From the NCBI RefSeq assembly GCF_004364345.1, contig NZ_SOCA01000001.1, positions 496,001 through 560,000 of the forward strand: 64,000 nucleotides of DNA, read 5' to 3'. Position 1 is the stretch's first letter. Every line of letters begins with the position of its first letter. This document shows positions 1 to 64,000 of the stretch, piece by piece. The translations under genes and the position numbers were made by a program. This DNA is from Prosthecobacter fusiformis (lineage in GTDB: Bacteria > Verrucomicrobiota > Verrucomicrobiia > Verrucomicrobiales > Verrucomicrobiaceae). The notes beneath the pieces were generated by a model, which saw nothing but the letters and a program-made list of their open reading frames with translations, had not been told where the DNA came from and made no database searches.

Positions 1-1143
1 GACACGATAGGATTTGGAAATCATGAGGTCCGCATCCTGGGTCAGCGAGATCAACCTCACGGCATACTCTTCGACCCGATAGGTGAGCCCTACCATCTCG
101 GTCACATACCGGAGCACTTCTTCAATCGGCACCAGTTTCAGGTTGAGGGAAATGGGACGCGTCATCTGCTCCGGAGGAACGCTGATGACGAAATCCACCC
201 CTTTGCCGGCAGGATCCAGGTCACGTGAACGAACACGGAGGTATTCCACCACTTCCTCAATGGAAGCACCGCTGAAATCTATGCGATTGATGATGAGGTC
301 CCGCAATTTTTGCTGGATGGCCTCACGACCCACAAGAGCACCTGTGGCACTGATGCCCGACCTGCCACCATCAAAGAGATTGGATAGATCCGCACCGCTA
401 GGAGGAACTGCTTTCTCCCATGCACCACTGACGTCGTTCAGCATTTTGCTACGGGTGTGATCCTTGGCGGCTTCAAAATACTGGGCGCGATTTTGCTCCA
501 CTTTTTGAAGGCCACGGCGAGCGGCTGAATTGTAAGCATCCAGGCGAAGGACCTCTTCATAGGTCAAAATAGCCTTATCATATTCGCCGATCTCACGCTG
601 GGAATTGGCAAGCATGAGAAGCTTTTCAACCTCAGCCACTTTGGCGATGTGGCCTGGAGTGAGTGCAGGCGGGTAACGGTCCGGATCTTCAAGCCGCTGC
701 CTTACTTTGGCGATGCGTTTATCATGCTGAGCGACACCGGGCTGGTCCAGTTTTTCAAGGATCACTACGGCAGCAGGGTAATCCCCCGCATTCATCAGTT
801 CCGTCGCGCGGGCGAGGCCGGCGCGCAGATAACCATCCAGAGCGACGGCACGAGTCTCCGCAGCCAAAGGCACATCCGGAATGGCATTGAATGCTGTTTC
901 AAAAATCTTTAAAGCTGCGGCCGTATCGCCATTGCGGAGGAGGGTTTCAGCCTCCTGCATGAGGGCCTGCTGAGTGGTGACCGTGGTGGAACGGCGTTGA
1001 ATTTCCTTTTCAGCCAGCCCCAGCGTGCCTTCGCCAGCCGATGCAGTGGGCAGGAGGAAATGCAGACTGCCAGCCATGGCCAGACTGAAAACGGCAGTTT
1101 TGACTGCGTGCTGGCGGGTGAGACGTGGATTCGGACGATGCAT
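1..1143 (-). CDS. Amuc_1098-like type IV pilus secretin, N-terminal part (runs off left edge)
   Basis: Open reading on the minus strand from ATG at 1143 to the window edge without a stop, so 381 N-terminal residues are visible. A basic start and hydrophobic stretch ending near SASAG-like residues (TASAG, about 33-37) form a Sec signal peptide. Residues about 45-240 are helical and TPR-like (for example EVEKLLMLANSQREIGEYDK). Residues about 300-375 read as a secretin N-terminal/STN-type module with IDFSGASIEEVVEYL. This order is typical of the Verrucomicrobia Amuc_1098 family, outer-membrane components of a type IV pilus-like machine. The secretin core lies outside the window, so the assignment rests on the N-terminal half only. 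The start is divergent from the next gene across a 190-base gap. Confidence 0.72.
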   Translation of the reverse strand, partial: MHRPNPRLTRQHAVKTAVFSLAMAGSLHFLLPTASAGEGTLGLAEKEIQRRSTTVTTQQALMQEAETLLRNGDTAAALKIFETAFNAIPDVPLAAETRAVALDGYLRAGLARATELMNAGDYPAAVVILEKLDQPGVAQHDKRIAKVRQRLEDPDRYPPALTPGHIAKVAEVEKLLMLANSQREIGEYDKAILTYEEVLRLDAYNSAARRGLQKVEQNRAQYFEAAKDHTRSKMLNDVSGAWEKAVPPSGADLSNLFDGGRSGISATGALVGREAIQQKLRDLIINRIDFSGASIEEVVEYLRVRSRDLDPAGKGVDFVISVPPEQMTRPISLNLKLVPIEEVLRYVTEMVGLTYRVEEYAVRLISLTQDADLMISKSYRV

Positions 1144-1332
1144 TCGGAGTCTAAGGGGGGCGGGCGAAAGGCGAGGAATATCAACTTTTCAGGTCCAGCC
1201 CAAGCATTTTCTCTGCTGACGGTCACTTTCCTGGATTATAAAGATTGTGCTAGTGCACGTGTGAGGATTATTTTTGACTCCCAGCACGAGTCTTTAAACA
1301 CTGCACAATCCTCGCTGTCATAACCGCCATCC

Positions 1333-2658
1333 ATGTCCCTGTTCCGAGAATCCCCCCTTCTCCATCCATTGTCTGCTTCTTTTCGATGCTTATTCTGCGT
1401 TTTGGGGGTCGTGGCAGGCAGTCATGCCCCCTTGGTTCATGGCCAAATCAATGACCTGAATGATCTTCGTCAGCTCCTGTCGCAAAATGAGCGCACGACG
1501 ACTTCGACTGGCGTCGCTACTCCAGCCGTGGTGCAAAATCCGAACACGTTTTATACGTCACCGGGTCCTTGGGGAAAACTGCGTTGCTCCTATATCTATT
1601 TGGAAGCTCCAAAAAGCCTGGTGGACAGCTTTCCCCTGCCCAATACACGTCCGCGCTGGACGTTTCCCGAAGAAGCACTGCCAAAACTTCCTGATTTTTT
1701 TCGCAAGGCCTCTCTTTCAGAAGCCTTGATCACACTGCTCCTGGACCCTAGCCAAGTGGTGAAAGAAAATGGGTATGCGCATCTTTTCCCTCCGCTTCCT
1801 GATCTGGAGGCCATTTCTGCGGAAACCCGGGCGATTATTTACACGGAGTTGTCCAAATATCCGCCGAATGAATTTTGTGTGGACCCGGTCCTGATCGTCG
1901 GACAGACGGTGGCGGAATGGTACCGCACGAGCAAACTGCGCCCTGGTATTATCTCAAAAATCGAGCAACTGTCCTACAAACGCGGGGATACGATCGCCTT
2001 CAGCGATGTGGGTGCCATCCTGAACTATGCGGAATCTGACTCCGAAGCGCGCGCGATCTTCAAGGCCTTTACACGTACCCGCTCTCTGATGGTCAAGGTG
2101 GAGGTGGATCACAATACCAATGTGGATGAGCTTGTGAGTTACTGGACGCTGGGGATGGGGCTGAGGCGGAAAGACATTGAGCCGCTGGTACAGTCTATCA
2201 TTGATACAGATGGGGTGGAGGCGCTGCCTCTCTCCCATTTGCTGCCTTCGCTCGTCCGAAAGCTGATGTATACCTACCCTGGGCTGGACCTGGCCAAGCA
2301 CGGAATGTTGCCTGACTGCCATTGGACATCGCTCAATTTCTTCAATTACGAGCCGCATGAATACCTGCTGGACTCGCGACTGGCCACCAGTGCGGTGTTA
2401 GAGAATTTTGAACCCGTGGAACCCCCTTACAAATATGGGGATGTACTGTTCTTCCTGAGCAATTCTACAGGTGATGCATTCCACTCCTGTGTGCATCTGG
2501 CGGACGGCATTGTGTTCACCAAAAATGGTCGCAATCTTCTCTCCCCCTGGCTGTTGATGAAGCTGGAGGATGTGAGCAAAATCTATCTTTACCGAGGGGA
2601 TGGACGCATTCAGGGGTTCCGCCGAAAGAACCCGGACGCATCCATTCCATCGCAGTAG
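1333..2658 (+). CDS. Secreted protein with NlpC/P60-like C-terminal region
   Basis: 441 residues. A hydrophobic segment (about 15-37, ending PLVHGQ) looks like a cleaved Sec signal. The middle (about 90-350) has no family I recognise. The C-terminal part holds YGDVLFFLSNSTGDAFHSCV followed by HLADGIVFTKNG. A GD-hydrophobic strand followed by a histidine- and cysteine-containing strand and a 'presence of ligand' strand is the pattern of NlpC/P60 and related papain-like peptidase or amidase folds. I infer an envelope protein that could act on peptides or murein. The catalytic triad cannot be confirmed by eye because the Cys is not in the usual N-terminal position of the domain. It converges with ridA, eight bases away. 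Confidence 0.6.
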   Translation: MSLFRESPLLHPLSASFRCLFCVLGVVAGSHAPLVHGQINDLNDLRQLLSQNERTTTSTGVATPAVVQNPNTFYTSPGPWGKLRCSYIYLEAPKSLVDSFPLPNTRPRWTFPEEALPKLPDFFRKASLSEALITLLLDPSQVVKENGYAHLFPPLPDLEAISAETRAIIYTELSKYPPNEFCVDPVLIVGQTVAEWYRTSKLRPGIISKIEQLSYKRGDTIAFSDVGAILNYAESDSEARAIFKAFTRTRSLMVKVEVDHNTNVDELVSYWTLGMGLRRKDIEPLVQSIIDTDGVEALPLSHLLPSLVRKLMYTYPGLDLAKHGMLPDCHWTSLNFFNYEPHEYLLDSRLATSAVLENFEPVEPPYKYGDVLFFLSNSTGDAFHSCVHLADGIVFTKNGRNLLSPWLLMKLEDVSKIYLYRGDGRIQGFRRKNPDASIPSQ

Positions 2659-2665
2659 CTGTGGC

Positions 2666-3046
2666 TTAGGGGAGTTCGACGATCACTTCGATCTCCACCA
2701 AAGCGCCGAGGGGCAGTGCTGCCACCTGGATGGTGGAGCGGGCTGGCTTGTGGCCGCTAAAGGCTGCCTCATAGAGAGCATTGACTTTGGGAAAATCGGC
2801 CATGCTTTGCAGGAATACGGTGGCTTTTGCCACGTAGGTGAGATCCAGTCCCTGACTGGCGAGCAGGGCTTTGATATTGGCGAGGACCTGCTGGGTCTGG
2901 CCTTCGACATCTGTGGCTTCAATCTTGCCGGTGGCGGGATTGATAGGGATCTGGCCGGAGCAAAAGAGGAATCCGTTGGAGCGAACTGCCTGGGAATAAG
3001 GGCCGACGGCGGAGGGGACTTCAGGGGCGTTATTGATGAGTTCCAT
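2666..3046 (-). CDS. ridA: RidA family enamine/imine deaminase
   Basis: 126 residues, the full usual length of the YjgF/YER057c/UK114 family. It begins with the family's AVGPYSQAV motif (13-21). The later PARSTIQVAALP stretch carries the conserved arginine (R103) that binds the substrate carboxylate, and the C-terminal VEIEVIVEL strand carries the conserved glutamate. RidA hydrolyses reactive 2-aminoacrylate and related enamines made by PLP enzymes, protecting the cell from damage. It acts as a cytoplasmic trimer. The gene follows the glycogen synthase-like gene by 19 bases on the same strand and is probably cotranscribed. No functional tie between the two is obvious. Confidence 0.93.
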   Translation of the reverse strand: MELINNAPEVPSAVGPYSQAVRSNGFLFCSGQIPINPATGKIEATDVEGQTQQVLANIKALLASQGLDLTYVAKATVFLQSMADFPKVNALYEAAFSGHKPARSTIQVAALPLGALVEIEVIVELP

Positions 3047-3065
3047 GATGGGGAAAAGAGGGGTG

Positions 3066-4271
3066 TCAGGCTTTCACAAGGGTTTCATACAGGGCCTTGG
3101 TACGCTCAGCGATGCTGGTCCAGCTAAAGCGTTCCACGGCACGTTTGCGACCGGCAAGCCCCATGCGACGGCATTTTTCAGGATCGGCCATGAGGCTGTT
3201 GATGCCCTCCGCCAAATCCCGAGCAAAGTGATCAGGATGCAGTGCTTCAAAGGGGCTTTCCGTCTGCTGGTCCAAGGGCACAAGGATGCCTGTTTCACCG
3301 GGTACAACGACTTCCTTAATGCCACCCACCGCACTGGCAACGACGGCGGTTTCACAGGCCATGGCTTCGAGGTTGATGATGCCGAAAGGCTCGTAAATGG
3401 AGGGGCAGCAGAAGACCTCCGCATGGGAATACATGGCGATTTTTTCCTGCACGGGTAGCATGGCCTGAATCCAGACGATGCCGCCTCTTTTCGTCTGTGC
3501 AGCGGTCACCGCAGCCTGCATTTCAGCGGCGATTTCCGGGGTATCCGGTGCACCGGCACAAAGAACGATCTGAAACCCGGGATTCATCTTCTCGATGGCA
3601 CGCACAAGATAGATGATGCCTTTCTGCCGGGTGATGCGGCCAACGAACAGGACGTATGGCACATCTGGATCCACACCGTGCTTGCGCAGCACCTCAGGAG
3701 CTTCCATGCGATGGTATTCATCAGGATCAATGCCATTGTGAATGACGTGAATTTTATGCGGATCCAGCGGGAAAAAGCGCAGAAGGTCGCTCTTGGTTTC
3801 CTCCGATACGGCGATGACGGCATCCGCCATTTCCAGAGCGGTCTTTTCCAGCCAGACGGTAAAATCATAACCGCCGCCTAATTGCTCGCGCTTCCAGGGA
3901 CGAAGAGGCTCCAGAGAATGGACGGTGAGGACCATGGGCAGGCCATAGTTGAGCTTGGCCAGGATGCCGCCGAAGTGGGAATACCAAGTGTGAAGGTGTA
4001 CGACCTGGGCATCCACATTGCGGGTATTGAAGTCGAGACAGCGCTGCACCGCACCGAAGACAGACTTTAAGTTAGGCGGGGAAGTCCATCCTTCAGCATC
4101 CAGACTGACTCCTTTCACACTGAGATGAGGCTCGGAGCTATCCTGGTCGCCAAAGCAGCGAACCTCCACATCCATAAGTTTGGCCAGCTCGCGGGTAAGG
4201 TATTCAACATGTACCCCGGCACCTCCGTAAATGTGAGGCGGGTATTCGTTGGTGAGGAAAAGTGACTTCAT
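3066..4271 (-). CDS. GT4 glycogen synthase / alpha-maltose-1-phosphate synthase type
   Basis: 401 residues of GT-B fold. The N-terminal NEYPPHIYGGAGVHVEYL carries the glycine loop that binds the sugar nucleotide. The C-terminal half has VGRITRQKGI and the E-x7-E motif in EPFGIINLEAM, followed by AVGGIKEVV. Length and sequence fit the Corynebacterium/Mycobacterium-type glycogen synthase subfamily (GlgA/GlgM), shorter than E. coli GlgA. In mycobacteria this enzyme makes alpha-maltose 1-phosphate from a nucleotide glucose and glucose 1-phosphate. It sits after a GT81 gene on the same strand, an arrangement also known in mycobacteria. A perfect 6+6 palindrome (4272-4285) touches the start codon and no Shine-Dalgarno is visible. 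Confidence 0.82.
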   Translation of the reverse strand: MKSLFLTNEYPPHIYGGAGVHVEYLTRELAKLMDVEVRCFGDQDSSEPHLSVKGVSLDAEGWTSPPNLKSVFGAVQRCLDFNTRNVDAQVVHLHTWYSHFGGILAKLNYGLPMVLTVHSLEPLRPWKREQLGGGYDFTVWLEKTALEMADAVIAVSEETKSDLLRFFPLDPHKIHVIHNGIDPDEYHRMEAPEVLRKHGVDPDVPYVLFVGRITRQKGIIYLVRAIEKMNPGFQIVLCAGAPDTPEIAAEMQAAVTAAQTKRGGIVWIQAMLPVQEKIAMYSHAEVFCCPSIYEPFGIINLEAMACETAVVASAVGGIKEVVVPGETGILVPLDQQTESPFEALHPDHFARDLAEGINSLMADPEKCRRMGLAGRKRAVERFSWTSIAERTKALYETLVKA

Positions 4272-4285
4272 AGCAGCAAGCTGCT
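4272..4285. promoter_or_regulatory. Palindrome at the start of the GT4 synthase gene
   Basis: AGCAGC and GCTGCT separated by two bases abut the ATG of the minus-strand synthase. It occupies the place where a ribosome site should be. It could be an operator half-site pair or chance. A two-base loop argues against a simple RNA hairpin. Confidence 0.25.
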
Positions 4286-4373
4286 TTCTAGCCCAGTCCT
4301 GCCTACTGGCGCAAGAAGAAGAGCGATGCGCTGCCCGTCATGAACATCACCATGCACATTGCATCCCGGCGCT

Positions 4374-5585
4374 TCACAAGACGGTGGAAGTGATCTGCTC
4401 CCCTAAACCAGGAAGCTGCTCAAGGGCGTGGGCAGGCGAGGGCCTCATACCGGGGACATTCAGTCCTTTGGCAGCAATGCTGACCACGAGCTCTTCCAGC
4501 GCCTCCGTAAAGGCGCATATGGCCAGGCTTTCTTCCTCATGGTCAAAGATGAGACCATTGAGGAGGGCTACATGCTCATAACGCTGCATCCATTCCTGCG
4601 CCCGGTGACTGGAGTAACGCTCCAAAACAGAGCGCATCAGAGACTCTGCGGCATGCTCTTCTGCATCGCGCAAAATTTGATAGGTCAGACAGCGCACGAC
4701 ATCGGCAGCGGCGGCCACGAGACCATGCTCCAGGCCAGGATTGACAAGCTGACGGTGACGATGCTCGAAGTGAAAACCGAGGTCCACCTGGCATTGCTCC
4801 GCCGGAGTCAGATGGCGATGGGATTCACAAAGCATGGCGATTTCCAGCCCCCAAGCGGGAGGCAGGCTAAATCCAGCCAGGGTGTCAAGGTCACCCGCAA
4901 ACTCTCCCGAAAGGGGATAACGAAAACTCTCCAGGTGCTCCAATAGAGGCTTCACCCCGAGGACATCCTGAAAGGCCTGAATAAGGGGAAAAATGAGGAG
5001 GCGGGTGACGCGGCCATACAGGCGGTCTGCCACACGGCTGTAATAGCCTTTGGCGAAACGATATCCGAGACGGGGATGAGCGACTGGAAAACACAGCTTG
5101 GACAGCATGGAGGTGCTGTAATTCAGGATGTCTGTGTCATGACTGATGACGATGCCTTTGTGCCCGGCTGCCTTTAAGCAGGCCAGACCCATCCAGATAT
5201 TGGCCCCTTTACCCGTGAGGGTGCCATCCCAGCCTTTTTCCGCCAGGCGATGGTGAGCGGCCTGGAGGGCGGGGCCGTCATTCCAGAGAACGTGCACTTT
5301 TTTTCCTCCGGCGGAGTCATTGCAGAGGCGGAGTGCAGACTCGACCTGGCTTTCCTCCATGCCATTCATGGTGAGCAAGATCTCGCTGATGTAGGGGATC
5401 TGAGCCACCTGCTCAAGGATGGCGGGCAAAGCAGGGCGCTGAGTCTCAGCGAACAAGGCCGGAAGCAGGAGTACCACCGGGTTATTTTGAGTCAGTGTAA
5501 CGAGTTCTGCATCTCGCGCCGTCGCGTCTGGCGTGGCGAGATGATGCAGGGTGGGCAGTCGTGCGTGCTGATAAAAATCCGCCAT
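4374..5585 (-). CDS. GT81 glycosyltransferase, glucosyl-3-phosphoglycerate synthase-like
   Basis: 403 residues. Family landmarks in order are GKGANIW (125-131), the metal-binding DTD (150-152), FAKGYYSRV (177-185), GRVTRL (191-196), YPLSGEFAG (223-231), WGLEIAML (245-252) and a late QVDLGFHFEHRHR. These match, one by one, the blocks of mycobacterial GpgS (GKG, DSD, KSFY, GRVTEL, PLSGEY, YGVEI, QVNLG). GpgS moves glucose from a nucleotide sugar to 3-phosphoglycerate, the first step to glucosylglycerate. The exact acceptor here is inferred. The protein is longer than GpgS, with about 110 extra C-terminal residues that look helical. It sits between pssA and the GT4 synthase on one strand. Confidence 0.78.
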   Translation of the reverse strand: MADFYQHARLPTLHHLATPDATARDAELVTLTQNNPVVLLLPALFAETQRPALPAILEQVAQIPYISEILLTMNGMEESQVESALRLCNDSAGGKKVHVLWNDGPALQAAHHRLAEKGWDGTLTGKGANIWMGLACLKAAGHKGIVISHDTDILNYSTSMLSKLCFPVAHPRLGYRFAKGYYSRVADRLYGRVTRLLIFPLIQAFQDVLGVKPLLEHLESFRYPLSGEFAGDLDTLAGFSLPPAWGLEIAMLCESHRHLTPAEQCQVDLGFHFEHRHRQLVNPGLEHGLVAAAADVVRCLTYQILRDAEEHAAESLMRSVLERYSSHRAQEWMQRYEHVALLNGLIFDHEEESLAICAFTEALEELVVSIAAKGLNVPGMRPSPAHALEQLPGLGEQITSTVL

Positions 5586-5623
5586 CCTAAGGAGTGTCTG
5601 TCAGGGCCGTCACGCGCATGTCG

Positions 5624-6490
5624 TTAGATCTGGGACGCAGGATCTTCCGGCCCGGCGTCCTTTTTAGGAAGGTCTGTCTGGGTGGTGATGGGATCATCGG
5701 GTGTATCCGCAGCTTCGTATTCGATTTCGATTTCCTGCCTCCAGCGGCGAGAAACCCAAGGGCGCACTAACCCATAAAGCAGGTAGCTGACGAACAGAAC
5801 GGAGGGCATCCACTGCCAGTTCCGCACAGCAAAAGCAACGACGATGATGGAGATGAGCACCCAGGCAGGGGAACGGCGGGTACGCCAATTGATGGACTTG
5901 AAGCTCGGGTATTCGAGGTCGCTCATCATGAGCCAGGAAAGCAGGACCATGAGAACGGCCAGACCATATTTCCAAGTGCCGATCTCTTTATTCCCCTCAT
6001 CCAGCCAGAGCATCAGCAACGTGAGCGAGGCGATGACGCCGGCTGCTGCGGGAATAGGGCAGCCACGAAAGTGCTTGCTGTTAGTCTTGTCATCACTGGC
6101 CGCAATGCAATTGAAACGGGCCAAGCGCATGGCTCCGCAGACGAGGTAGGCGCAAGCGATGAGCCAGCCCAGCCCTGCGGGTTTTTCGATGCTGGAAAGC
6201 ACGATGTCATGCACCAGGAGTGCGGGGGCGACGCCGAAGGAGACAATGTCTGCGATGGAGTCCAGCTCCCGACCAAAGGGAGACTCCTGTCCCCCTAAAC
6301 GGGCAACGCGACCATCTAAGACATCGAAGAGGCAAGCTGCCAAAATGGCGATGATGGCCCAGTAATAATGCTCGGTAATGGCCCCTTCCCGTCCTTTAAA
6401 GATCTGCAAAATCGCGACAAAACCGGCCAGGATATTTCCGGCCGTCATCATCGTGGGGAGCACATAGATGCGAGGTTCGCGTTCGAGCAT
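5624..6490 (-). CDS. pssA: CDP-diacylglycerol-serine O-phosphatidyltransferase
   Basis: A polytopic inner-membrane enzyme making phosphatidylserine, the precursor of phosphatidylethanolamine. The CDP-alcohol phosphotransferase signature is complete: DVLDGRVAR, then eight residues, G, three residues, D, three residues, D (DSIAD). YVLPTMMTAGNILAGF opens the first membrane segment, and about six more hydrophobic segments follow. The last 35 residues form an acidic, probably cytoplasmic tail. I chose the ATG giving MLEREPRIY because homologues begin close to this point. An in-frame ATG at 6529 would add 13 residues. The gene heads a minus-strand run with the GT81 gene 38 bases downstream. Confidence 0.9.
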   Translation of the reverse strand: MLEREPRIYVLPTMMTAGNILAGFVAILQIFKGREGAITEHYYWAIIAILAACLFDVLDGRVARLGGQESPFGRELDSIADIVSFGVAPALLVHDIVLSSIEKPAGLGWLIACAYLVCGAMRLARFNCIAASDDKTNSKHFRGCPIPAAAGVIASLTLLMLWLDEGNKEIGTWKYGLAVLMVLLSWLMMSDLEYPSFKSINWRTRRSPAWVLISIIVVAFAVRNWQWMPSVLFVSYLLYGLVRPWVSRRWRQEIEIEYEAADTPDDPITTQTDLPKKDAGPEDPASQI

Positions 6491-6574
6491 AAAAGTGGAT
6501 TGTAGCGCACTGCACGGGATTGCCCACATGAACTTTGCAGTTTCGTCACATCCGGCGTGCGTTATTTATGAACC

Positions 6575-7138
6575 ATGACCGCCCCGGCTCTGCCCCCTCT
6601 TTTGCCAGAAACAACCCTTTCCCAGGTACTGCAATCCTATCCGGGGGCCCAGCGTGCACTCTTCGCCCGGTATCACATCGGCGGCTGCAGCAGTTGCGCA
6701 TTTAGTCCCACGGAGACGCTGGCCCAGCTCTGTGCCCGCAATGAGAACCTGGATGTGCAGGAGGTGATCTCGCACATTCAGGATAGCCACCAGGGGGATG
6801 TGACGCTGCAAATTTCCCCCGCTGATTTCGCTGAGCTGCGGCGGGAGACACCGGAACTGAAAGTCCTGGATGTGCGCACCCGCGAGGAACACGAGGCCGT
6901 CACTATTCCAGGCTCCCTGCTGATGACGCAGGAGCTGGTGCAGGAGGCTTTTTCAGCGTGGGATAAAAATGCGCCGGTGATTCTCTATGATCATACGGGC
7001 TCCCGCTCCCTGGATGCGGTGGCGTATTTTATCGGCCATGGCTTCACAAATGCCCGGTGCCTGGCGGGAGGAATCCATGCTTATAGCCTGGAGGTGGACC
7101 CTTCCCTGCCCCGGTATAAGGTGGAGATCGAAGCATGA
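6575..7138 (+). CDS. Rhodanese-fold protein with DUF1858/ScdA-N-like domain, catalytic Cys replaced
   Basis: 187 residues in two parts. Residues 14-68 resemble the small helical DUF1858/ScdA-N type domain, with the GGCSSCAF motif (C38, C41). Residues about 78-180 form a rhodanese domain (KVLDVRTREEHEAVTIPGS, then ILYDHTGSRSLDAVAYFIGHG and CLAGGIHAYS). The active loop, normally Y-C-R-S-G-N-R-S, reads Y-D-H-T-G-S-R-S, so residue 139 is Asp and sulfurtransfer by the usual persulfide is not possible. The protein is therefore more likely a binding or regulatory domain, or uses the N-terminal cysteines. Its stop overlaps the next start by four bases, implying coupled translation. Confidence 0.8.
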   Translation: MTAPALPPLLPETTLSQVLQSYPGAQRALFARYHIGGCSSCAFSPTETLAQLCARNENLDVQEVISHIQDSHQGDVTLQISPADFAELRRETPELKVLDVRTREEHEAVTIPGSLLMTQELVQEAFSAWDKNAPVILYDHTGSRSLDAVAYFIGHGFTNARCLAGGIHAYSLEVDPSLPRYKVEIEA

Positions 7139-8028
7139 CGGATACGATCTCCAGCAAACGCTGGTCACGCCAGGAGTGGCATGCCCGGCGAGATGCTCAC
7201 CTGGGCCGCGTGGCGAGCCTGGCGGATGATTTTGTGCAAAGACGGAGCTGCCAGGGGAAGCATCCTGTCCACGATTTCCTCTTTACGTATTACAACTTTT
7301 CGCCCGCGAAGCTGAAGCAGTGGATGCCGCCTCTGGGTGTCTCCCTGGAGGTCCATGAAGAGGATATGCAGACCCTGCCATGGCTAGGATCGGAGCGCTT
7401 TATCCGGCATGGCGGTGAAATAACTCTGGATGAAACGAAGCTGGGGTCCCACACTCGGGACCTGGCGCGGTGGGTGGGCCAGCTATGCGCGAATGTCCTG
7501 GAGCGTGCTCCACGGTTTCGATGCTTTGGCCTGCATGAGTGGGCCATGGTTTATCGCCAGACACGCGAGCAGATCCGCCATCAGGGATATGAGCTGCGGC
7601 TGGCCCCGGAGGTGATGGCGCAGTTTATCGAATCCCAAAGCATCGGCTGCTCCCACTACGATGCGTTTCGCTTTTTTACGCCGGAAGCCAAGCCGATGAA
7701 TGTGCTGCAACCTGTGTTAGAAACACGTCTAGAGATGGAGCAAGGGGCCTGCCTGCATGCCAATATGGACCTGTATAAATGGGCGACGAAACTCTGGCCA
7801 TGGATCGGCTCGGACCTGGTGGGCAAGGTCTTCGCCCTGGCCTGCGAAGGGCGCGACCTGGATATGCGAGCGAGCCCTTATGACCTGAGACATCTGGGGT
7901 ATGAACCCGTCTGCATCGAGACGACGGAAGGAAGGCTGCGTTATGAGCAGGAGCAGCGGACGCTGGCTGAGAAAGCGGTGCCGCTGAGAGAGGAACTGAG
8001 GATGGCGGCGGGAAGGCTGGTCGCTTGA
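7135..8028 (+). CDS. Conserved protein often annotated as 3-methyladenine DNA glycosylase
   Basis: 297 residues. The sequence has the blocks KHPVHDFLFTYYNFSPAKL, CFGLHEWAMVY, IGCSHYDAFRFF and HANMDLYKWATKLWPW. I recognise these from actinobacterial proteins that databases label 3-methyladenine DNA glycosylase. None of the known alkyl-DNA glycosylase folds (Tag, AlkA helix-hairpin-helix, MPG) is evident, so the label should be treated as unproven. Many conserved His, Tyr and Trp residues suggest an enzyme or a ligand-binding protein. No signal peptide or membrane segment is seen. The four-base overlap with the inactive rhodanese upstream suggests the two work together. Confidence 0.68.
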   Translation: MTDTISSKRWSRQEWHARRDAHLGRVASLADDFVQRRSCQGKHPVHDFLFTYYNFSPAKLKQWMPPLGVSLEVHEEDMQTLPWLGSERFIRHGGEITLDETKLGSHTRDLARWVGQLCANVLERAPRFRCFGLHEWAMVYRQTREQIRHQGYELRLAPEVMAQFIESQSIGCSHYDAFRFFTPEAKPMNVLQPVLETRLEMEQGACLHANMDLYKWATKLWPWIGSDLVGKVFALACEGRDLDMRASPYDLRHLGYEPVCIETTEGRLRYEQEQRTLAEKAVPLREELRMAAGRLVA

Positions 8029-8044
8029 CTTAGCCAGTGCTGGG

Positions 8045-8827
8045 TTATCGCTTCACCAAAAAGCGGGTACAAACACCGCCGCCGGCAACGACTTCCGGGA
8101 GTTGCTCGGCATGGCGGCCGCTGGCGATGATGCACTGGACACCACCGTTAACGGCGTCCTGCACGGCGCGGAGTTTTGAAATCATACCACCGGTACCCAG
8201 CTTGGTTTTTTCTTCCTGGGCATGATGGATGACCACATCCACATCATCCACAACGGGGATGGGGCCTTCTTCGGGCTTGGACATATCCCGCAGCAAGCCT
8301 GGGGCGCTGGTGAGTAGAATGAGCAGGTCTGCACTCCAAAGGCGGGCCACGCGGGAGGAGAGTTTGTCATTGTCGCCAAAACGGAGTTCCTCAATGGCGA
8401 CGCTGTCGTTTTCATTGATGACGGGGACGACCTGGGGAAATTCCAGCAGGCGCTCCAGTGTGGTTTTCACACGGCGGGCGCGGTCGTAGTTTTCCAGATC
8501 TTCATGAGTGACCAGGAGCTGGGCCACATGGAGGTCGTAGTCTCGCAGCAAATTCTCATAGGCATGCATGAGGTGGGTTTGCCCCACGGCGGCCAATGCC
8601 TGGAGGGTGGTCATGTCCGTAGGACGCTCGGTCAGGTCCAGGGGTTTCAAGCCGGAAGCGACGGCCCCGCTGCTGACGACGACGACGCTGTGACCGGCAC
8701 GTTTCAAAAGAGCAACGGCTTCCACGAGCTTGCGCAGTTGCACAGGGTCAGGCTCCGGAGCATTGAGCTTGGTCAAAATGCCGGTGCCAAATTTAAGGAC
8801 AATACGCTGAGGAGCCGTCGTGGACAT
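8045..8827 (-). CDS. proB: Glutamate 5-kinase without PUA domain
   Basis: 260 residues covering only the amino-acid kinase domain. It catalyses ATP-dependent phosphorylation of glutamate, the first step of proline synthesis. Visible blocks are RIVLKFGTGIL near the start, VVVSSGAVASG, VPVINENDSV, FGDNDKLSSRVA, ADLLILLTSAPGL and GTGGMISKLRA. E. coli ProB carries an extra C-terminal PUA domain that is absent here, so feedback behaviour may differ. I chose the ATG giving MSTTAPQRIV. The frame stays open 320 bases further upstream, but that part runs antisense into thiH and has no ProB similarity. No proA is nearby. Confidence 0.9.
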   Translation of the reverse strand: MSTTAPQRIVLKFGTGILTKLNAPEPDPVQLRKLVEAVALLKRAGHSVVVVSSGAVASGLKPLDLTERPTDMTTLQALAAVGQTHLMHAYENLLRDYDLHVAQLLVTHEDLENYDRARRVKTTLERLLEFPQVVPVINENDSVAIEELRFGDNDKLSSRVARLWSADLLILLTSAPGLLRDMSKPEEGPIPVVDDVDVVIHHAQEEKTKLGTGGMISKLRAVQDAVNGGVQCIIASGRHAEQLPEVVAGGGVCTRFLVKR

Positions 8828-8921
8828 GGAAAGAGGGCGCGCAGTATGACGCAACCTCTTCGGCAGGCAATGGATGTTTTGCCTGATGACAGCATGTTGC
8901 ACCCCCACCAGACAGGCGTAT

Positions 8922-10088
8922 ATGAATGGTCCGACCTTTCTCATGTTGACCACTTTTACCCCCGTCCTCGATGCTCTCCCGGCGCGCAAGTCGCCTCTGA
9001 TGGAGAGGTTCTGGAGTTTGCTGGAAACGAAATCACCGTCCCAGATCGAGGCCATGGCCCGTGAGTCCCAAGCAGTTACGCGGCGTAATTTTGGCCGAAC
9101 GATGCGGATGTTTGCCCCGCTGTATGTTTCGAATGAATGCGTGAACAACTGCTCCTACTGCGGTTTTTCCCGTGACAATACGGGCATCATGCGGGTGACG
9201 CTGACGGTGGACCAGGTGGTGAAAGAGGCGCGACACCTGACGGCGCAGGGGTTTCGCAATATTCTGCTTGTGGCAGGGGAGCATCCCCGTTTCGTGAGTG
9301 AAGGATACCTGGAGGAATGCATCCGGGCCATTCGGGATTTTGTGCCCACCATCGGCATTGAAGTCGGGCCGATGGAGGCTCCCGAATATGAACGCATGGT
9401 AAAGGCAGGCTGTGAAGGGCTGGTGGTTTATCATGAGACGTATGACCGGCCGCTGTATGCGGAAATGCACACTGCTGGGCCAAAGAAGGATTTTGAATGG
9501 AGGCTGGCGTGCCCTGAGCGCGGTTATGAAGGAGGCTTCCGCCGAATCGGCATTGGGGCTTTGTTCGGCCTGAGTGACTGGAGGCTGGAGGCTCTGCGTC
9601 TGGCGGCTCATTTGGAGCACCTGTATAAGCACTGCTGGAAATCCAGCTTCACGGTGGCCTTTCCACGGCTGCGCCCTGCGGCGGGTGGATTTCAGCCGAA
9701 GACCGGATTTCCTGACTGGGCGCTGGTGCAGACTCTGTGCGCGTTTCGCCTGACTTTCCCGGAGGTGGGCATCGTGCTGAGCACACGTGAGCCAGCGCCG
9801 CTGCGTGATGCCCTGGCCCCGCTCGGCGTGACGACGATGAGTGCAGGCAGCCATACGGAGCCGGGCGGATACACGGGGGCGGGCAATGACGACCTCCACC
9901 ACACGGTGCGGGGCAAGCGGGTGGACCTGGAAGCAAAAACGGAAGATGCGAAGGCTGAAGGCCAGTTTGGCATAGCCGATGTGCGCACGCCTGCCGAGGT
10001 GGCAGCCATGCTAAAAAAACAGGGACTGGATGCCGTGTGGAAAGACTGGGATGCTGCGATCCTGACTGATGGGGCACTGGCAGCCTAA
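8922..10088 (+). CDS. thiH: 2-iminoacetate synthase (radical SAM)
   Basis: A radical S-adenosylmethionine enzyme that cleaves tyrosine to dehydroglycine (2-iminoacetate) and p-cresol for the thiazole ring of thiamine. The [4Fe-4S] motif C-x3-C-x2-C is CVNNCSYC, at about residue 73 from this start. LLVAGEHP, VGPMEAPEYE, VVYHETYDR and SAGSHTEPGGY are typical ThiH blocks. thiS follows 19 bases later, which fits the pathway. The start is uncertain: ATG 8922 (MNGPTF) and ATG 8943 (MLTTFTP) are both plausible, and neither has a good ribosome site. An aerobe would more often use ThiO, so ThiH hints at a tyrosine-based route. Confidence 0.92.
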   Translation: MNGPTFLMLTTFTPVLDALPARKSPLMERFWSLLETKSPSQIEAMARESQAVTRRNFGRTMRMFAPLYVSNECVNNCSYCGFSRDNTGIMRVTLTVDQVVKEARHLTAQGFRNILLVAGEHPRFVSEGYLEECIRAIRDFVPTIGIEVGPMEAPEYERMVKAGCEGLVVYHETYDRPLYAEMHTAGPKKDFEWRLACPERGYEGGFRRIGIGALFGLSDWRLEALRLAAHLEHLYKHCWKSSFTVAFPRLRPAAGGFQPKTGFPDWALVQTLCAFRLTFPEVGIVLSTREPAPLRDALAPLGVTTMSAGSHTEPGGYTGAGNDDLHHTVRGKRVDLEAKTEDAKAEGQFGIADVRTPAEVAAMLKKQGLDAVWKDWDAAILTDGALAA

Positions 10089-10107
10089 CTTTAAGTACTA
10101 CATAGTC

Positions 10108-10308
10108 ATGACGATCACTCTGAATGGACAAAAGCGGGAAATCCCCGCTTCGATGCCCTTGACCAGTCTTTTAGAGACTCTGGACCTCGCGGGAAAACCG
10201 GTGGTGGTGGAGCATAATCAAGTGGCTCTGCTGCCGAAGGAAATCCCGATGGCCCAAGTGAATGACGGCGACGTTATCGAAATCGTACAAATCACCGCTG
10301 GAGGCTAA
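10108..10308 (+). CDS. thiS: Sulfur carrier protein ThiS
   Basis: 66 residues of ubiquitin-like fold, beginning MTITLNGQKREI and ending ITAGG. The C-terminal Gly-Gly is adenylated by ThiF and then thiocarboxylated to donate sulfur to the thiamine thiazole. VEHNQVALLPKE and VNDGDVIEIVQ are the usual ThiS strands. A start further upstream in the same frame would overlap thiH and adds nothing conserved, so the ATG at 10108 is preferred. thiG, thiF and thiC are not in the window, so the pathway is split across the genome. Confidence 0.92.
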   Translation: MTITLNGQKREIPASMPLTSLLETLDLAGKPVVVEHNQVALLPKEIPMAQVNDGDVIEIVQITAGG

Positions 10309-10335
10309 AACGGGAATCTGAAGCGATAAGATGGG

Positions 10336-11952
10336 TCAAATCCCGCTGATGACGCCGTCGGTGCTGACTTGAATGCGCTCCGCCGCAGGAACTTTAGGCA
10401 GCGCGGGCATACGCATCATGGTGCCGGTGAGGGCAACGAGGAAACCGGCGCCATGGGCGATCTCAAAATCACGCACGGTGATGGTAAAGTCACGCGGACG
10501 ACCAAGCTTTTTGGCATCGTCGGAGAGGGAGTTCTGCGTCTTGGCCATGCACAGGGGCAGATGACCGAGGTTGTTGCGGGAATAGAGGGCCAGTTTCTCC
10601 TTCGCGGCGTCCGTGAGAGTGACCCCGGCAGCCCCATAAACACGGGTGACGATGGCATGCAGCTTTTCCTCCACAGGTGCATCGGCCTCGTAAAGGAAGG
10701 GTAGAGGTGCGGACTCCGCCGGGAGTGAGGCAAGGAGTTTTTCAGCGAGCTCAATGGCCCCCTCCCCGCCCTGGCCAAAAACATCCGCCGTGGCAGAAGG
10801 GACGCCACGGGCTGTGCAGAAATCATGCACCAGGGCGATTTCATCCTCGCTGTCAGTGGTGAATTTATTAATCGCGACAATGACGGGTCGCCCAAACTGG
10901 GCAGCGCTGTCCAAGTGTGCCGCGAGGTTTTCTAGTCCCCGAGAGAGAGCGGCGGGATCTGGCTGGGTAAGGCTGTCGAGCTGGACGCCGCCATGCATTT
11001 TCAAGGCACGGACGGTGGCGACGATGACGATGGCCTCAGGCTTGAGGCCGGACTGGCGGCACTTGATGTGCATGAATTTCTCTCCACCGAGGTCGAAGGC
11101 AAAACCGGCCTCGGTCACGGCGAAGTCGGCATGGGCAAGGGCCATGCGGGTGGCGAGGACGGAATTGCAACCGTGGGCAATATTGGCAAAAGGGCCGCCA
11201 TGGAGGAAGGCTGGAACACCTTCAACGGACTGGACCAAGTTGGGCTGGAGAGCATCCCGAAGAAGGGCGAGAAGGGCACCTGTAATATTGCATTCTTTAG
11301 CAAAAACGGGGGTGCCTTCGGAGGTGAATCCAATGACGATGCGGTCCAGGCGCTCGCGAAGATCGGCGAGGGATTCCGAGAGGCAGAGGATGGCCATGAC
11401 CTCGGAAGCGGCGGTGATGTCAAAACCTGAACTGCGTTCGGTAGGCTTGCCGACGCTGGTGCGGATGCTGCGGAGGGCACGGTCATTGACATCCAGGACT
11501 CGTTTCCAGAGCACGCCATCCGGCTGGAGGCTGGTCTGCTGGTTGAAGAGCTGGTTATCTATCACCGAGGAGAGGAGATTGTGCGCGCTAGTGATGGCAT
11601 GAAAGTCCCCGGTGAAGTGGAGATTGATGGACTCCGCAGGCTGGACGGTACTGTGCCCGCCGCCTGTGGCCCCTCCTTTGCGCCCGAATACAGGGCCCAT
11701 GGACGGCTGACGCAGGGCCAGCGCAACGCTTTGGCCGATCTTTTTCAAGCCCTGTGCCAGACCAATGGACATGGTGGTCTTGCCTTCACCCGCAGGGGTG
11801 GGGGTGATGGCTGAGACAAGAATCAGCTTGCCCTTTTGGGGACGGTTTTCCAGGGCCTTCAGGGATACCTTGGCCTTGTCCCGGCCATAGAGGGAGAGGT
11901 GATCATCCGAGATACCGAGAGAGCGGGCAACTGCTGAGATTTCGTGAGCCAT
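10336..11952 (-). CDS. fhs: Formate-tetrahydrofolate ligase
   Basis: 538 residues, near the usual 550-560. It joins formate to tetrahydrofolate with ATP, giving 10-formyl-THF for purine and formyl-methionine synthesis. The P-loop-like TPTPAGEGKTT lies at 51-60. Other family blocks are QPSMGPVFGRKGGATGGGHS-like residues at about 83-102, NLHFTGDFHAI, NLVQSVEGVPAFLHGGPFANIAHG and EAGFAFDLGGEKFM. It stands alone, convergent with thiS and divergent from the metallophosphoesterase. I see no truncation. Confidence 0.95.
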   Translation of the reverse strand: MAHEISAVARSLGISDDHLSLYGRDKAKVSLKALENRPQKGKLILVSAITPTPAGEGKTTMSIGLAQGLKKIGQSVALALRQPSMGPVFGRKGGATGGGHSTVQPAESINLHFTGDFHAITSAHNLLSSVIDNQLFNQQTSLQPDGVLWKRVLDVNDRALRSIRTSVGKPTERSSGFDITAASEVMAILCLSESLADLRERLDRIVIGFTSEGTPVFAKECNITGALLALLRDALQPNLVQSVEGVPAFLHGGPFANIAHGCNSVLATRMALAHADFAVTEAGFAFDLGGEKFMHIKCRQSGLKPEAIVIVATVRALKMHGGVQLDSLTQPDPAALSRGLENLAAHLDSAAQFGRPVIVAINKFTTDSEDEIALVHDFCTARGVPSATADVFGQGGEGAIELAEKLLASLPAESAPLPFLYEADAPVEEKLHAIVTRVYGAAGVTLTDAAKEKLALYSRNNLGHLPLCMAKTQNSLSDDAKKLGRPRDFTITVRDFEIAHGAGFLVALTGTMMRMPALPKVPAAERIQVSTDGVISGI

Positions 11953-12009
11953 GCGCGGGAGAGAGTGCGGCGATCATGCCAAGCGCAGGGGTAAAAGAAA
12001 GGCCGATTT

Positions 12010-12032
12010 GCAAGATGCGACTGCCATCTTGC
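12010..12032. repeat. 8-bp perfect inverted repeat between fhs and the phosphoesterase gene
   Basis: GCAAGATG and CATCTTGC are separated by seven bases. The pair lies in the 132-base divergent gap, 53 bases before the phosphoesterase ATG and 58 bases before the fhs ATG. It could be an operator for either gene or a leader hairpin. Confidence 0.35.
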
Positions 12033-12084
12033 CTCTGCAGGAGCCGCTCGCTAACCTGTATGGGAAAATCAATTTCACATCACC

Positions 12085-12999
12085 ATGCCTATCAGCCTTC
12101 CAGCCCTCACCCGTCGTCAGTGGATTCAAGGCAGCCTGGCTGCGATGCTGACACCAACCTGGGCTGAGGCGGCGGATAAACAGGCACCGAATGAGACCTG
12201 GGCGCTGTTTTCAGACACTCATATCCTGGCCGACCCCAAGGCTGAAGCGCGTGGAGTGATCATGGCGGATAATTTGACGCGCTGCGCTAATCAGGTGCTG
12301 AAATTGGCCAGCAAACCCTACGGGGTACTGGTGAATGGCGATTGTGCTTTCCTGAAGGGCGAGCAGCCGGACTACGCCACCTTCATCGGCCTCATCCAGC
12401 CATTGCGCGAGGCGGGCATCCCAGTGCACTGCACGCTGGGAAATCATGATGACCGGAAAAACTTCACGGGAGCGATGACGACCGTGCAGGATCCACGTCC
12501 GGTCGAGGGCAGGCATGTGAGCGTTTTTTCCAGTGCGACGATGAACTGGGTGCTGCTGGACACCCTCGATCAGGTGAACAAAACGCCTGGTCTGCTGGGT
12601 GATTTACAGTTGGGATGGCTGGACCGCACCCTGGCCAGCCTGCCTGCCAAACCGACGGTGGTGATGGCACATCACAATCCGCAACAGCCGCTCACCGCAG
12701 AAGGACAGAAGCATACCGGCATGATGGATAGCGAGGCGTTATTCAAAGTGCTGGCGAAGCACAAGCGAGTGAAAGCCTTTGTGTATGGTCACACGCACAA
12801 CTGGTCCCATACCCGTGATGAGGTGACGGGTATTCATCTTATCAACCTGCCCCCCGTGGCCTATGTCTTTGGACCGGACCGGCCTAATGGCTGGGTGATC
12901 GCCCGCGCGTCAGCAGAGAAACTGGAATTCGAACTGCGTGCGCTAAATCCTGCTCACGCACAGCATGGGGAGAAGGTGGAGGTGCTGTGGGAGAGCTGA
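12085..12999 (+). CDS. Tat-exported calcineurin-like metallophosphoesterase
   Basis: 304 residues. The N-terminus LTRRQWIQGSLAAML has the twin arginine and hydrophobic run of a Tat signal, with cleavage near AEA-A. The metallophosphoesterase motifs are in order: FSDTHIL (D-x-H), NGDCAF (GD), TLGNHDD (GNHD), MAHHNP and YGHTHNWS (GHxH). These residues bind two metal ions and cleave phosphomonoesters or diesters. The substrate is unknown. Tat export suggests the metals are loaded in the cytoplasm before folding. It converges with the HNH module. Confidence 0.88.
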   Translation: MPISLPALTRRQWIQGSLAAMLTPTWAEAADKQAPNETWALFSDTHILADPKAEARGVIMADNLTRCANQVLKLASKPYGVLVNGDCAFLKGEQPDYATFIGLIQPLREAGIPVHCTLGNHDDRKNFTGAMTTVQDPRPVEGRHVSVFSSATMNWVLLDTLDQVNKTPGLLGDLQLGWLDRTLASLPAKPTVVMAHHNPQQPLTAEGQKHTGMMDSEALFKVLAKHKRVKAFVYGHTHNWSHTRDEVTGIHLINLPPVAYVFGPDRPNGWVIARASAEKLEFELRALNPAHAQHGEKVEVLWES

Positions 13000-13047
13000 G
13001 GGGTGAATGTCCGAGGAGAAGCTAAGGCACACCGTGCATTACAAACA

Positions 13048-13488
13048 TTATAATTTTGCGAGCCTAGCAAGTGCAGCTTGAGATGGAAATCGGCCAGAAT
13101 CCACAAGCAACTGCCTGAGTTGCAATCTCGGGCCATCATTAATTCTGAGAAGCTTTAGAGTCCCTGCCGCAGAAAGGCTTTTTGCTCTGATCACAATCCC
13201 GTCCAAAGCAAAGTGTTCAGCCCAAATATCAATACGTGGATTGAATAAACGGACCATTTTACCATTCACCAAAGTGGATATGTCACTACCTTTGGCCCTG
13301 TTACAGGGAGGACAGCAAAGACACAGATTGTGGTCATCAGTCGGACCATCATGCTTTTCAGCGATTACGTGATCCACGTGGAATCCGTAGGCTGAATCCG
13401 TCTCATGTAAAAGACAGTATTCACAAAGTCCAGACGCCCGCGAAGTGACCAGTCGGCGTAGCTCTTCTGATATCCAACTGCCACTCAT
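13048..13488 (-). CDS. HNH endonuclease of a two-gene module
   Basis: 146 residues. A zinc-ribbon HNH nuclease core is plain: CEYC (22-25), HVDH (37-40), HNLCLCCPPCNRAKG with N54, and C59/C62 completing the zinc site. The part after the core (VRLFNPRIDIWAEHFALDG) is shared with small HNH proteins of cyanobacteria and planctomycetes that I recall with a short partner gene upstream, as here. The partner ends eight bases before this start. The nuclease target is unknown. It lacks any intein, intron or restriction-methylase neighbour, so homing or classical restriction is unlikely. Base composition is more AT-rich than its flanks. Confidence 0.85.
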   Translation of the reverse strand: MSGSWISEELRRLVTSRASGLCEYCLLHETDSAYGFHVDHVIAEKHDGPTDDHNLCLCCPPCNRAKGSDISTLVNGKMVRLFNPRIDIWAEHFALDGIVIRAKSLSAAGTLKLLRINDGPRLQLRQLLVDSGRFPSQAALARLAKL

Positions 13489-13496
13489 TCTTTCGT

Positions 13497-13742
13497 TCAG
13501 GCAGCAGTCGTAAATTTCAAATTTTTTCGAGCTCTAGCTTTTGCCAAACTCATCAGTCGCTCAATCTCCATCAGCCGATCCAGCTCTTCGGTTTCTTCAG
13601 GAAGTAACCCCTCACACTTTTCTTTCCCGATCAAATGTTCGAACCGGACCAGTGCTTCATGACTGGGCTGAAACGCAATCAGGGACTCTGGCGTGACTCC
13701 AGCCGCCAAAAAATCGATGGCTTCGTCATAAGCATTATTCAT
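13497..13742 (-). CDS. Small acidic partner protein of the HNH module
   Basis: 81 residues with no signal peptide. The C-terminal half reads LLPEETEELDRLMEIERLMS followed by LAKARARK. It should form one long amphipathic helix with an acidic first part and a basic end. I recall similar 'PEE-x-ELD ... LL-x-KAR' proteins encoded just before HNH genes in cyanobacteria and planctomycetes. That memory supports a conserved pair, not a function. Order (small gene first, then nuclease, spaced eight bases) is that of many antitoxin-toxin pairs, but nothing here proves such a role. Confidence 0.72.
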   Translation of the reverse strand: MNNAYDEAIDFLAAGVTPESLIAFQPSHEALVRFEHLIGKEKCEGLLPEETEELDRLMEIERLMSLAKARARKNLKFTTAA

Positions 13743-13850
13743 GTCCAGAATTTAGATAAATTCCGGCGCTGGGTCAACTTCGGATATGAACAGTAATATC
13801 CACGCCACTCCGGCAGTGGACGGGGGCTTGTGTCCGCCTTACTCTGGGGC

Positions 13851-14450
13851 ATGAGTTTGCCATCCCTGACTGACACTTCTACCCTGATCCGACATCGACG
13901 ATCCATCAAACCGGTGGATATGGATGCAGCGCGGACGGTGGAGCCTGAGTTGGTAACGGAGTTGATCGAAAATGCGACTTGGGCACCAAATCATGGGATG
14001 ACGGAGCCGTGGAAGTTTCACGTGTATAGCGGTGCGGCCAGGCAAGGGCTGGCTGAAGGGCTTAGCTCCATCTATCAGCGCACGACACCAGCGGCTGATT
14101 TCCGTGAAGATAAGTTTAAGAAGATGGGTGAAAACCCTCTGCTGGCTCCGGTGATCATCGCTTGTGTGATGGAAAGAAGTGGTGGCGGGAAGATTCCAGA
14201 GATGGAGGAGATTGAGGCGGTTTCCTGTGCGATGCAAAATATGATGCTCAGCGCCACGGCGGCGGGCCTGGGTTCTTTTTGGTCATCCCCGCCAGTGCTT
14301 GAAACGACTGATTTTCAAAATTGGTTAGGCATTCGCAGTGAGGATCGCTGCATGGGGCTGCTGTATCTCGGCTGGCCAAAACCCGGTCTCGTCTGGCCGC
14401 GCAGTATGCGCCAGCCGGTTTCATCCAAAATTACCTGGCATCATGATTGA
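13851..14450 (+). CDS. Nitroreductase family protein
   Basis: About 199 residues of FMN-dependent nitroreductase fold. The N-terminal LIRHRRSIKP supplies the arginines that contact the FMN phosphate. NATWAPNHGMTEPWKFHVY matches the usual 'A-x-APS-x-x-NxQPW' block, and AVSCAMQNMMLSATAAGLGS is the helix over the flavin. Members reduce nitroaromatics, quinones or other acceptors with NAD(P)H, and the substrate cannot be told. ATG 13851 is preferred over a GTG seven codons upstream because homologues start close to it. Its stop overlaps the next start by eight bases. Confidence 0.88.
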   Translation: MSLPSLTDTSTLIRHRRSIKPVDMDAARTVEPELVTELIENATWAPNHGMTEPWKFHVYSGAARQGLAEGLSSIYQRTTPAADFREDKFKKMGENPLLAPVIIACVMERSGGGKIPEMEEIEAVSCAMQNMMLSATAAGLGSFWSSPPVLETTDFQNWLGIRSEDRCMGLLYLGWPKPGLVWPRSMRQPVSSKITWHHD

Positions 14451-14991
14451 ATGGCTCACCTCCATGTGGGAAGCGGTTTCCCAGGCATTCCAAGGCATCC
14501 CGTTTGAGGTGATGGGGGTATGGACGCTGACGGTATGCCTGCTGCTGGCGGGGTTGATCGGCTCAGTGCTGCCTCTCGTTCCCGGTCCGCTGCTGCTTTT
14601 CATGGCCGGTATTATCCATACCCTGCTGCTGCCGGAGGCAGGCATGAGCTGGCAGGGCATCGTGCTGCTATCCGTCTGGCTGGTGGTGGCCTATGTGGTG
14701 GATTTTGCGGCCGGGGCAATGGGGGCTAGATGGTTTGGGGCCAGTCGCTGGGGGATCGCCGGTGTCTTTGTGGGAGGCATTGTGGGGCTATTTTTTGCTC
14801 CCCTGGGATTTATCCTCGGCCCGCTGGCTGGCGGACTGCTTTTTGAGCTGTTGTTTGCCAAAAAGCGAATGGCCCCGGCGGTGAAGTCCACCTGGGGCAC
14901 ACTGCTTGGTACAGGAGTGGGGTTGATCGCACGGCTGGCAATCAGCTTTGCCATGGTGGCGACAGTGCTGATGGACATCCTGTGGTGGTAA
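14443..14991 (+). CDS. DUF456 family membrane protein
   Basis: 182 residues with about five membrane segments. VLPLVPGPLLLFMAGI is the characteristic DUF456 motif (small proteins with PxxPGP between helices). Further glycine-rich helices (GVFVGGIVGLFFAPLGFILG) resemble glycine-zipper segments. Function is unknown. The ATG at 14443 overlaps the nitroreductase stop, giving translational coupling, so the pair is likely cotranscribed. Confidence 0.8.
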   Translation: MIEWLTSMWEAVSQAFQGIPFEVMGVWTLTVCLLLAGLIGSVLPLVPGPLLLFMAGIIHTLLLPEAGMSWQGIVLLSVWLVVAYVVDFAAGAMGARWFGASRWGIAGVFVGGIVGLFFAPLGFILGPLAGGLLFELLFAKKRMAPAVKSTWGTLLGTGVGLIARLAISFAMVATVLMDILWW

Positions 14992-15005
14992 GCGGTTCCG
15001 CTTAC
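14988..15005. terminator. Palindrome holding both convergent stop codons
   Basis: GTAAGCGG and CCGCTTAC are perfect arms around a TT centre. The TAA of the DUF456 gene lies in the left arm and the TAA of the lipoprotein gene, read on the other strand, lies in the right arm. A pyrimidine-rich TTCTT follows on the plus strand. It may act as a two-way terminator, although the T-run is weak. Confidence 0.45.
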
Positions 15006-15343
15006 TTCTTGCGGTGGGTGATTTGCACCCCCATGCGGCTCTGGACCGGATTGGCGGACTGACGCCCTGAAACGGTATAGATGACGCCGGGCTCTTCAGG
15101 CTTGCGATTACGGTCCAGGAGTCCTGGGGAATCAGGATCGCCAGAGCGGCCAAAGAGGCTGCCATCGGCAGTGCGGGGAGCATCTGTCGTGTCGGACCGG
15201 AGGCGCTTATATTGCACACCCATACGGGACTGTACCGGGGTGCTAGCCCCGTAATACTTGCGACCATCTTTCTCCTCTGTGCTGCAACTGGTGCACATCA
15301 GGGACAGGGTAAAGAGGACTAAAGAAGAGAGAGTAAGCTTCAT
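15002..15343 (-). CDS. Small lipoprotein with a duplicated motif
   Basis: 113 residues. The N-terminal signal ends at LSLMCTSCS, a lipobox-like sequence with the modified Cys probably at residue 20. The mature part is short, basic and probably disordered. A motif is present twice: TPVQSRMGVQYKR and NPVQSRMGVQITHR, about 60 residues apart. I know no named family. The identical nine residues suggest a binding tag or a duplicated segment. It is divergent from the TonB operon and could share its promoter region. Confidence 0.7.
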   Translation of the reverse strand: MKLTLSSLVLFTLSLMCTSCSTEEKDGRKYYGASTPVQSRMGVQYKRLRSDTTDAPRTADGSLFGRSGDPDSPGLLDRNRKPEEPGVIYTVSGRQSANPVQSRMGVQITHRKK

Positions 15344-15524
15344 GGTCTAGATGATGAGAAGGCTGACGTCTTAGCACAGGACTGCCAGCGTGGAAGAGGA
15401 AAGTGCATGACCCAAGCGAATGGAATGATCATTTCTCGCCAGGTGCTTCCGCAGACAAGGTCAGCCATGACATTCCTATTCCCGCGGTTGCTTCCGAGCG
15501 TGGCTGCGTCATCATATAGCCTCT

Positions 15525-16679
15525 GTGACACACGCGCACGACAGGCATCTTCAGACAGGCATCGTCGGCTCTCTGGTGATCCATGCCCTACTGCTGCTTT
15601 TTCTGGCGTGGGTGCTGGGGACTCAGAGTGCCCAGGATTTTTTCCGTGCGGAGGAGGCGAGTAAGGAAAAGGAACCGGAGGTCACGCTGATCTTCCCAGA
15701 TCAGCTCATCATCCCTGTGCCGCCGCCCGTGGAGGAGAAACCGCAGCTTTTTATCCGCACGACACAGAATGAGGAAGCGACGGTGAAACCGCTGAATGCG
15801 CCGTTTCAATCTGACCGCAACACAATCGCCGCGAGTGAAAAACCCGCAGTGGCCGGATCCACAGTCCCCATGCCCACCCTAGACGGGACTGCGCCTGACA
15901 TCCGTGAGCTGGCCAACCGTGACTACAAGGACGGTGAGATCAAAAATGATTCCGCACCCAAGGCTGCAGCCACTCCGCCCACGCCAGCACCAAACGTCCT
16001 GAAACCACAGCCCCCCCAACCGCCACCGCAGCCACAGACGGCGATGGCTCAGCCTGCCCCCACTCCGCTGAAAAAGATGATGGAGGAGATGGATAAGGAG
16101 ATGATTCGGAAAGACGAAAACCGATTACCCTTGGAAGTGCGCAAGCCGGATGATAGTCCGCCGGAAGCACCGCCGGAGCCTCCTACAATGGCTGTGCCGC
16201 AGGTGCGCATCCCAGAAGATACGCCGCCACAAATCGTCAAAGCAGTTCCCGTAGAGGAACCGGTGGAGATGAATACACCGAAGCCGGACGAGAAGGCTTT
16301 TTCCCCCTTCACGCGGACGAGTAAGACCGATGGTGGCATCAACCGGGAAGGTGCAAACGCCGTGGATGCTGAAGCCACGCCGCTGGGGATTTATATGCGA
16401 CAGGTCACTGGAGCAGTGGAAAAGAAATGGCATCTCTACGTCCGGCTGGGCAAGGATTCCGTCACCTTTGGCCGGGTGCGTTTTCGTTTTTTCGTGGATA
16501 AAAAAGGCACGCCCCAGGATCTCAAAATCCTCTCCGATGCACGTGATGCCGACCCACGCATGAGAGAATTGACCTTGCGTGCTATCCTGGATGCGCAAAT
16601 ACCTCCGATCCCTACCGAGATCCTCCCCACACTCGATGACGGACGAGTGAAGATTGAATATGAAGCCATTATTTACTGA
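15525..16679 (+). CDS. TonB-like energy transducer
   Basis: 384 residues. A single N-terminal membrane helix (IVGSLVIHALLLLFLAWVLG, about 13-32) anchors it in the inner membrane. A long Pro/Glu/Lys-rich stretch (about 60-270) would span the periplasm. The C-terminal block GRVRFRFFVDKKGTPQDLKI is the TonB-type domain that touches TonB-dependent receptors. Translation appears to start at GTG because no ATG fits the helix. ExbB and ExbD genes follow with overlaps, so this is one energising complex driven by proton motive force. The receptor partner is not in the window. Confidence 0.85.
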   Translation: MTHAHDRHLQTGIVGSLVIHALLLLFLAWVLGTQSAQDFFRAEEASKEKEPEVTLIFPDQLIIPVPPPVEEKPQLFIRTTQNEEATVKPLNAPFQSDRNTIAASEKPAVAGSTVPMPTLDGTAPDIRELANRDYKDGEIKNDSAPKAAATPPTPAPNVLKPQPPQPPPQPQTAMAQPAPTPLKKMMEEMDKEMIRKDENRLPLEVRKPDDSPPEAPPEPPTMAVPQVRIPEDTPPQIVKAVPVEEPVEMNTPKPDEKAFSPFTRTSKTDGGINREGANAVDAEATPLGIYMRQVTGAVEKKWHLYVRLGKDSVTFGRVRFRFFVDKKGTPQDLKILSDARDADPRMRELTLRAILDAQIPPIPTEILPTLDDGRVKIEYEAIIY

Positions 16680-17400
16680 CCTGACATCCCTTCTTCCTAT
16701 CGCTGCTGTAGACGGGCCCAGCGGCTTTTCCTTGATCTGGGATTTCCTGGCTATTGGCGGCTTTGTGATGCTATTCATCGTGCTGTGTTCCATGGCTGCG
16801 GTGACCGTCATGATCTCCGCCTGGCTGCGGCTGCGTGACCACTTAGTACTTCCCGCCTCAGTGGCCGCCCACCTGCGCGCGCTACCGGGCTATGCGGCTA
16901 AGGGAGACATTAAGCCGCTCCAAGAATTCCTAGAGCGCGACCAATCCCTGCTGGCAAGGCTGGGTGCGCTGGCTATCAGCGGCACTTTTTCAAGCCGTCA
17001 GGAGTGTGTGGAAACGATCACTGCCAGGGCCAAGGAGGACCTGCATCATCTGGAGCGCGGGGTCTCCGTTTTGGAGGTCATGGTGACCGTGGCACCGCTG
17101 CTGGGCCTGCTAGGCACCACGGCCGGTCTGGTGGGCATGTTTTCCGCCTTTGGCAGCGAAGCTGGCCCGGATACGGCCACCATCGCCAAGGAGATCGGTG
17201 TGGCCCTGCGCTGTACCATCGCGGGACTTTTTGTGGCCGTTCCCTCCGTGCTGGCGCACACTTATTTCGTCCGCCGTCTGGATAACATCGCTGTGCGCCT
17301 GGAGTCCATCCTGCATGAGACTATCCAGACATTCTTCGCCCACTTTGAGGTCAAGCACACCCACGACGTGCGCACTCCTGAACCCGAACGCCTGCGATGA
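16660..17400 (+). CDS. exbB: MotA/TolQ/ExbB proton channel protein
   Basis: About 246 residues with three membrane segments: about 22-48 (FLAIGGFVMLFIVLCSMAAV), 133-155 (SVLEVMVTVAPLLGLLGTTA) and 182-200. The second segment carries the APLLGLLGTTAGLVGMF signature of the ExbB/TolQ/MotA channel. It forms the inner-membrane ring that, with ExbD, turns proton flow into TonB movement. ATG 16660 is preferred over an in-frame TTG two codons earlier. It overlaps the TonB gene by 20 bases and the ExbD gene by four. Confidence 0.88.
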   Translation: MKPLFTDLTSLLPIAAVDGPSGFSLIWDFLAIGGFVMLFIVLCSMAAVTVMISAWLRLRDHLVLPASVAAHLRALPGYAAKGDIKPLQEFLERDQSLLARLGALAISGTFSSRQECVETITARAKEDLHHLERGVSVLEVMVTVAPLLGLLGTTAGLVGMFSAFGSEAGPDTATIAKEIGVALRCTIAGLFVAVPSVLAHTYFVRRLDNIAVRLESILHETIQTFFAHFEVKHTHDVRTPEPERLR

Positions 17401-17816
17401 ACCTCCGTCCCCGCCGCAGACCGGTCCCCGCGATCCCCATTGTCTCCTTGATCGATATCATGGTGATCCTGCTGATCTTTTTCATCGCCACGACCAGTTT
17501 CAATGAAGAAAAGAAGCAGGTGAAAATCACCCTGCCAGAATCAAAGTCGCTGGGGGAAGCTGTGCCCAAACAGGATGTGCGCAAGACGCTGACTATCACT
17601 AAAACACAAGACCTGATCCTGGATGGAAACCCTGTGGATGCGGCCCAACTGGCGGCAGCCATTATCAAACTCAAAGAGCAAAACCCAGGCATCAAACTGG
17701 AATTGCAAGCGGATACGGAGACCGCTCTGGGGATGCTGATGAAGGTCTGGGATGCGTTGCGGGAGGCGGGTTATTCGATCAATGACGTGCCGGCCCGCAT
17801 CCAGAGCACGAAGTAA
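17397..17816 (+). CDS. exbD: ExbD/TolR biopolymer transport protein
   Basis: 139 residues: basic N-terminus, one membrane helix (IPIVSLIDIMVILLIFFIAT) and a periplasmic domain. The Asp in the helix (SLIDIMV) is the conserved proton-carrying residue of ExbD and TolR. The periplasmic end (MLMKVWDALREAGYSIN) matches the usual alpha-beta fold. The start ATGA overlaps the stop of the ExbB gene. The three-gene set TonB-ExbB-ExbD is complete, which is why the exb assignment is preferred over tol. Confidence 0.88.
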   Translation: MNLRPRRRPVPAIPIVSLIDIMVILLIFFIATTSFNEEKKQVKITLPESKSLGEAVPKQDVRKTLTITKTQDLILDGNPVDAAQLAAAIIKLKEQNPGIKLELQADTETALGMLMKVWDALREAGYSINDVPARIQSTK

Positions 17817-17899
17817 AACCTGTTTTCCAACGTGCAGTTTGCGTTTAAAACAAGACTTCCGCCTTCTGCGCCCCACCTGATATTTGCTACCGATTTCCC

Positions 17900-18463
17900 A
17901 TGGTCCTGCCCATCGTCCGCTATCCAGATCCCGTCCTTCGAGCCAAATGCCGTCCAGTCACGGAGGTGACGGATGAGATACGCAAATTCTCCACGGACAT
18001 GATTGAAACCATGAAAGCAGCCAACGGCGTGGGCCTGGCAGCGCCCCAGGTGGCCCGTGACATCCAGCTTGCGGTCATTGATGTTTCCCACAATCCACAA
18101 TGCATCAGCTACCTGCGCATCAATGGTGAAGCGGCGGAAATGCCAGCGCATATGCCGGTCATCTTTCTCAACCCACGTCTGGAACTGGGCAAGGACAAGG
18201 AGGTGGATGAAGAAGGCTGCCTCAGCTTTCCCAACCTGCGTGGAGACATCCGCCGCAGTGAGGATGTGAAGGTGACCTTTCAAACCCTGGACGGCGAGAC
18301 CCAAACCTGGGAAACGGATGGCCTGCTTGCCCGCGCTTTTCAGCACGAGATCGACCACCTCAACGGCATTCTCTTCATCGACCGTCTGTCTGCGACGGCC
18401 AAGGTCGGGCTGAAGCGCAAACTGGGGCGCCTGATGCAGGAATGGACCGAGGAAGATGAATAA
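17900..18463 (+). CDS. def: Peptide deformylase
   Basis: 187 residues. It removes the N-formyl group from new proteins. The three metal and catalytic motifs are complete: GVGLAAPQ (43-50), EEGCLS (104-109, metal Cys) and QHEIDH (148-153, two metal His and catalytic Glu). Length fits type I deformylases. It starts 83 bases after exbD. fmt, often its neighbour, is not here. Confidence 0.95.
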   Translation: MVLPIVRYPDPVLRAKCRPVTEVTDEIRKFSTDMIETMKAANGVGLAAPQVARDIQLAVIDVSHNPQCISYLRINGEAAEMPAHMPVIFLNPRLELGKDKEVDEEGCLSFPNLRGDIRRSEDVKVTFQTLDGETQTWETDGLLARAFQHEIDHLNGILFIDRLSATAKVGLKRKLGRLMQEWTEEDE

Positions 18464-18555
18464 TCCTGCCGCGGGTCTCTAAAGAGGGCAATCACGACGC
18501 AAAAGTATCAGATTCCTGCCTTGGAATCTACGCCAGGATTTCGCAGGCTGAGCGA

Positions 18556-19989
18556 ATGCGGTCAATTTTTTCACAGGCGAAATGGTTAGGCGTCATGTTA
18601 TTTGGCTGGGCCGCCGTGGCCTTGACGGCGGCTGAAAAGGCAGGTTGGAAAGTCGGGGCAGCCAGCGTGGACATCACACCGGAATATCCGGTGCGCCTCA
18701 GCGGCTATGGCAGCAGAACGGGACCGCATGAAGGCATTCAAATGCGCCTTCATGCCAAGGCGCTGGCCCTGACCTGGGACGCATCCCCTGCTGCCATCAT
18801 GCTGACAGTAGACAATTGTGGAGTGCCTGCCACGATGCGTGCTGAGGTGCTGCGTCGGCTCAAAGAGGCAGGGCAGGCCATTGAGGATGCACGCTTTTCC
18901 CTGCACTCCAGCCACACGCACTGTGCGCCCGCCCTTCCGGGTTTATTACCCTTTTTGTTTGGCGAAGAACTGCCGGAGGATGAGCAGGCGGCGATCAACC
19001 GTTATGGCGAGGAACTGACTGGCAAGCTGGTGAATGTGGTGAAAGAGGCACTGCACAAGCAGGAACCTGCCAGAGTGGAGTGGTCCACAGGAAAGGTCCT
19101 CTTTGCCATGAATCGCCGTTTCAAAACGGAAACGGGTTACAGCAATAGCCCCAATCCATATGGCCCGGTGGATCATGCATTGCCAGTGCTGAAGGTGACT
19201 GACGCCAGCGGGAAGCTGCGCGCTCTTTTTACCAGCTATGCCTGCCATTGCACCACCCTATCCATCAATAAAACACACCCTGATTGGGCAGGCTGCGCAC
19301 AGAAGGAACTGGAACTTCGGTTCCCGGGTGTCGTCGCGATGACGGCGATCGGCTGCGGGGCTGACCAAAACCCTTACCCCCGCCGTGACCTAGCCCACGT
19401 GGAAAGGCATGGGGTGGATCTGGCAAAGGAAGTGGTGAGGCTGATCAATGAACCGATGAAAGCTGTCCACGGCCCGCTTTCCTGTGCCAACCAGGAGGTA
19501 ATGCTGCCCTTTGACACGCCCCACGACCGCGCCACCTGGGAGCAAAGCAGCCTGGATAAGAATAAAGCCACGGCACGGCATGCGCGACATTTTCTGGACT
19601 GCCTGGACCGTGGGGAGGCGATTCCAGCCGCGCTGGCCTATACGGTACAGGTGTGGAGCTTCAGCGATGACCTGCTGACCATCAATCTACCGGGAGAGGT
19701 CGTGGTGGACTATGGGCTGCGTTTCAAAAAGGAATATGATCGCGCAAGGACCTGGGTGAATTCCTATACGAACGACGTGCCCTGCTATATCCCCTCCCAG
19801 CGCGTTTGGGAGGAAGGTGGATATGAAGCTGCTGGGGCGATGGTTTATTATGGACGACCGAACCGGTTTGCATCCGGTGTAGAAGAAATCATTGCCCAGG
19901 CCGTGAAGGAACTGGTGCCTGCGGGCTTTGTTCATACAGCAGGGGAAAAGATCCCAGACACACCCGCCCCCGTGCCTGCGTCCAAATAA
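18556..19989 (+). CDS. Neutral/alkaline non-lysosomal ceramidase-like protein
   Basis: 477 residues. The first 25 residues form a Sec signal (GVMLFGWAAVALTAAEKAG). The mature part begins VGAASVDITPEYPVRLSGYG, the hallmark of the neutral ceramidase N-terminal domain. SLHSSHTHCAPALPG supplies the family's zinc-binding histidines and the later SYACHCTTL and GCGADQNPYPR blocks are also family-typical. Known members split ceramide into sphingosine and fatty acid. Many bacterial members of this group have unproven substrates, so amide hydrolysis is all I infer. It is about 480 residues, shorter than the two-domain enzymes of 650 or more, so the C-terminal domain is missing. Confidence 0.82.
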   Translation: MRSIFSQAKWLGVMLFGWAAVALTAAEKAGWKVGAASVDITPEYPVRLSGYGSRTGPHEGIQMRLHAKALALTWDASPAAIMLTVDNCGVPATMRAEVLRRLKEAGQAIEDARFSLHSSHTHCAPALPGLLPFLFGEELPEDEQAAINRYGEELTGKLVNVVKEALHKQEPARVEWSTGKVLFAMNRRFKTETGYSNSPNPYGPVDHALPVLKVTDASGKLRALFTSYACHCTTLSINKTHPDWAGCAQKELELRFPGVVAMTAIGCGADQNPYPRRDLAHVERHGVDLAKEVVRLINEPMKAVHGPLSCANQEVMLPFDTPHDRATWEQSSLDKNKATARHARHFLDCLDRGEAIPAALAYTVQVWSFSDDLLTINLPGEVVVDYGLRFKKEYDRARTWVNSYTNDVPCYIPSQRVWEEGGYEAAGAMVYYGRPNRFASGVEEIIAQAVKELVPAGFVHTAGEKIPDTPAPVPASK

Positions 19990-19990
19990 A

Positions 19991-20019
19991 GGCCAAAAGC
20001 CACTTAAAATGGCTGGCCC
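19991..20019. terminator. Hairpin after the ceramidase-like gene
   Basis: GGCCA-AA-AGCCA, a seven-base loop, then TGGCT-GGCC form a stem with a small bulge just past the stop codon. Plus-strand T-run is poor (CCTTGC). It may still define the 3' end of the transcript. Confidence 0.35.
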
Positions 20020-20055
20020 TTGCTGATAAGAAGGCCGCATGATAGATCCCGGCAT

Positions 20056-20565
20056 ATGCAATGTGTAACCGATATCGAGATAGACGCCTGGCTGCATCAG
20101 CACTCGATTCCGAAAGATCCATATAGCGGCGATACGTGTCCAGAATTCTACGTTCAATTCTCTGCGCCTTCTACTCACAGGCAGATGGAGGCCTTTGCCC
20201 GCCACTATTTTCTGAACATCAGCCCAGATGCAGAATCTCTGATTCACATGACCGATTGGGGGCTCTATGAGCCCAGCCAGATGATCGCAATCACTGGGAT
20301 ACGCGGCAGCCGAGGTGAAGACAGGTGGCTCATTGATGCGCCAGGACATCGTCTGACATCTGAAGAGGTCGAGCTTGGAATCTCTCTGTTTAGCCTCTCC
20401 GCTTCATTTGCCTGGAGTTCGTATGTGTATTCACCCTCCCATTGCTCGACCCTTTACAATTGGGAGGGAGACATTTTCGATTTCTGGACTGACAGCGTCG
20501 AGGTGTTTGCAGAGATGAAACTCCTCCTTACGCAACATAACCTCACGGAAATAACAAGAGGATAA
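20056..20565 (+). CDS. Protein of unknown function
   Basis: 169 residues, no signal peptide and no membrane segment, rich in Trp, Tyr and acidic residues (FAWSSYVYSPSHCSTLYNW, DFWTDSVEVFAEMKLL). I do not recognise a family. The compact, acidic, aromatic-rich composition resembles small immunity or antitoxin-type proteins, but no toxin gene is adjacent. The ATG at 20056 was chosen over an upstream TTG. The DNA is more AT-rich than the flanking ceramidase gene. The next gene follows 52 bases later on the same strand. Confidence 0.55.
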   Translation: MQCVTDIEIDAWLHQHSIPKDPYSGDTCPEFYVQFSAPSTHRQMEAFARHYFLNISPDAESLIHMTDWGLYEPSQMIAITGIRGSRGEDRWLIDAPGHRLTSEEVELGISLFSLSASFAWSSYVYSPSHCSTLYNWEGDIFDFWTDSVEVFAEMKLLLTQHNLTEITRG

Positions 20566-20617
20566 CAATGAGGGTGGAGTACCGGACCGTATTGTTTACC
20601 CTCAAACAGTAACCCAA

Positions 20618-21562
20618 ATGAAGACCGCAATTATTTTTTGGCTCATCCTCGTCGCGGGCGTCGTCGCAGCAGATCTGGACCTGGCCAATTTAAAGGACCG
20701 GCAAAAGGAGGGAAAGCCTGTCATTCCTGAACGTCTGACTGCGCTTATTGGTGATGCCAACCGGGTGGTGGTGATCGAGGAGGGGCCATCTGGAGAAGAA
20801 AGGAAGCTCTATGAATCACGAGAGAGGAAAGATTTGGATGCCTTGTCGAGTGCCCTTGTCGTTATCAAACCGGATGAATGGTTTCACTGCATGTGCTTGG
20901 GAAGCCCTACCATCAATCTCTACAAGGATGAGGAGCTTATTGGCCAAATCTCGAATCATCATGGACAATCTGTAAGGTGCTCTCTGTGGAGTAGCGATGC
21001 CGTCATCGCAGATGTCGAGAACTGGCTGAAGTGGTTTGACGACCGGAAACTCGACGGTCCAAGAAAAGAAGTGGAGGAAAACCGAGCGAGGCAAGACCAG
21101 CATGAGCGTGACTGGAGGAAATGGGTGGCGGCAATTCCCAAGGGCCTTGAACCGGTGTGGGAGGATTCGTTTAGCCAATTCCTAGTTGTAGATACCAAGC
21201 CTCTGATCAATGCATTAAAAGTTTCCATCCCCAAGAAGGAAGACCAGATTTTAGCACTGCTGAAATGGTTCGGTTGTGGCGCGGGGCCGTGGTCAGGATT
21301 TCCCTCCTACGAATCGGTGGCCGAGGAGTTGCTGCTTACCTATCAGGTTGACGAGATTGTGTCAGCCATCGAGGTCCGCAAGCTGATTCCCGAGCAAGTG
21401 GAAGGTGCGGCCAGGCTTTTTGGAGGATGGGATTTCTCACGGAAGCACCCGAAAGGTCTCGCCGAAGTTCCTGACGTGATTAAGCGGACTCTGTGGGATC
21501 AGGTTAAGGACACCAACGACAAGGACAAGTTGGAACGTGCTAGACGTGCATTCAAACCTTGA
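20618..21562 (+). CDS. Secreted protein of unknown function
   Basis: 314 residues. MKTAIIFWLILVAGVVAAD is a clear Sec signal peptide with cleavage near VAA-D. The next 130 residues include HCMCLGSPTINLYKDEELIG and SVRCSLWSSDAVI, a strand-rich part with three cysteines. The rest is charged and helical (EVEENRARQDQHERDW). No known domain is recognised. Similar proteins occur in Verrucomicrobia and Planctomycetes as far as I recall. It may be cotranscribed with the preceding unknown gene. Confidence 0.6.
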   Translation: MKTAIIFWLILVAGVVAADLDLANLKDRQKEGKPVIPERLTALIGDANRVVVIEEGPSGEERKLYESRERKDLDALSSALVVIKPDEWFHCMCLGSPTINLYKDEELIGQISNHHGQSVRCSLWSSDAVIADVENWLKWFDDRKLDGPRKEVEENRARQDQHERDWRKWVAAIPKGLEPVWEDSFSQFLVVDTKPLINALKVSIPKKEDQILALLKWFGCGAGPWSGFPSYESVAEELLLTYQVDEIVSAIEVRKLIPEQVEGAARLFGGWDFSRKHPKGLAEVPDVIKRTLWDQVKDTNDKDKLERARRAFKP

Positions 21563-21711
21563 AGCTTTCCCCAGACACACTGCGCCAGAAAGGCCCAGTA
21601 TAACAAACAACACTCGCACAAAATGCAGATCTGCAATGTGGACTGTCCAGGCGTTCATACCCCTTCCATTCATGTTGCAAAGGAAGATCCTGATCGCAGC
21701 CAGTATGTATC

Positions 21712-23034
21712 TTAACCCTGCAATGTTTCCACCCGCATCCAGCTAGGGTTACCGCGCACACAAGTGAGAGCTTTCAGAGCATCCAGCGCCTGGAGCATAT
21801 CACTCAGGAGGGCATCATGCAGCATCAGCACCAGGCTGGTGCTACCGCTGGTGTCTTCCAGGTCTTCAGGCTGGATCATGGAGGAGATGCCAATGTTACG
21901 CTGACCGAGCACCGTCGCCACCTGGGCGAGCACGCCGGGGACATCATCCACCGTCAGGCGCAGGTAATAATGCGAAACGGTATCCTCAATGGGTTTGCTT
22001 TTCCCATACAGGCCATGCGGAACGAAGCCGCTGTGGCGTGAGCCGTACATGAGCACGGCGGCGGCTTCACAGAGGTCGCTGATGACACTGCTGCTGGTCG
22101 GGTCCTGCCCGGCACCACGGCCATAAAAGAGGGTCTCACCAACGATGTCCCCGTTTACCAGGAGGGCATTGAAGCTGCCGCTGACATTGGCCAGCACGTG
22201 AGAAAGAGGAACCAGGGTAGGCTGAGTGCGGACTTCCACCAGGCCCTGCTGATCGGCCCGGATGACAGAAAGCAGCTTGATGGTGTATCCCAGACGTTTG
22301 GCGAATTTAAAATCAAGGATGTCGATTTTATCCACGCCCTCCACATGCACGCAGGAAGTGGGAATCCAAAACCCGTAGCTGAGGGAGGCCAGGATGATGG
22401 CTTTGTGAGCGGCATCCCATCCACTGACATCCAGGGTAGGATCAGCCTCGGCGTAACCTTTTTCCTGCGCTTCACCGAGGGCGGCCTCATAGCTCAGCCC
22501 GGCCTGGGACATGCGGGTGAGGATGTAATTGCAGGTGCCGTTGATGATGCCGTGAATGGACAGGATGCGATTCCCAACGAGGCCTTCCTGCAGCACCTGA
22601 ATGATGGGGATGCCCCCTGCCACGGCCGCTTCAAAATAAATCGGTACGCCGCACTGCTCCGCCAGGGCGAAGAGTTCCTGCCCACGCTCAGCCAGAAGGG
22701 CCTTGTTTCCAGTCACGACGATTTTTTTCGCTCGCAGGGCAGCGCAGACGAGGTCGTAAGCGGTGGTGGTGCCGCCAATGAGCTCCACAATGACCTGGAT
22801 GTATGGATCCTCGATCAAGTCCTGCCAGCGGGTGCTGAGCATATCCTCAGGAACAAGCACATCGCGTGCACGGGAGAGATCCCGCACGATGACCTTCTTT
22901 ACTTGGATATCGGCACCAGTGCGCTGGCGGATGAGATCGCCATTTTGTTCCAGGTTTTTAAACACCCCGGCACCCACATTCCCCAATCCTGCGAGGCCGA
23001 TGTAAATGGTGCGTGGGGGAATGGAAACGGACAT
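21712..23034 (-). CDS. hom: Homoserine dehydrogenase
   Basis: 440 residues. It reduces aspartate semialdehyde to homoserine, the branch to threonine and methionine. The Rossmann loop GLAGLGNVGAGV opens the NAD(P)-binding part. GGTTTAYD, VTGNKALLAERG, AAVAGGIPIIQVLQEGL and GIINGTCNYILTRM are standard blocks of the catalytic domain. The last 80 residues (VPGVLAQVATVLGQRNIGIS) are an ACT domain, usually giving feedback inhibition by threonine. It stands alone; thrB, thrC and lysC are not here. Confidence 0.95.
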   Translation of the reverse strand: MSVSIPPRTIYIGLAGLGNVGAGVFKNLEQNGDLIRQRTGADIQVKKVIVRDLSRARDVLVPEDMLSTRWQDLIEDPYIQVIVELIGGTTTAYDLVCAALRAKKIVVTGNKALLAERGQELFALAEQCGVPIYFEAAVAGGIPIIQVLQEGLVGNRILSIHGIINGTCNYILTRMSQAGLSYEAALGEAQEKGYAEADPTLDVSGWDAAHKAIILASLSYGFWIPTSCVHVEGVDKIDILDFKFAKRLGYTIKLLSVIRADQQGLVEVRTQPTLVPLSHVLANVSGSFNALLVNGDIVGETLFYGRGAGQDPTSSSVISDLCEAAAVLMYGSRHSGFVPHGLYGKSKPIEDTVSHYYLRLTVDDVPGVLAQVATVLGQRNIGISSMIQPEDLEDTSGSTSLVLMLHDALLSDMLQALDALKALTCVRGNPSWMRVETLQG

Positions 23035-23145
23035 GATTATAGGAAAAGAAAAGGGCAGCTAGAGATGCACGGGGAACACGTCAGGGCAAGGACTTCGACA
23101 AAGTCCCTGCAATCCCGAGCTAAAGAACTGATGGGCTGCCAAGCC

Positions 23146-23910
23146 CTATTGCGCAGGCTTTAACTGACGGGCGGTGTAATACTGGGTGACTGCATAGAGC
23201 AGAATGAACAGGGCCAAAAAGGCCTCTTTCAGTTCACCCACTTGCAAACCGAGATAGGTGGGAAGCACGGCATCATAATGGTTGGCAATTTTAGCAGGGA
23301 TACCCACAGTATTTGCGAGGATACCGACGAAGGCTGAGCTGAGAGAAGGCCAGAGCCAGAACTGCAAATGAAAGGACTTCATGTTGTCACTCACAAAAGT
23401 AGGCTTCAGCCGCGTGCAGATCCATGGAATGATCAGTCCACCGACGATGCAACCAGTGGACAGGGCACCCCGAATAACCTTGGTGAAGATGAATTCCACG
23501 GTGCCTGACAAGTTATGAATGTTGGTTTCGCGCTGGCGATTGATGCTTTTCCAGTCATCAGGCGTGTCGAATCCAAAAAAGTGCTGCCCCCAACTGATTT
23601 CCTCCCCCAGGAAAACAAAGGCCCCTAGGGCCAGGACCAGCAGCCAGCAACCATGGTATTTGCCGATCCTAAGCGGGAAAGTGCGGAGATAGATGACAAA
23701 TGCAGAGAGCAGGAAAACAGCGGTCAGATTTTCCATCAGCCCGTATTCGCGGTTTAATCCCGCCTCCCAGTTTAATGCAGGAATCAGCAGAAATAACGGG
23801 TAAATCAACATCGCAACCGGCATCCCAAAGGCCAACCACTTGGGCAGGGACTGGCCGTAAGAAGCGCGGGGGTAAGTAGGTGACAATGTAGGATCTGTTG
23901 TTCCAGTCAT
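23146..23910 (-). CDS. Integral membrane protein with EEISWGQ motif, unknown function
   Basis: 254 residues with about six or seven membrane segments. The family-like motifs are FLGEEISWGQHFFGF and RQRETNIHNL, found in a widespread group of bacterial membrane proteins without a known role. The conserved Glu, His and Asn residues near the membrane face could bind a metal. The ATG at 23910 (MTGTTDPTL) was chosen because upstream codons would cross into the divergent gene's leader. Its neighbour on the other strand is a flippase-like protein. Confidence 0.7.
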   Translation of the reverse strand: MTGTTDPTLSPTYPRASYGQSLPKWLAFGMPVAMLIYPLFLLIPALNWEAGLNREYGLMENLTAVFLLSAFVIYLRTFPLRIGKYHGCWLLVLALGAFVFLGEEISWGQHFFGFDTPDDWKSINRQRETNIHNLSGTVEFIFTKVIRGALSTGCIVGGLIIPWICTRLKPTFVSDNMKSFHLQFWLWPSLSSAFVGILANTVGIPAKIANHYDAVLPTYLGLQVGELKEAFLALFILLYAVTQYYTARQLKPAQ

Positions 23911-24052
23911 ATTAATGAATGTGCCAAAATTGCTACAGAGCACTAAAACGCATCCATCTGAAAGCAAAGCAGATTTCATCTTCTACTGTGACAAATCGAG
24001 GTCTTGCTCTCTAGGCTTGCACCTTCAGTCGCGAGGTTTTAAAAAGTCTGGT

Positions 24053-25024
24053 ATGCAGCCTGAAGCGGAAAATTCCCCCTGGCGAAGAATTCTGTTCCTG
24101 AGTCTCCGGTGCCTCTTTGCAGCAGGGCTGCTTTTTTGGGTGTGGACCCGGCTTGAGAAACAGGGAGCGGGTGATTTTTCCTGGAGCCATGTGGACCTGG
24201 GCTGGTTGTCACTGGCCTTTGGGCTGGGAGGAATCTCCGTCCTTGGCTGGGCAGGACGATGGTGGTGGTTTCTCCGCGTTTATGGAGTGCGGGCGCGTTA
24301 CAGGGAACTGCTGCGGCTGACCCTGTTCGCCGATTTTTTTAATCTTTATTTTCTTGGTCCACTGGGCGCGGATGGCATCCGCCTGTTACTCCTGTCACGG
24401 AGCTTTCCAGACAGACGTGGAGCGATCGTGGGCTCTCTCATTCTCGACCATGTGGGAGGCATGTTTGGAGGCGCTGTGCTTTATTTTTGTTATTCGCGCT
24501 ATGCAGACGTGCCGGGGGCAGTGGCGCAAGCTGCCAATTTCACCCTTATTCTTTCCATCTGTGTGACTTTCCTGGGACTGGGGGTGATCATGGAGCCATG
24601 GATTCAGCAGGTAATCTCGCGCATCCCTGGACTGCGGCGGCTTTCCGTCCGGGCGGCTCCGCTCTATGCGGGTAAATTTCGGCATCCATGGCTGTTGGCG
24701 GGTTTTGCCGTTTCCATCATCGGCACCGCGTGTGCCTATGCGGCGTATTGGGCGGCTGCCTGCGCCCTGGAAGCCAGGCTGGGCCTGCGCGGCATGTTTG
24801 GCCTGATGCCTTTGGTGGATGCCCTGGCCTCATTGCCCATCACCATCAGCGGCATCGGCGTGAGAGAAAGCCTGCTGGTGGAGTGGCTGGGGGACGATCA
24901 AGGAATTGGAGCAGCGAAAGCTCTGGCCATCTCCCTGCTGGGCTTTGCCGCCCTGGGCTTGTGGGGGCTCATCGGCGGCATCTGGCTAGCATTCTGGCGG
25001 CGCAAAAATCACACCACCGCATAA
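24053..25024 (+). CDS. LPG synthase TM / UPF0104 flippase-like membrane protein
   Basis: 323 residues with about eight membrane helices. The blocks YFLGPLGADGIRLLLLSRSF, ILDHVGGMFGG and LPITISGIGVRESLLVEWLG are those of the lysylphosphatidylglycerol synthase transmembrane domain (UPF0104, YbhN-like). Such proteins move or modify lipids. This one lacks the soluble LPG synthase domain, so a flippase-like role is inferred. The ATG at 24053 was chosen because the upstream 46 codons are not hydrophobic and have no similarity to the family. It overlaps the convergent halogenase-like gene by 16 bases. Confidence 0.78.
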   Translation: MQPEAENSPWRRILFLSLRCLFAAGLLFWVWTRLEKQGAGDFSWSHVDLGWLSLAFGLGGISVLGWAGRWWWFLRVYGVRARYRELLRLTLFADFFNLYFLGPLGADGIRLLLLSRSFPDRRGAIVGSLILDHVGGMFGGAVLYFCYSRYADVPGAVAQAANFTLILSICVTFLGLGVIMEPWIQQVISRIPGLRRLSVRAAPLYAGKFRHPWLLAGFAVSIIGTACAYAAYWAAACALEARLGLRGMFGLMPLVDALASLPITISGIGVRESLLVEWLGDDQGIGAAKALAISLLGFAALGLWGLIGGIWLAFWRRKNHTTA

Positions 25025-26295
25025 TCTGACGGCTCTTCGCCATAGATGGCGAAACGGGTCATGAAGCGAAGGAGGTTGCGGCTATAAGGATGATTCGTTA
25101 GACCGCCGCCGGCCATGCCGGAGATGTTTTTCTCAAAATGCCGCTGCATGATCATGCTGATCTTACCCGGAAACATCTGAGAAATTTTGGTGCCGGTGCG
25201 CTGAAGGGCAAAAATGTGGCCGCCGTAGAACATGTCCACCAGTTCCTGCCAAGCACCGAGCATGTCGCGGAACCAGTCCAGGTACTGTTGGAAGGCTTTA
25301 TCCCAGTCATCCTGGCGGTTCTGAAGGATGGCATCCGCAAGCTGCTCCGCTGAAACCATGGCCATGCAGAGACCTGGGGAAAGCATTGGGTCCACGAAAC
25401 CAAAGGAATCCCCAACGCATACCCAGCCGTCGCCATGTCCTTGCTCGGAGATGAGCTGGTAATTGGCATATGTCGTGACCGGAGTGATGCGCTTGCGGTT
25501 CGGGCAGGCATCGGCCAGGGGCTTATTCTGATCGATGACGGCTTCCAGTTGCTCCTCGGGAGTGCGTCCGTACTGCTTGGCGTGGTCTTTATCGAAGACG
25601 ACGCCGATGCTCAGCGCGTGACGCAGCGGGATGCGCCAGGACCAGCCATGCTTCAGGCGGGTGATGACTGTCTGACCGGAAGGCACAGGCATGGTGCAAT
25701 TTTCATAATGGGCGAAGTGGGAGACATCTTTGCGGTCGCCGATGGCTGCACGGATGCCGAGCAGCTTGGCAAACAAACGGCGGCGGCCACTGGCATCCAC
25801 CAGCAGATCCGGCTGACGACCTTTCCAATCCGGCACCAGGGCCAGTGTTTCTGCGCTGAGGCGCGGCACCTTTTCACCACGCTCCGTCAGGCCCACTTCC
25901 AGCTTTACATCGCAAGGGATGAAACGTGCACCGGCATCCAGAGCCGTCTGATGAACCAAGTCATCAAACGGACGACGCGGAACATTGTAAGCATAGGTGG
26001 GAAGCACCCCGCGCATGGCGGTGAAGGAAAGCTCCAGCGCATCATTTTCATCAAAAATCCAGGTCACACCTGGTTTGTAGGTGCCCAGTTTAGCGACCTC
26101 ATCCTCAATGCCGAGGCGGCGGAAGACATTGACCAGCCGGGGAACCAATGACTCACCCACGACCATGTCCGGGCGCTTTCCGTCATCAAAAAAGACTGCA
26201 TCCACGCCTTCTTTGGCCAGGAGACAAGCAAGGGTGGCACCGGCTGGGCCAGCACCGACAATACCGACACGGAAAGGTTTGGAGGCGATCTTCAT
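25009..26295 (-). CDS. Flavin-dependent halogenase-like FAD oxidoreductase
   Basis: 428 residues. The FAD-binding GIVGAGPAGATLA is at 12-23. W218-S-W220-R-I-P223 matches the WxWxIP motif, and F300-VD-P-ML-S-P-G308 matches the FxxPxxSxG motif used to mark flavin-dependent halogenases. GDSFGFVDP is the second FAD-contact motif. K74, in TYKPGVTW, lies where tryptophan halogenases have their catalytic lysine. These enzymes use FADH2, oxygen and halide to halogenate aromatics. Some relatives of the geranylgeranyl reductase and aryl-polyene type share parts of the pattern without known halogenation. No biosynthetic cluster surrounds it and no flavin reductase is adjacent. Confidence 0.72.
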   Translation of the reverse strand: MKIASKPFRVGIVGAGPAGATLACLLAKEGVDAVFFDDGKRPDMVVGESLVPRLVNVFRRLGIEDEVAKLGTYKPGVTWIFDENDALELSFTAMRGVLPTYAYNVPRRPFDDLVHQTALDAGARFIPCDVKLEVGLTERGEKVPRLSAETLALVPDWKGRQPDLLVDASGRRRLFAKLLGIRAAIGDRKDVSHFAHYENCTMPVPSGQTVITRLKHGWSWRIPLRHALSIGVVFDKDHAKQYGRTPEEQLEAVIDQNKPLADACPNRKRITPVTTYANYQLISEQGHGDGWVCVGDSFGFVDPMLSPGLCMAMVSAEQLADAILQNRQDDWDKAFQQYLDWFRDMLGAWQELVDMFYGGHIFALQRTGTKISQMFPGKISMIMQRHFEKNISGMAGGGLTNHPYSRNLLRFMTRFAIYGEEPSDYAVV

Positions 26296-26423
26296 AGTGC
26301 AGTCGAATGCTTAAAATAGGTGCGCCACCGCCAGGTGCAACCCTGAGAGCATTCTGTCTAACTTTTTAACGCTGAAAGCTGCAACTTGCACCACGCCGGA
26401 TCGCCCCCATCTTCCGCCCCCCT

Positions 26424-27206
26424 ATGAATAAGCTGGACGAAATCATCGCGCACAAGCGCACCGAAGTGGAGAAACTGCTGCCCCGCATGGAAAAGCTGCG
26501 TGCAGCCGCCGCGCTCCGCGATGATTTCCGCTCCCTGGAAGATGCCTTGCGTCTGGACCCGACAAGGCTGGGTATGATCGCCGAAGTGAAACGCGCCTCC
26601 CCTTCCGCAGGTACTATCTCGGCAGACTTTGATCCGCTGACCATTGCTCGCGGCTATGAAAAAGCTGGTGCCACCGCGCTGTCCATCCTCACGGATGAAA
26701 AGTATTTTCAAGGCCGGCTGGAATACCTTTCTCTGATCCGAGACCAGGTGGACATCCCCTGCCTGCGCAAGGACTTCATCATCCATGAAGCGCAGATCTT
26801 TGAAGCCGTCGTGGCGGGAGCCGATGCCATCCTCCTGATCGTCGCCGCGCTGGATCAAAAGACCCTCGTCCACCTGCTGGATGTGGCGCATACCTTTCAA
26901 CTGGATGTGCTGATGGAAGTCCACGACCTACCGGAACTGGAACGCGCCCTGGATACCGATGTGCGCATCCTCGGCATCAACAACCGCAATTTGAAAAGCT
27001 TCACCGTGGACATGGCCACTACTGAAGCCCTGGCCGAAGAAGTCCCGGACGACATCCTCCTCGTCTCCGAAAGCGGCATCAAATCCCCCGCCGACGCCGC
27101 CCGCCTAGCCGAAGCCGGCGCTGACGCACTTTTGGTTGGGGAAACGCTGATGCGCAGCCAGAACATCCTCGTGGACCTGCCGCTGCTGAGGGCGATGAAG
27201 CCTTGA
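26424..27206 (+). CDS. trpC: Indole-3-glycerol-phosphate synthase
   Basis: 260 residues, a (beta/alpha)8 barrel closing the indole ring in tryptophan synthesis. Family blocks are LDEIIAHKRTEVE at the start, MIAEVKRASPSAG (catalytic Lys), YFQGRLEYL, CLRKDFI, GINNRNLKSF and SESGIKSPADA. It is monofunctional and not fused to TrpF. No other trp gene is near, so the pathway genes are scattered here. Confidence 0.96.
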   Translation: MNKLDEIIAHKRTEVEKLLPRMEKLRAAAALRDDFRSLEDALRLDPTRLGMIAEVKRASPSAGTISADFDPLTIARGYEKAGATALSILTDEKYFQGRLEYLSLIRDQVDIPCLRKDFIIHEAQIFEAVVAGADAILLIVAALDQKTLVHLLDVAHTFQLDVLMEVHDLPELERALDTDVRILGINNRNLKSFTVDMATTEALAEEVPDDILLVSESGIKSPADAARLAEAGADALLVGETLMRSQNILVDLPLLRAMKP

Positions 27207-27212
27207 GGAGGG

Positions 27213-27242
27213 CGAGTAGCCTCGCTTCGCTCAGCATACTCG
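27213..27242. repeat. REP-like imperfect palindrome between trpC and murA
   Basis: CGAGTA and TACTCG flank partly matching GC-rich inner arms around a TTC centre. It lies just after trpC, convergent with murA. The shape is that of a repetitive extragenic palindrome. Copy number elsewhere cannot be judged from one window. Confidence 0.4.
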
Positions 27243-27259
27243 TGCTCCATGCATCGATT

Positions 27260-28522
27260 TCACTCCTTCACCCGCTCCAACTGCGCGCCCAGGGCAGCGA
27301 GCTTGTCGTCCAGGTGCTCATAACCACGGTCAATGTGGTAAAGACGGTTGATCTCCGTCTTGCCGCTGGCGATGAGGCCGGCGAGGACAAGAGCGGCTGA
27401 GGCGCGGAGGTCGCTGGCCATGACGGGAGCACCTTTGAGGGCATTGCCGCCACGGATGCGGGCGGTGGCTCCCTGGAGGTCAATGTTGGCCCCCATGCGT
27501 TTCATTTCCGCCACATGCATGAAGCGCTGCGGGAAGATGGTTTCAGTAATGTTGCTGCTGTCACCAATGGCGCAGGCCAGGGCACAGAACTGGGCCTGCA
27601 TGTCCGTGGGGAATCCGGGATAACAAAGAGTGGTGAGATCAAATCCCTTGGCTTCAGGATTTGGGGAAATGGTGATGCTGTCCTTGCCGATCTCGATGGG
27701 GAAACCGCATTTTTTCAGCATGTCGGTCACGGCCGTCATGTGCTCCGGCATGACGCGCTTGAGGGTGATGCCATCGCCGATCATCGCACCGGCGCAGAGA
27801 AAGGTGCCGGCCTCAATCCGGTCCGGGATGACGGTATGCTCAGCGCCGTGTAATTCTTTGACGCCTTCGATGACAATGCGGTTGGTGCCTGCGCCTTCGA
27901 TCTTGGCACCCATTTTGATGAGGAAATTGGCGAGGTCCTCCACCTCAGGCTCGGCGGCTGCGCCTTCGATGATGGTGGTGCCTTTGGCCAGGGTAGCGGC
28001 CATCATGACATTATCCGTGCCCAGGACGGTGGAGCCATGCTTGCCCATGAGGTTCATCGGCCCGCCTTTGAAGCCTTTTTTCGCATTCACGCTGATGTCT
28101 CCTCCATCCACAGTGATGACGGCTCCGAGGGCCTCCAGGCCTTTAAGATGCAGATCCACAGGACGGTCACCAATCACACAGCCACCCGGAAGGGAGACGA
28201 CGCATTTTTTCAGGCGACCTGTAAGCGGGCCCAGCACGCAGATGCTGGCGCGCATCTTCCGCACCAGTTCATAGGGAGCGACGGATTTGATTTTTTCCGC
28301 CTTCACCACCACGACGCCGCTGGCGCGCTCCACCTCGGCTCCCAGTTCCCCGAGGATGCGAACCATGTAATTGGTATCGCTCAGATCGGGCACACGACGA
28401 ATGGTGCAAGTCTCCTTGGTCAGCAGTGTGGCCGCGAGAATAGGCAGAGAGGAGTTCTTGCTGCCGCTGATATTGACGCGGCCTTTGAGAGGGGAACCGC
28501 CGTGAACGATGAGTTTTTCCAT
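27260..28522 (-). CDS. murA: UDP-N-acetylglucosamine 1-carboxyvinyltransferase
   Basis: 420 residues, the full usual length. It moves enolpyruvate from PEP to UDP-GlcNAc, the first committed step of peptidoglycan. GSKNSSLPILAA carries the conserved Lys-Asn pair. The catalytic cysteine is C115 in LPGGCVIGDRPVDLHL, exactly at the standard position, so fosfomycin sensitivity is expected from this site. It follows prmC after 193 bases. Confidence 0.97.
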   Translation of the reverse strand: MEKLIVHGGSPLKGRVNISGSKNSSLPILAATLLTKETCTIRRVPDLSDTNYMVRILGELGAEVERASGVVVVKAEKIKSVAPYELVRKMRASICVLGPLTGRLKKCVVSLPGGCVIGDRPVDLHLKGLEALGAVITVDGGDISVNAKKGFKGGPMNLMGKHGSTVLGTDNVMMAATLAKGTTIIEGAAAEPEVEDLANFLIKMGAKIEGAGTNRIVIEGVKELHGAEHTVIPDRIEAGTFLCAGAMIGDGITLKRVMPEHMTAVTDMLKKCGFPIEIGKDSITISPNPEAKGFDLTTLCYPGFPTDMQAQFCALACAIGDSSNITETIFPQRFMHVAEMKRMGANIDLQGATARIRGGNALKGAPVMASDLRASAALVLAGLIASGKTEINRLYHIDRGYEHLDDKLAALGAQLERVKE

Positions 28523-28715
28523 GTTGCCCGTCTAAGTGCGCCGGGGACGCTCTGGTGCAAGAGGAAGATTCATCTCAATGTGAAAGCGACGCCCACGGGA
28601 CCTGCCGCCAGAAAAAAGCTACCGTGAAAGCCAGTTCCCAAACGACAGATCCCGCAGACATAGGGCTTTACCGGAAAGGTTTCCGCCAGTTACACATTTT
28701 TGGAAAAAAATTAAA

Positions 28716-29564
28716 TCAGACGACTGGGGGTGCGTCAGCAAAGACGAAACGCTCGACTCCGGCTAGGTCGGCCTTCACCTCTGCGGCTCCATAACCGAGT
28801 CCACTGGCGTGACTGGCTGTCAGGTGCCCCTGATCATGCCCAACCTCCAACGCTATGAGTGCGCCTGGAGCCAGCCTGGAAGGCGCATCTGCGAGGAACC
28901 GACGCACCATGTCCAAGCCGTCGGCACCGCCATCGAGTGCCAGGATGGGATCCCTCCTTACCTCACGACTTAATGAAGGTATTTCTCCAGTCGGTATGTA
29001 GGGCAAATTGCTAACCACAAGGTCAAATGTCCCGCTGATTTTTTCGAAAAGATCACTGCGTAAAACCTGTAAACGCTCCAAGCCCAGCCTGCTTGCATTG
29101 AGTCGTGCCAGATCCAGCGCCTCCTCAGAAATATCGGCCAAGATCACTTGGCTGTCTTTCCACGCGCTCGCCAAGGTCAGGCCGATGCAGCCGGAGCCAG
29201 TGGCCATGTCCAACACGCGGGCCGGAGGTGATTTCCCATAGCGTTTGATCAGCAGATCACAGAGGTATTCTGTTTCCGGCCGAGGAATGAGGGCACGATG
29301 ATCGCTAATGAGTTCCAGCCCAAGAAAGTCCACTGTTCCCAGCAAATGCTGGAGGGGTTCGCCATCCGCACGTCTTTTGGTGAGTCCACGCAGCTTTTCC
29401 AAATCTACCTCCTGCAGGATCTCACCAAAACGCAGGTATAAATCCAGTCTGCGACAACCCAGCACATGTGCCAGCAGGTGCTCCATATTCAGCCGAGCCT
29501 CATCCACGCTATGCTTCTCCAGATAACCTGTGCCAGCGCGGAGAGTATCAAGGAGGGGTTTCAT
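28716..29564 (-). CDS. prmC: Release factor glutamine N5-methyltransferase, NLPY variant
   Basis: 282 residues. It methylates the GGQ glutamine of release factors. The N-terminal helical domain recognises the release factor. RPETEYL, LDMATGSGCIGLTLA (SAM motif I, 118-132) and LDGGADGLDMVRRFL are typical. The catalytic NPPY tetrapeptide reads NLPY (186-189). The Asn and Tyr that hold the glutamine amide remain, but the first Pro is Leu. prfA, its substrate gene, lies 54 bases upstream on the same strand, which supports the assignment. Confidence 0.9.
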   Translation of the reverse strand: MKPLLDTLRAGTGYLEKHSVDEARLNMEHLLAHVLGCRRLDLYLRFGEILQEVDLEKLRGLTKRRADGEPLQHLLGTVDFLGLELISDHRALIPRPETEYLCDLLIKRYGKSPPARVLDMATGSGCIGLTLASAWKDSQVILADISEEALDLARLNASRLGLERLQVLRSDLFEKISGTFDLVVSNLPYIPTGEIPSLSREVRRDPILALDGGADGLDMVRRFLADAPSRLAPGALIALEVGHDQGHLTASHASGLGYGAAEVKADLAGVERFVFADAPPVV

Positions 29565-29618
29565 CAGGAATACAGAGACCTCGACGTAGTATCGGCTTTG
29601 TCTGCTGTCAAAATTTGC

Positions 29619-30695
29619 TTATTTCAACCCAGCCTCCGCTAGCCGCTCCTGTAGATCACTGGCCAAGAGGCTGTCCACGATCTGGTCCACGCGGCCTTCC
29701 ATGAACATGTCCAGGTTATAGACGGTCATTTCGATGCGGTGATCGGTCACGCGATTCTGCGGATAGTTATACGTGCGAATTTTTTCTTCGCGACCACCGC
29801 TGCCGATGAGGTTGCGGCGGTGGGCGGAATACTTGGCAGCCTCTTCCTGCTGCTTCTTTTCCAGCAGGCGAGAGCGCAGGATGGTGAGGGCTTTTTCTTT
29901 GTTTTTGATCTGACTGCGACCGTCCTGGCAGCGAACGATGGTGCCAGTAGGGATGTGCATGACCTGCACAGCGGAGTCCGTGGTATTCACCCCCTGGCCA
30001 CCGGCACCGGAGGAGCGGCAGACTTCGATACGGACCTCATCCGTTTTGAGTTCAAAATCCACCTCTTCAGCCTCAGGCAGCACGGCCACTGTGGCAGCAG
30101 AGGTGTGAATACGCCCCTGTGCTTCTGTGGCAGGCACACGCTGGACGCGATGAACTCCGCTCTCATACTTCAGCACACGGAAGACATCTTCCCCGCCGAC
30201 TTTCATGACGATTTCTTTAAATCCGCCGACATCCGAAGGACTGGATTCCAGCGTCTCCACCTTCCAGCCACGAGTTTCGGCAAAACGAGAATACATGCGC
30301 ACAAGATCCGCCGCAAACAGCGAGGCTTCATCCCCTCCCGTGCCAGCGCGGATTTCCACCAGGGCATCTCGGCCTTCCAGGGGATCCGGCGGGAGAATGG
30401 AAAACTGTACTGATTTCTCCAGTTCTTCGACGCGCTTTTCAATGAGCGGAATCTCAGCCGCCGCCATCGCTGCAAATTCTTCATCACCGGCTTTCAGCAT
30501 TTCCTGGCTGTCCGCCAGTTCGGTGAGCTGCTTTTGATATTCATCCCAGCTTTCCAGAAGGTTTCCTAACGTCCGATGTTCCCGGGTAAGTTCCCCCGAC
30601 TTTTTCGGATCATCAAAGAAGCCCGGCTGGCCCATGAGTTCTTCGAGGAGCTCAAAACGGGTGCGTTTCGTGGCGATGATGGGGGCGTAATCCAT
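29619..30695 (-). CDS. prfA: Peptide chain release factor 1
   Basis: 358 residues. It recognises UAA and UAG stop codons and triggers peptide release. The codon-reading tripeptide PAT is at 188-190, which marks RF1 rather than RF2 (SPF). The catalytic GGQ is at 232-234 in SSGAGGQGVNTTDSAV. Domain order and length are normal. It lies between rpmE and prmC on one strand. Confidence 0.97.
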   Translation of the reverse strand: MDYAPIIATKRTRFELLEELMGQPGFFDDPKKSGELTREHRTLGNLLESWDEYQKQLTELADSQEMLKAGDEEFAAMAAAEIPLIEKRVEELEKSVQFSILPPDPLEGRDALVEIRAGTGGDEASLFAADLVRMYSRFAETRGWKVETLESSPSDVGGFKEIVMKVGGEDVFRVLKYESGVHRVQRVPATEAQGRIHTSAATVAVLPEAEEVDFELKTDEVRIEVCRSSGAGGQGVNTTDSAVQVMHIPTGTIVRCQDGRSQIKNKEKALTILRSRLLEKKQQEEAAKYSAHRRNLIGSGGREEKIRTYNYPQNRVTDHRIEMTVYNLDMFMEGRVDQIVDSLLASDLQERLAEAGLK

Positions 30696-30748
30696 GATAG
30701 GAAAAGGTCAATAAAGGAACGTCAGTGCGGCGGCGGGCAACGGGAAAC

Positions 30749-30787
30749 AAAAAACGGTGCCGAGCTCGGAGGCACGGGCACCGTTTT
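30749..30787 (-). terminator. Intrinsic terminator after rpmE
   Basis: An 11-bp perfect stem, AAAACGGTGCC with GGCACCGTTTT, encloses a 15-base loop. On the minus strand it is followed by six T, a G and more T. It ends the rpmE transcript about 20 bases past its stop, so prfA probably has its own promoter or depends on read-through. Confidence 0.8.
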
Positions 30788-30808
30788 CTGGTAAAAAGGA
30801 AATGGAGG

Positions 30809-31051
30809 CTAAGCGGAAACGTCGCTGAGCTTTGGAGCAGCGCGGCGGACGCGGGTGCTGCCGTAACGCTGGGCGAATTTGTCCACACGACCGGCGGTAT
30901 CAATGAAGCGCTGCTCACCTGTGAAGTAGGGGTGGCAACCGGCGCAAATACCGATCTTCAGGTTCTGCACCGTGGAGATGGTCTGATAAACCGCACCGCA
31001 GGTGCAGGTGATCGATGTTTCGTAAACCGTAGGGTGGCCTTGTTCTTTCAT
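30809..31051 (-). CDS. rpmE: 50S ribosomal protein L31
   Basis: 80 residues. Starts MKEQGHPTVYETSITCTCG. Cysteines at 16, 18, 36 and 39 (CTC ... CAGC) form the zinc-binding set of the C+ form of L31. HPYFTGEQRFIDTAGRVDKF is the usual family block. The C-terminal tail is a little longer than in E. coli. The zinc form implies no zinc-starvation paralogue function for this copy. Confidence 0.95.
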   Translation of the reverse strand: MKEQGHPTVYETSITCTCGAVYQTISTVQNLKIGICAGCHPYFTGEQRFIDTAGRVDKFAQRYGSTRVRRAAPKLSDVSA

Positions 31052-31176
31052 GGGGGTAGTGGTCTGATTTCCACGTGGAACTGACGAGGGGCAAGGAGCG
31101 CCGCTTTCGCCGGAGCGTGGGGGCTAAGAGATTCGCACAAGCGGGCAAAGGGTCAACTGCATTTTCAGGCTTGTCG

Positions 31177-31812
31177 TTAGTCCTCGGCCTGCAACCGCTC
31201 CAGTTCAGCGATCAGGATATCATAACGTTTTTCCAGCACTGGCTCAATGAGAAGGCTGTGCTGGATGGGCGGACGACGGACAAAATGATAGGCGAGGATA
31301 TCGCAGACAAGATCCGGGCATTCGATTTTTAATAAGGCTGTGCGGAGGTTGCGCATGGCATCCCCGGCGCAGGAGGTGGCATCCGGCAAAAGATCCAAGG
31401 CACGATCTTTTAACTCATCCACATAGCCAGCTTCCGTCTCAATGACCGTGGGCATCGGTTCGATGTCGGCAATCACGAAGGGTTTTTCCTGATGGGTGTT
31501 TTTAAAGCGGATCCTACGCATGCCCTGGAGCATGACATGGGAGGTGCCGTCCTCCTGTTTCTTGCAGGCTCTGATCAACCCGGCCGTACTGACGGGTAGC
31601 AATTCGTATCCATCCTTGGCCGTGCGCACACGGGTGCCGATGCAAAACATACGATCCGTTTTCAGTGCGTGGGCCAGCATCAAGCGATAGCGCTCTTCAA
31701 AAATAAACAAAGGCAGCAGGCAGCCGGGGAAGAGGTAACAATCCCCCAACACCATGACCGGCATGGTATCCGGCAAATGGAAAGAGGGGTGATTCTGGCA
31801 ATTGACGTCCAT
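31177..31812 (-). CDS. Lon N-terminal (LAN) domain protein
   Basis: 211 residues matching only the substrate-binding N-domain of Lon protease: LFPGCLLPLFIFEERYRLML, then FCIGTRVR and GLIRACKKQEDGTSHVMLQG-type strands. There is no ATPase or protease part, so it is a stand-alone LAN-domain protein of unknown role, perhaps an adaptor. The first 16 residues are poorly conserved. M17 or M20 (MPVMVLG) could be the true start. A perfect inverted repeat lies just upstream. Confidence 0.85.
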   Translation of the reverse strand: MDVNCQNHPSFHLPDTMPVMVLGDCYLFPGCLLPLFIFEERYRLMLAHALKTDRMFCIGTRVRTAKDGYELLPVSTAGLIRACKKQEDGTSHVMLQGMRRIRFKNTHQEKPFVIADIEPMPTVIETEAGYVDELKDRALDLLPDATSCAGDAMRNLRTALLKIECPDLVCDILAYHFVRRPPIQHSLLIEPVLEKRYDILIAELERLQAED

Positions 31813-31820
31813 AGGGCAGC

Positions 31821-31847
31821 TTTGATGCGTGAGAGTTACGCATCAAA
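31821..31847. repeat. 10-bp perfect inverted repeat upstream of the LAN-domain gene
   Basis: TTTGATGCGT and ACGCATCAAA are separated by seven bases. The repeat ends nine bases before the minus-strand ATG at 31812. A stem this close to the start could hide the ribosome site, or the DNA palindrome could be an operator. No T-run follows on either strand. Confidence 0.5.
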
Positions 31848-31996
31848 GTGCAGGTTGGCGCAAACTGTCTTGCAGAGAAAATCAAGACTTGCCGCCATAC
31901 GAATCCAGGCACCCTAAAGGCGGACGAATCTTGATCTGGCCTCTAAAAAAGCTTGTGCATGAGCTTGGGAACGTGGCCGCACCGGACACCGAGCAC

Positions 31997-32980
31997 TTAA
32001 TCGCTACCGCGAATTTCCTCCAGTTGCCTCAGCTTTTCCTGCATCGGTGCGGGAATGGAACGACGCTCATCGGGGTTACTGACGTCCCAGCTTGTTTCTA
32101 CACCTTCCTTGGGCTTGGCGGAAAAAATCATGCGTTCACCTTCCTGGCGAAGACTGTAAATGCCGCTGTCATCACTGCGGGTGACGTTGGCAGATTCACG
32201 GGGGCGGCCGGGACTTGGTGGACGGTATGCCGAGTCAGGCACAGTGCGAGGTTCTGTGCGGGAATCGGAGTCACTACGGCGTCTCCCGCCATCCCATAAA
32301 GGAGAGGTGGGGGGCGTGCCGTTATTGTCTTCACGACGCCAATCGCGCATCCTTTCCTGATATTCCCGCATCTGCTTCTGATAACGCTCTAGGGAATCGC
32401 GCATGTCATTCATGTCAGGGCGGTTGCGGTCACCGCGATAGAAAGGCTGAAAGTAATCATCGCGGGGATCTCTTGATTCCACAGGCATCATCCGCTCCTC
32501 AATCCTGACAGTGACTTGTTTTTCCACGCCAGCAGAAATGAGAGTCATCGACACCAGATCATCTTTCTTTTTGCTGCGCACCAGGGTCTGGAGCTGCTCC
32601 ATATTCACCAGTTTTTGATCTTCAAAACGGATCAGGATGTCGTCATCCTGGATGCCAGCAGCCTGAGCAGGAGTATCCGGCATGACCTCTTGTACGAGAA
32701 GGCCAAAACCTTCGGATAGGCCGAAATGAGCGCGTAATTCACGCGGCACATTTGCAGTCAATACTCCAATGTAAGCCGTTGGTTCCTCCTGCCCTTGGCG
32801 AAGACCACGGGGGCGACCGCTTGTCGGCGGAGGTTCACGAGAAGGGGGCGGGGATGGATCAATCGCCTTCGGCGCTGATTCGGGTTCAAGAGGCATTGGC
32901 TGCTGCTGGGCATTAAGCGGGTTGTTCAAAAGCGCCAGCAGTCCGGCCATGGCCAGCAAAGCTGCATGGAGGGGTTTCAT
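31997..32980 (-). CDS. Secreted PDZ-domain protein
   Basis: 327 residues. Signal peptide MKPLHAALLAMAGLLALLNN, cleavage near LNA-Q. A Pro-rich linker is followed by one PDZ domain (about 68-160) with GLLVQEVMPDTPAQAAGIQD and DDILIRFEDQKL as in HtrA-type PDZ modules. No protease domain is present. A charged Arg/Asp-rich, probably disordered part (about 165-270) and a short C-terminal region follow. It is third in a run with a sigma factor and a one-helix membrane protein, suggesting an envelope stress sensor, in analogy with PDZ-containing RseB/DegS pathways. Confidence 0.75.
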   Translation of the reverse strand: MKPLHAALLAMAGLLALLNNPLNAQQQPMPLEPESAPKAIDPSPPPSREPPPTSGRPRGLRQGQEEPTAYIGVLTANVPRELRAHFGLSEGFGLLVQEVMPDTPAQAAGIQDDDILIRFEDQKLVNMEQLQTLVRSKKKDDLVSMTLISAGVEKQVTVRIEERMMPVESRDPRDDYFQPFYRGDRNRPDMNDMRDSLERYQKQMREYQERMRDWRREDNNGTPPTSPLWDGGRRRSDSDSRTEPRTVPDSAYRPPSPGRPRESANVTRSDDSGIYSLRQEGERMIFSAKPKEGVETSWDVSNPDERRSIPAPMQEKLRQLEEIRGSD

Positions 32981-33001
32981 AATATTAATATTGGTTAGTC
33001 T

Positions 33002-33469
33002 TTATTGGAAAGAGACCGGCAGCACGACACTTTCTTCGCGCGGTCTTTCCAAAGTGATGTGAGCACCATCGCGGGGATCGATCCATGCGTGGCGCTCCAT
33101 GGAGGTTAGCCTCACACGCTGCTCAGGCAGGCGTGAGTTTGAGTTGTACTGGATGCCCTCATTTCGAGCATCCACCACTTCACGAATAGTGGTCACGGGC
33201 ATCACATAAGGATCGGGGGCGGATGCCACTAAGGCAGATGGGCTGTCAGCATCGTTGCCAGAAAAAACGCTCATCACCAACACCGCCGCAGCGGCACCGG
33301 CGGCAGACCAGGATAGAGGAGCCAGCCAGATCGGACGAAGGGTGCGCTCTGACCGGAGCATCCATTCCCGGTCTTGTTCCAGCTCCTTGGCGATGCCCTG
33401 GCTCAGAGACGCCGAAGGGCCGCGAGGCTGCAATTCAGAAAGCAGAGTTTCGATTTCGTGTTCGTTCAT
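33002..33469 (-). CDS. One-helix membrane protein, possible anti-sigma factor
   Basis: 155 residues. A soluble N-terminal part of about 47 residues (MNEHEIETLLSELQPRGPSA...) is followed by one membrane helix (WSAAGAAAAVLVMSVFSG) and a periplasmic-side tail. The layout and its place one base after an ECF sigma gene fit a membrane anti-sigma factor. The zinc-finger HxxxCxxC motif of the common anti-sigma domain is absent, so the role is inferred from position only. Confidence 0.65.
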   Translation of the reverse strand: MNEHEIETLLSELQPRGPSASLSQGIAKELEQDREWMLRSERTLRPIWLAPLSWSAAGAAAAVLVMSVFSGNDADSPSALVASAPDPYVMPVTTIREVVDARNEGIQYNSNSRLPEQRVRLTSMERHAWIDPRDGAHITLERPREESVVLPVSFQ

Positions 33470-33470
33470 A

Positions 33471-34046
33471 TCAGGCCTCCTTGGCGAATGGAAAAGGTAC
33501 GACGTTGGTGGCGGCGGGAGTGGAATCGATCACCAGGTCCCCGCGGCGAGGTGCCAATTTTTTTTGCAAGGACTGGAGTGCATAACGATAACGTCCCGAA
33601 ACGGTATTGATAGACTCCCCCATGGTCGTGGCGATTTCCGCAAAAGTCAGGCCGCCCCAAAGCTTTAGCGTCACGACTTCACGCTGATCTTCAGGCAGGG
33701 TCTGCATGGCCTCCTGGATGATCAGCGCCGTTTCTTTCTGCTCCGGGCTGGTATCGAAGACTGGGGCATCGCCCATAGGCAGGGCCACATTGGACGCAGC
33801 CTCACGACGGCTGCGCCGGGTATCACTCCGGCGCTGGTCCAGGGCAATGGTGCGAACAGCCGCATATAGAAGGGGGATGTGCTCCTCATTCCCTTCAGGA
33901 AAACGTTTCCACCAGCGTACGAAGGCCATTTGCACGACATCTTCCGCATCTGCCCGGCTGGGGCAGAGCTGGACAGCATAGAGCAACAGCTTCGGAGCGA
34001 CCTTGTCGAAGCAGTATTTCCAGGCATCTATAGTGGCGGCTTCCAT
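33471..34046 (-). CDS. ECF-type RNA polymerase sigma factor
   Basis: 191 residues with sigma-70 region 2 (CPSRADAEDVVQMAFVRWWK, 28-47) and region 4 (LPEDQREVVTLKLWGGLTFA and the helix-turn-helix GESINTVSGRYRYALQSL). Regions 1 and 3 are missing, as in ECF factors. It heads an operon with the one-helix protein and the PDZ protein, which are likely its regulators. The sequence SINTVSGR in region 4 is a common verrucomicrobial variant as far as I recall. The promoter it reads is unknown. Confidence 0.88.
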   Translation of the reverse strand: MEAATIDAWKYCFDKVAPKLLLYAVQLCPSRADAEDVVQMAFVRWWKRFPEGNEEHIPLLYAAVRTIALDQRRSDTRRSRREAASNVALPMGDAPVFDTSPEQKETALIIQEAMQTLPEDQREVVTLKLWGGLTFAEIATTMGESINTVSGRYRYALQSLQKKLAPRRGDLVIDSTPAATNVVPFPFAKEA

Positions 34047-34239
34047 GTGGGGGAGAGTTTCCAGGGGCTTAACGTCACCCCCTCTTGTTTTTGTATGATG
34101 AGGGACGTTTTTGCTGAAAGTCTGTTCCGGAATCGTGGAAGATGTGTCAGCAAAGGCTGCTCATTCGGCATTTCTGGGCATCCTCTCCACTTGCACGCCC
34201 CCCTGCCCAGTTTTAAAGCACTCTTTCTCCAACCCTGCC

Positions 34240-35364
34240 ATGTCCACCACGTATCACGTCCTTCCCACTGCCGCTCACAACGACCTCGTCCGCGCCGCCT
34301 ATGTGCATCGCGGTTACACTGCCGCTGAGGCTGAAGACGCCGCCCGTTTTTGCGAAATGGCCTCCGCCCATGGCATCCGCACGCACAATGCCATCAAGGC
34401 TCTGCACCTGGACCATCTCTTTGGCAGTGCCACCGGCGGATGCAAACCCGGTGCCGAAGTGAAGGTGATCGAGAAAAAATTCGCTGCCAGTGAGGTCTGG
34501 GACGCTCAGCTCAAGCTGGGCCAGAGCGTGGCCTTCAGCGCTATGGAGCGCTGCATGGAAATGGCGGATAAATACGGGATTGGCCAGGTCAGCGTGGACA
34601 ATGCCTTCCATTACCTTTGGGGTGGTGGTTACGTGATGGATGCGGCCAAAAAAGGTTACATTGCTTATACTAACTGCACTTCCACGCTGGGTGAGGTCGT
34701 CCCTTTCGGTGGCAAATTTCCGGTGCTGGGCACCAATCCTCACTCCTGGGGCCTGCCTACCCAGGACGCCTGTGGCTTCCCCATCGTTATTGACTGGGCC
34801 ACCAGCACCGTCGCCATGGGCCGCGTGCAGCAGCTCAAGCGTGAAGGCAAGCCGCTGCCTCCTGGTGCTGCCGTGGATGCAGAAGGCAATCCGACCACCG
34901 ACGCCAACGCCGCCCAGTGGCTGCTTCCCTTCGGCGCACACAAAGGCTACGGCCTCTCCCTGCTCATCGAAGTGATGGGGGCCATGATCGGCGGTTCCCT
35001 GCCCACCCTGCGCGGCGGCGGTGCCCACCCCACCATCAAAGGCCAGCCCACCCCGGCAGGTGAAAAACGCACTGGCAGCTTTTATTTCCAGGTCATCCAC
35101 CCGGATGCAATCAGCAGCGGGCTCTTCGCCCAGGGGCGTGACTTCAACAGCAATATGAAGGCGGTCATTGATGACATCCTGGGCCACGGTAACGAAGGAT
35201 GCATGCTTCCCGGCCAGCCCGAGGCGCAAAACGCTGCTCACACCGCCAAAGCCGGTGGCCTGCTCTTCAGCACCGCTGAAGTCGAAGCGCTCAACGAGAT
35301 CGCCGATGAAGTCGGTGCCACCCGTTTTGACGCCGCCTCCCTGCCGACCTACGATACGCCGTAA
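34240..35364 (+). CDS. Ldh family (malate/L-lactate/ureidoglycolate type) oxidoreductase
   Basis: 374 residues. The family is the NAD(P)-dependent 2-hydroxyacid dehydrogenase group unrelated to Rossmann LDH. HGIRTHNAIKALHLDHL corresponds to the 'SHG' catalytic block. GKFPVLGTNPHSWGLP, DWATSTVAMGRVQQLKREGK and LLPFGAHKGYGLSLLIEVM are conserved blocks of this fold. Substrate (malate, lactate, sulfolactate or a sugar acid) cannot be told. The ATG at 34240 is chosen over an upstream in-frame start, since the leader peptide would be unrelated. uppS follows 12 bases later. Confidence 0.86.
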   Translation: MSTTYHVLPTAAHNDLVRAAYVHRGYTAAEAEDAARFCEMASAHGIRTHNAIKALHLDHLFGSATGGCKPGAEVKVIEKKFAASEVWDAQLKLGQSVAFSAMERCMEMADKYGIGQVSVDNAFHYLWGGGYVMDAAKKGYIAYTNCTSTLGEVVPFGGKFPVLGTNPHSWGLPTQDACGFPIVIDWATSTVAMGRVQQLKREGKPLPPGAAVDAEGNPTTDANAAQWLLPFGAHKGYGLSLLIEVMGAMIGGSLPTLRGGGAHPTIKGQPTPAGEKRTGSFYFQVIHPDAISSGLFAQGRDFNSNMKAVIDDILGHGNEGCMLPGQPEAQNAAHTAKAGGLLFSTAEVEALNEIADEVGATRFDAASLPTYDTP

Positions 35365-35376
35365 TCACGGCCTGCC

Positions 35377-36105
35377 ATGCCTCACGCAACCACTGCTGAC
35401 GACCTGAAGTCCATCCCGCGTCACATTGCCATCATCATGGATGGCAATGGGCGCTGGGCCAAGGAACGCGGTCTGCCGCGTACTGAAGGCCATCGCGCCG
35501 GAGCGGATACTGTAAAACGGGTCACCGAAGGGTGTGGCCAGTTAGGCGTGGAATACCTTACGCTGTATGCGTTTTCTTCAGAAAACTGGAAACGACCCAA
35601 GCGGGAAGTGGATGCGCTGATGAAGCTGCTGGAGCAATTTCTCCGTACCAAAACGGCTGAAATGAAGGAGCAAAACATCCGTCTGCAAGCCATTGGCCGC
35701 CTCCATGATCTGCCGAAATCTTGCCAGGAACAGCTCCACCGCTCAGTCGAAGCTACATCTCAAAACAACGGCCTCACCCTCATCCTGGCCCTCAGTTACG
35801 GCGGGCGGGAAGAGATCATTGATGGCGTCAAAAGTCTGATCGACAGCGTCGAGCGTGGTCACTTGGATAAGGCCATGATTGATGGGGATGTTTTCAGCAA
35901 ACATCTCTACACACGCTACTATCCGGACCCTGATTTGCTCATTCGTACCAGCGGCGAAATGCGCATCTCGAATTTCCTGCTCTGGCAGCTCAGCTACACG
36001 GAGTTTTACGTGACTTCCAAACTTTGGCCTGATTTTGACCAGGAAGACCTCAAGGATGCTATTCGTGATTACAGCAAGCGCCAGCGTCGGTTCGGCGGGG
36101 TATAA
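35377..36105 (+). CDS. uppS: Isoprenyl transferase (undecaprenyl pyrophosphate synthase)
   Basis: 242 residues. A cis-prenyltransferase that makes the C55 lipid carrier for peptidoglycan and O-antigen. IAIIMDGNGRWAKERGLPR holds the catalytic Asp (D22) and the pyrophosphate loop. GHRAGADTVKRV, LYAFSSENWKRPKREVDALM and DLLIRTSGEMRISNFLLWQL are standard. Twelve bases separate it from the dehydrogenase gene. Confidence 0.96.
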   Translation: MPHATTADDLKSIPRHIAIIMDGNGRWAKERGLPRTEGHRAGADTVKRVTEGCGQLGVEYLTLYAFSSENWKRPKREVDALMKLLEQFLRTKTAEMKEQNIRLQAIGRLHDLPKSCQEQLHRSVEATSQNNGLTLILALSYGGREEIIDGVKSLIDSVERGHLDKAMIDGDVFSKHLYTRYYPDPDLLIRTSGEMRISNFLLWQLSYTEFYVTSKLWPDFDQEDLKDAIRDYSKRQRRFGGV

Positions 36106-36168
36106 CGGTATTCAACAATGGATGGCCACTGGGACTGAATACGACAGACCGCATACTGCAGCCCCATC

Positions 36169-36948
36169 TTACACCCCAGGTTTCACCCATGGCGCTGGAG
36201 GAGCCTCGGGCTGCTGTAGGGCCTCGGTACGGTGATTTTGCAGCACCGCTTCAGCTTCAGCGGCCTTGAGCATTTCAGAACGGATATTCATCGGCACGGC
36301 ATTCTCATTGAGGGCGGGCAGGAGTGGATTTGGCCCGGCTGTCCAGGGTCCCGTATCCGGCAAACTGTTCGACAACATCGCATTTGGGTTCGTCACGCGA
36401 TGCAAACCGATGACTCGTAAACGTGTGCCTAAAAAGTAAAAAACGGTATCGTCAGACAGGCCTTCAATGATGGTACCACCGCGTTGTAAAATGGGCTTAC
36501 CGCGCAGTACTGCCTCATCACCATTGATGTAGGCCTCCTGGCAAAGGATTTTGGCGGAGTCGTCCGCTCCAGCCTCCAGATAGACTTTTCCCCTGGCCCG
36601 CACTTTCCGCGCCCGGCCTTCTTTGTCGGATTTGAGCACCTCAATGCTTTCCGCAGCTACCCGCCCATTGACGCCCAGGTCCAGGTTCTGCCCGGAAATC
36701 GTTTTGGCTTCCGCGTAATCCATGCTGAGCAAGAATGCCAGATCCACCGGGGAGGTATCGGTTCCCGGAGCCAGATCTGCCTTGGCCAGCATCAGTTCTC
36801 CTGGCTCCTCACTGCTTTCGCTGCGGTTTACTCCCTCAGGTTTAGAGGATTCCGAAGAGGGGTTTTTGAGGCTTTTGCATCCAGATAACAGCAGGATTAG
36901 CACGGGCAAGGTGCTAAGCAGCAGAGAACTGGTGGATGAAGCCGACAT
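36169..36948 (-). CDS. Lipoprotein with LptA/organic-solvent-tolerance-like strands
   Basis: 259 residues. LPVLILLLSGCKS is a lipobox with Cys at 24. The middle repeats the pattern 'AxxIEVLKSDKEGRARKVRA-GKVYLEAG' and 'AYINGDEAVLRGKPILQRGG', which resembles the beta-jellyroll strands of LptA/OstA proteins, though too weak to assert. The C-terminal 60 residues are Ala/Pro-rich. It is divergent from the glycosylhydrolase-like gene. A role in the outer envelope is inferred from the lipobox only. Confidence 0.6.
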   Translation of the reverse strand: MSASSTSSLLLSTLPVLILLLSGCKSLKNPSSESSKPEGVNRSESSEEPGELMLAKADLAPGTDTSPVDLAFLLSMDYAEAKTISGQNLDLGVNGRVAAESIEVLKSDKEGRARKVRARGKVYLEAGADDSAKILCQEAYINGDEAVLRGKPILQRGGTIIEGLSDDTVFYFLGTRLRVIGLHRVTNPNAMLSNSLPDTGPWTAGPNPLLPALNENAVPMNIRSEMLKAAEAEAVLQNHRTEALQQPEAPPAPWVKPGV

Positions 36949-37096
36949 GGTCGTGACCTAAACGTGTGGTGGAAAAGGGTGCGTAAGATGATACGTCTGA
37001 AGTGTCTGATTTGGGGGTACCGAAAGAGCTAACACAGGCGTCTACGCTCCCTATTATATGACTCAGACCGATCCTCGTCGAGATTCTTGTCAGCCC

Positions 37097-38566
37097 ATGC
37101 GCAGCCTTTTTTTACTTTTCCTTCTCACCAGCCTACCGGCACTGGCCCAGATCTCCGTCCCCCTGCCCGCACGGGAATTGCGTGGTTCCTGGATCGCCAC
37201 CGTGCATAACATCAACTGGCCCAGCGAGCCGGGTCTGCCTGCCACGCGACAGAAGGAGCAGCTCCAGCGCCTCATCCAAAGTGCCCATGACCAGGGGCTA
37301 AATTGTCTCATTTTTCAGGTCCGTCCTGCGGGGGACGCCCTTTATGAATCCAATATCGAGCCCTGGTCCCCCTACCTCAGCGGACTCATGAGCCTGGCAC
37401 CGTCACCTAAATGGGACCCTTTGGAATTTGCTATTCAGGAAGCTCATCGCCTGGGGATGGAACTGCACGCCTGGTTCAATCCCTACCGTGCGCTAGCCGG
37501 GGACAAACACACCCCCAGTGCCGATCACATCCGCCGGCGTCATCCAGAATGGACTGTCAAATATGGCCGCGACTGGTGGATGAATCCCGGCATCCCTGAG
37601 GTGCGCCAGCGTGCTGTGGATGTCATGCTGGATGTGACCCGCCGCTACGATGTGGATGGCATCCACATGGATGACTATTTTTATCCCTACCCCATCCCCG
37701 GTGCCGATAAAAAGCCCATCCCCTTCGATGATGCTGCCACTTATGCCCAATACAATGCACTGGGCGGCATGCCGCTAAGCCTCACTGCCTGGCGGCGTCA
37801 AAACGTGGACGAAACAGTGCGAGCGACCTATGCCGGTATCAAGGCCATCAAACGGACCGTCAAGTTTGGCATCAGCCCCTTTGGCCTCTGGCGGCCTAAC
37901 TTCCCCGAAGGCACTGGCGGTGGCCTGGACCCGTATGAGGAACTGGGTGCCGACAGCCGCAAGTGGCTGCAACAAGGGTGGGTGGACTACCTCACCCCCC
38001 AGCTCTACTGGACCATCGACCGGCCTAAGCTGGGCTTCACCACCTACTATGACTGGTGGCTGAATGAAAACACGTTAGGCCGCCATATCTGGCCTGGCAT
38101 GAACAGCAGCAAGGTCGGGGATGACCGCAATGCGGGGGAGATCCTCAAACAGATCAGCGTCCTCCGTGAGCGCGGCCTGCGCATGACACCCGGTCATTTC
38201 CACTGGAACTTTGGCGCGCTGGACAAGGACCTGGGCAAGCTCGGCACCCTTACCAAAGAACGCGCTTATAATATCGTCGCACTGCCACCTGCCAGCCCAT
38301 GGCTGAGCAACGTCGCACTGCCCGCACCGCTCATCGAAAAACTGGCCGAGGGTAAACGCTTCCGCTGGGGATTCAGTGATCCGCGCTGGGAAAATTACAG
38401 CCGCTGGTGGGTTATCCAGGCCATGATCGAAGGCAAATGGCGCACCCTTGATATTACATTCAAAGACCAGCACGAGCTTGACTGGCCAGCCAAAGCCACC
38501 GCCGTGGCCGTACGAGCGGCGGGGAAATCATGGGAGATTGGTGAAGCCGGGGTGGCCAGGAGATAA
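37097..38566 (+). CDS. Secreted family 10-like glycosylhydrolase (DUF187/GHL10)
   Basis: About 489 residues with signal MRSLFLLFLLTSLPALAQ. The mature part opens ELRGSWIATVHNINWPSEPG, the hallmark of the GHL10 (DUF187) domain, a TIM barrel often called YngK-like. CLIFQVRPAGDALYESNIEP, ELHAWFNPYRAL and DGIHMDDYFYPYP, with the Asp pair, are also typical. GHL10 proteins are thought to cleave peptidoglycan-like or other glycans. I prefer ATG 37097 because it places the signal peptide at the N-terminus. An ATG 13 codons upstream is possible. Confidence 0.85.
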   Translation: MRSLFLLFLLTSLPALAQISVPLPARELRGSWIATVHNINWPSEPGLPATRQKEQLQRLIQSAHDQGLNCLIFQVRPAGDALYESNIEPWSPYLSGLMSLAPSPKWDPLEFAIQEAHRLGMELHAWFNPYRALAGDKHTPSADHIRRRHPEWTVKYGRDWWMNPGIPEVRQRAVDVMLDVTRRYDVDGIHMDDYFYPYPIPGADKKPIPFDDAATYAQYNALGGMPLSLTAWRRQNVDETVRATYAGIKAIKRTVKFGISPFGLWRPNFPEGTGGGLDPYEELGADSRKWLQQGWVDYLTPQLYWTIDRPKLGFTTYYDWWLNENTLGRHIWPGMNSSKVGDDRNAGEILKQISVLRERGLRMTPGHFHWNFGALDKDLGKLGTLTKERAYNIVALPPASPWLSNVALPAPLIEKLAEGKRFRWGFSDPRWENYSRWWVIQAMIEGKWRTLDITFKDQHELDWPAKATAVAVRAAGKSWEIGEAGVARR

Positions 38567-38567
38567 T

Positions 38568-40229
38568 CTATTCAATTCCAGGAGGCTCCTGCATCGGAAT
38601 ATCCACCACGCAGGGACTGTGGTCCGAAAGCCTGACTGTCAGCCCCTCAATCATGCCGCTGAGCGTTTCGCCAAAATGCGGTGCCAGCCGGTAGTCGAAA
38701 TCGTCAGCACCCTGCGCAGAAGGCGGTACCTTGACGAAAATCCAGTCGAGCCGTGACCTTCCGATGGGACCGATGGGACGTTGTACACTGAAGGTGGGAG
38801 TTTGGCCTTTGATGGCTTTTTCGTTCGCGTTAGCCAATTTGGCAGAAATGCCGTTGATGGATCGTTCTTTGTCTCCTCTGAAGTCAAACTTTCCGCCGTC
38901 CGCAAAACGATATTCCTCGATAAGGTTGAAAAGTCCACGCGTCTTGTTAGGCAGTAAAACGGGAATGTGCGGAGCCAGAGGACTGTGAAAATTTTTGGCC
39001 GTATTCAGCAGTACCCGACCAGAATTGACCGCGACAGGTGCAGCCATAAGCAGATTCATGCTCACACCTAACCATGTTTGTGAACTGGAGGTCGTGCGTG
39101 AAAAGACCCGCGTGATGGAGGTAGGACTCAGATCCTCATGAGCGGAGTTATGATCCCCGGCCATCACCACGGCATTTGGAATATCGCGCATGTAGGACAG
39201 GATTTCCGCCATCTGCGCCTCCCGGTCTCGCGGACGCGCTTTGATCTCCAGATGATTATTGATTACAGAAAGCGTGTTTCCAGGCACGCCAGGAACATCC
39301 AGATCCACACGGAAAAACACCCGCCCGCCGATCTTCATCTCACGCACAATCTGATTTTCAAAAACGATCTCGGTGGCCAAACGGCGCATCCCCTCGACAA
39401 CATCTGTCCCGGCTTTCTCACCTGCATACCAATCGTATGGCTGCACTTTTAGCTGAAAACTATGCGCATTGATGATGGGATACCGGGAGAGAATGGCCAA
39501 ACCAAACAGCCCCTTGTATCGCGCCTCATCCGGCTGGTGACGCACCTCTCCGCCACGGCCATGCGCGATGGGCTCCAGCCCCAGCATCACCGGATCAATT
39601 TCCAGTTGCTGCGGTGCAAACGCGTAGTTCATCCCCAACGCCTTCGCCAACTCACGTGCGGCATCCCGATAACCTGAACGGCTGATGCCGATGTCCATTT
39701 CCTGCAGAATGATGACATCCGCAGATGCCAGGCGTGCCCGCTCACGCAGCAGTTCTGTATGCGCCGCACTGCCCTTGGGTGCCATCTTCTCATTCACCAG
39801 GGATTCAAAAAAAGACTCGGAGGCCAAGGCTGACGTCACCTCCTTCATGCGCAGGGACTTTTCCACATTCCAGGTGGCTACCCGGAGGAATTCTCCCTGA
39901 TGTTCATTCCGCAAACGCAACGGCCGTTTCCCCTGATAATAAGCCTCGTTCGAGATGATGGGACTGTTAAGTAATTGATGAACTTTGGCTTCCAACGCGC
40001 CACCCGGCCGGGGCTCCTTCACGAGTTGTTGCAACTCAGCAAAGGATAACATATTCACGCCCTTGTAGCGTGGATATGGAGCCTGGGAAAACCGGGTCAC
40101 GGGGATGAGAGGGCCCGTCACCTGCGTCTGGGCAGCATTTTTTTTGGGATGAGTCCCGCACGAAACCAGCAGGCCACCAGCCAGCATGGAGATGAAAAAA
40201 GGCGCCGCTGAAAACTTGGCCGTCATCAT
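38568..40229 (-). CDS. EEP-family (endonuclease/exonuclease/phosphatase) lipoprotein
   Basis: 553 residues. ISMLAGGLLVSCGTH is a lipobox (Cys about 25). The exonuclease-endonuclease-phosphatase fold shows as VATWNVEKSL, DVIILQEMDIG, VMAGDHNSAHED, LDWIFVK and LSDHSPCVVDI in order, giving the Asn, Glu, Asp-His and terminal His that bind the metal. The central insert (about 270-450) is extra. Substrate could be DNA, a phospholipid or an inositol phosphate. It starts on the last base of the stop codon of the outer-membrane channel gene (TAATG), so the two are cotranslated. Confidence 0.8.
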   Translation of the reverse strand: MMTAKFSAAPFFISMLAGGLLVSCGTHPKKNAAQTQVTGPLIPVTRFSQAPYPRYKGVNMLSFAELQQLVKEPRPGGALEAKVHQLLNSPIISNEAYYQGKRPLRLRNEHQGEFLRVATWNVEKSLRMKEVTSALASESFFESLVNEKMAPKGSAAHTELLRERARLASADVIILQEMDIGISRSGYRDAARELAKALGMNYAFAPQQLEIDPVMLGLEPIAHGRGGEVRHQPDEARYKGLFGLAILSRYPIINAHSFQLKVQPYDWYAGEKAGTDVVEGMRRLATEIVFENQIVREMKIGGRVFFRVDLDVPGVPGNTLSVINNHLEIKARPRDREAQMAEILSYMRDIPNAVVMAGDHNSAHEDLSPTSITRVFSRTTSSSQTWLGVSMNLLMAAPVAVNSGRVLLNTAKNFHSPLAPHIPVLLPNKTRGLFNLIEEYRFADGGKFDFRGDKERSINGISAKLANANEKAIKGQTPTFSVQRPIGPIGRSRLDWIFVKVPPSAQGADDFDYRLAPHFGETLSGMIEGLTVRLSDHSPCVVDIPMQEPPGIE

Positions 40230-41674
40230 TAAAATTCCCCCCCCAGTGCCAGATGCAAATCCGCACGGTTGCGCAAGCGCTGCGCCTGCACACTGATCAA
40301 AGCACTGCGGGCGTCGAAAGCTCGCTGGCTGGCATCCAGCAAAGTCAGCACATCTGAGAGGCCCTTTTCATACTGCCCCAAGGCCAGTCGTTCCGAGCGC
40401 TCAGCCTCAGTGGAGGCTCGAGCAAGCGCCTCCGCCTGCGCCTGTAAAAAGCGGTCCGCTGCCAGGGCAGTCTCCACTTCCTGAAAAGCCACGAGCGCGC
40501 TGCCTTTATAGGTGGCCAGCAACTCTTCATAACGTGCCCGCTCCAGCCGCACTCCAGCTACCAACCGTCCGCCTTGGAAAAGGGTCTGCACACCATTGGC
40601 TGCAATGGCCCAGATCGCGGAATCTGGTGCCAGCAAATTGTCCATATCCTGAGAGGTCCGCCCGCTGTCTCCCGTCAGCCGAATGCTCGGCAGGAAAGCT
40701 TTTTTCGCAGCACTTTCACGGCGCAGAGCCGCCTCCAGTTGCCGCTCTGCCGCACGCAGGTCTGGCCGACGCAGCAACAGCTCTGACGGCAGCCCGGCTG
40801 GAATGCTCCGCGCCAACGTCGGCAAAGCTCCCATACCGGCTTCCGCACCCGCTGGATACCCGCCCAGCAGGACCTCCAGTGCACGCCGGGACTGGTCAAC
40901 CGTCGCACGGCGTTGCTGGAGGGTGGATTCCGTACGTGCCAGATCCGCCCGTGCCAAGCTCACATCCAGTGCTGCCCGATCAGTATCCAGTCCCCGGTCC
41001 AGTTGCTTTTCCAGAATGCCCAGTTGCATCCGCCGGGTCTGCACATTTTGCTCAGCCAGCCGGGTCAGTGCTTGGGCCTCAGCCAGCGTCGTCGCCGTCT
41101 GCACCGTATTCGCCGCCAGGGAGAGCCGCGCTGCGTGGAAGTTTTCTTCAATCGCCAGGCGATTTGCCTTCGCCGCGCCCCGCTCATCCGCAATGCGACC
41201 CCAGAAATCGATCTCCCAGGACATATTGAAGGTTAGTCGGAAACGATTATTGATCGGTGTCAGGCCAGGAAACCGCTGGTCTCCAGGACTCTGCGAGCGA
41301 CTGGCATTGTAGGCACCACTTAATGCCGGAAACAGATCCGCCCCCGCCTGGACCGTTTCAGCCCGCGCTTGCTTCACCCGTTCCGCAGCAGCCGCCAGAT
41401 CTGGATTCGCCGCAATGGCCTGGGCCACCAAGGTACGCAGCCGCGCACTGTTAAAGTCTGCCAACCATCCTATGGAAGCTTTTTCCGGCAAGGAGGGCAG
41501 AGCTGTCCAGTTCTCTGGGGCCATTGCATGAATGGCATGCGCATCTTTTTTCAGCCGCTTGCTGCCCAGCGGTGGCAATAGCCCGCAAGAGACAGACAAC
41601 ATCAGGCTCAAGGCCAGCAGTCCCTTTTGCAGGGCAGGCGATGTCCAGGAGGGGGGAAGCGGCATCCGTTCCAT
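40229..41674 (-). CDS. Outer-membrane efflux channel lipoprotein (NodT/OprM family)
   Basis: 481 residues. LALSLMLSVSCGLLP is a lipobox (Cys about 30), typical of RND-linked channels such as OprM. The rest has the paired, roughly duplicated TolC-like halves: LRTLVAQAIAANPDLAAAAE and a second part with LRAAERQLEAALRRESAAKK. ALSGAYNASRSQSPGDQRF and LDASQRAFDAR are also typical. These trimers form a tunnel through the outer membrane for drugs or metals. No RND pump or membrane-fusion gene is beside it; the gene next downstream is the EEP lipoprotein, an unusual pairing. Confidence 0.88.
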   Translation of the reverse strand: MERMPLPPSWTSPALQKGLLALSLMLSVSCGLLPPLGSKRLKKDAHAIHAMAPENWTALPSLPEKASIGWLADFNSARLRTLVAQAIAANPDLAAAAERVKQARAETVQAGADLFPALSGAYNASRSQSPGDQRFPGLTPINNRFRLTFNMSWEIDFWGRIADERGAAKANRLAIEENFHAARLSLAANTVQTATTLAEAQALTRLAEQNVQTRRMQLGILEKQLDRGLDTDRAALDVSLARADLARTESTLQQRRATVDQSRRALEVLLGGYPAGAEAGMGALPTLARSIPAGLPSELLLRRPDLRAAERQLEAALRRESAAKKAFLPSIRLTGDSGRTSQDMDNLLAPDSAIWAIAANGVQTLFQGGRLVAGVRLERARYEELLATYKGSALVAFQEVETALAADRFLQAQAEALARASTEAERSERLALGQYEKGLSDVLTLLDASQRAFDARSALISVQAQRLRNRADLHLALGGEF

Positions 41675-41743
41675 TTACCCGCTTTGCATCACGCTTCAAC
41701 CTCAACACCACGCAGGCTTTTCCTGCACAGCGCTACATGGCCA

Positions 41744-41772
41744 GAAAAAAGCCCGGCATCACTGCCGGGCTT
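41744..41772 (-). terminator. Intrinsic terminator after the small secreted protein gene
   Basis: AAGCCCGGC and GCCGGGCTT form a 9-bp perfect stem around a six-base loop. On the minus strand the stem is followed by a T-run. It ends the transcript of the small secreted protein gene 26 bases past its stop. Confidence 0.85.
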
Positions 41773-41797
41773 CTCAAAATGAGGCTATCTCCAGAGC

Positions 41798-42067
41798 TTA
41801 GGCCTTGGCGATGCTGGTGATTTTGCCGTGCTCGCTGTCCACCTTCACGTTTTCACCGACCAGCTTTTCAGCTTCGTCAGCGCCTTTGGTGGAGGGTGTC
41901 AGGGTCAGCTTGGCTTCTTTGCCATCTTTGCCTTCCACGACGACAGCCTTGGTGGCGGCGTCGAAGGACTTCAGTTTGCCTTCATTGGTGACGACTTTGC
42001 CACAGCCTGCGTAGGCGGAGCCGAGAGCCAGGGAAACGATGGCGAGGGTAGCGAATGCTTTTTTCAT
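41798..42067 (-). CDS. Small secreted protein of unknown function
   Basis: About 89 residues from MKKAFATLAIVSLALGSAYA, a clean Sec signal with cleavage at AYA-G. The mature part is strand-like and Lys/Asp-rich (GKLKSFDAATKAVVVEGKDG, TLTPSTKGADEAEKLVGENV). It may fold as a small OB-like barrel, as in other periplasmic proteins of this size. A strong terminator follows, so it is a monocistronic, possibly abundant transcript. An upstream in-frame start would add 12 residues ahead of a good signal and is not preferred. Confidence 0.7.
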   Translation of the reverse strand: MKKAFATLAIVSLALGSAYAGCGKVVTNEGKLKSFDAATKAVVVEGKDGKEAKLTLTPSTKGADEAEKLVGENVKVDSEHGKITSIAKA

Positions 42068-42165
42068 ATTCGTAGAGGATGCTTGTTGGATGAGTGCAAC
42101 CACTGGCGTTGCTATTGAGTAAACGATTGTTCATACCTTTGGTTTGCATACAAGCCTGAATTTTC

Positions 42166-43674
42166 ATGAAAACCTGCCTGCGCATCACTGCCGCCTTTTT
42201 CCTATTTACCTTTGTGTGGGCTCATCCCGTCCCGGACATCCCGGTGCGCACCTATTTCACCCCGGAGGGTAAATGTACCCTGACTGTTGAGGTGGATCCG
42301 CGCTGCTTCGCCGCAGATCCCAATGCTGCGGCTTCTCTCATGCAGCCTATCCTGGCGTCTTTGAGTCCGGCCCGGGTGGCGGAATTGAAGTCCCAGGCTC
42401 AGGCGCTGGTAAAAAAATACGTCGAGTTCCATTTCGAGCCGTCCGGCCCCATTCAGCCTGATTTCACCTTCGAATTCACCGGCCATGACCGCGCCCCTCT
42501 GGATAGCGAGGATGACATCGTCGTCCTCACCGGCACCTGGGAAACGCAGGTACCCGCAGGCAGCACCGGGTGGCGTATCCGCGCGACCAAGGATACTCCG
42601 CTGGCCGTCGTCTTTCGCAATTACCTCTCCGGGGTGGAGCACCCCAAATTTTCCGTTCTGTTCCCAGGTGAGATCAGTTTCCCCTTTGATCTCAATGCTC
42701 CGGCCCAGCCTCTCCAGCACATCGTTTTTGGCTCCTGCCTGGACCTCACTGTCCATCCCATGCTGGACCGCACCCTCACCCTGCCCATGGATCTCTTCCT
42801 TTTCATGGGGGACAACATCTATGCGGATACCCAGGACATGGCCAAGATGAGGGAGAAATACATCGCCCTCGGCCAGAGCACCTTTTTCCAGGGCCTGCGC
42901 AGCCGTGCACCCGTTCTTGCCACCTGGGATGACCACGATTTTGGCGTCAATGACGGCGGGGCGGACTACCCGATGAAAAAGGAATCTCAGAAGGAGTTTC
43001 TAGACTGGTTGAATGAACCCGGTGGATCAACCCTCCGCCAGCAGGAAGGCGTGTATCAAGCCCGCACCTTTGGCCCCGCAGGAAAACGCACCCAGGTCAT
43101 CCTGCTGGACACCCGTTACTTCCGCAACCCGCTGAAACGCGTCCCGAAGGCACAAGGCAGCAATGGTGGTACCGCTATCCCAACGGACGACCTCAGCACC
43201 ACCCTTTTGGGGGACGCTCAGTGGGCCTGGCTGAAAAAGACACTCCAGGAGCCTGCCGAGCTCCGCCTCATCATCTCCAGCATCCAATTTGCCGCTGAGG
43301 CCAGCGGGAGTGAAAGCTGGGCCAATTTTCCTCATGAGCAAAAACGCCTCGTGAAGCTCATCGCCGATACCCAGGCCAAAGGCGTCCTCATCCTCAGTGG
43401 TGACCGCCACTGGTGTGAAATGTCCGCTCTCACCCAGGAGGTCCCCTACCCTCTTTATGACTTCACGGCCAGTTCCATGACTCAGATCCACAAGCGCGGC
43501 ACCCCCACCCCGAATGCGAACCGAGTCCTGCCAAAAACCTTCCACCAGCCTAATGTCGGCACCCTTGATATTGACTGGGCAGCAGCCGATCCCACCCTCA
43601 CCCTCCGCATCCTTGATGAGCAGGGTGCTGCACAGATCGAAAAAGTGCTGCCTCTCAGCGAGTTGAAACCGTAG
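42166..43674 (+). CDS. PhoD-like alkaline phosphatase family protein
   Basis: 502 residues with a Sec signal (ITAAFFLFTFVWAHPVPD). The N-terminal 170 residues are a strand-rich extra domain that I do not recognise. From about 188 the PhoD core is seen: HIVFGSCLDL, FLFMGDNIYADTQDMAKM, ATWDDHDFGVNDGG and LILSGDRHWCEMS. These Asp, Asn and His residues bind the Fe/Ca centre of PhoD-type enzymes. It cleaves phosphomonoesters or diesters outside the cytoplasm. No Pho box was searched for by weight matrix. It is divergent from the small secreted protein gene. Confidence 0.85.
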   Translation: MKTCLRITAAFFLFTFVWAHPVPDIPVRTYFTPEGKCTLTVEVDPRCFAADPNAAASLMQPILASLSPARVAELKSQAQALVKKYVEFHFEPSGPIQPDFTFEFTGHDRAPLDSEDDIVVLTGTWETQVPAGSTGWRIRATKDTPLAVVFRNYLSGVEHPKFSVLFPGEISFPFDLNAPAQPLQHIVFGSCLDLTVHPMLDRTLTLPMDLFLFMGDNIYADTQDMAKMREKYIALGQSTFFQGLRSRAPVLATWDDHDFGVNDGGADYPMKKESQKEFLDWLNEPGGSTLRQQEGVYQARTFGPAGKRTQVILLDTRYFRNPLKRVPKAQGSNGGTAIPTDDLSTTLLGDAQWAWLKKTLQEPAELRLIISSIQFAAEASGSESWANFPHEQKRLVKLIADTQAKGVLILSGDRHWCEMSALTQEVPYPLYDFTASSMTQIHKRGTPTPNANRVLPKTFHQPNVGTLDIDWAAADPTLTLRILDEQGAAQIEKVLPLSELKP

Positions 43675-43746
43675 CCTGAAGAGCTTGCATCACGAACGGC
43701 CAACGCCAAAATCAGCCCACATTTCAACCACCCCTTTCTATTTTAT

Positions 43747-44631
43747 ATGAGCAAAACCATCGCCTTTGTCGGAGTCGGACGCATGGGAGCCAACATGGCC
43801 CGCCGTCTCAAAGATTGCGGATACAGCATCACCGCCGTCTATGACAGCCACCGCCCCATCGCCACCGCTCTCGCCGATGAACTTGGCTGTTCAGCACCGG
43901 AAAAACTGGCGGATGTAGCTGCCGCTGCAGACATCATTTTCACCGTCGTCACCAACGATGAATCCATGCGCAGCATCTTCTTCGGGCCTGGAGACAACCT
44001 GCTGAAGGAGCCGACTGGAAAAACCTTCATCAATTGCGCCACCGTCTCCCCAGGAATCCATCGGGAGGTCTATGAGGCCGCGAAAAACGCTGGTGCGCAC
44101 AGTCTGGAAGCCAGCATGGCCTCCAGCATCAGCCACGCCCGCGAAGGAAAGCTTTATCTCATGATGGCGGGTGATGAATCCGTATATAACGACGTGCTGC
44201 CCGTCCTGGAGCAGATGAGCGTGAACCGCCGCTTCATCGGCGGCCCTGGTCGAGCGGCGGAAGTGAAGGCTCTCGTCAACATGGTCATGAACATCAATAC
44301 CGCAGGCCTTGCCGAAGGTCTCGGCCTCGCTGCCGCGCTGGGGCATGACCTGGACATGGTCCGAGAGGTCTTCAGCCAGACCGGTGCCAACAGCCGCGTC
44401 CTGGAAACAGACAGCGCCGATATGGTGGCCCGCGAGCATGATTGCTGGTTCTCCGCTGAGCATGCTGCCAAGGACAGTGGCATCGCCGGAAGCATGGCGG
44501 AGGGTGTCGGCCTCAACTTGCCGCTGAATCTGGCCACCATCGCTCAGTATAAAAAAATGGTCAGTCTGGGCCTGGGTGGCCTGGATAAATCCGGCATTGC
44601 TGAACTGACCTTCAAAGGCAGGCACGCCTAA
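43747..44631 (+). CDS. NAD(P)-dependent 3-hydroxyisobutyrate dehydrogenase family protein
   Basis: 294 residues. FVGVGRMGANMARRL is the Rossmann loop GxGxMGxxMA. FINCATVSPGIHREVYEAAK and EASMASSISHAREGKLYLMM are the substrate-binding block, where many relatives have 'DAPVSGG' in place of EASMASS. EVKALVNMVMNINTAGLAEG carries the conserved catalytic Lys (K in VKALVNM). The family reduces beta-hydroxyacids such as 3-hydroxyisobutyrate, tartronate or glyoxylate semialdehydes, so the substrate is unsure. The last part LDKSGIAELTF is a usual C-terminus. Confidence 0.87.
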   Translation: MSKTIAFVGVGRMGANMARRLKDCGYSITAVYDSHRPIATALADELGCSAPEKLADVAAAADIIFTVVTNDESMRSIFFGPGDNLLKEPTGKTFINCATVSPGIHREVYEAAKNAGAHSLEASMASSISHAREGKLYLMMAGDESVYNDVLPVLEQMSVNRRFIGGPGRAAEVKALVNMVMNINTAGLAEGLGLAAALGHDLDMVREVFSQTGANSRVLETDSADMVAREHDCWFSAEHAAKDSGIAGSMAEGVGLNLPLNLATIAQYKKMVSLGLGGLDKSGIAELTFKGRHA

Positions 44632-44648
44632 ATCGGCTGGGTGCAGTC

Positions 44649-44688
44649 AGGGATTCATCTCACCCGACATATTGGGTGATGAATCCCT
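44649..44688. terminator. Long hairpin at convergent gene ends
   Basis: AGGGATTCATC-TC-ACCC and GGGTGATGAATCCCT give a 15-bp stem with a two-base bulge and an eight-base loop. It covers the stop codon of the minus-strand VOC gene and lies 18 bases after the plus-strand dehydrogenase. No T-run, so it may be a two-way roadblock or mRNA end stabiliser rather than a classical terminator. Confidence 0.5.
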
Positions 44689-45007
44689 CATTTCCCTCAG
44701 GATCACGGAAGCGGCCAAGCAGGATTGGCTCCCCTTCCCGCTGCACCGGGCTGTCCAAAATCTTGCCTCCGGCTTTGTCGATCAGCGCGGCCACCTCAAA
44801 GACGTCCTCATACTGCAGGCTCAGCCCGGTTGGATTGACGGATCCGTCATGCCCTCCATGCAGTGCCAGGATGGCATCGCCACACGCCAGTTCCGACCAG
44901 AATTCACTCACGAATACCTCCTGGAATCCCAGGGTGCTCGTATAGAACCGGACTGCACGGCGCATGTTCACCGCCAGCAGCATGAATTTGACTTTCTCAG
45001 GGCGCAT
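44660..45007 (-). CDS. VOC family (glyoxalase/bleomycin resistance fold) protein
   Basis: 115 residues. MLLAVNMRRAVRFYTSTLGF opens the first beta-alpha-beta-beta-beta module, and LSLQYEDVFEVAALIDKAGG and GRFRDPEGNEGFITQYV form the second. DPEGN is the family's most conserved turn. Members bind a metal and act on glyoxals, antibiotics or aromatic diols. The function cannot be fixed. Its last codons lie inside a long hairpin. Confidence 0.83.
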   Translation of the reverse strand: MRPEKVKFMLLAVNMRRAVRFYTSTLGFQEVFVSEFWSELACGDAILALHGGHDGSVNPTGLSLQYEDVFEVAALIDKAGGKILDSPVQREGEPILLGRFRDPEGNEGFITQYVG

Positions 45008-45051
45008 TATTCAAGTATGCCCCGCAGCAGCCGGTCGTCAGTCAAAATCAT

Positions 45052-45459
45052 ATGTCATCTTCCCTCCCGCCTGTGGATGTTGTCTGCGCCGTGATCCGTC
45101 GTGGTGATCTCATCCTGCTGGCCAAGCGCCCACCGGGCAAACGACTTGCGGGAATGTGGGAGTTTCCTGGTGGCAAAGTGGATCCAGGAGAAACGCCGGA
45201 CCAAGCGCTGCATCGGGAAATCATGGAGGAGCTGGGCTGTGAACTCACGATTTTACAGGCCGGACCTGCCGCGCTGCACGAATACGAATGGGGCTCTATA
45301 CGACTTTTCCCTTTTTTATGTGAACTCAAAAGCGAGAGTTCAGAACCCTGTCCTCACGAACACAGCGAGCTGATTTGGGTTTTTCAAAAAAAACTTTCCC
45401 GCCCCGACATGGCACCGGCGGACGAGCCGGTCATCAGATGGGTGGCGACCTTGGCCTGA
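45052..45459 (+). CDS. Nudix hydrolase, MutT-like
   Basis: 135 residues. The Nudix box G41-x5-E47-x7-R55-E56-x2-E59-E60-x-G62 is complete (GKVDPGETPDQALHREIMEE). The start VVCAVIRRGDLILLAKRPPG and WEFPGGK are typical of MutT-type 8-oxo-dGTP diphosphatases, which clean the nucleotide pool. The C-terminal 'SELIWVFQKKLSRPDMAPAD' matches the usual end. It is divergent from the VOC gene. Confidence 0.88.
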   Translation: MSSSLPPVDVVCAVIRRGDLILLAKRPPGKRLAGMWEFPGGKVDPGETPDQALHREIMEELGCELTILQAGPAALHEYEWGSIRLFPFLCELKSESSEPCPHEHSELIWVFQKKLSRPDMAPADEPVIRWVATLA

Positions 45460-45566
45460 CTCTTGCGTCATAACACCTTGGTTACAAGAGTGTTGCGCAT
45501 TTTGCATTACGTCTCTCTGGTTTCACAGCGATAGTGTAAAAGGGCAATGCTTTAGATATATTTATA

Positions 45567-45595
45567 TTAATAATATTTTAAACGTTTTCTATAAT
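45567..45595 (+). promoter_or_regulatory. Candidate sigma-70 promoter in an AT-rich patch
   Basis: TTAATA, then 17 bases, then TATAAT, in a stretch of about 80 bases that is almost only A and T. It lies 55 bases before the next ATG. The perfect -10 box and the composition contrast with the GC-rich flanks. It would drive the unknown protein gene at 45650. Confidence 0.5.
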
Positions 45596-45649
45596 TATTT
45601 GATATTTAAATAAACCATGACAAAATCCTGACAAGTTTCCACACTCGCC

Positions 45650-46165
45650 ATGCACACTCCCGCCCCCCTCGTTAGTCCAGAAACGGCATTTGCCAGTTAT
45701 GATCTTGTGAGCTTTGGAAAAGTTCTCGTGCCTGCTCACCCTCTGCGATTTGGTTTCCAAGTGGACATCGTCCCATCCCAGAGCGTCTGTAAACAAGTCG
45801 TCTTTGCATTGGTGTCCAGCGAGCTGGAGATCCAAAATGGTGTCAAACGCAGCCACGGATTCGCGGTGAGGGTGGATATAGAAACAGGTGAAATCTGGGA
45901 TCTGCTCAATGATAGCGGCCTTGTCGGGTGGATCGAACAGCCAATGGACAGCTTTACGGATGAAGAACCCCTGCTGTTAAACTGGGAGATTGAGCACTAC
46001 GGCGCAGCGCTCATTCCTAAACTCAAGATCGCTAGCGAAGTCTTCCTGTACCCCGCTCTGCGCCATACTCCCGATATGGTGATGGATACGGTCGCCGGAA
46101 ATGAAACAGGTAAAGGCCCTCTCACGACCTTCATCCATCCGGCTGTGTGGAAAGAATCCCTCTGA
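45650..46165 (+). CDS. Protein of unknown function with an apparent SPRY/lectin-like segment
   Basis: 171 residues, no signal and no membrane helix. A strand-rich layout is suggested by RFGFQVDIVP, VVFALVSSELEI, GFAVRVDIETGEIWDLLNDS and LNWEIEHYGAALIPKLKIAS. The pattern 'HGFAVRVDIETGEIWD' recalls concanavalin-like or SPRY-type sandwiches, but similarity is too weak to claim. It is read from a strong-looking AT-rich promoter. The gene sits 63 bases before hldD. Whether they are cotranscribed is open. Confidence 0.55.
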   Translation: MHTPAPLVSPETAFASYDLVSFGKVLVPAHPLRFGFQVDIVPSQSVCKQVVFALVSSELEIQNGVKRSHGFAVRVDIETGEIWDLLNDSGLVGWIEQPMDSFTDEEPLLLNWEIEHYGAALIPKLKIASEVFLYPALRHTPDMVMDTVAGNETGKGPLTTFIHPAVWKESL

Positions 46166-46228
46166 GATCACTGAGGAAGAGATAAGTGAAGAGTTGCGGA
46201 ATCCGTTCCTCCTCGCTATCGCCTTTCA

Positions 46229-47233
46229 ATGTCTCTCACTCCAGAAAGCCGCATTCTTGTCACCGGTGGCGCCGGATTCATCGGCAGCGCCCTTATATGG
46301 GAACTCAACCGTCGCGGTTGTGAAAACATCATCGTTTCTGACCGTCTCTGCACCGACGAGAAATGGAAGAATCTCGTCCCGCTTCATTTCCATGATTACG
46401 TGGATGGTGGCGACCTGGAAAAACACATCCGCACTGCGCCCGAAAGCCTGGGCCATTTTGATGTCATCCTCCACCTCGGAGCCTGCTCAGCCACTACTGA
46501 AAAGGATGCGGACTACCTGATGCGGAACAATTACGAGCTCACCAAGATCCTTTGCCAGTGGGCTCTGGCTAACGGCACCCGCTTTGTTTATGCCTCCTCA
46601 GCCGCCACTTATGGCGATGGTGCCCTGGGCATGGATGACCAGCTCGCCGACCTGCACTCTCTACGGCCGCTGAACATGTACGGCTATTCAAAGCATCTGT
46701 TTGACCTGCATGCCAAGCGCACGGGCATGCTGAGCAAGATCGTTGGCATGAAATACTTTAATGTCTATGGCCCCAACGAGGACCACAAGGCAGACATGCG
46801 CAGCGTCGTCCACAAGGCCTATGGCCAGATCCTGGACAAAGGTAAAGTGCAGCTCTTCAAATCCCATCGTCCCGACTACAAGGACGGTGAACAGATGCGC
46901 GATTTCCTCTACGTCAAAGATGCCATCCAGATGACCCTTCACCTGGCGGAGAATACTCAGGCCAATGGTCTCTTTAACCTTGGCTCCGGCCAAGCCCATA
47001 CCTGGGTCCAGCTCGCTCAGGCCATCTTCGCCGCCCTGGGCAAGGAGCCGAACATTGAATTCGTGGATATGCCTGAACATCTCCAATCGAAATACCAGTA
47101 CTATACCTGTGCGGACATCACCAAGCTTCGCACTTTCGGGTATACCCAAGAACTGTTTACCCTGAATGAGGCCGTGCGCGATTATGTGCAGGGCTATCTC
47201 ACGGGCGATAAACGCCTGGGTGACGAAAAATAG
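46229..47233 (+). CDS. hldD: ADP-L-glycero-D-manno-heptose-6-epimerase
   Basis: 334 residues. A short-chain dehydrogenase-like sugar epimerase supplying heptose for the LPS inner core. ILVTGGAGFIGSAL is the NADP-binding loop. YASSAATYGDG and MYGYSKHLFD supply the Ser, Tyr and Lys of the active site. FNVYGPNEDHKADMRSVVHK and RDFLYVKDAIQ are blocks of the HldD (RfaD) subfamily. It implies a Gram-negative LPS core with heptose in this organism. Other heptose genes are not here. Confidence 0.93.
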   Translation: MSLTPESRILVTGGAGFIGSALIWELNRRGCENIIVSDRLCTDEKWKNLVPLHFHDYVDGGDLEKHIRTAPESLGHFDVILHLGACSATTEKDADYLMRNNYELTKILCQWALANGTRFVYASSAATYGDGALGMDDQLADLHSLRPLNMYGYSKHLFDLHAKRTGMLSKIVGMKYFNVYGPNEDHKADMRSVVHKAYGQILDKGKVQLFKSHRPDYKDGEQMRDFLYVKDAIQMTLHLAENTQANGLFNLGSGQAHTWVQLAQAIFAALGKEPNIEFVDMPEHLQSKYQYYTCADITKLRTFGYTQELFTLNEAVRDYVQGYLTGDKRLGDEK

Positions 47234-47259
47234 AGGCGTAACGAACATTAAAGAATAAA

Positions 47260-47302
47260 ACCGAGCCAGTGGGAGCCGTTTGAGTTCCACTGGCTTCTCG
47301 GT
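47260..47302. terminator. Imperfect hairpin after hldD
   Basis: ACCGAG-CCAGTGGGA and TTCCACTGG-CTT-CTCGGT pair with a three-base bulge. On the plus strand no T-run follows. On the minus strand the stem is followed by TTTTATT. It may still stop or stabilise the hldD message. Confidence 0.4.
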
Positions 47303-47424
47303 TCAGTACTCAGCTAGATGAGTATAAATACTGGGATTCAGCCTCCACCCTTCCAGGGTGCTTGAGGCAGGGGAGAGGTGTCAGGGATTGACATTTAGTT
47401 CTTATCATGGAATAGGTGAATACA

Positions 47425-47563
47425 TGATTCTTGTCATCCGCCCCAAATTTAACTCCGTGCCAGGTGATCGCCTGGCAGGAGAAGGGCCGGTGGCAGGCTA
47501 AGCGGACGAATCTGACGACGCTTCCAACCACTCCCCTTTTGACCCTGGGGCGGTGGTTTTTTT
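47425..47563 (+). ncRNA. Candidate structured leader or small RNA ahead of the MATE gene
   Basis: Two stems (47458-47477 and 47500-47523) and an intrinsic terminator are packed in order into about 110 bases. The 5' end is set only by the distance to a TTGACA box and is uncertain. It could be a riboswitch-type attenuator or a free small RNA. I could not match it to a known class (guanidine, manganese, preQ1, SRP, 6S). Confidence 0.4.
47526..47563 (+). terminator. Intrinsic terminator 49 bases before the MATE start
   Basis: AACCAC-T-CCCC and GGGG-CG-GTGGTT pair around a ten-base loop and are followed by seven T. It faces the MATE gene, so either the gene starts from a promoter beyond it or read-through is regulated. 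Confidence 0.8.
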
Positions 47564-47611
47564 GTGCCGCTGCCTGTCTGTACTTTTCCAACCTTTCGCG
47601 CGGCAGCGTTT

Positions 47612-49000
47612 ATGCACTCTTCCCTTTCCACCCCTTCTGTTTCTTCGACCCCAATTACTTGGCCCAGCTTTGGCCAGGAATGCCGGATCACTCTCAAACT
47701 GGCAGTGCCATTGGTCTCAGGACAACTGAGCCAGATGCTCATGGGCGTGGCTGATACGGTCATGATCGGCACTGTGGGTGTGCTGGCTCTCGGCGCATCC
47801 ACTTTTGCGAATACTTTGTTAGCCGTTCCATACGTGCTGGGTATCGGGCTGCTGAGTTCGGTTTCCGTGCGTGTCTCGCAAGCCCATGGAGCCAAGGCTC
47901 CAGAAGAGGCGCGGCAAACGGTGCGGCATGGCACGTGGCTGGCGCTGGGGCTGGGACTGCTGGTGGTCTTGGGCACGGTGGCTCTGATCCCGATGCTACC
48001 TCATTTTCAACAGCCTGCAGAAGTGGTGGAGCTAGCGCCGGTCTATCTGCTGACCTGCGCTATTTCACTGATCCCGGCACTGATGATGATGGTGTGGAAG
48101 AACCATGCCGATGCACTGAACAAGCCCTGGCCCCCGTTCTGCATCATGGTTGGCAGCGTGCTATTGAATGTGCTGCTGAACTGGCTGTGGATCGAGGGAC
48201 ATGCAGGCTTCCCGGCCATGGGGCTGGAGGGTGCAGGGTATGCGACGCTGACGGCGAGGATCATCGGCGCGCTTGCCCTTTTTATCTGGTTGAACCGGAG
48301 TCCGACTGTCCGGGAATGGAGTCCGGTGCGCTGGCTGGTGCGGACGCAGATGCAGGGGTTTTCTTCTTTGCTGAAAATCGGCCTGCCTGCGAGTTTTCAT
48401 CTCTTAGCCGAGGTCACGGCCTTTGTGATGGCCTCCCTGATGATCGGTTCACTGGGAGTTATTCCTCTAGCAGCGCATCAGGTAGCCATCACCTGCATCG
48501 CCACTGCCTTTATGGTGCCGCTGGGAGTGGCCATGGCGACCACCGTGCGCGTGGGCGAAATCGTGGGAGCGAATCAGCGGGCGCGGTTGCACCGAGTACT
48601 GGTGGGGAGCTGGCTTTTTGCCACGCTGTTTATGTCAGTATCCATGGGCGTGTTCTTTATCTGGGGTCAGCCCCTGGCAGCGCAATTTGTGAATGATGCC
48701 GGGGTCATCGAGGCGGCAGCAGCACTGCTGGTGGTGGGTAGCCTTTTCCAACTTTTTGATGGCCTCCAGGTAGTCTCTGCAGCCGCCCTTCGGGGAGTGG
48801 ATGATGTGAAAGTGCCCGCATGGATCGCCGTGCTGGCCTACTGGACCATTTCTCTACCTTTAGGCTGGCTGCTAGGCCTCCAGATGGGCTGGGGCGCGAC
48901 CGGCATCTGGGCAGCCCTGGCCGTGGGCTTGGCGATTGCGGCGGTAATGCTGATGTGGCGGGCTTGGCGGTTGCTTGGGGTATACAATGGGAAAATTTAA
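47612..49000 (+). CDS. MATE family efflux pump
   Basis: 462 residues with about twelve membrane helices in two bundles. LAVPLVSGQLSQMLMGVADT is the hallmark first helix of NorM-type MATE proteins, with the cation-linked Asp nearby. MVWKNHADALNKPWPPF and AALRGVDDVKVPAWIAVL are the paired cytoplasmic-side motifs of the two halves. It exports cationic drugs or metabolites using Na+ or H+. The ATG at 47612 is preferred because the upstream 16 codons overlap the terminator region. Its TAA overlaps the stop of the next, convergent gene. Confidence 0.9.
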   Translation: MHSSLSTPSVSSTPITWPSFGQECRITLKLAVPLVSGQLSQMLMGVADTVMIGTVGVLALGASTFANTLLAVPYVLGIGLLSSVSVRVSQAHGAKAPEEARQTVRHGTWLALGLGLLVVLGTVALIPMLPHFQQPAEVVELAPVYLLTCAISLIPALMMMVWKNHADALNKPWPPFCIMVGSVLLNVLLNWLWIEGHAGFPAMGLEGAGYATLTARIIGALALFIWLNRSPTVREWSPVRWLVRTQMQGFSSLLKIGLPASFHLLAEVTAFVMASLMIGSLGVIPLAAHQVAITCIATAFMVPLGVAMATTVRVGEIVGANQRARLHRVLVGSWLFATLFMSVSMGVFFIWGQPLAAQFVNDAGVIEAAAALLVVGSLFQLFDGLQVVSAAALRGVDDVKVPAWIAVLAYWTISLPLGWLLGLQMGWGATGIWAALAVGLAIAAVMLMWRAWRLLGVYNGKI

Positions 49001-49302
49001 CCAAAATACCCATAGGCAGTTAACCGATCACGAGCCACCGCCCTCTCATTCGCGGAAAACAAGTCTTCATATTCAGGCTTTAAAACCAATACTTCCATTG
49101 AGTTTTCTAATTGACCTTCTTTCTTTAACCGCGCGAAACCGTCCGGAATCATCCTTTTATTTAGCCAAAATTTAGCCGCGTCCACACCACCTGATCGCTT
49201 TACTTTGGCGAGAAAACGTTTTGCCCAATAGCCCGTACCACGACCAACTTTTTCGTAAATGCCAAGCATGTCATTGTGAAATGATTCTTTTGTCGCAGCC
49301 AT
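48997..49302 (-). CDS. Small conserved protein, unknown function
   Basis: 101 residues, basic and helical, no signal. The blocks SFHNDMLGIYEKVGRGTGYW, AAKFWLNKR, GFARLKKEGQLENSMEVLVL and PEYEDLFS look like a compact domain. I recall this pattern as a small conserved bacterial protein, at times found as a domain in larger proteins, with no known role. Its DNA is AT-richer than the flanks. Stop codons of it and of the MATE gene share the palindrome TTAA. Confidence 0.65.
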   Translation of the reverse strand: MAATKESFHNDMLGIYEKVGRGTGYWAKRFLAKVKRSGGVDAAKFWLNKRMIPDGFARLKKEGQLENSMEVLVLKPEYEDLFSANERAVARDRLTAYGYFG

Positions 49303-49351
49303 TTTAGAAATTACTATCTCGGCATGTTTTATCTAGCCTCGAAATCATTTA

Positions 49352-50287
49352 TTACAAGTTTTCCGATTTCGGATCCAGCGCATCTCTTAAACCATCGCCG
49401 ATGAGGTTGAGCGCGAGGAGGGTGGCGCTGAAGAAGAGGCCGGGGCCGATGAGCAGCCAGGGGTAGGTTTCCATGCTGTCGGCCCCTTCACGGATGAGGA
49501 CGCCCCAACTCGCATCGGGGGGCTGGATGCCGAGGCCAAGAAAGCTGAGCATGGCTTCCAGCAGCATGACACCTGGGACGGTGAGGCTAGAGTAAATGAT
49601 GACCGGACCCATGACATTCGGCAGCATGTGCCTGAACAGGATGTGCCAAAAACCAGCTCCGCTGGCACGGGCAGCGAGGACGAATTCCAGGTTTTTTAAA
49701 GCGAGCACCTGTCCTCTTACCACTCGCGCCATGGTGAGCCATTCCACCGCACCGATGGCAATAAAAATGAGCCAGAATTCACGCCCGAAAATGACCACCA
49801 GGATGATGACAAAGGTGATGAAGGGAAAAGCGTAGAGGATGTCCACCAGCCGCATCATGAGAGCATCCACCCGGCGACCAGAAAGGCCGGCGATGAGGCC
49901 GTAACCGACACCGATGACGGAGGCAACACCCGTGGCCAGAATGCCGACAAGGAGGGAGATGCGTCCGCCCACAAGGATGCGCGTGGCGAGGTCGCGACCT
50001 AAGGGATCCGTGCCTAACCAGTGGGCGGCAGAAGGGCCAGTCGCTTGGAGATTAAGGTCTTGATCGTTTTGACCATAAGGGGACAGGAACGGTCCAAAAA
50101 CGCAGATGGCGACTAGAGCCACCATGAAAAGCATGGCGAAGATTGTGACGCGGTTGCGGGTGAGGCGACGCCAGGCACGCTGTCCGGGGGATTGGGGGGG
50201 CAGTGGGAGTGAGGCCGTCCTGGCCTCATATGAGGGCGGGACGCCCTCACTCCTTGTTGGGACCTCGCTTCTTGGGGCTTCACTCAT
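49352..50287 (-). CDS. OppC/DppC-type ABC permease carrying an in-frame palindromic repeat
   Basis: 311 residues. The start ATG overlaps the stop of the OppB-type gene by four bases. Residues 1-40 are not conserved and residues about 12-27 (SEGVPPSYEARTASL) are translated from a 48-base palindrome. Membrane helices begin near residue 45. HWLGTDPLGRDLATRI is the OppC N-terminal hallmark, and the EAA loop of the permease is seen in FVLAARASGAGFWHILFRHM and LPNVM. It imports peptides or similar solutes with the upstream permease. Neither ATPases nor a binding protein are in this run. Confidence 0.88.
   Translation of the reverse strand: MSEAPRSEVPTRSEGVPPSYEARTASLPLPPQSPGQRAWRRLTRNRVTIFAMLFMVALVAICVFGPFLSPYGQNDQDLNLQATGPSAAHWLGTDPLGRDLATRILVGGRISLLVGILATGVASVIGVGYGLIAGLSGRRVDALMMRLVDILYAFPFITFVIILVVIFGREFWLIFIAIGAVEWLTMARVVRGQVLALKNLEFVLAARASGAGFWHILFRHMLPNVMGPVIIYSSLTVPGVMLLEAMLSFLGLGIQPPDASWGVLIREGADSMETYPWLLIGPGLFFSATLLALNLIGDGLRDALDPKSENL
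50206..50253. repeat. 48-base palindromic REP-like element inside the OppC-type gene
   Basis: Imperfect inverted repeat with outer arms GGAGTGAGG and CCTCACTCC, centred on CATATG, with GCCGTCCTGGCC against GGGCGGGACGCC inside. It is exactly 16 codons long, so it keeps the reading frame, and encodes an Arg/Ser/Pro-rich insertion before the first membrane helix. This is the form of a mobile palindromic element that has entered a coding sequence. Confidence 0.65.
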
Positions 50288-51204
50288 GATTTGAAGCCGA
50301 TGCGAGGGTTGAGGAGTGCCTGAAGGAAATCCACCAGGAGATTGAAGCCGATGATGAGAACGGCGTAAAAGGCGGCTGTGGCCATGGCGAGCACGAAATC
50401 TCGGTTCACAGCCGCCCCCACGAAATGCTGGCCCAGGCCGGGTAGTTGAAAGACTGTTTCGATAATGATTGAACCGGTCATCAACCCCGCAGCGGTAGGG
50501 CCAAGATAGTTCAGCACTGGCAAGCAAGCGAGCTTGAAGGAATGACGAAAAACGATGGCCATCTCCGAGGCACCTTTGGCACGGGCAGTGCGGATGAAAT
50601 CCTGCACCAGGGTTTCCCGCAAGCCACCACGGGTAAGCCGGGCAATGTAGGCGCTGTAAATGATACCTAACGTCAAGGATGGTAAAACCCAGTCATCCCA
50701 GTCATACCAGCCGGAGGCATTGAACCAGCGCAGTTTCAAGCCGAGAACCAGCGCAATCAACGGCCCCAGGACCATGCTGGGCGTACAGATGCCCAGTGTA
50801 GCGATGACCATGCAGACGCGGTCATCGAAGGTATTGGCACGCACAGCGGCCAGTGCGCCCATGGGAATGCCAAAACCAATGGCAATGACCAGCGCCGCCA
50901 GTGCAACCATGGCGGAGACCGGAAAAGCCTGCACGATAATCTCATCCACACCCCGGCCAGGATTCTTCGAGGAGGCGGGGAAATTGAACGTGGCAAAGCT
51001 GACCAGATGCCGCCAAAGCTGCACATACACAGGCTTGTCCAGCCCGAGCGCGATGACCTGTTGCTCACGAATGTGCTCGGGGATGTTCCTTTCACTCTGC
51101 ATCGGTGAACCGGGGGCCATTTTCAGCAACGCAAAGGTGATGCAGAGCACGCCGAAAATAACGACGAGACCCTGCATAAGGCGGCTGATGAGGAAGCTGA
51201 GCAT
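50284..51204 (-). CDS. OppB/DppB-type ABC permease
   Basis: 306 residues with six membrane helices. MLSFLISRLMQGLVVIFGVL is the typical first helix. GSPMQSERNIPEHIREQQVI is the periplasmic part that precedes the conserved core. YIARLTRGGLRETLVQDFIR and RAKGASEMAIVFRHSFK form the EAA loop that meets the ATPase. It pairs with the OppC-type permease by a four-base overlap. Opp/Dpp systems import oligopeptides, nickel or sugars. Confidence 0.9.
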   Translation of the reverse strand: MLSFLISRLMQGLVVIFGVLCITFALLKMAPGSPMQSERNIPEHIREQQVIALGLDKPVYVQLWRHLVSFATFNFPASSKNPGRGVDEIIVQAFPVSAMVALAALVIAIGFGIPMGALAAVRANTFDDRVCMVIATLGICTPSMVLGPLIALVLGLKLRWFNASGWYDWDDWVLPSLTLGIIYSAYIARLTRGGLRETLVQDFIRTARAKGASEMAIVFRHSFKLACLPVLNYLGPTAAGLMTGSIIIETVFQLPGLGQHFVGAAVNRDFVLAMATAAFYAVLIIGFNLLVDFLQALLNPRIGFKS

Positions 51205-51254
51205 TGGGGGAGATTCAACAGGGAAGCGGACGCAGCATCAATGCCAAATCACCT

Positions 51255-53411
51255 TCAAGCCAGAAGCTTCTCCAAGGCTTCCTTTGTGGTGACCGGAGCC
51301 TGGCAGGCATAGTTCTGGCAGACGTAGGCGGCGGCCTGTCCCCCTACCGGTGCCATGGAGGAAACAGCTTCATTTTTTCCACCCAGCCAGGCTTGGCCCG
51401 CTCCGCCGTCGGCATGGAGAAGAACGGCATGGGGCAGGAGGCGGCGATGGATAACGGCGGCGAGCGCTTGAAAACCCGGAGAGGTTTTGTCGCCCGCTAG
51501 GACGATCTGCTGCTTTCCATGCTCCAGGAAATCGGCGGCCATGACAAGCACGGGCACAGCTGAGGGGCTTTCCTGAAGGGTCTTGCCAAACAGGGTGATG
51601 ATCTTTGCGGCCTGATCCGCATAAGGCTTGCTGTCCAGCATAGCAGCGAGGCGCACCAGATTGAGCGCCGCGAGGGAATTCGGCGAGGGCTCGGCACCAT
51701 CGTAGTCCTCTTTGATTCGGAGGACGGAGTGGGCCATGTCGGTATGGACGCTGTAATAACCCCCGTTTTCCTTGTCGAGGAATAGGCTGTCCATTTCCTC
51801 CTGGAGTGAGGCGGCCCATTGCAGCCACTTCACCTCAAAGGAGGCCTGATAAAGATCCAGCAGCCCATGGATGAGGCAGGCATAATCGGTCGCGAAACCC
51901 TTGGGCCCACGCTCCCCTGCACGCCAGCTCCGGTGTAGGTCTCTACCTGGAGTGGCGCAGAGTTCATCATGGAGAAACTGAGCGGCCTCCCCGGCGAGTT
52001 TGAGAAAGCCGGTTTCACCCAAGGCAGCCCCGGCGCGTGACAGGCCGGAGATCATGAGGCCGTTCCAGGCAGTGATGACCTTGTCATCCAGATGCGGACG
52101 GGGGCGCTTGGCGCGGGCTTCGAAAAGCAGCTTCAACCCACGGGCCTGGATGGCCAAAATCTCCTCTGGGGTCTTCTTGAAAAACTCTGCAGTCTTCTTG
52201 ATGGAATAAGCTCGGAAAAGGGTATTGAGGCCCGTGAGTTCGCCATGCGCATCGCTCTCGGGCCGGGCATTTCCATCGCGGCGTGCACCAAAGGAATAGC
52301 GGAAAATGCTGCCTTCCTCCTTGCCGAGGATCTCGTCTATCTCGCTAGCTTTCCACACATAAAAGGCACCTTCTTTTTTATGGTCGTCGCCTTCCTGGGC
52401 GTAGCTGTCGGCATCCTCGGCGGAAAAGAAGCCACCTTTTTCGTGACGCATATCCCGCTGGACATAGGTGACGATGTCCCGAGCCACATCTGCTAGAAAG
52501 GGTGATTGGGTGATAAGGTGGCCATCTGCATAGGCCCAGAGAAGCTGGCCCTGGTCATAAAGCATCTTTTCATAATGCGGGATGTGCCAGTAGCCATCCA
52601 CGGCATAGCGGTGCATACCGCCGCCAACGTGATCCCAGATGCCGCCATTGGCCATGGCGCGAAGGGTTTTCACAGACATCTCTGCAGCCCAGTCGGCCTC
52701 GCTTTTACGCGCCTCATCCTTTTGCCAAGCGTGGTGAATACGCAGAAGCAGGTTGATAGAGCTGGAGCGGGGAAATTTCGGCGCACTGCTGAATCCGGCC
52801 TCATGATAATCGTAATTACTGGCGAGGTCGTCGTAGGCCTTTTGGACAATGGCATCCACTTCCACCTCACCACCGGTATTTTCACCATCCAGGTATTCCT
52901 GAAGTTTGGAAATGGAGCGGTCCGAGCTGGCGAGGACTTTTTCGCGGTCTTCCGTCCAGGCTTTGTGGAGCTCGATCAGTAAATTTTTAAAACCAATGCG
53001 TCCCTGGGCATTTTCCGGGGGAAAATAGGTGCCACCGAAGAAAGGCTTTAAATCGGGGGTGAGGAAGACGGACATGGGCCAGCCACCGCCACCGCTGGCG
53101 GCCTGCACATAGGTCATGTAAGTGAGGTCCACATCCGGGCGCTCTTCGCGATCCACCTTCACAGCGATGAAGTTTTCATTGATGTAGGCAGCGATTTCCT
53201 CGTTTTCGAAAGATTCCCGCTCCATGACATGACACCAGTGGCAGGTGGAATAGCCGCTGGACAGGAAGATGGGTTTGTCCTCTGCCTTGGCCTTGGCGAT
53301 GGCCTCATCCCCCCAGGGCAGCCAGTTGACGGGATTGTGGGCATGCTGGAGCAAATAGGGCGACTTTTCGCGGATGAGGGCGTTGGTGTGTTTGGGGGCT
53401 GGGTCGCTCAT
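51255..53411 (-). CDS. DUF255 thioredoxin-like/glycosidase-like protein (YyaL/SPATA20 family)
   Basis: 718 residues. The N-terminal thioredoxin-like domain (DUF255) has [20 protein letters not shown] and the redox-like [14 protein letters not shown] (C57, C60). [14 protein letters not shown] and [20 protein letters not shown] are also typical. The rest (about 200-700) is an (alpha/alpha)6 barrel of the glycosidase-like type, as in [19 protein letters not shown]-like and [12 protein letters not shown]. Family members are found in all domains, but their substrate is unknown. It lies upstream of oppB by 51 bases on the same strand. Confidence 0.87.
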
Positions 53412-53519
53412 GATAATGAATGAAACGTGGCGATGGGGGCCGGGGTTGCAAGCGGTGGACCGCTTGGTGGTTGCGTTTGGGGCGGTATGTGCTTGTTTCC
53501 GGCTCCGAAAAACCTAGCC

Positions 53520-54218
53520 ATGTCTGCGCACCCCCATCCCACTTCCGAAGAATCCGGCTCCATCTGGAAAATCCTCAACGTGATCATTGCCATTGTCGTC
53601 GGCGGTTTCACGCTGTTCTGGGCCATTACCTTCCTCATCGGCGCCAAGGCTGAGACTTCCGGCTGGAATAAGGTGGAAGCAGTGACAGAGACCGCGCCTG
53701 CGGCAGAAGCTGCTGCACCCGCTGCCACTGAAACACCAGCCGCCGCTCCTGCAGCGACGCCCGGCACAGCGCCAGCCCCGGCTGCACCCGCCACTGCTGA
53801 AGCGACCGCCCCAGCCCTGACTCCCGCCCCTGAAGCCGCTCAGATTGCCCTCAAGGTGGATGTCGCCAACCCACTGGCCTACGACATCAAGGAATTTTCT
53901 GTGAAGTCCGGACAGGCCGTCAAGCTGACCTTCAACAATGTCCATCCCGCCGTCCCGCAGCCGCACAATGTGGTCATCGGCGTGAGTGGCTCCAAGGACA
54001 AGCTGCTGGCTCTGGCTATGCAGATGGCCACATCCCCCGATGGCATGGCCAAGGGCTACATCCCAGAATCCCCTGACATTCTTTTCCACACGAAGCTGCT
54101 TCAGCCTGGCCAGAGTGAGACTATCGAATTCACCGCACCTGCCGCTGGCGACTACCCATATATGTGCACCTTTCCAGGTCACGGCATCATCATGAATGGC
54201 ATCATGCGGGTGGAGTAA
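53520..54218 (+). CDS. Membrane-anchored cupredoxin (azurin/plastocyanin-like)
   Basis: 232 residues. One N-terminal helix (17-41) anchors it, followed by an Ala/Pro/Thr-rich flexible linker (about 57-105). The C-terminal 125 residues form a blue-copper domain: H149 in PQPHNVVIG, C216, H221 and M225 in CTFPGHGIIM. These are the type-1 copper ligands. LQPGQSETIEFTAPAAGDYP is the usual preceding strand. It would carry electrons in the periplasm, for a terminal oxidase or denitrification. The ATG at 53520 gives the shortest leader before the helix. Confidence 0.85.
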   Translation: MSAHPHPTSEESGSIWKILNVIIAIVVGGFTLFWAITFLIGAKAETSGWNKVEAVTETAPAAEAAAPAATETPAAAPAATPGTAPAPAAPATAEATAPALTPAPEAAQIALKVDVANPLAYDIKEFSVKSGQAVKLTFNNVHPAVPQPHNVVIGVSGSKDKLLALAMQMATSPDGMAKGYIPESPDILFHTKLLQPGQSETIEFTAPAAGDYPYMCTFPGHGIIMNGIMRVE

Positions 54219-54236
54219 CCGCCTTTCGATTTACAA

Positions 54237-54268
54237 AAAAGCCCGGGTGATGAACCCGGGCTTTTTTT
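54237..54268. terminator. Strong intrinsic terminator after the cupredoxin gene
   Basis: GCCCGGGT and ACCCGGGC form a perfect 8-bp stem around a five-base loop. Seven T follow on the plus strand, and a run of six A precedes it, so it may also act on the minus strand. Confidence 0.9.
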
Positions 54269-54309
54269 GTCGCTGATCTCCTGGAAGAGGGCGGGCTGTT
54301 CCGTGGATC

Positions 54310-54330
54310 GCATCACTCGGAGAGTGATGC
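54310..54330. repeat. 9-bp perfect hairpin between the cupredoxin and DUF1501 genes
   Basis: GCATCACTC and GAGTGATGC flank a three-base loop. It lies ten bases past the end of the minus-strand DUF1501 gene. Shape and place fit a REP-type palindrome or a second terminator stem. Confidence 0.45.
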
Positions 54331-54339
54331 CTACTGTAC

Positions 54340-55809
54340 TCACGCGAAGAGCTTCGTTACGGGCTTGGCTTTCACTAGCTCGCGGGGCTGGTTGAGGTGG
54401 TTGTAAACGATGGTTTCAGGATCAATGCCCACGGCATGGTAGATCGTGGCCAGGAGTTCTGTCGGATGAACAGGATCTTCGGCAGGTGAGGAACCGGTTT
54501 TGTCCGACTTGCCATGGATGTAACCACGCTTGATGCCGGCCCCACCGATGACCGCCGTATAACAATAAGGCCAGTGGTCGCGGCCATCAGCGCTGTTACC
54601 ATTGCCTGAGGTAGATACTCCCTTTTCTGGGCTGCGGCCAAATTCACCTAGAGCAACGACGAGTGTCTCATCAAGCAGGCCGCTGGAGTCCAGATCTTCA
54701 AAAAGGGCGCTCAGCCCCTGGTCCAGCATCGGTCCGCTCTGGCTTTTCATGCGCTGAGTCAAGCCCACGTGGTGGTCCCAGGAGTGATTGTCTGAATTGG
54801 CGACTTTAGGCCAGATCAGTTCCACCACACGCGTGCCAGCTTCAATGAGACGACGTGCCAGCATGCAGCTCTGGCCAAAGGTATTGCGACCGTAGCGGTC
54901 ACGCAGCTTTGGAGATTCACGGTCAAGCGCGAAGGCATCTCGAGCACGACCGCTAGCGATGAGGTTGAGGGCCTGGTCATAGTAGCTGTCCAGGCTCATG
55001 TCCTTCACAGCCGCTTCAATCGTGGGCATCTGATCATTGATGGCATCGCGCAACTTGGCACGGCGCTGGAGGCGGACGCTGAAGAGGTCCGGGCGGAGCT
55101 GGAGATCCTCGATCTTAATCCGGTCCATCTTGCCCATGTCCAGGTCATCACCATCGGGATACAGCGTATAAGGATCGTAGGCTTTGCCGAGGAAACCAGC
55201 GGTGCCGCCTTTGCCGACGACGTTGGATTCCTGAAGGGGACGCGGCAACATCACGAAGGGCAGCATCGGCTCATCCATGGGCTTCAGACGGATGATGTTG
55301 CTGCCGAAGTTGGGGAAGTCCTTGGCGTTCGGCGGCTCAAGCTGGCCGGATGGGCTCACTTTGTCCGTCGTATAGCCGGTCATGATCTGATAGATGGCGG
55401 CGGTGTGATTGAACAATCCGTTAGGCGTATAGCTCATCGAATTGATCATGGTGAACTTGTCATTCACCTTGGCCAACTGGGGGAGGATCTCCGTGAAATG
55501 GTGGCCAGGGACCTTGGTCGGAATGGTCTTGAAAGCCGAGCGAACTTTGTCTGGCACATTCTCTTTGGGATCCCAAAGGTCAAGATGGCTGGGACCACCC
55601 TGGAGATAGATCATGAGTACATGCTTAGCTTTTCCCCAGCCTACACGACCAGCGGCGGGGGAATTGACAGAGGCGGCCTGTGCACGGAACATGCCGTTCA
55701 GCGTGAGACCCATCATGGAGGCACCGCCCACACGCAAGATGTCACGGCGGGTCATGCCGAGGTCTTTATCACAAAGGTCTTTGCCGAGGGCTCCAGGAAT
55801 GCGAAACAT
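54340..55809 (-). CDS. DUF1501 domain-containing Tat-exported protein
   Basis: 489 residues. [19 protein letters not shown] (19-37) is a Tat signal. [20 protein letters not shown] begins the DUF1501 domain, an alkaline-phosphatase/sulfatase-like fold abundant in Planctomycetes and Verrucomicrobia. [17 protein letters not shown] and [13 protein letters not shown] are later conserved blocks. These genes usually lie beside a DUF1549/DUF1553 cytochrome-like gene, but none is adjacent here. The natural role of the family is unproven. Confidence 0.93.
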
Positions 55810-56025
55810 GGCGGTAGGAGGATTGAATAGGAACGATGAAGCTTACCAGTCCCGGCCTAACAAAGCCAAGAACAAAACGAACACACGCGGATACGACCCC
55901 GCCTTCGCATTCTTGCGGAACCCAGGAAGATGCTCGTCATCTCATAGGAAAGTCCATTCATCCAGGTGGAATCTGCCATCATGTTGAACATCTTTCATTC
56001 AGCCGCCATCCAAGCAGTCTCTCGC

Positions 56026-56655
56026 ATGCGTCTCTTCCCCATCGCTATTCTTGTCCTGCTCGCTTCAATCTGTAGGGCAGATCAAACTGAACTTGCCGCA
56101 GCCTCCAGGTCACGGCTTCCCATCGGAAATAACAGCTTTGCCGTGCGGTTATGCCATGCAGCGCTGGACCGGACGGCCGTGACTGTCAGATACGATGGCG
56201 CGTATTTACGCATCCCCTACCCTGGCGGTGACGTCCCTGCCGAAACCGGTGTCTGCACGGATGAGGTGATACGCAGTTACCGGGTCCTGGGATTTGATCT
56301 CCAAAAACTGGTGCATGAGGACATGAAACGAAACTTTTCCGCCTATCCCAAAAATTGGGGCCTACCCAAACCGGACACCAACATTGACCACCGCCGTGTG
56401 CCGAATTTGCAGACCTTTTTTAAACGCAAACGCGCCGCCCTACCCACCACCCAAAATCCCGCCGATTACAAACCTGGAGACCTTATCACCTGCACCGTCG
56501 CAGGTCGGCTGCCACACATCGCCCTCGTGGTGCCTGCGCCAGACGGAGGAGATACTCCCTGGATCGTCCATAACATCGGCAGCGGACCGATGCTGGAAAA
56601 CCGCCTCTTTGAATTCCCGCTAACCGGACACTACCGGTGGCATCCTGAGAAGTGA
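56026..56655 (+). CDS. DUF1287 family secreted protein
   Basis: About 209 residues. Signal peptide MRLFPIAILVLLASICRADQ. The DUF1287 block is clear: ETGVCTDEVIRSYRVLGFDL, LVHEDMKRNF and PDTNIDHRRVPNLQTFF. YKPGDLITCTVAGRLPHIAL continues the domain, which resembles the NlpC/P60-like cysteine-hydrolase fold with Cys (GVCTDE) and His (LPHIAL). Function unknown. ATG 55981 would add 15 residues with no benefit to the signal, so 56026 is preferred. Confidence 0.88.
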   Translation: MRLFPIAILVLLASICRADQTELAAASRSRLPIGNNSFAVRLCHAALDRTAVTVRYDGAYLRIPYPGGDVPAETGVCTDEVIRSYRVLGFDLQKLVHEDMKRNFSAYPKNWGLPKPDTNIDHRRVPNLQTFFKRKRAALPTTQNPADYKPGDLITCTVAGRLPHIALVVPAPDGGDTPWIVHNIGSGPMLENRLFEFPLTGHYRWHPEK

Positions 56656-56664
56656 ACCCTCAGT

Positions 56665-57441
56665 TTACAGCCCCTCTAAATCGCGGATCAGCGAAGCGCG
56701 TGATTTGGCCAGACCTTTGTAATCAGCAACGGTCGGCTCCATCGTTTCCAGGGATTTCAGCAGCCCTGCCACAACCCCAGGAAGAGTGACGAGTCCATCC
56801 AAACGATGGTTGCTGACACGGATGCCAAAGAGAAGGGCGCGGCTCACAGGCAAGCGTGTGAGAAACTGACGCTCCAGGCGCAGCCAAGTGCTGTCTAGCC
56901 TGGCGGCTTCTGTAAGCCCGGGCAATCGACGAGATGGATGATGATTCAGCTCCGCATCCGCGCTCAGCCCCCAGTTATCTCTCTCCCACGCCAAGTCCGG
57001 CTGAATCCTCGAAAGAAAAACCTGGATGGATTTCCCCAGTTCCGCTTCAAGTCCTGGCACCGGGCCATGCACAGCCGATAGCGGCAAGCCCAGCTTCTCC
57101 GGCAATGACCATGAGGAAGGAAACACCACCTCTCCTCCAAGGACATGTGGCTCATTGAGAACACCCTCAGAGAGCAGCACCCAATCAGGTTCACATTGCG
57201 AGGCCTGCTGACGAATCCACCCCCGCGCTTCCTCCATGGCGACACTCGCCTCTGGAAGCTGTACTGAATAAAGGTCAGGGGCCTCGGCCAGCCATTTTTC
57301 GCGCTGCTGCCGGACTTCTCCCGATACATCCTGAACGGACCAAAAGTCAGCGGCATCGCCAACTCGAAGTCCCATCTGGAAACGATGGTCCACGGTGGGA
57401 AAAAGACGCTGCCAATCTGGATACATAACACAGGCTAGCAT
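56665..57441 (-). CDS. DUF3445, heme-dependent oxidative N-demethylase (HDOD)-like
   Basis: 258 residues. VFPSSWSLPEKLGLPLSAVH followed by GPVPGLEAEL and ERDNWGLSADAELNHH are the characteristic blocks of DUF3445. Characterised members use a PAS-fold heme domain with a histidine ligand to remove methyl groups from secondary amines. RQFLTRLPVSRALLFGIR, the final block, is also typical. Substrate unknown. The protein is shorter than many members (about 300). A start at the internal ATG 57426 is also possible. Confidence 0.8.
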   Translation of the reverse strand: MLACVMYPDWQRLFPTVDHRFQMGLRVGDAADFWSVQDVSGEVRQQREKWLAEAPDLYSVQLPEASVAMEEARGWIRQQASQCEPDWVLLSEGVLNEPHVLGGEVVFPSSWSLPEKLGLPLSAVHGPVPGLEAELGKSIQVFLSRIQPDLAWERDNWGLSADAELNHHPSRRLPGLTEAARLDSTWLRLERQFLTRLPVSRALLFGIRVSNHRLDGLVTLPGVVAGLLKSLETMEPTVADYKGLAKSRASLIRDLEGL

Positions 57442-57515
57442 AACAAAATGAGGATTCCGCTCTCAAATGAGTCCAGGCTTGCCTAACAGGCAGGGATTCA
57501 TTTACGGTCATCCTC

Positions 57516-59144
57516 ATGCGCGTTCTGCTGCCTCTGCTGTTTTTTCCCCTCCTGCTTTTAGCCGAGGACAAGCCATTGGCTGAAGTAGCCAAGGAGGCGG
57601 CAAAATCCCTCAAAGCAGGGGGTATAGCCACAGCAGAAAGTCTGGACGGAAAAGTCACCTTTGCGGCCTTCAGTTCATCCAGAAAAGATGAGGCAAAGTA
57701 TGATGAAAACATGCTGTTTGAAATCGGATCTATCACGAAGGTCTTCACAGGTCTGCTGCTGGCCCAGGCCGTGGTGGAGGGGAAAGTAACCTTGGACACG
57801 CCGATATCGGAGCTACTCGATCCTGCTTTTACATTTGCGGATCCGCGTATCGCAGCCATCACGCTCAAACAACTGTCCACCCATACCAGCGGACTTCCAC
57901 GGCTGCCGGACAATCATGGTCAGGGCGTGGTCGGCGACGATCCCTATGCCGGGTATAACGAAAAGTTGCTCTATGAATTCATTGCTAGCGCCAAACTGAA
58001 AGGCAAGGCCCCCTATCCCTGCAATTATTCCAATGTGGGTGTGGGACTGCTCGGGCATTTACTGGGCAAGGTTTATGCGATGTCCTGGGAAGAAGCCATC
58101 GTTGCTAAAATCTGTACTCCCCTGGGACTGCAGCACACACGGATGACCATCACCAGCCTCAATCTGCCACTCGCCACTCCATATGACGGGGCGAAGAAAA
58201 ACGTCTCCTGGCACCTGAATGCGGTGGCTGGTGCCGGTGCCCTGCGGGCCACTGCGGCGGATCTTCTTAAATTTGGGCAGGCCATGGCGAAACCGGAGGC
58301 TACCCCTCTCGCCAAAGCCTTTGCACTGGCCTTGCATCCGCATGCGGATGCCGCAGGCCCCACCAGTAAAATCGGCTTGGGACCTTTCATGACCACACGC
58401 GATGGACTAACTATTTACGACCATGGTGGCGGTACCGGAGGTTATCGATCTGGACTGCAAGTCATCCCGGAAAAAAACATCGTCCGCGTGGTCCTCATCA
58501 ATAACACCACCCTCGATCCCAATGCGCTGATCCTGGATACCCGCATCGAGCCGCCACGGGTGATGCCCAAGGAGGTCAAGCTCGACGCCGAGGCCCTCAA
58601 AGACTACCCAGGGGTTTACATCCTGGACCCCAACGCCCGCTTCACCATCCTGCTGCACAAAGGCCAGATTTGGAACAGACTGACGGGCCAGGCATTTTTA
58701 CCCATGTTTGCCAAAGACAAGGACCAGTTCTTTTTCAAGGCGGTCAATGCCGAGATCCGCTTCAGTCGTGAAGGAGATAAAATAGTCTCCCTCACCCTCT
58801 TCCAAAATGGTCGCGAACTGGTGGCCAAACGCAGCGACTTACCCACGCCGACCATTGCCCTGCATACTGCCGAAGAATTGAAACCCTATGCCGGAAAATA
58901 TTTTATATTCGGCCTGACCGAATTGAATGTCACCCTGCATGGCCGCACCCTGTATGCTCAACTGTCAGGCCAAGAAGCCGCACCCATTTTCGACATGGGC
59001 AGAGACCGCTTCGAATTCGATGTGGTGGAAGCCGCGATCACCTTCACTCGTGACAAGGATGGAAAAATCATTGGCTTGATCCTGGCGCAAAATGGCGGGC
59101 AATTCCCTGCGGCGAGGCAAGAGCAGCCTCCCGCCAAGAAATGA
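57516..59144 (+). CDS. Serine hydrolase (beta-lactamase class C / PBP4* family) with a tandem C-terminal repeat
   Basis: 542 residues. Sec signal MRVLLPLLFFPLLLLAEDK. Catalytic SITK is at 72-75, Y171-S-N173 follows in CNYSNVGVGLLG, and HGGGTGG replaces the KTG triad. The order Ser-x-x-Lys, Tyr-x-Asn, His-x-Gly marks class C-like penicillin-binding esterases and beta-lactamases. The C-terminal part repeats: about 362-436 (DYPGVYILDPNARF) and about 455-530 (PYAGKYFIFGLTEL) are homologous lipocalin-like DUF3471-type segments. Substrate may be a peptide, ester or beta-lactam. Confidence 0.87.
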   Translation: MRVLLPLLFFPLLLLAEDKPLAEVAKEAAKSLKAGGIATAESLDGKVTFAAFSSSRKDEAKYDENMLFEIGSITKVFTGLLLAQAVVEGKVTLDTPISELLDPAFTFADPRIAAITLKQLSTHTSGLPRLPDNHGQGVVGDDPYAGYNEKLLYEFIASAKLKGKAPYPCNYSNVGVGLLGHLLGKVYAMSWEEAIVAKICTPLGLQHTRMTITSLNLPLATPYDGAKKNVSWHLNAVAGAGALRATAADLLKFGQAMAKPEATPLAKAFALALHPHADAAGPTSKIGLGPFMTTRDGLTIYDHGGGTGGYRSGLQVIPEKNIVRVVLINNTTLDPNALILDTRIEPPRVMPKEVKLDAEALKDYPGVYILDPNARFTILLHKGQIWNRLTGQAFLPMFAKDKDQFFFKAVNAEIRFSREGDKIVSLTLFQNGRELVAKRSDLPTPTIALHTAEELKPYAGKYFIFGLTELNVTLHGRTLYAQLSGQEAAPIFDMGRDRFEFDVVEAAITFTRDKDGKIIGLILAQNGGQFPAARQEQPPAKK

Positions 59145-59150
59145 TACCAT

Positions 59151-60587
59151 TTAAGGCAGACTCACCTCAAAACATGCCCCCTGACCAGGGCTGCTCGTGA
59201 CCTGAATGCTGCCGCCATGATTTTCCACGATGGCTTTGGCAATGGCCAAGCCCAAACCTGTGTGACCGGAGCTACCCGTGCGGGCCTGGTCGGCACGGTA
59301 AAAGCGTTCGAAGATATGAGGTAGATCAGCGGCAGCAATGCCAGGGCCATCATCACGAACCGTGAAGACAGCCTGCTGGTTTTGTGATGAGCATTCAACC
59401 GTCACATGACCTCCATACTGAAGAGCGTTCGTGACGAGGTTGCTAAGCAGGATCGATATGGACTCAGCATCGCACTTACAAGGGGTGGGAGAGAGTCTGG
59501 ATTCCAACCGCAATCCACGTTCTTGAGCCAGAGGCTGGAGATGGCCGATCACCTCTTGCAAAATCACAGCGAGATCACAGGACTGATACCGGGCTTGTGT
59601 TTCGTGATTCTCCTGGCGGGCGAGGAGGAGCAGAGCCTCGACCAACCGGCGCATGCGTTGAGCCGTCTCGCCGCAAGTTTGCAGGGCGTCGCGATATTCC
59701 TCAGGGGTGCGTTCCCGTTTCAGTATCCTTTGTGTCTCCGAGAGGAGGATGGTAATGGGCGTGCGCAGTTCATGCGAGGCATCGGCAGTAAACTGGCGCT
59801 GCCTTTCAAATGCCGCATGCAAACGCTCAAAGGTACGGTTCAGCACCTGGCTGAGCTGACCAAGTTCACTCGCCGTTTCGGTGATATCAATGCGCTCTTC
59901 AAGATTGCCTTCCGCGATGCGTGACGCCGTTTTGCTGATGGACTCAATGGGCCGTATCGCACGGCCGGAAAGCCACCAGCCGCCAATCAATCCGAAGAGC
60001 CACACGCCGAGGCCGACCGCCAGATGCAGCCACGCCATGCCCTGCATTTCATGCAATTCCGGTGTGATGTCACGTCCCACCACGATCTTCAACCCGTGCA
60101 CGGTGCTGCGCAAATTTTCACGCCGGCTGTCCACGCCCCGAGCCTCCTCGACCACGTCGTTTTCAGGAATCGGCAGGAATCTCATGTCCGAAGGGGCATT
60201 GTCCGATTGTAGGATGATTTTTCCATCTTTGTCCCGAATACTGAAGTAGGCGTAACCAGGCTCTTTGCCGTGAAATTGGGAAGCCATAACATCCGGCAGT
60301 TTCACTGGCTTTGTGGTGAGCTTCTGGACAAATTCCGCAAAGGACAAAAAGGGACGGTCTAACTTTGCAGCTGAATTGACCGTATCCACCGGAATGCCCT
60401 GGACCGCGTCCATGAGTGACCGGATCAGAGTGCGCTCCAAGCGGCTCAGTTCACGGTCAATCCGCTGGTTTTGGTTTTCCAGGGCGAAGTGATAAGCCGG
60501 CCCAACGGAGGCGGTCACGACAAGCAAAAGGAGCAGGCCATGCCAAGCCTGCAAACGCCAGCGAAGGGATTGAAAAAGCGTCTTCAT
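59151..60587 (-). CDS. Sensor histidine kinase
   Basis: 478 residues. Two membrane helices (about 17-33 and 185-208) flank a periplasmic sensor (34-184). A HAMP linker follows (RAIRPIESISKTASRIAEGN). The phosphorylated His is H272 in ADASHELRTPITI. The ATPase shows the N box LLSNLVTNALQYG, G1 RDDGPGI, and G2 GHTGLGLAIAK. It is cotranscribed with a response regulator and the ABC efflux genes, so I infer a sensor of a toxic or envelope-active compound that controls the pump. Confidence 0.93.
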   Translation of the reverse strand: MKTLFQSLRWRLQAWHGLLLLLVVTASVGPAYHFALENQNQRIDRELSRLERTLIRSLMDAVQGIPVDTVNSAAKLDRPFLSFAEFVQKLTTKPVKLPDVMASQFHGKEPGYAYFSIRDKDGKIILQSDNAPSDMRFLPIPENDVVEEARGVDSRRENLRSTVHGLKIVVGRDITPELHEMQGMAWLHLAVGLGVWLFGLIGGWWLSGRAIRPIESISKTASRIAEGNLEERIDITETASELGQLSQVLNRTFERLHAAFERQRQFTADASHELRTPITILLSETQRILKRERTPEEYRDALQTCGETAQRMRRLVEALLLLARQENHETQARYQSCDLAVILQEVIGHLQPLAQERGLRLESRLSPTPCKCDAESISILLSNLVTNALQYGGHVTVECSSQNQQAVFTVRDDGPGIAAADLPHIFERFYRADQARTGSSGHTGLGLAIAKAIVENHGGSIQVTSSPGQGACFEVSLP

Positions 60588-60591
60588 GATT

Positions 60592-61242
60592 TCAGGTCAT
60601 GCTGTAACCGTGGCCACGACGAGTCGTGATGACATCCGCCCCGAGCTTTTTACGCAGGTTGGAAACATGCACATCCAGCAGGTTCGACAGAGTGGCGTCA
60701 TCTTCGTCAAACAGGTGCTCGTAAAGAGTCGTGCGGCTGACCACCTCGCCCCGATGGATGGCCAAAAATTCTAACAAAGAGTATTCACGCGCCGTCAGAG
60801 CCACCTCCTGACCAGAGAGCAGGACCAGCTTGGCTACGGTATCTATGACAAGGCCACCGATATCCAACACAGGATGCGTCTGACCCGCCGCACGGCGGAT
60901 CAATGCACGCAAACGAGCCAAAAGTTCATCAATATCAAACGGCTTGGTGAGGTAATCGTCCGCGCCTTTATCGAGGCCTTTCACGCGATCCTGCACCGTG
61001 TCCTTGGCGGTAAGCATCAGGACTGGGGTTTTACAGGCTGGGCGAAGTCGCGCGAGCACCTCCCAGCCATTCAAGCGCGGCAGCATAACATCCAGCACGA
61101 TGGCGTCATAGCCGTCATTCCTCGCTTTAAAGAGACCGTCTTCACCATCTTCGGCGGTGTCCACCGCATAGTTTTCTTCGCGCAAAGTCGCCGCCAGACT
61201 GCGGAGCAGGTGCGGATCATCTTCAATGACGAGGATTCTCAT
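60592..61242 (-). CDS. OmpR/CusR-type response regulator
   Basis: 216 residues. MRILVIEDDPHLLRSLAATL begins the receiver domain. The phosphorylated Asp is in DAIVLDVMLPRLNGWE, and the switch residues T and K in MLTAKD and DDYLTKPF are present. The C-terminal winged helix has LTAREYSLLEFLAIHRGEVV and RGHGYSM. The ATG at 61242 is chosen over an upstream start because receivers begin with MRILVIEDD. The kinase gene starts four bases further on. Confidence 0.95.
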   Translation of the reverse strand: MRILVIEDDPHLLRSLAATLREENYAVDTAEDGEDGLFKARNDGYDAIVLDVMLPRLNGWEVLARLRPACKTPVLMLTAKDTVQDRVKGLDKGADDYLTKPFDIDELLARLRALIRRAAGQTHPVLDIGGLVIDTVAKLVLLSGQEVALTAREYSLLEFLAIHRGEVVSRTTLYEHLFDEDDATLSNLLDVHVSNLRKKLGADVITTRRGHGYSMT

Positions 61243-61249
61243 GAGGATG

Positions 61250-62458
61250 TTATTCGTGGCGCAGAGCCTCAATGGGATCAAGCCGTGCGGCACGCCGGGC
61301 GGGCGTATATCCAAAGATAATCCCAACAGCCGTGGAAAAGAAAAAGGCGATTACATTGATGCGCGTATCAAACAAGAATGGAACATCAATGAGCTGAGCC
61401 AGGGATACGCAGAGTCCCAGTGCCAAAGTGATGCCAATGACGCCACCGATGGAAGACAGGGTGACAGCCTCCACCAGGAACTGCAATAGGACCTCACGAG
61501 AACGGGCACCAATCGCTAAGCGGATGCCGATCTCACGTGTGCGTTCCGTGACCGAGACAAGCATGATATTCATGATGCCAATGCCACCCACCAGCAGGCT
61601 CACCCCCGCCACAGCAGCCAGGAGACTCGTCATCATTTGGGTAGAGGAACTCAATGTTTCGGCCAACTGACGCGTATCGCGAATGGAGAAATTATCGTTC
61701 TCATTTTGTTGCAGGGTGCGGCGCTGACGCATCAAAGAGGTAATGTCGTCGATGATAATATCCGCATCGGTCCCGTCCTCGGCAGAAATCATAATCTCAC
61801 GGACATCGTTGGAGGAAGTTCTGCCAATAAGCCGACGCTGCAGGGTCGTCAGTGGCACCACAATGGTGTCATCCTGGTCTCCGCCGAAGGATTGCCCCTT
61901 CGACACCAGAATGCCAACGACGGTGCATGAAGCTTTGCCCAGGCGCACCTTCTGTCCCAAGGCGTCTTGAGAACCAAACAGCTCTTTTTTGACCGTGGAT
62001 CCAATGACGCATACAGCCGCTCCAGTACGGTAATCTTGATCATTGAAAAAGCGCCCTTCAGCAATGCTCCACTTACTGATGGTGAAGTATTCAGGCGTCG
62101 TTCCAGTGATCTGGGTCGTGCGCGCATTCTGCAAATAGATGCTGCTGAGGGTTGAGGACATGAGGGGTGCCACGGCAGTAAGCCCTGTGATTTGAGTGCG
62201 AATGGCATCCGCATCCTTTTGCGTGAAGTTGGGGACTCCAGAGGAACGCGGTCCGAAACCGGTCCCTGGTCGTAACGTTAGCAAATTGCTGCCCAGATTG
62301 GAAATCTGGTTCTTCACCGCCTGGGTGGTGCCCTGGCCCAGAGTGACCATGGTGATGACGGCAGCGACACCTATAATGATGCCGAGCACAGTCAAAAAGG
62401 CACGGGTGAGATTTCGACGAATCTCGCGGAGAGCGATAGAAAAAGCGTTCCAGAGCAT
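61250..62458 (-). CDS. MacB-type ABC transporter permease
   Basis: 402 residues. Four membrane helices: one N-terminal (AFLTVLGIIIGVAAVITMV) and three C-terminal. Between them lies the large periplasmic MacB domain (about 45-270), with TLGQGTTQAVKNQISNLGSN and DQDYRTGAAVCVIGSTVKKE. VTERTREIGIRLAIGARS is the cytoplasmic coupling helix of the FtsX/MacB family. These pumps push antibiotics, heme or lipoproteins through a mechanotransmission step without a substrate channel in the membrane. It is separate from its ATPase, unlike E. coli MacB. Confidence 0.92.
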   Translation of the reverse strand: MLWNAFSIALREIRRNLTRAFLTVLGIIIGVAAVITMVTLGQGTTQAVKNQISNLGSNLLTLRPGTGFGPRSSGVPNFTQKDADAIRTQITGLTAVAPLMSSTLSSIYLQNARTTQITGTTPEYFTISKWSIAEGRFFNDQDYRTGAAVCVIGSTVKKELFGSQDALGQKVRLGKASCTVVGILVSKGQSFGGDQDDTIVVPLTTLQRRLIGRTSSNDVREIMISAEDGTDADIIIDDITSLMRQRRTLQQNENDNFSIRDTRQLAETLSSSTQMMTSLLAAVAGVSLLVGGIGIMNIMLVSVTERTREIGIRLAIGARSREVLLQFLVEAVTLSSIGGVIGITLALGLCVSLAQLIDVPFLFDTRINVIAFFFSTAVGIIFGYTPARRAARLDPIEALRHE

Positions 62459-62471
62459 GATCGTTTATTGG

Positions 62472-63176
62472 TTAGTCCCGCCGAATGTCTGATTCGATTT
62501 GGCCGTCTTTGACACGGACCGTCCTTTTGGCATAGGCAGCCACTTCATCTTCATGAGTGACCATGACCACGGTGATACCTCGGTCCTCATTGAGCCGCGT
62601 CAGCAGTTCCATGATTTCCTCGGTAGTGGTGGTATCGAGATTACCGGTAGGTTCATCGGCAAACAACGTGCTGGGTTGAGTCACCACTGCCCGGGCGATG
62701 GCCACACGCTGCTGCTGACCTCCAGAAAGTTCCGCAGGGGTGTTGCGCAATTTTGTGGGTAATCCCACTGAGGAGAGGGCTTCAACAGCCCGTTCACGCC
62801 GTTCTTTTTTGGAAATGCCACGATACAGCAGGGGCAGTTCGACATTCTCCAGAGCGCTCGTCCGTGCCAGAAGATTGAAGCCTTGGAAAATGAATCCCAA
62901 CGCATGACGGCGCAGCAAGGAGCGCTGCTCTGCATTCAATGTCTCCACAGCGATACCCTGATACAGATACTTCCCGGAAGAGGCTGTATCCAGACAGCCT
63001 AACAAATTCATCAACGTGGATTTACCGGAACCACTAGGCCCCATCACCGCGACAAACTCACCTTTGTTGATGGTCAGGTCCACACCTCGCAGAGCCTGAA
63101 AGGCCGCATCCCCATGGCCATACGTTTTGGTCAGACCATGCAGTGAGATCAATGATTTTGGAGATGCCTCTTTCAT
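62472..63176 (-). CDS. MacB/LolD-type ABC transporter ATPase
   Basis: 234 residues. Walker A is GPSGSGKST, the Q-loop FIFQGFNLL, the signature LSGGQQQRVAIARA, Walker B TLFADEP followed by TGNLD, and the switch His is in VTHEDEV. The family is the LolD/MacB/FtsE group. It drives the permease encoded 13 bases later. It overlaps the adaptor gene by four bases. Confidence 0.95.
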   Translation of the reverse strand: MKEASPKSLISLHGLTKTYGHGDAAFQALRGVDLTINKGEFVAVMGPSGSGKSTLMNLLGCLDTASSGKYLYQGIAVETLNAEQRSLLRRHALGFIFQGFNLLARTSALENVELPLLYRGISKKERRERAVEALSSVGLPTKLRNTPAELSGGQQQRVAIARAVVTQPSTLFADEPTGNLDTTTTEEIMELLTRLNEDRGITVVMVTHEDEVAAYAKRTVRVKDGQIESDIRRD

Positions 63177-64000
63177 GGTTTTGGAATGCTATTGGCCCGG
63201 GTGATAACAGCCATGCCTTCGCTCAGCTCTTCGCCCGAGATTTCGGTAAAGCGACCATCTGAAAGACCGACTGTGACAGGAACCGCCACAGGCTGTCCAT
63301 CGCGCAGGACCCATATCTGGGAGCGCCCAGATTTTCCTTTACTTGGCGCGGGGCCATCAGAATCACCGGGGGGACGAGGCCCACCGCTGCCAGAACGACG
63401 AGGACTAGGAATGAGGCTTTGCACAAAGGATTTCTTTTCGCCACCCCCCATGGCAGGGTGTGAAGATGAGACCGAAGGATCAAACCTCAGAGCAGCAGTC
63501 GGGACGATCAGTACATTCTCACTTTGCGCCACATGGATGTCGGCAGTGGCGGTCATCCCTGGACGCAGGCTGAGATCTTTGTTGGAGACTTCGAGCTCAG
63601 TTTCATAAGTCACCACATTGTCCGTCACGGCGGAGCCATATGAAACGCGAGTCACTTTGGCCGAATAAGTCCGCTCCGGCCAGGCATCCACGGTAAAGGT
63701 GGACTTTTGGTCCTTTGCCACACGTCCAATGTCAGCTTCAGCCACGGCCACTTTCAACTTCATGTGCTCCAGATTCTCGGCAATGACGAATAGCTCTGGG
63801 GCTGTGAAGCTGGCTGCCACGGTCTGCCCCGGTTCCAGGCTGCGTGTCAGCACGATGCCATCAATAGGAGAGCGCAGAACAGCATTTGCCTGGTCACTTT
63901 CATTGGCCTTCAACTCCGCTTCTGCCTGCTCGACTGAGGCTTTGGCACTGCCCAAATCTGCATTCGCACGCGCCACCGCAGCCGTGGCTGTCACCATATC
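63173..64000 (-). CDS. MacA-like periplasmic adaptor (runs off right edge)
   Basis: The open frame continues beyond the window, so only the C-terminal 275 or so residues are seen. The coiled-coil hairpin arm (SAKASVEQAEAELKANESDQ) is followed by the lipoyl half LRSPIDGIVLTRSLEPGQTV. A beta-barrel follows with LKVAVAEADIGRVA and SLRPGMTATADIHVAQSENV, and then LIVPTAALRF. A Ser/Gly/Pro-rich insert (SPRRSGSGGPRPPGDSDG) lies in the late part. The protein links the ABC pump to an outer-membrane TolC-like channel, whose gene is not beside it here. Confidence 0.9.
   Translation of the reverse strand, partial: DMVTATAAVARANADLGSAKASVEQAEAELKANESDQANAVLRSPIDGIVLTRSLEPGQTVAASFTAPELFVIAENLEHMKLKVAVAEADIGRVAKDQKSTFTVDAWPERTYSAKVTRVSYGSAVTDNVVTYETELEVSNKDLSLRPGMTATADIHVAQSENVLIVPTAALRFDPSVSSSHPAMGGGEKKSFVQSLIPSPRRSGSGGPRPPGDSDGPAPSKGKSGRSQIWVLRDGQPVAVPVTVGLSDGRFTEISGEELSEGMAVITRANSIPKP

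Follow-up and report, generated by a model that had tools for sequence, protein, structure and literature searches.

A putative ribosome-controlled transcription attenuator in the leader of a MATE efflux pump gene of Prosthecobacter fusiformis

A gene for a MATE efflux pump in Prosthecobacter fusiformis is preceded by a structured stretch of DNA, and the question raised by this locus is what that stretch does for the pump. The window, that is, the whole stretch of DNA that was analysed, is 64,000 nucleotides long; positions are counted from its first letter, and the leader features and the MATE gene are on the forward strand. The interval in question (47425–47563) sits between a gene with an Epimerase domain (Pfam; 46229–47233), which we take to be hldD, and the MATE gene. 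Read 5' to 3', the locus comprises a -35 box, a weak -10 candidate, an open reading frame (ORF) of 25 codons which contains a hairpin (SL1), a second hairpin (SL2), an intrinsic terminator, a further hairpin (SL4) and the ATG of the MATE gene. Comparison of related leaders and modelling of their folds make it likely that this leader is a ribosome-controlled transcription attenuator of the pump.

The product of the MATE gene (47612–49000) is a NorM-like efflux transporter with a MatE domain (Pfam, E-value=1.9e-49) and with NorM structures among its PDB matches. It scores above the cut-off of TIGR00797, the matE subfamily model of NCBIfam (244 bits versus 147), and below the cut-offs of the NorM equivalog models (260 versus 449, and 172 versus 950). 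A protein search (E ≤ 1e-60) found the gene in seven of 48 same-genus genomes, that of P. fusiformis included, and in all seven it is accompanied by the leader with its ORF; these seven are called the core leaders below. A longer, GTG-started reading of the MATE gene opens at 47564, directly after the T-run of the terminator. We prefer the ATG at 47612, as it is common to the seven core leaders and as one of them (G018) has a deletion of two bases just before it; in the other six the ATG context is GTTTATGCA.

The -35 element (TTGACA, 47388–47393) is identical in all seven core leaders and is followed, after a spacer of 17 bases, by the weak -10 candidate AATAGG (47411–47416). Both were recognised by their consensus only, and a stricter promoter scan listed none at the leader. 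Inspection by eye showed two more hairpins (47261–47305 and 47340–47368), neither with a T-run, in the stretch from the upstream gene to this promoter. The leader ORF (47424–47501), which the preliminary description did not mention, specifies the peptide MILVIRPKFNSVPGDRLAGEGPVAG and ends with TAA at 47499–47501. Its ATG lies one base before the interval and seven bases after the -10 candidate, and the ORF fills the first half of the interval. The core alignment has insertions and deletions on both sides of the ORF, while its length is exactly 25 codons in seven of seven core leaders.

The preliminary description of this DNA had proposed two stems and an intrinsic terminator, the latter ending 49 bases before the MATE ATG, and the sequence and its folding bear this out. 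The interval folds at -59.1 kcal/mol, compared with -45.3 ± 4.2 kcal/mol for dinucleotide shuffles (z = -3.3; two of 200 shuffles as good). SL1 (47453–47481) lies inside the leader ORF and has four pairs that are changed on both sides among the core leaders. SL2 (47500–47523, stem AAGCG/CGCTT, loop with the GAATCTGACGA block) begins within the stop codon of the ORF, and a ribosome on that codon would be expected to melt it; in genomes G034 and G019 the stem is GAGTG/CACTC. The terminator (47526–47563) is predicted by folding to have a stem at 47526–47558 with a loop of 10 bases and a run of seven T (the U-run, 47557–47563), and its alignment column pair 168/188 reads G-C, U-G, C-G and U-A across the seven core leaders. 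A simple terminator scan with a loop limit of 8 did not list it, probably because the predicted loop exceeds that limit. SL4 (47568–47608, CGCTGCC/GGCAGCG) ends three bases before the MATE start codon; 97.9% of its alignment cells are paired in the core leaders, and it has no changes on both sides.

A further pairing was noticed by eye, between GATTC in the first codons (47426–47430) and GAATC in the conserved loop after the stop codon (47508–47512). It is present in some folds, and extended versions, GATTCGG/CCGAATC in G034 and GATTCGT/ACGAATC in G045, represent a compensatory change. Such a pairing might hide the ATG of the leader ORF.

Four segments of the leader can be drawn into alternative helices. 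Segment 1 (codons 3–7, 47430–47443) is predicted to pair with segment 2 and is a candidate anti-antiterminator. Segment 2 (codons 21–25, GGGCCGGTGGCAGG, 47484–47497) can take either segment 1 or segment 3 as its partner, and segment 3, the 5' arm of the terminator (47524–47538), can pair with segment 2, as an antiterminator, or with segment 4, as the terminator.

Leaders of drug pumps are a place in which a ligand-binding attenuator might be looked for, and one was suggested here in the preliminary description. The attenuator ahead of a drug pump is upheld by ten MATE leaders and by the joint covariation of SL1, terminator and SL4; the ligand-binding part is unsupported, because conservation has kept a short ORF with its stop codon, along with segments that offer the terminator an alternative pairing, and because there is no match in Rfam. 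That the element could not be placed in a known class agrees with the Rfam scan, which at gathering thresholds gave no match in the whole window; around the interval, up to an E-value of 10, it listed only four unrelated families (E-values of 1.5–4.4). We regard as quite unlikely a riboswitch in which an aptamer joined to the terminator senses a substrate of the pump. A structured leader with a terminator ahead of a transporter would suit it, as would the conserved part of the SL2 loop. That loop does contain GACGA twice, as had been remarked, and the first copy is not shared among the leaders; the second lies in the block GAATCTGAC, which is exact in four of the seven core leaders (the P. fusiformis leader included), reads AATCTGAC in a fifth, and is missing from the two most distant ones, which speaks against an aptamer. 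Moreover, the conserved core includes an ORF of fixed length with start and stop, and between lineages the sequence varies whereas the order promoter, ORF, stop and terminator is constant. A new riboswitch class is not supported.

How far the leader extends was investigated by DNA, peptide and covariance searches. Among 96 genomes searched with the DNA, 12 matched: the genome itself and four of the same genus with long matches upstream of MATE, and seven with short ones. A profile of the seven core peptides, run against 288 genomes of the order, recovered those seven with E-values below 1e-12; the next matches begin at 0.0018, and matches at E ≤ 0.5 occur in 167 of the 288. Two of these next matches (L070 and L071, E-values of 0.0018 and 0.0026) were judged by eye to be pieces of one coding gene and were rejected. 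When 68 genomes of the family were searched with a covariance model of the leader, 27 of them yielded 31 matches in all, and the seven core genomes scored E ≤ 2e-29. The weak matches in G058 (1.6e-4) and G053 (0.013) are also MATE leaders (loci L135 and L143), and the model missed the MATE leader of G048 (contig C125), chance matches having similar E-values. In all ten family leaders examined, namely the seven core ones and those of G048, G053 and G058, the element precedes MATE. A search of plasmids for the leader gave no match, and an apparent second copy in the same genome (L002, 88% identity over 34 bases) lies inside an open frame of 798 amino acids and was set aside as chance.

By eye, 11 other loci matched by the covariance model (L134, L136–L142 and L144–L146) are not MATE leaders. 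At five of them (L134, L136, L139, L141 and L144) the match falls at the end of apparently one recurring gene with a GC-rich terminator; its protein, translated for L134 and L136, ends in ...KKA.

Covarying pairs, to which the preliminary description had looked for a decision, were found for SL1, terminator and SL4 taken together and not for the helix of segments 2 and 3 (2:3) within the core. In the seven-row alignment the three hairpins have eight cells changed on both sides (two of 500 shuffles as high) and five pairs with a change on both sides (27 of 500), and their covariation score was reached by none of 500 shuffles. The 2:3 helix was not above shuffles among the seven core leaders, and shifting it by +1 to +3 raises the covariation score.

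Upstream regions of MATE relatives were then compared. MATE matches were present in 104 of 384 genomes, and loci were taken from the best 30 of the 104, 26 of which were used besides the core. In all, 74 upstream regions were compared, L023, L024, L026, L034 and L060 having been removed as duplicates before the counts of the scan, its controls and the ORF test. An automatic scan for a -35 box, an ORF of 12–45 codons and a terminator found the full layout in 26 of the 74; the other 48 did not pass. Of the 74, 0–3 passed per round in 15 rounds of dinucleotide shuffling, and one passed as its reverse complement. When loci were picked solely by a -35 box and a terminator at a suitable distance, 26 of the 74 qualified, and 24 of these 26 have an ATG-started ORF of 15–40 codons beginning 22–48 bases after the -35 box, compared with 2.5 expected when the stretch in between is shuffled. 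The two misses are L103, with a GTG-started ORF, and L097, with an unclear terminator.

Within the window, two of 65 mechanical ORFs of at least 200 amino acids passed the same scan, the MATE locus and a gene end at 30695, by eye rpmE before prfA and a false positive. It bears on another possibility, that the terminator before MATE is an ordinary one at the end of a gene, either the upstream epimerase gene or a true small-protein gene, and stands there by chance. The false positive is of just this type, and the covariance model also picks gene ends. Against this, 190 bases, with the -35 box among them, separate the end of the epimerase gene (47233) from the leader ORF, and at L004 the upstream neighbour is a different, divergent gene while leader and MATE are still kept. 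We consider a chance end-of-gene terminator extremely unlikely.

For measurements of spacing and pairing, 25 leaders with a readable ORF and terminator were picked by hand, all from among the 74 loci; 24 of the 25 were scanned in a form accepted by the automatic scan, or nearly so. Left out were L030 (no TTGAC[ACT] box), L097 (terminator unclear), L110 (ORF ambiguous) and loci without the layout. The spacing and the -10 candidates, chosen by a script, were compared in these 25. From the -10 candidate to the start codon there are 3–8 bases in the seven core leaders and 7–15 in 16 of the other 18, the remaining two having 21 and 26, so that the distance is at most 15 bases in 23 of 25. None of the 25 ORFs has GGAG, GAGG or AGGA, as parts of a Shine-Dalgarno sequence, in the 15 bases upstream. 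The short distance and the lack of such a 4-mer make it probable that the leader transcript begins with the start codon of the ORF or slightly ahead of it.

Leader peptides differ between lineages, and the order of promoter, ORF, stop and terminator stays. The peptides MNPFSTPAALAG...GGMA and kin belong to genus g30 of family f2, peptides ending in ...AAGLR to family f45 (L107 and L120, the ORF used for L120 being MDTRSRK... and not the one reported by the automatic scan), and peptides ending in ...GLV to L028 and L029; that of G048 is MNSARSRHDRSPATKPVGIMEPGWEF, with a near copy in G058. A second peptide family, approximately MKxFRMPAAxDDLVVxRGDMS, was noticed in g30 of f2 (L105, L106, L108, L109, L112 and L122–L126), and in its leaders a helix of up to 9 bp, GCGGGGRCA/UGUCCCCGC, could serve as an antiterminator.

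Does the peptide itself matter? Substitutions in the ORF are spread evenly over the codon positions (164, 163 and 158), with no preference for the third, and one reverse-strand frame scores close to the ORF (126 versus 171) but has two internal stops. Absence of an in-frame stop together with conservative replacements was reached by 33 of 3000 column permutations of the core, and by 223 of 3000 for the second family, for which nine of ten rows (all but L126) were aligned with hand-placed gaps. The substitution pattern thus modestly supports coding, selection on the peptide itself is weakly visible, and the main role that we see for the ORF is to be a track along which the ribosome moves. Amino-acid attenuation was rejected, as there are no runs of codons for one amino acid; none of the seven core peptides has the run of one residue that is the hallmark of amino-acid leaders.

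A leader in which the nascent peptide arrests the ribosome and is itself the sensor is unlikely. Residues M1, R6, G19, G21 and P22 are invariant in seven of seven core peptides, and the motif AGxGP presumably recalls arrest peptides of the SecM type. R6, G21 and P22, however, are located in pairing segments, and the codon of G21, GGG in all seven, is in segment 2, so that RNA pairing can explain the invariance. The peptides of other lineages differ and synonymous changes are not in excess. Arrest of the SecM kind is set back because G21-P22 falls in a pairing segment and AGxGP is absent from the other lineages.

The attenuator reading was examined by folding with the ribosome placed at different codons. 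Free full-length folds of all seven core leaders contain SL1 and the terminator, and early ORF bases pair with the end of the ORF to a differing extent. When the transcript is cut off ahead of segment 4, the 2:3 helix is predicted in seven of seven for a ribosome at codons 1–10 (maximum pair probability 0.99–1.00) and in six of seven (not in G045) for one at codons 12 and 14; at codon 17 the outcome is mixed (0.03–0.98). A ribosome at codon 21 or 25 abolishes the helix, and one at the stop leaves at most 0.5 expected pairs. Cut transcripts with no ribosome favour 2:3 in seven of seven ensembles (0.72–1.00), and in these models the untranslated state is not clearly 'off'. In full-length equilibrium folds with the ribosome at codon 8, the terminator is kept in five of seven leaders; the model therefore needs the antiterminator to form first, and the order of folding matters.

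Since GC-rich sequence pairs easily, the 2:3 pairing was tested in three ways, by shuffling, by cognate swaps and by a sliding window. With segment 2 shuffled, 25 of 25 leaders pair better than the shuffled mean, but even after shuffling segment 2 tends to match the C-rich arm, and in only seven of the 25 are at most five of 100 shuffles as good; 18 of the 25 leaders scored as switches. The swaps were made over eight lineages, as nearby genomes are not independent: two of 20,000 permutations pair segments 2 and 3 as well as the cognate combination, and seven of the eight lineages, L096 being the exception, beat the additive expectation. When a window was slid along the leader and paired with segment 3, p was ≤ 0.0008 if the window ended from -6 to +9 relative to the last base of the stop codon, 0.013 if it ended at -9, and 0.26–0.83 if it ended at least 18 bases before that base. 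For comparison, segments 2 and 4 gave 0.69, and segments 3 and 4, which form the terminator, gave 0 of 5000. Between the early ORF and segment 2, one of seven windows was significant (bases 13–39, p = 0.0008; next 0.057); of segment 1 it takes in the later part only, and in the shortest ORFs it runs a few bases into segment 2.

The cognate pairing of the terminator arm with the 3' end of the ORF also bears on whether the element is a stand-alone small RNA ending at the terminator, with MATE served by a promoter of its own. The -35 box, compact fold and strong terminator would be in keeping with such an RNA, which had been offered in advance as the alternative to an attenuator. It has come out as the weaker reading, and a very unlikely one: the pairing ties the terminator to the ORF, the spacing from stop codon to terminator arm is 25–41 bases in the 25 leaders measured, and the element stands before MATE in each of the ten family leaders.

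Ribosome-controlled attenuation would then work as follows. From the promoter with the perfect -35 box, an RNA would begin at the ATG of the 25-codon ORF or a few bases upstream of it, and its segment 2, at the 3' end of the ORF, would pair with either segment 1 (early ORF) or segment 3 (5' arm of the terminator). Under normal translation a ribosome at the stop codon would cover segment 2, the 3:4 terminator would form, and transcription would end near 47563 with the pump off; each such event should also release a leader RNA of about 140 nt that ends at the terminator. Were the ribosome held at about codons 1–10 (in most leaders up to 14), segment 2 would be free and would capture segment 3 before segment 4 is made, and with the 2:3 antiterminator formed, RNA polymerase would read through into the MATE gene. 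The signal would most likely be impaired translation, caused for example by a ribosome-targeting compound. Two features expected of an attenuator, a short ORF between promoter and terminator and an intrinsic terminator between ORF and gene, were found by sequence and folding, and a third by computation only: an antiterminator that takes up part of the terminator arm and cannot form while a ribosome sits at the end of the ORF.

In amino-acid leaders of the trpL type, three alternative pairings, 1:2, 2:3 and 3:4, compete and the position of the ribosome decides among them. The leader described here resembles trpL in this scheme and differs from it in having no run of codons for one amino acid. 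Its closest counterparts are antibiotic-responsive leaders. According to its report (PMC9226507), the vmlR leader of Bacillus subtilis, which precedes the gene of an ABCF resistance factor, has been shown experimentally to work through a three-codon ORF with a Shine-Dalgarno sequence inside an anti-antiterminator, and two of three peptide variants from other species were as effective as the native one (PMC9226507). Common to both leaders are a short ORF overlapping the anti-antiterminator (a candidate here), mutually exclusive antiterminator and terminator, and a further hairpin at the start of the resistance gene or its Shine-Dalgarno sequence, SL-4 in vmlR and SL4 here (PMC9226507); by analogy with the role proposed for SL-4, SL4 may hold back translation of MATE. 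The P. fusiformis leader differs in its 25 codons, in the lack of a Shine-Dalgarno sequence, in its MATE pump and in its host, a member of the Verrucomicrobia, and its mechanism is predicted by computation, whereas that of vmlR was shown by experiment (PMC9226507).

The bmrB leader of bmrCD, also of B. subtilis, has been shown experimentally to respond to several ribosome-targeting antibiotics (PMC4191407). It shares with the present one a leader ORF, three alternative stem-loops (anti-antiterminator, here a candidate, antiterminator and terminator) and a multidrug exporter downstream; according to that report its ORF has 53 residues, its terminator lies inside the coding region and its exporter is of the ABC type, whereas here the terminator begins about 25 bases after the stop codon (PMC4191407). 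In Escherichia coli, the toiL upstream ORF of topAI is a single short ORF that answers to many classes of ribosome inhibitor through the site at which the ribosome stops (PMC12121999); by the account given there it acts on translation initiation and Rho and not, as proposed here, on an intrinsic terminator (PMC12121999).

Among the matches listed from the open-licence literature, taken by their titles and the beginnings of their abstracts, none describes such a system for a MATE pump or in Verrucomicrobia. A word search of surveys of attenuators and structured RNAs gave no MATE, Verrucomicrobia or Akkermansia, and their one multidrug passage concerns an ABC leader in lactobacilli. As far as the literature matches listed go, the leader is best explained as a logic known from other bacteria in a new setting, that of a MATE pump and of Verrucomicrobia. 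The chances appear about even that in Verrucomicrobia a near-leaderless, fast-evolving ORF of about 19–28 codons is widespread, and that the position of the ribosome on it, and not its product, decides on transcription of MATE. If so, the MATE pump would belong to a general response of Verrucomicrobia to translation inhibitors. The attenuator reading of the leader would extend the antibiotic-sensing attenuators of Bacillus to MATE pumps and to Verrucomicrobia, and it predicts that the compounds which induce the pump are translation inhibitors. Lineages that keep the cognate pairing with different peptides would offer a natural test of ribosome position against sensing by the peptide.

One further observation, of a neighbourhood that is shared but of another kind, was made at 11 MATE genes whose upstream regions did not pass the leader scan (L025, L031–L033, L035, L037, L039–L041, L050 and L058): a tRNA-Lys gene (anticodon CTT), on the opposite strand, lies about 110–190 bases before the start of the MATE match.
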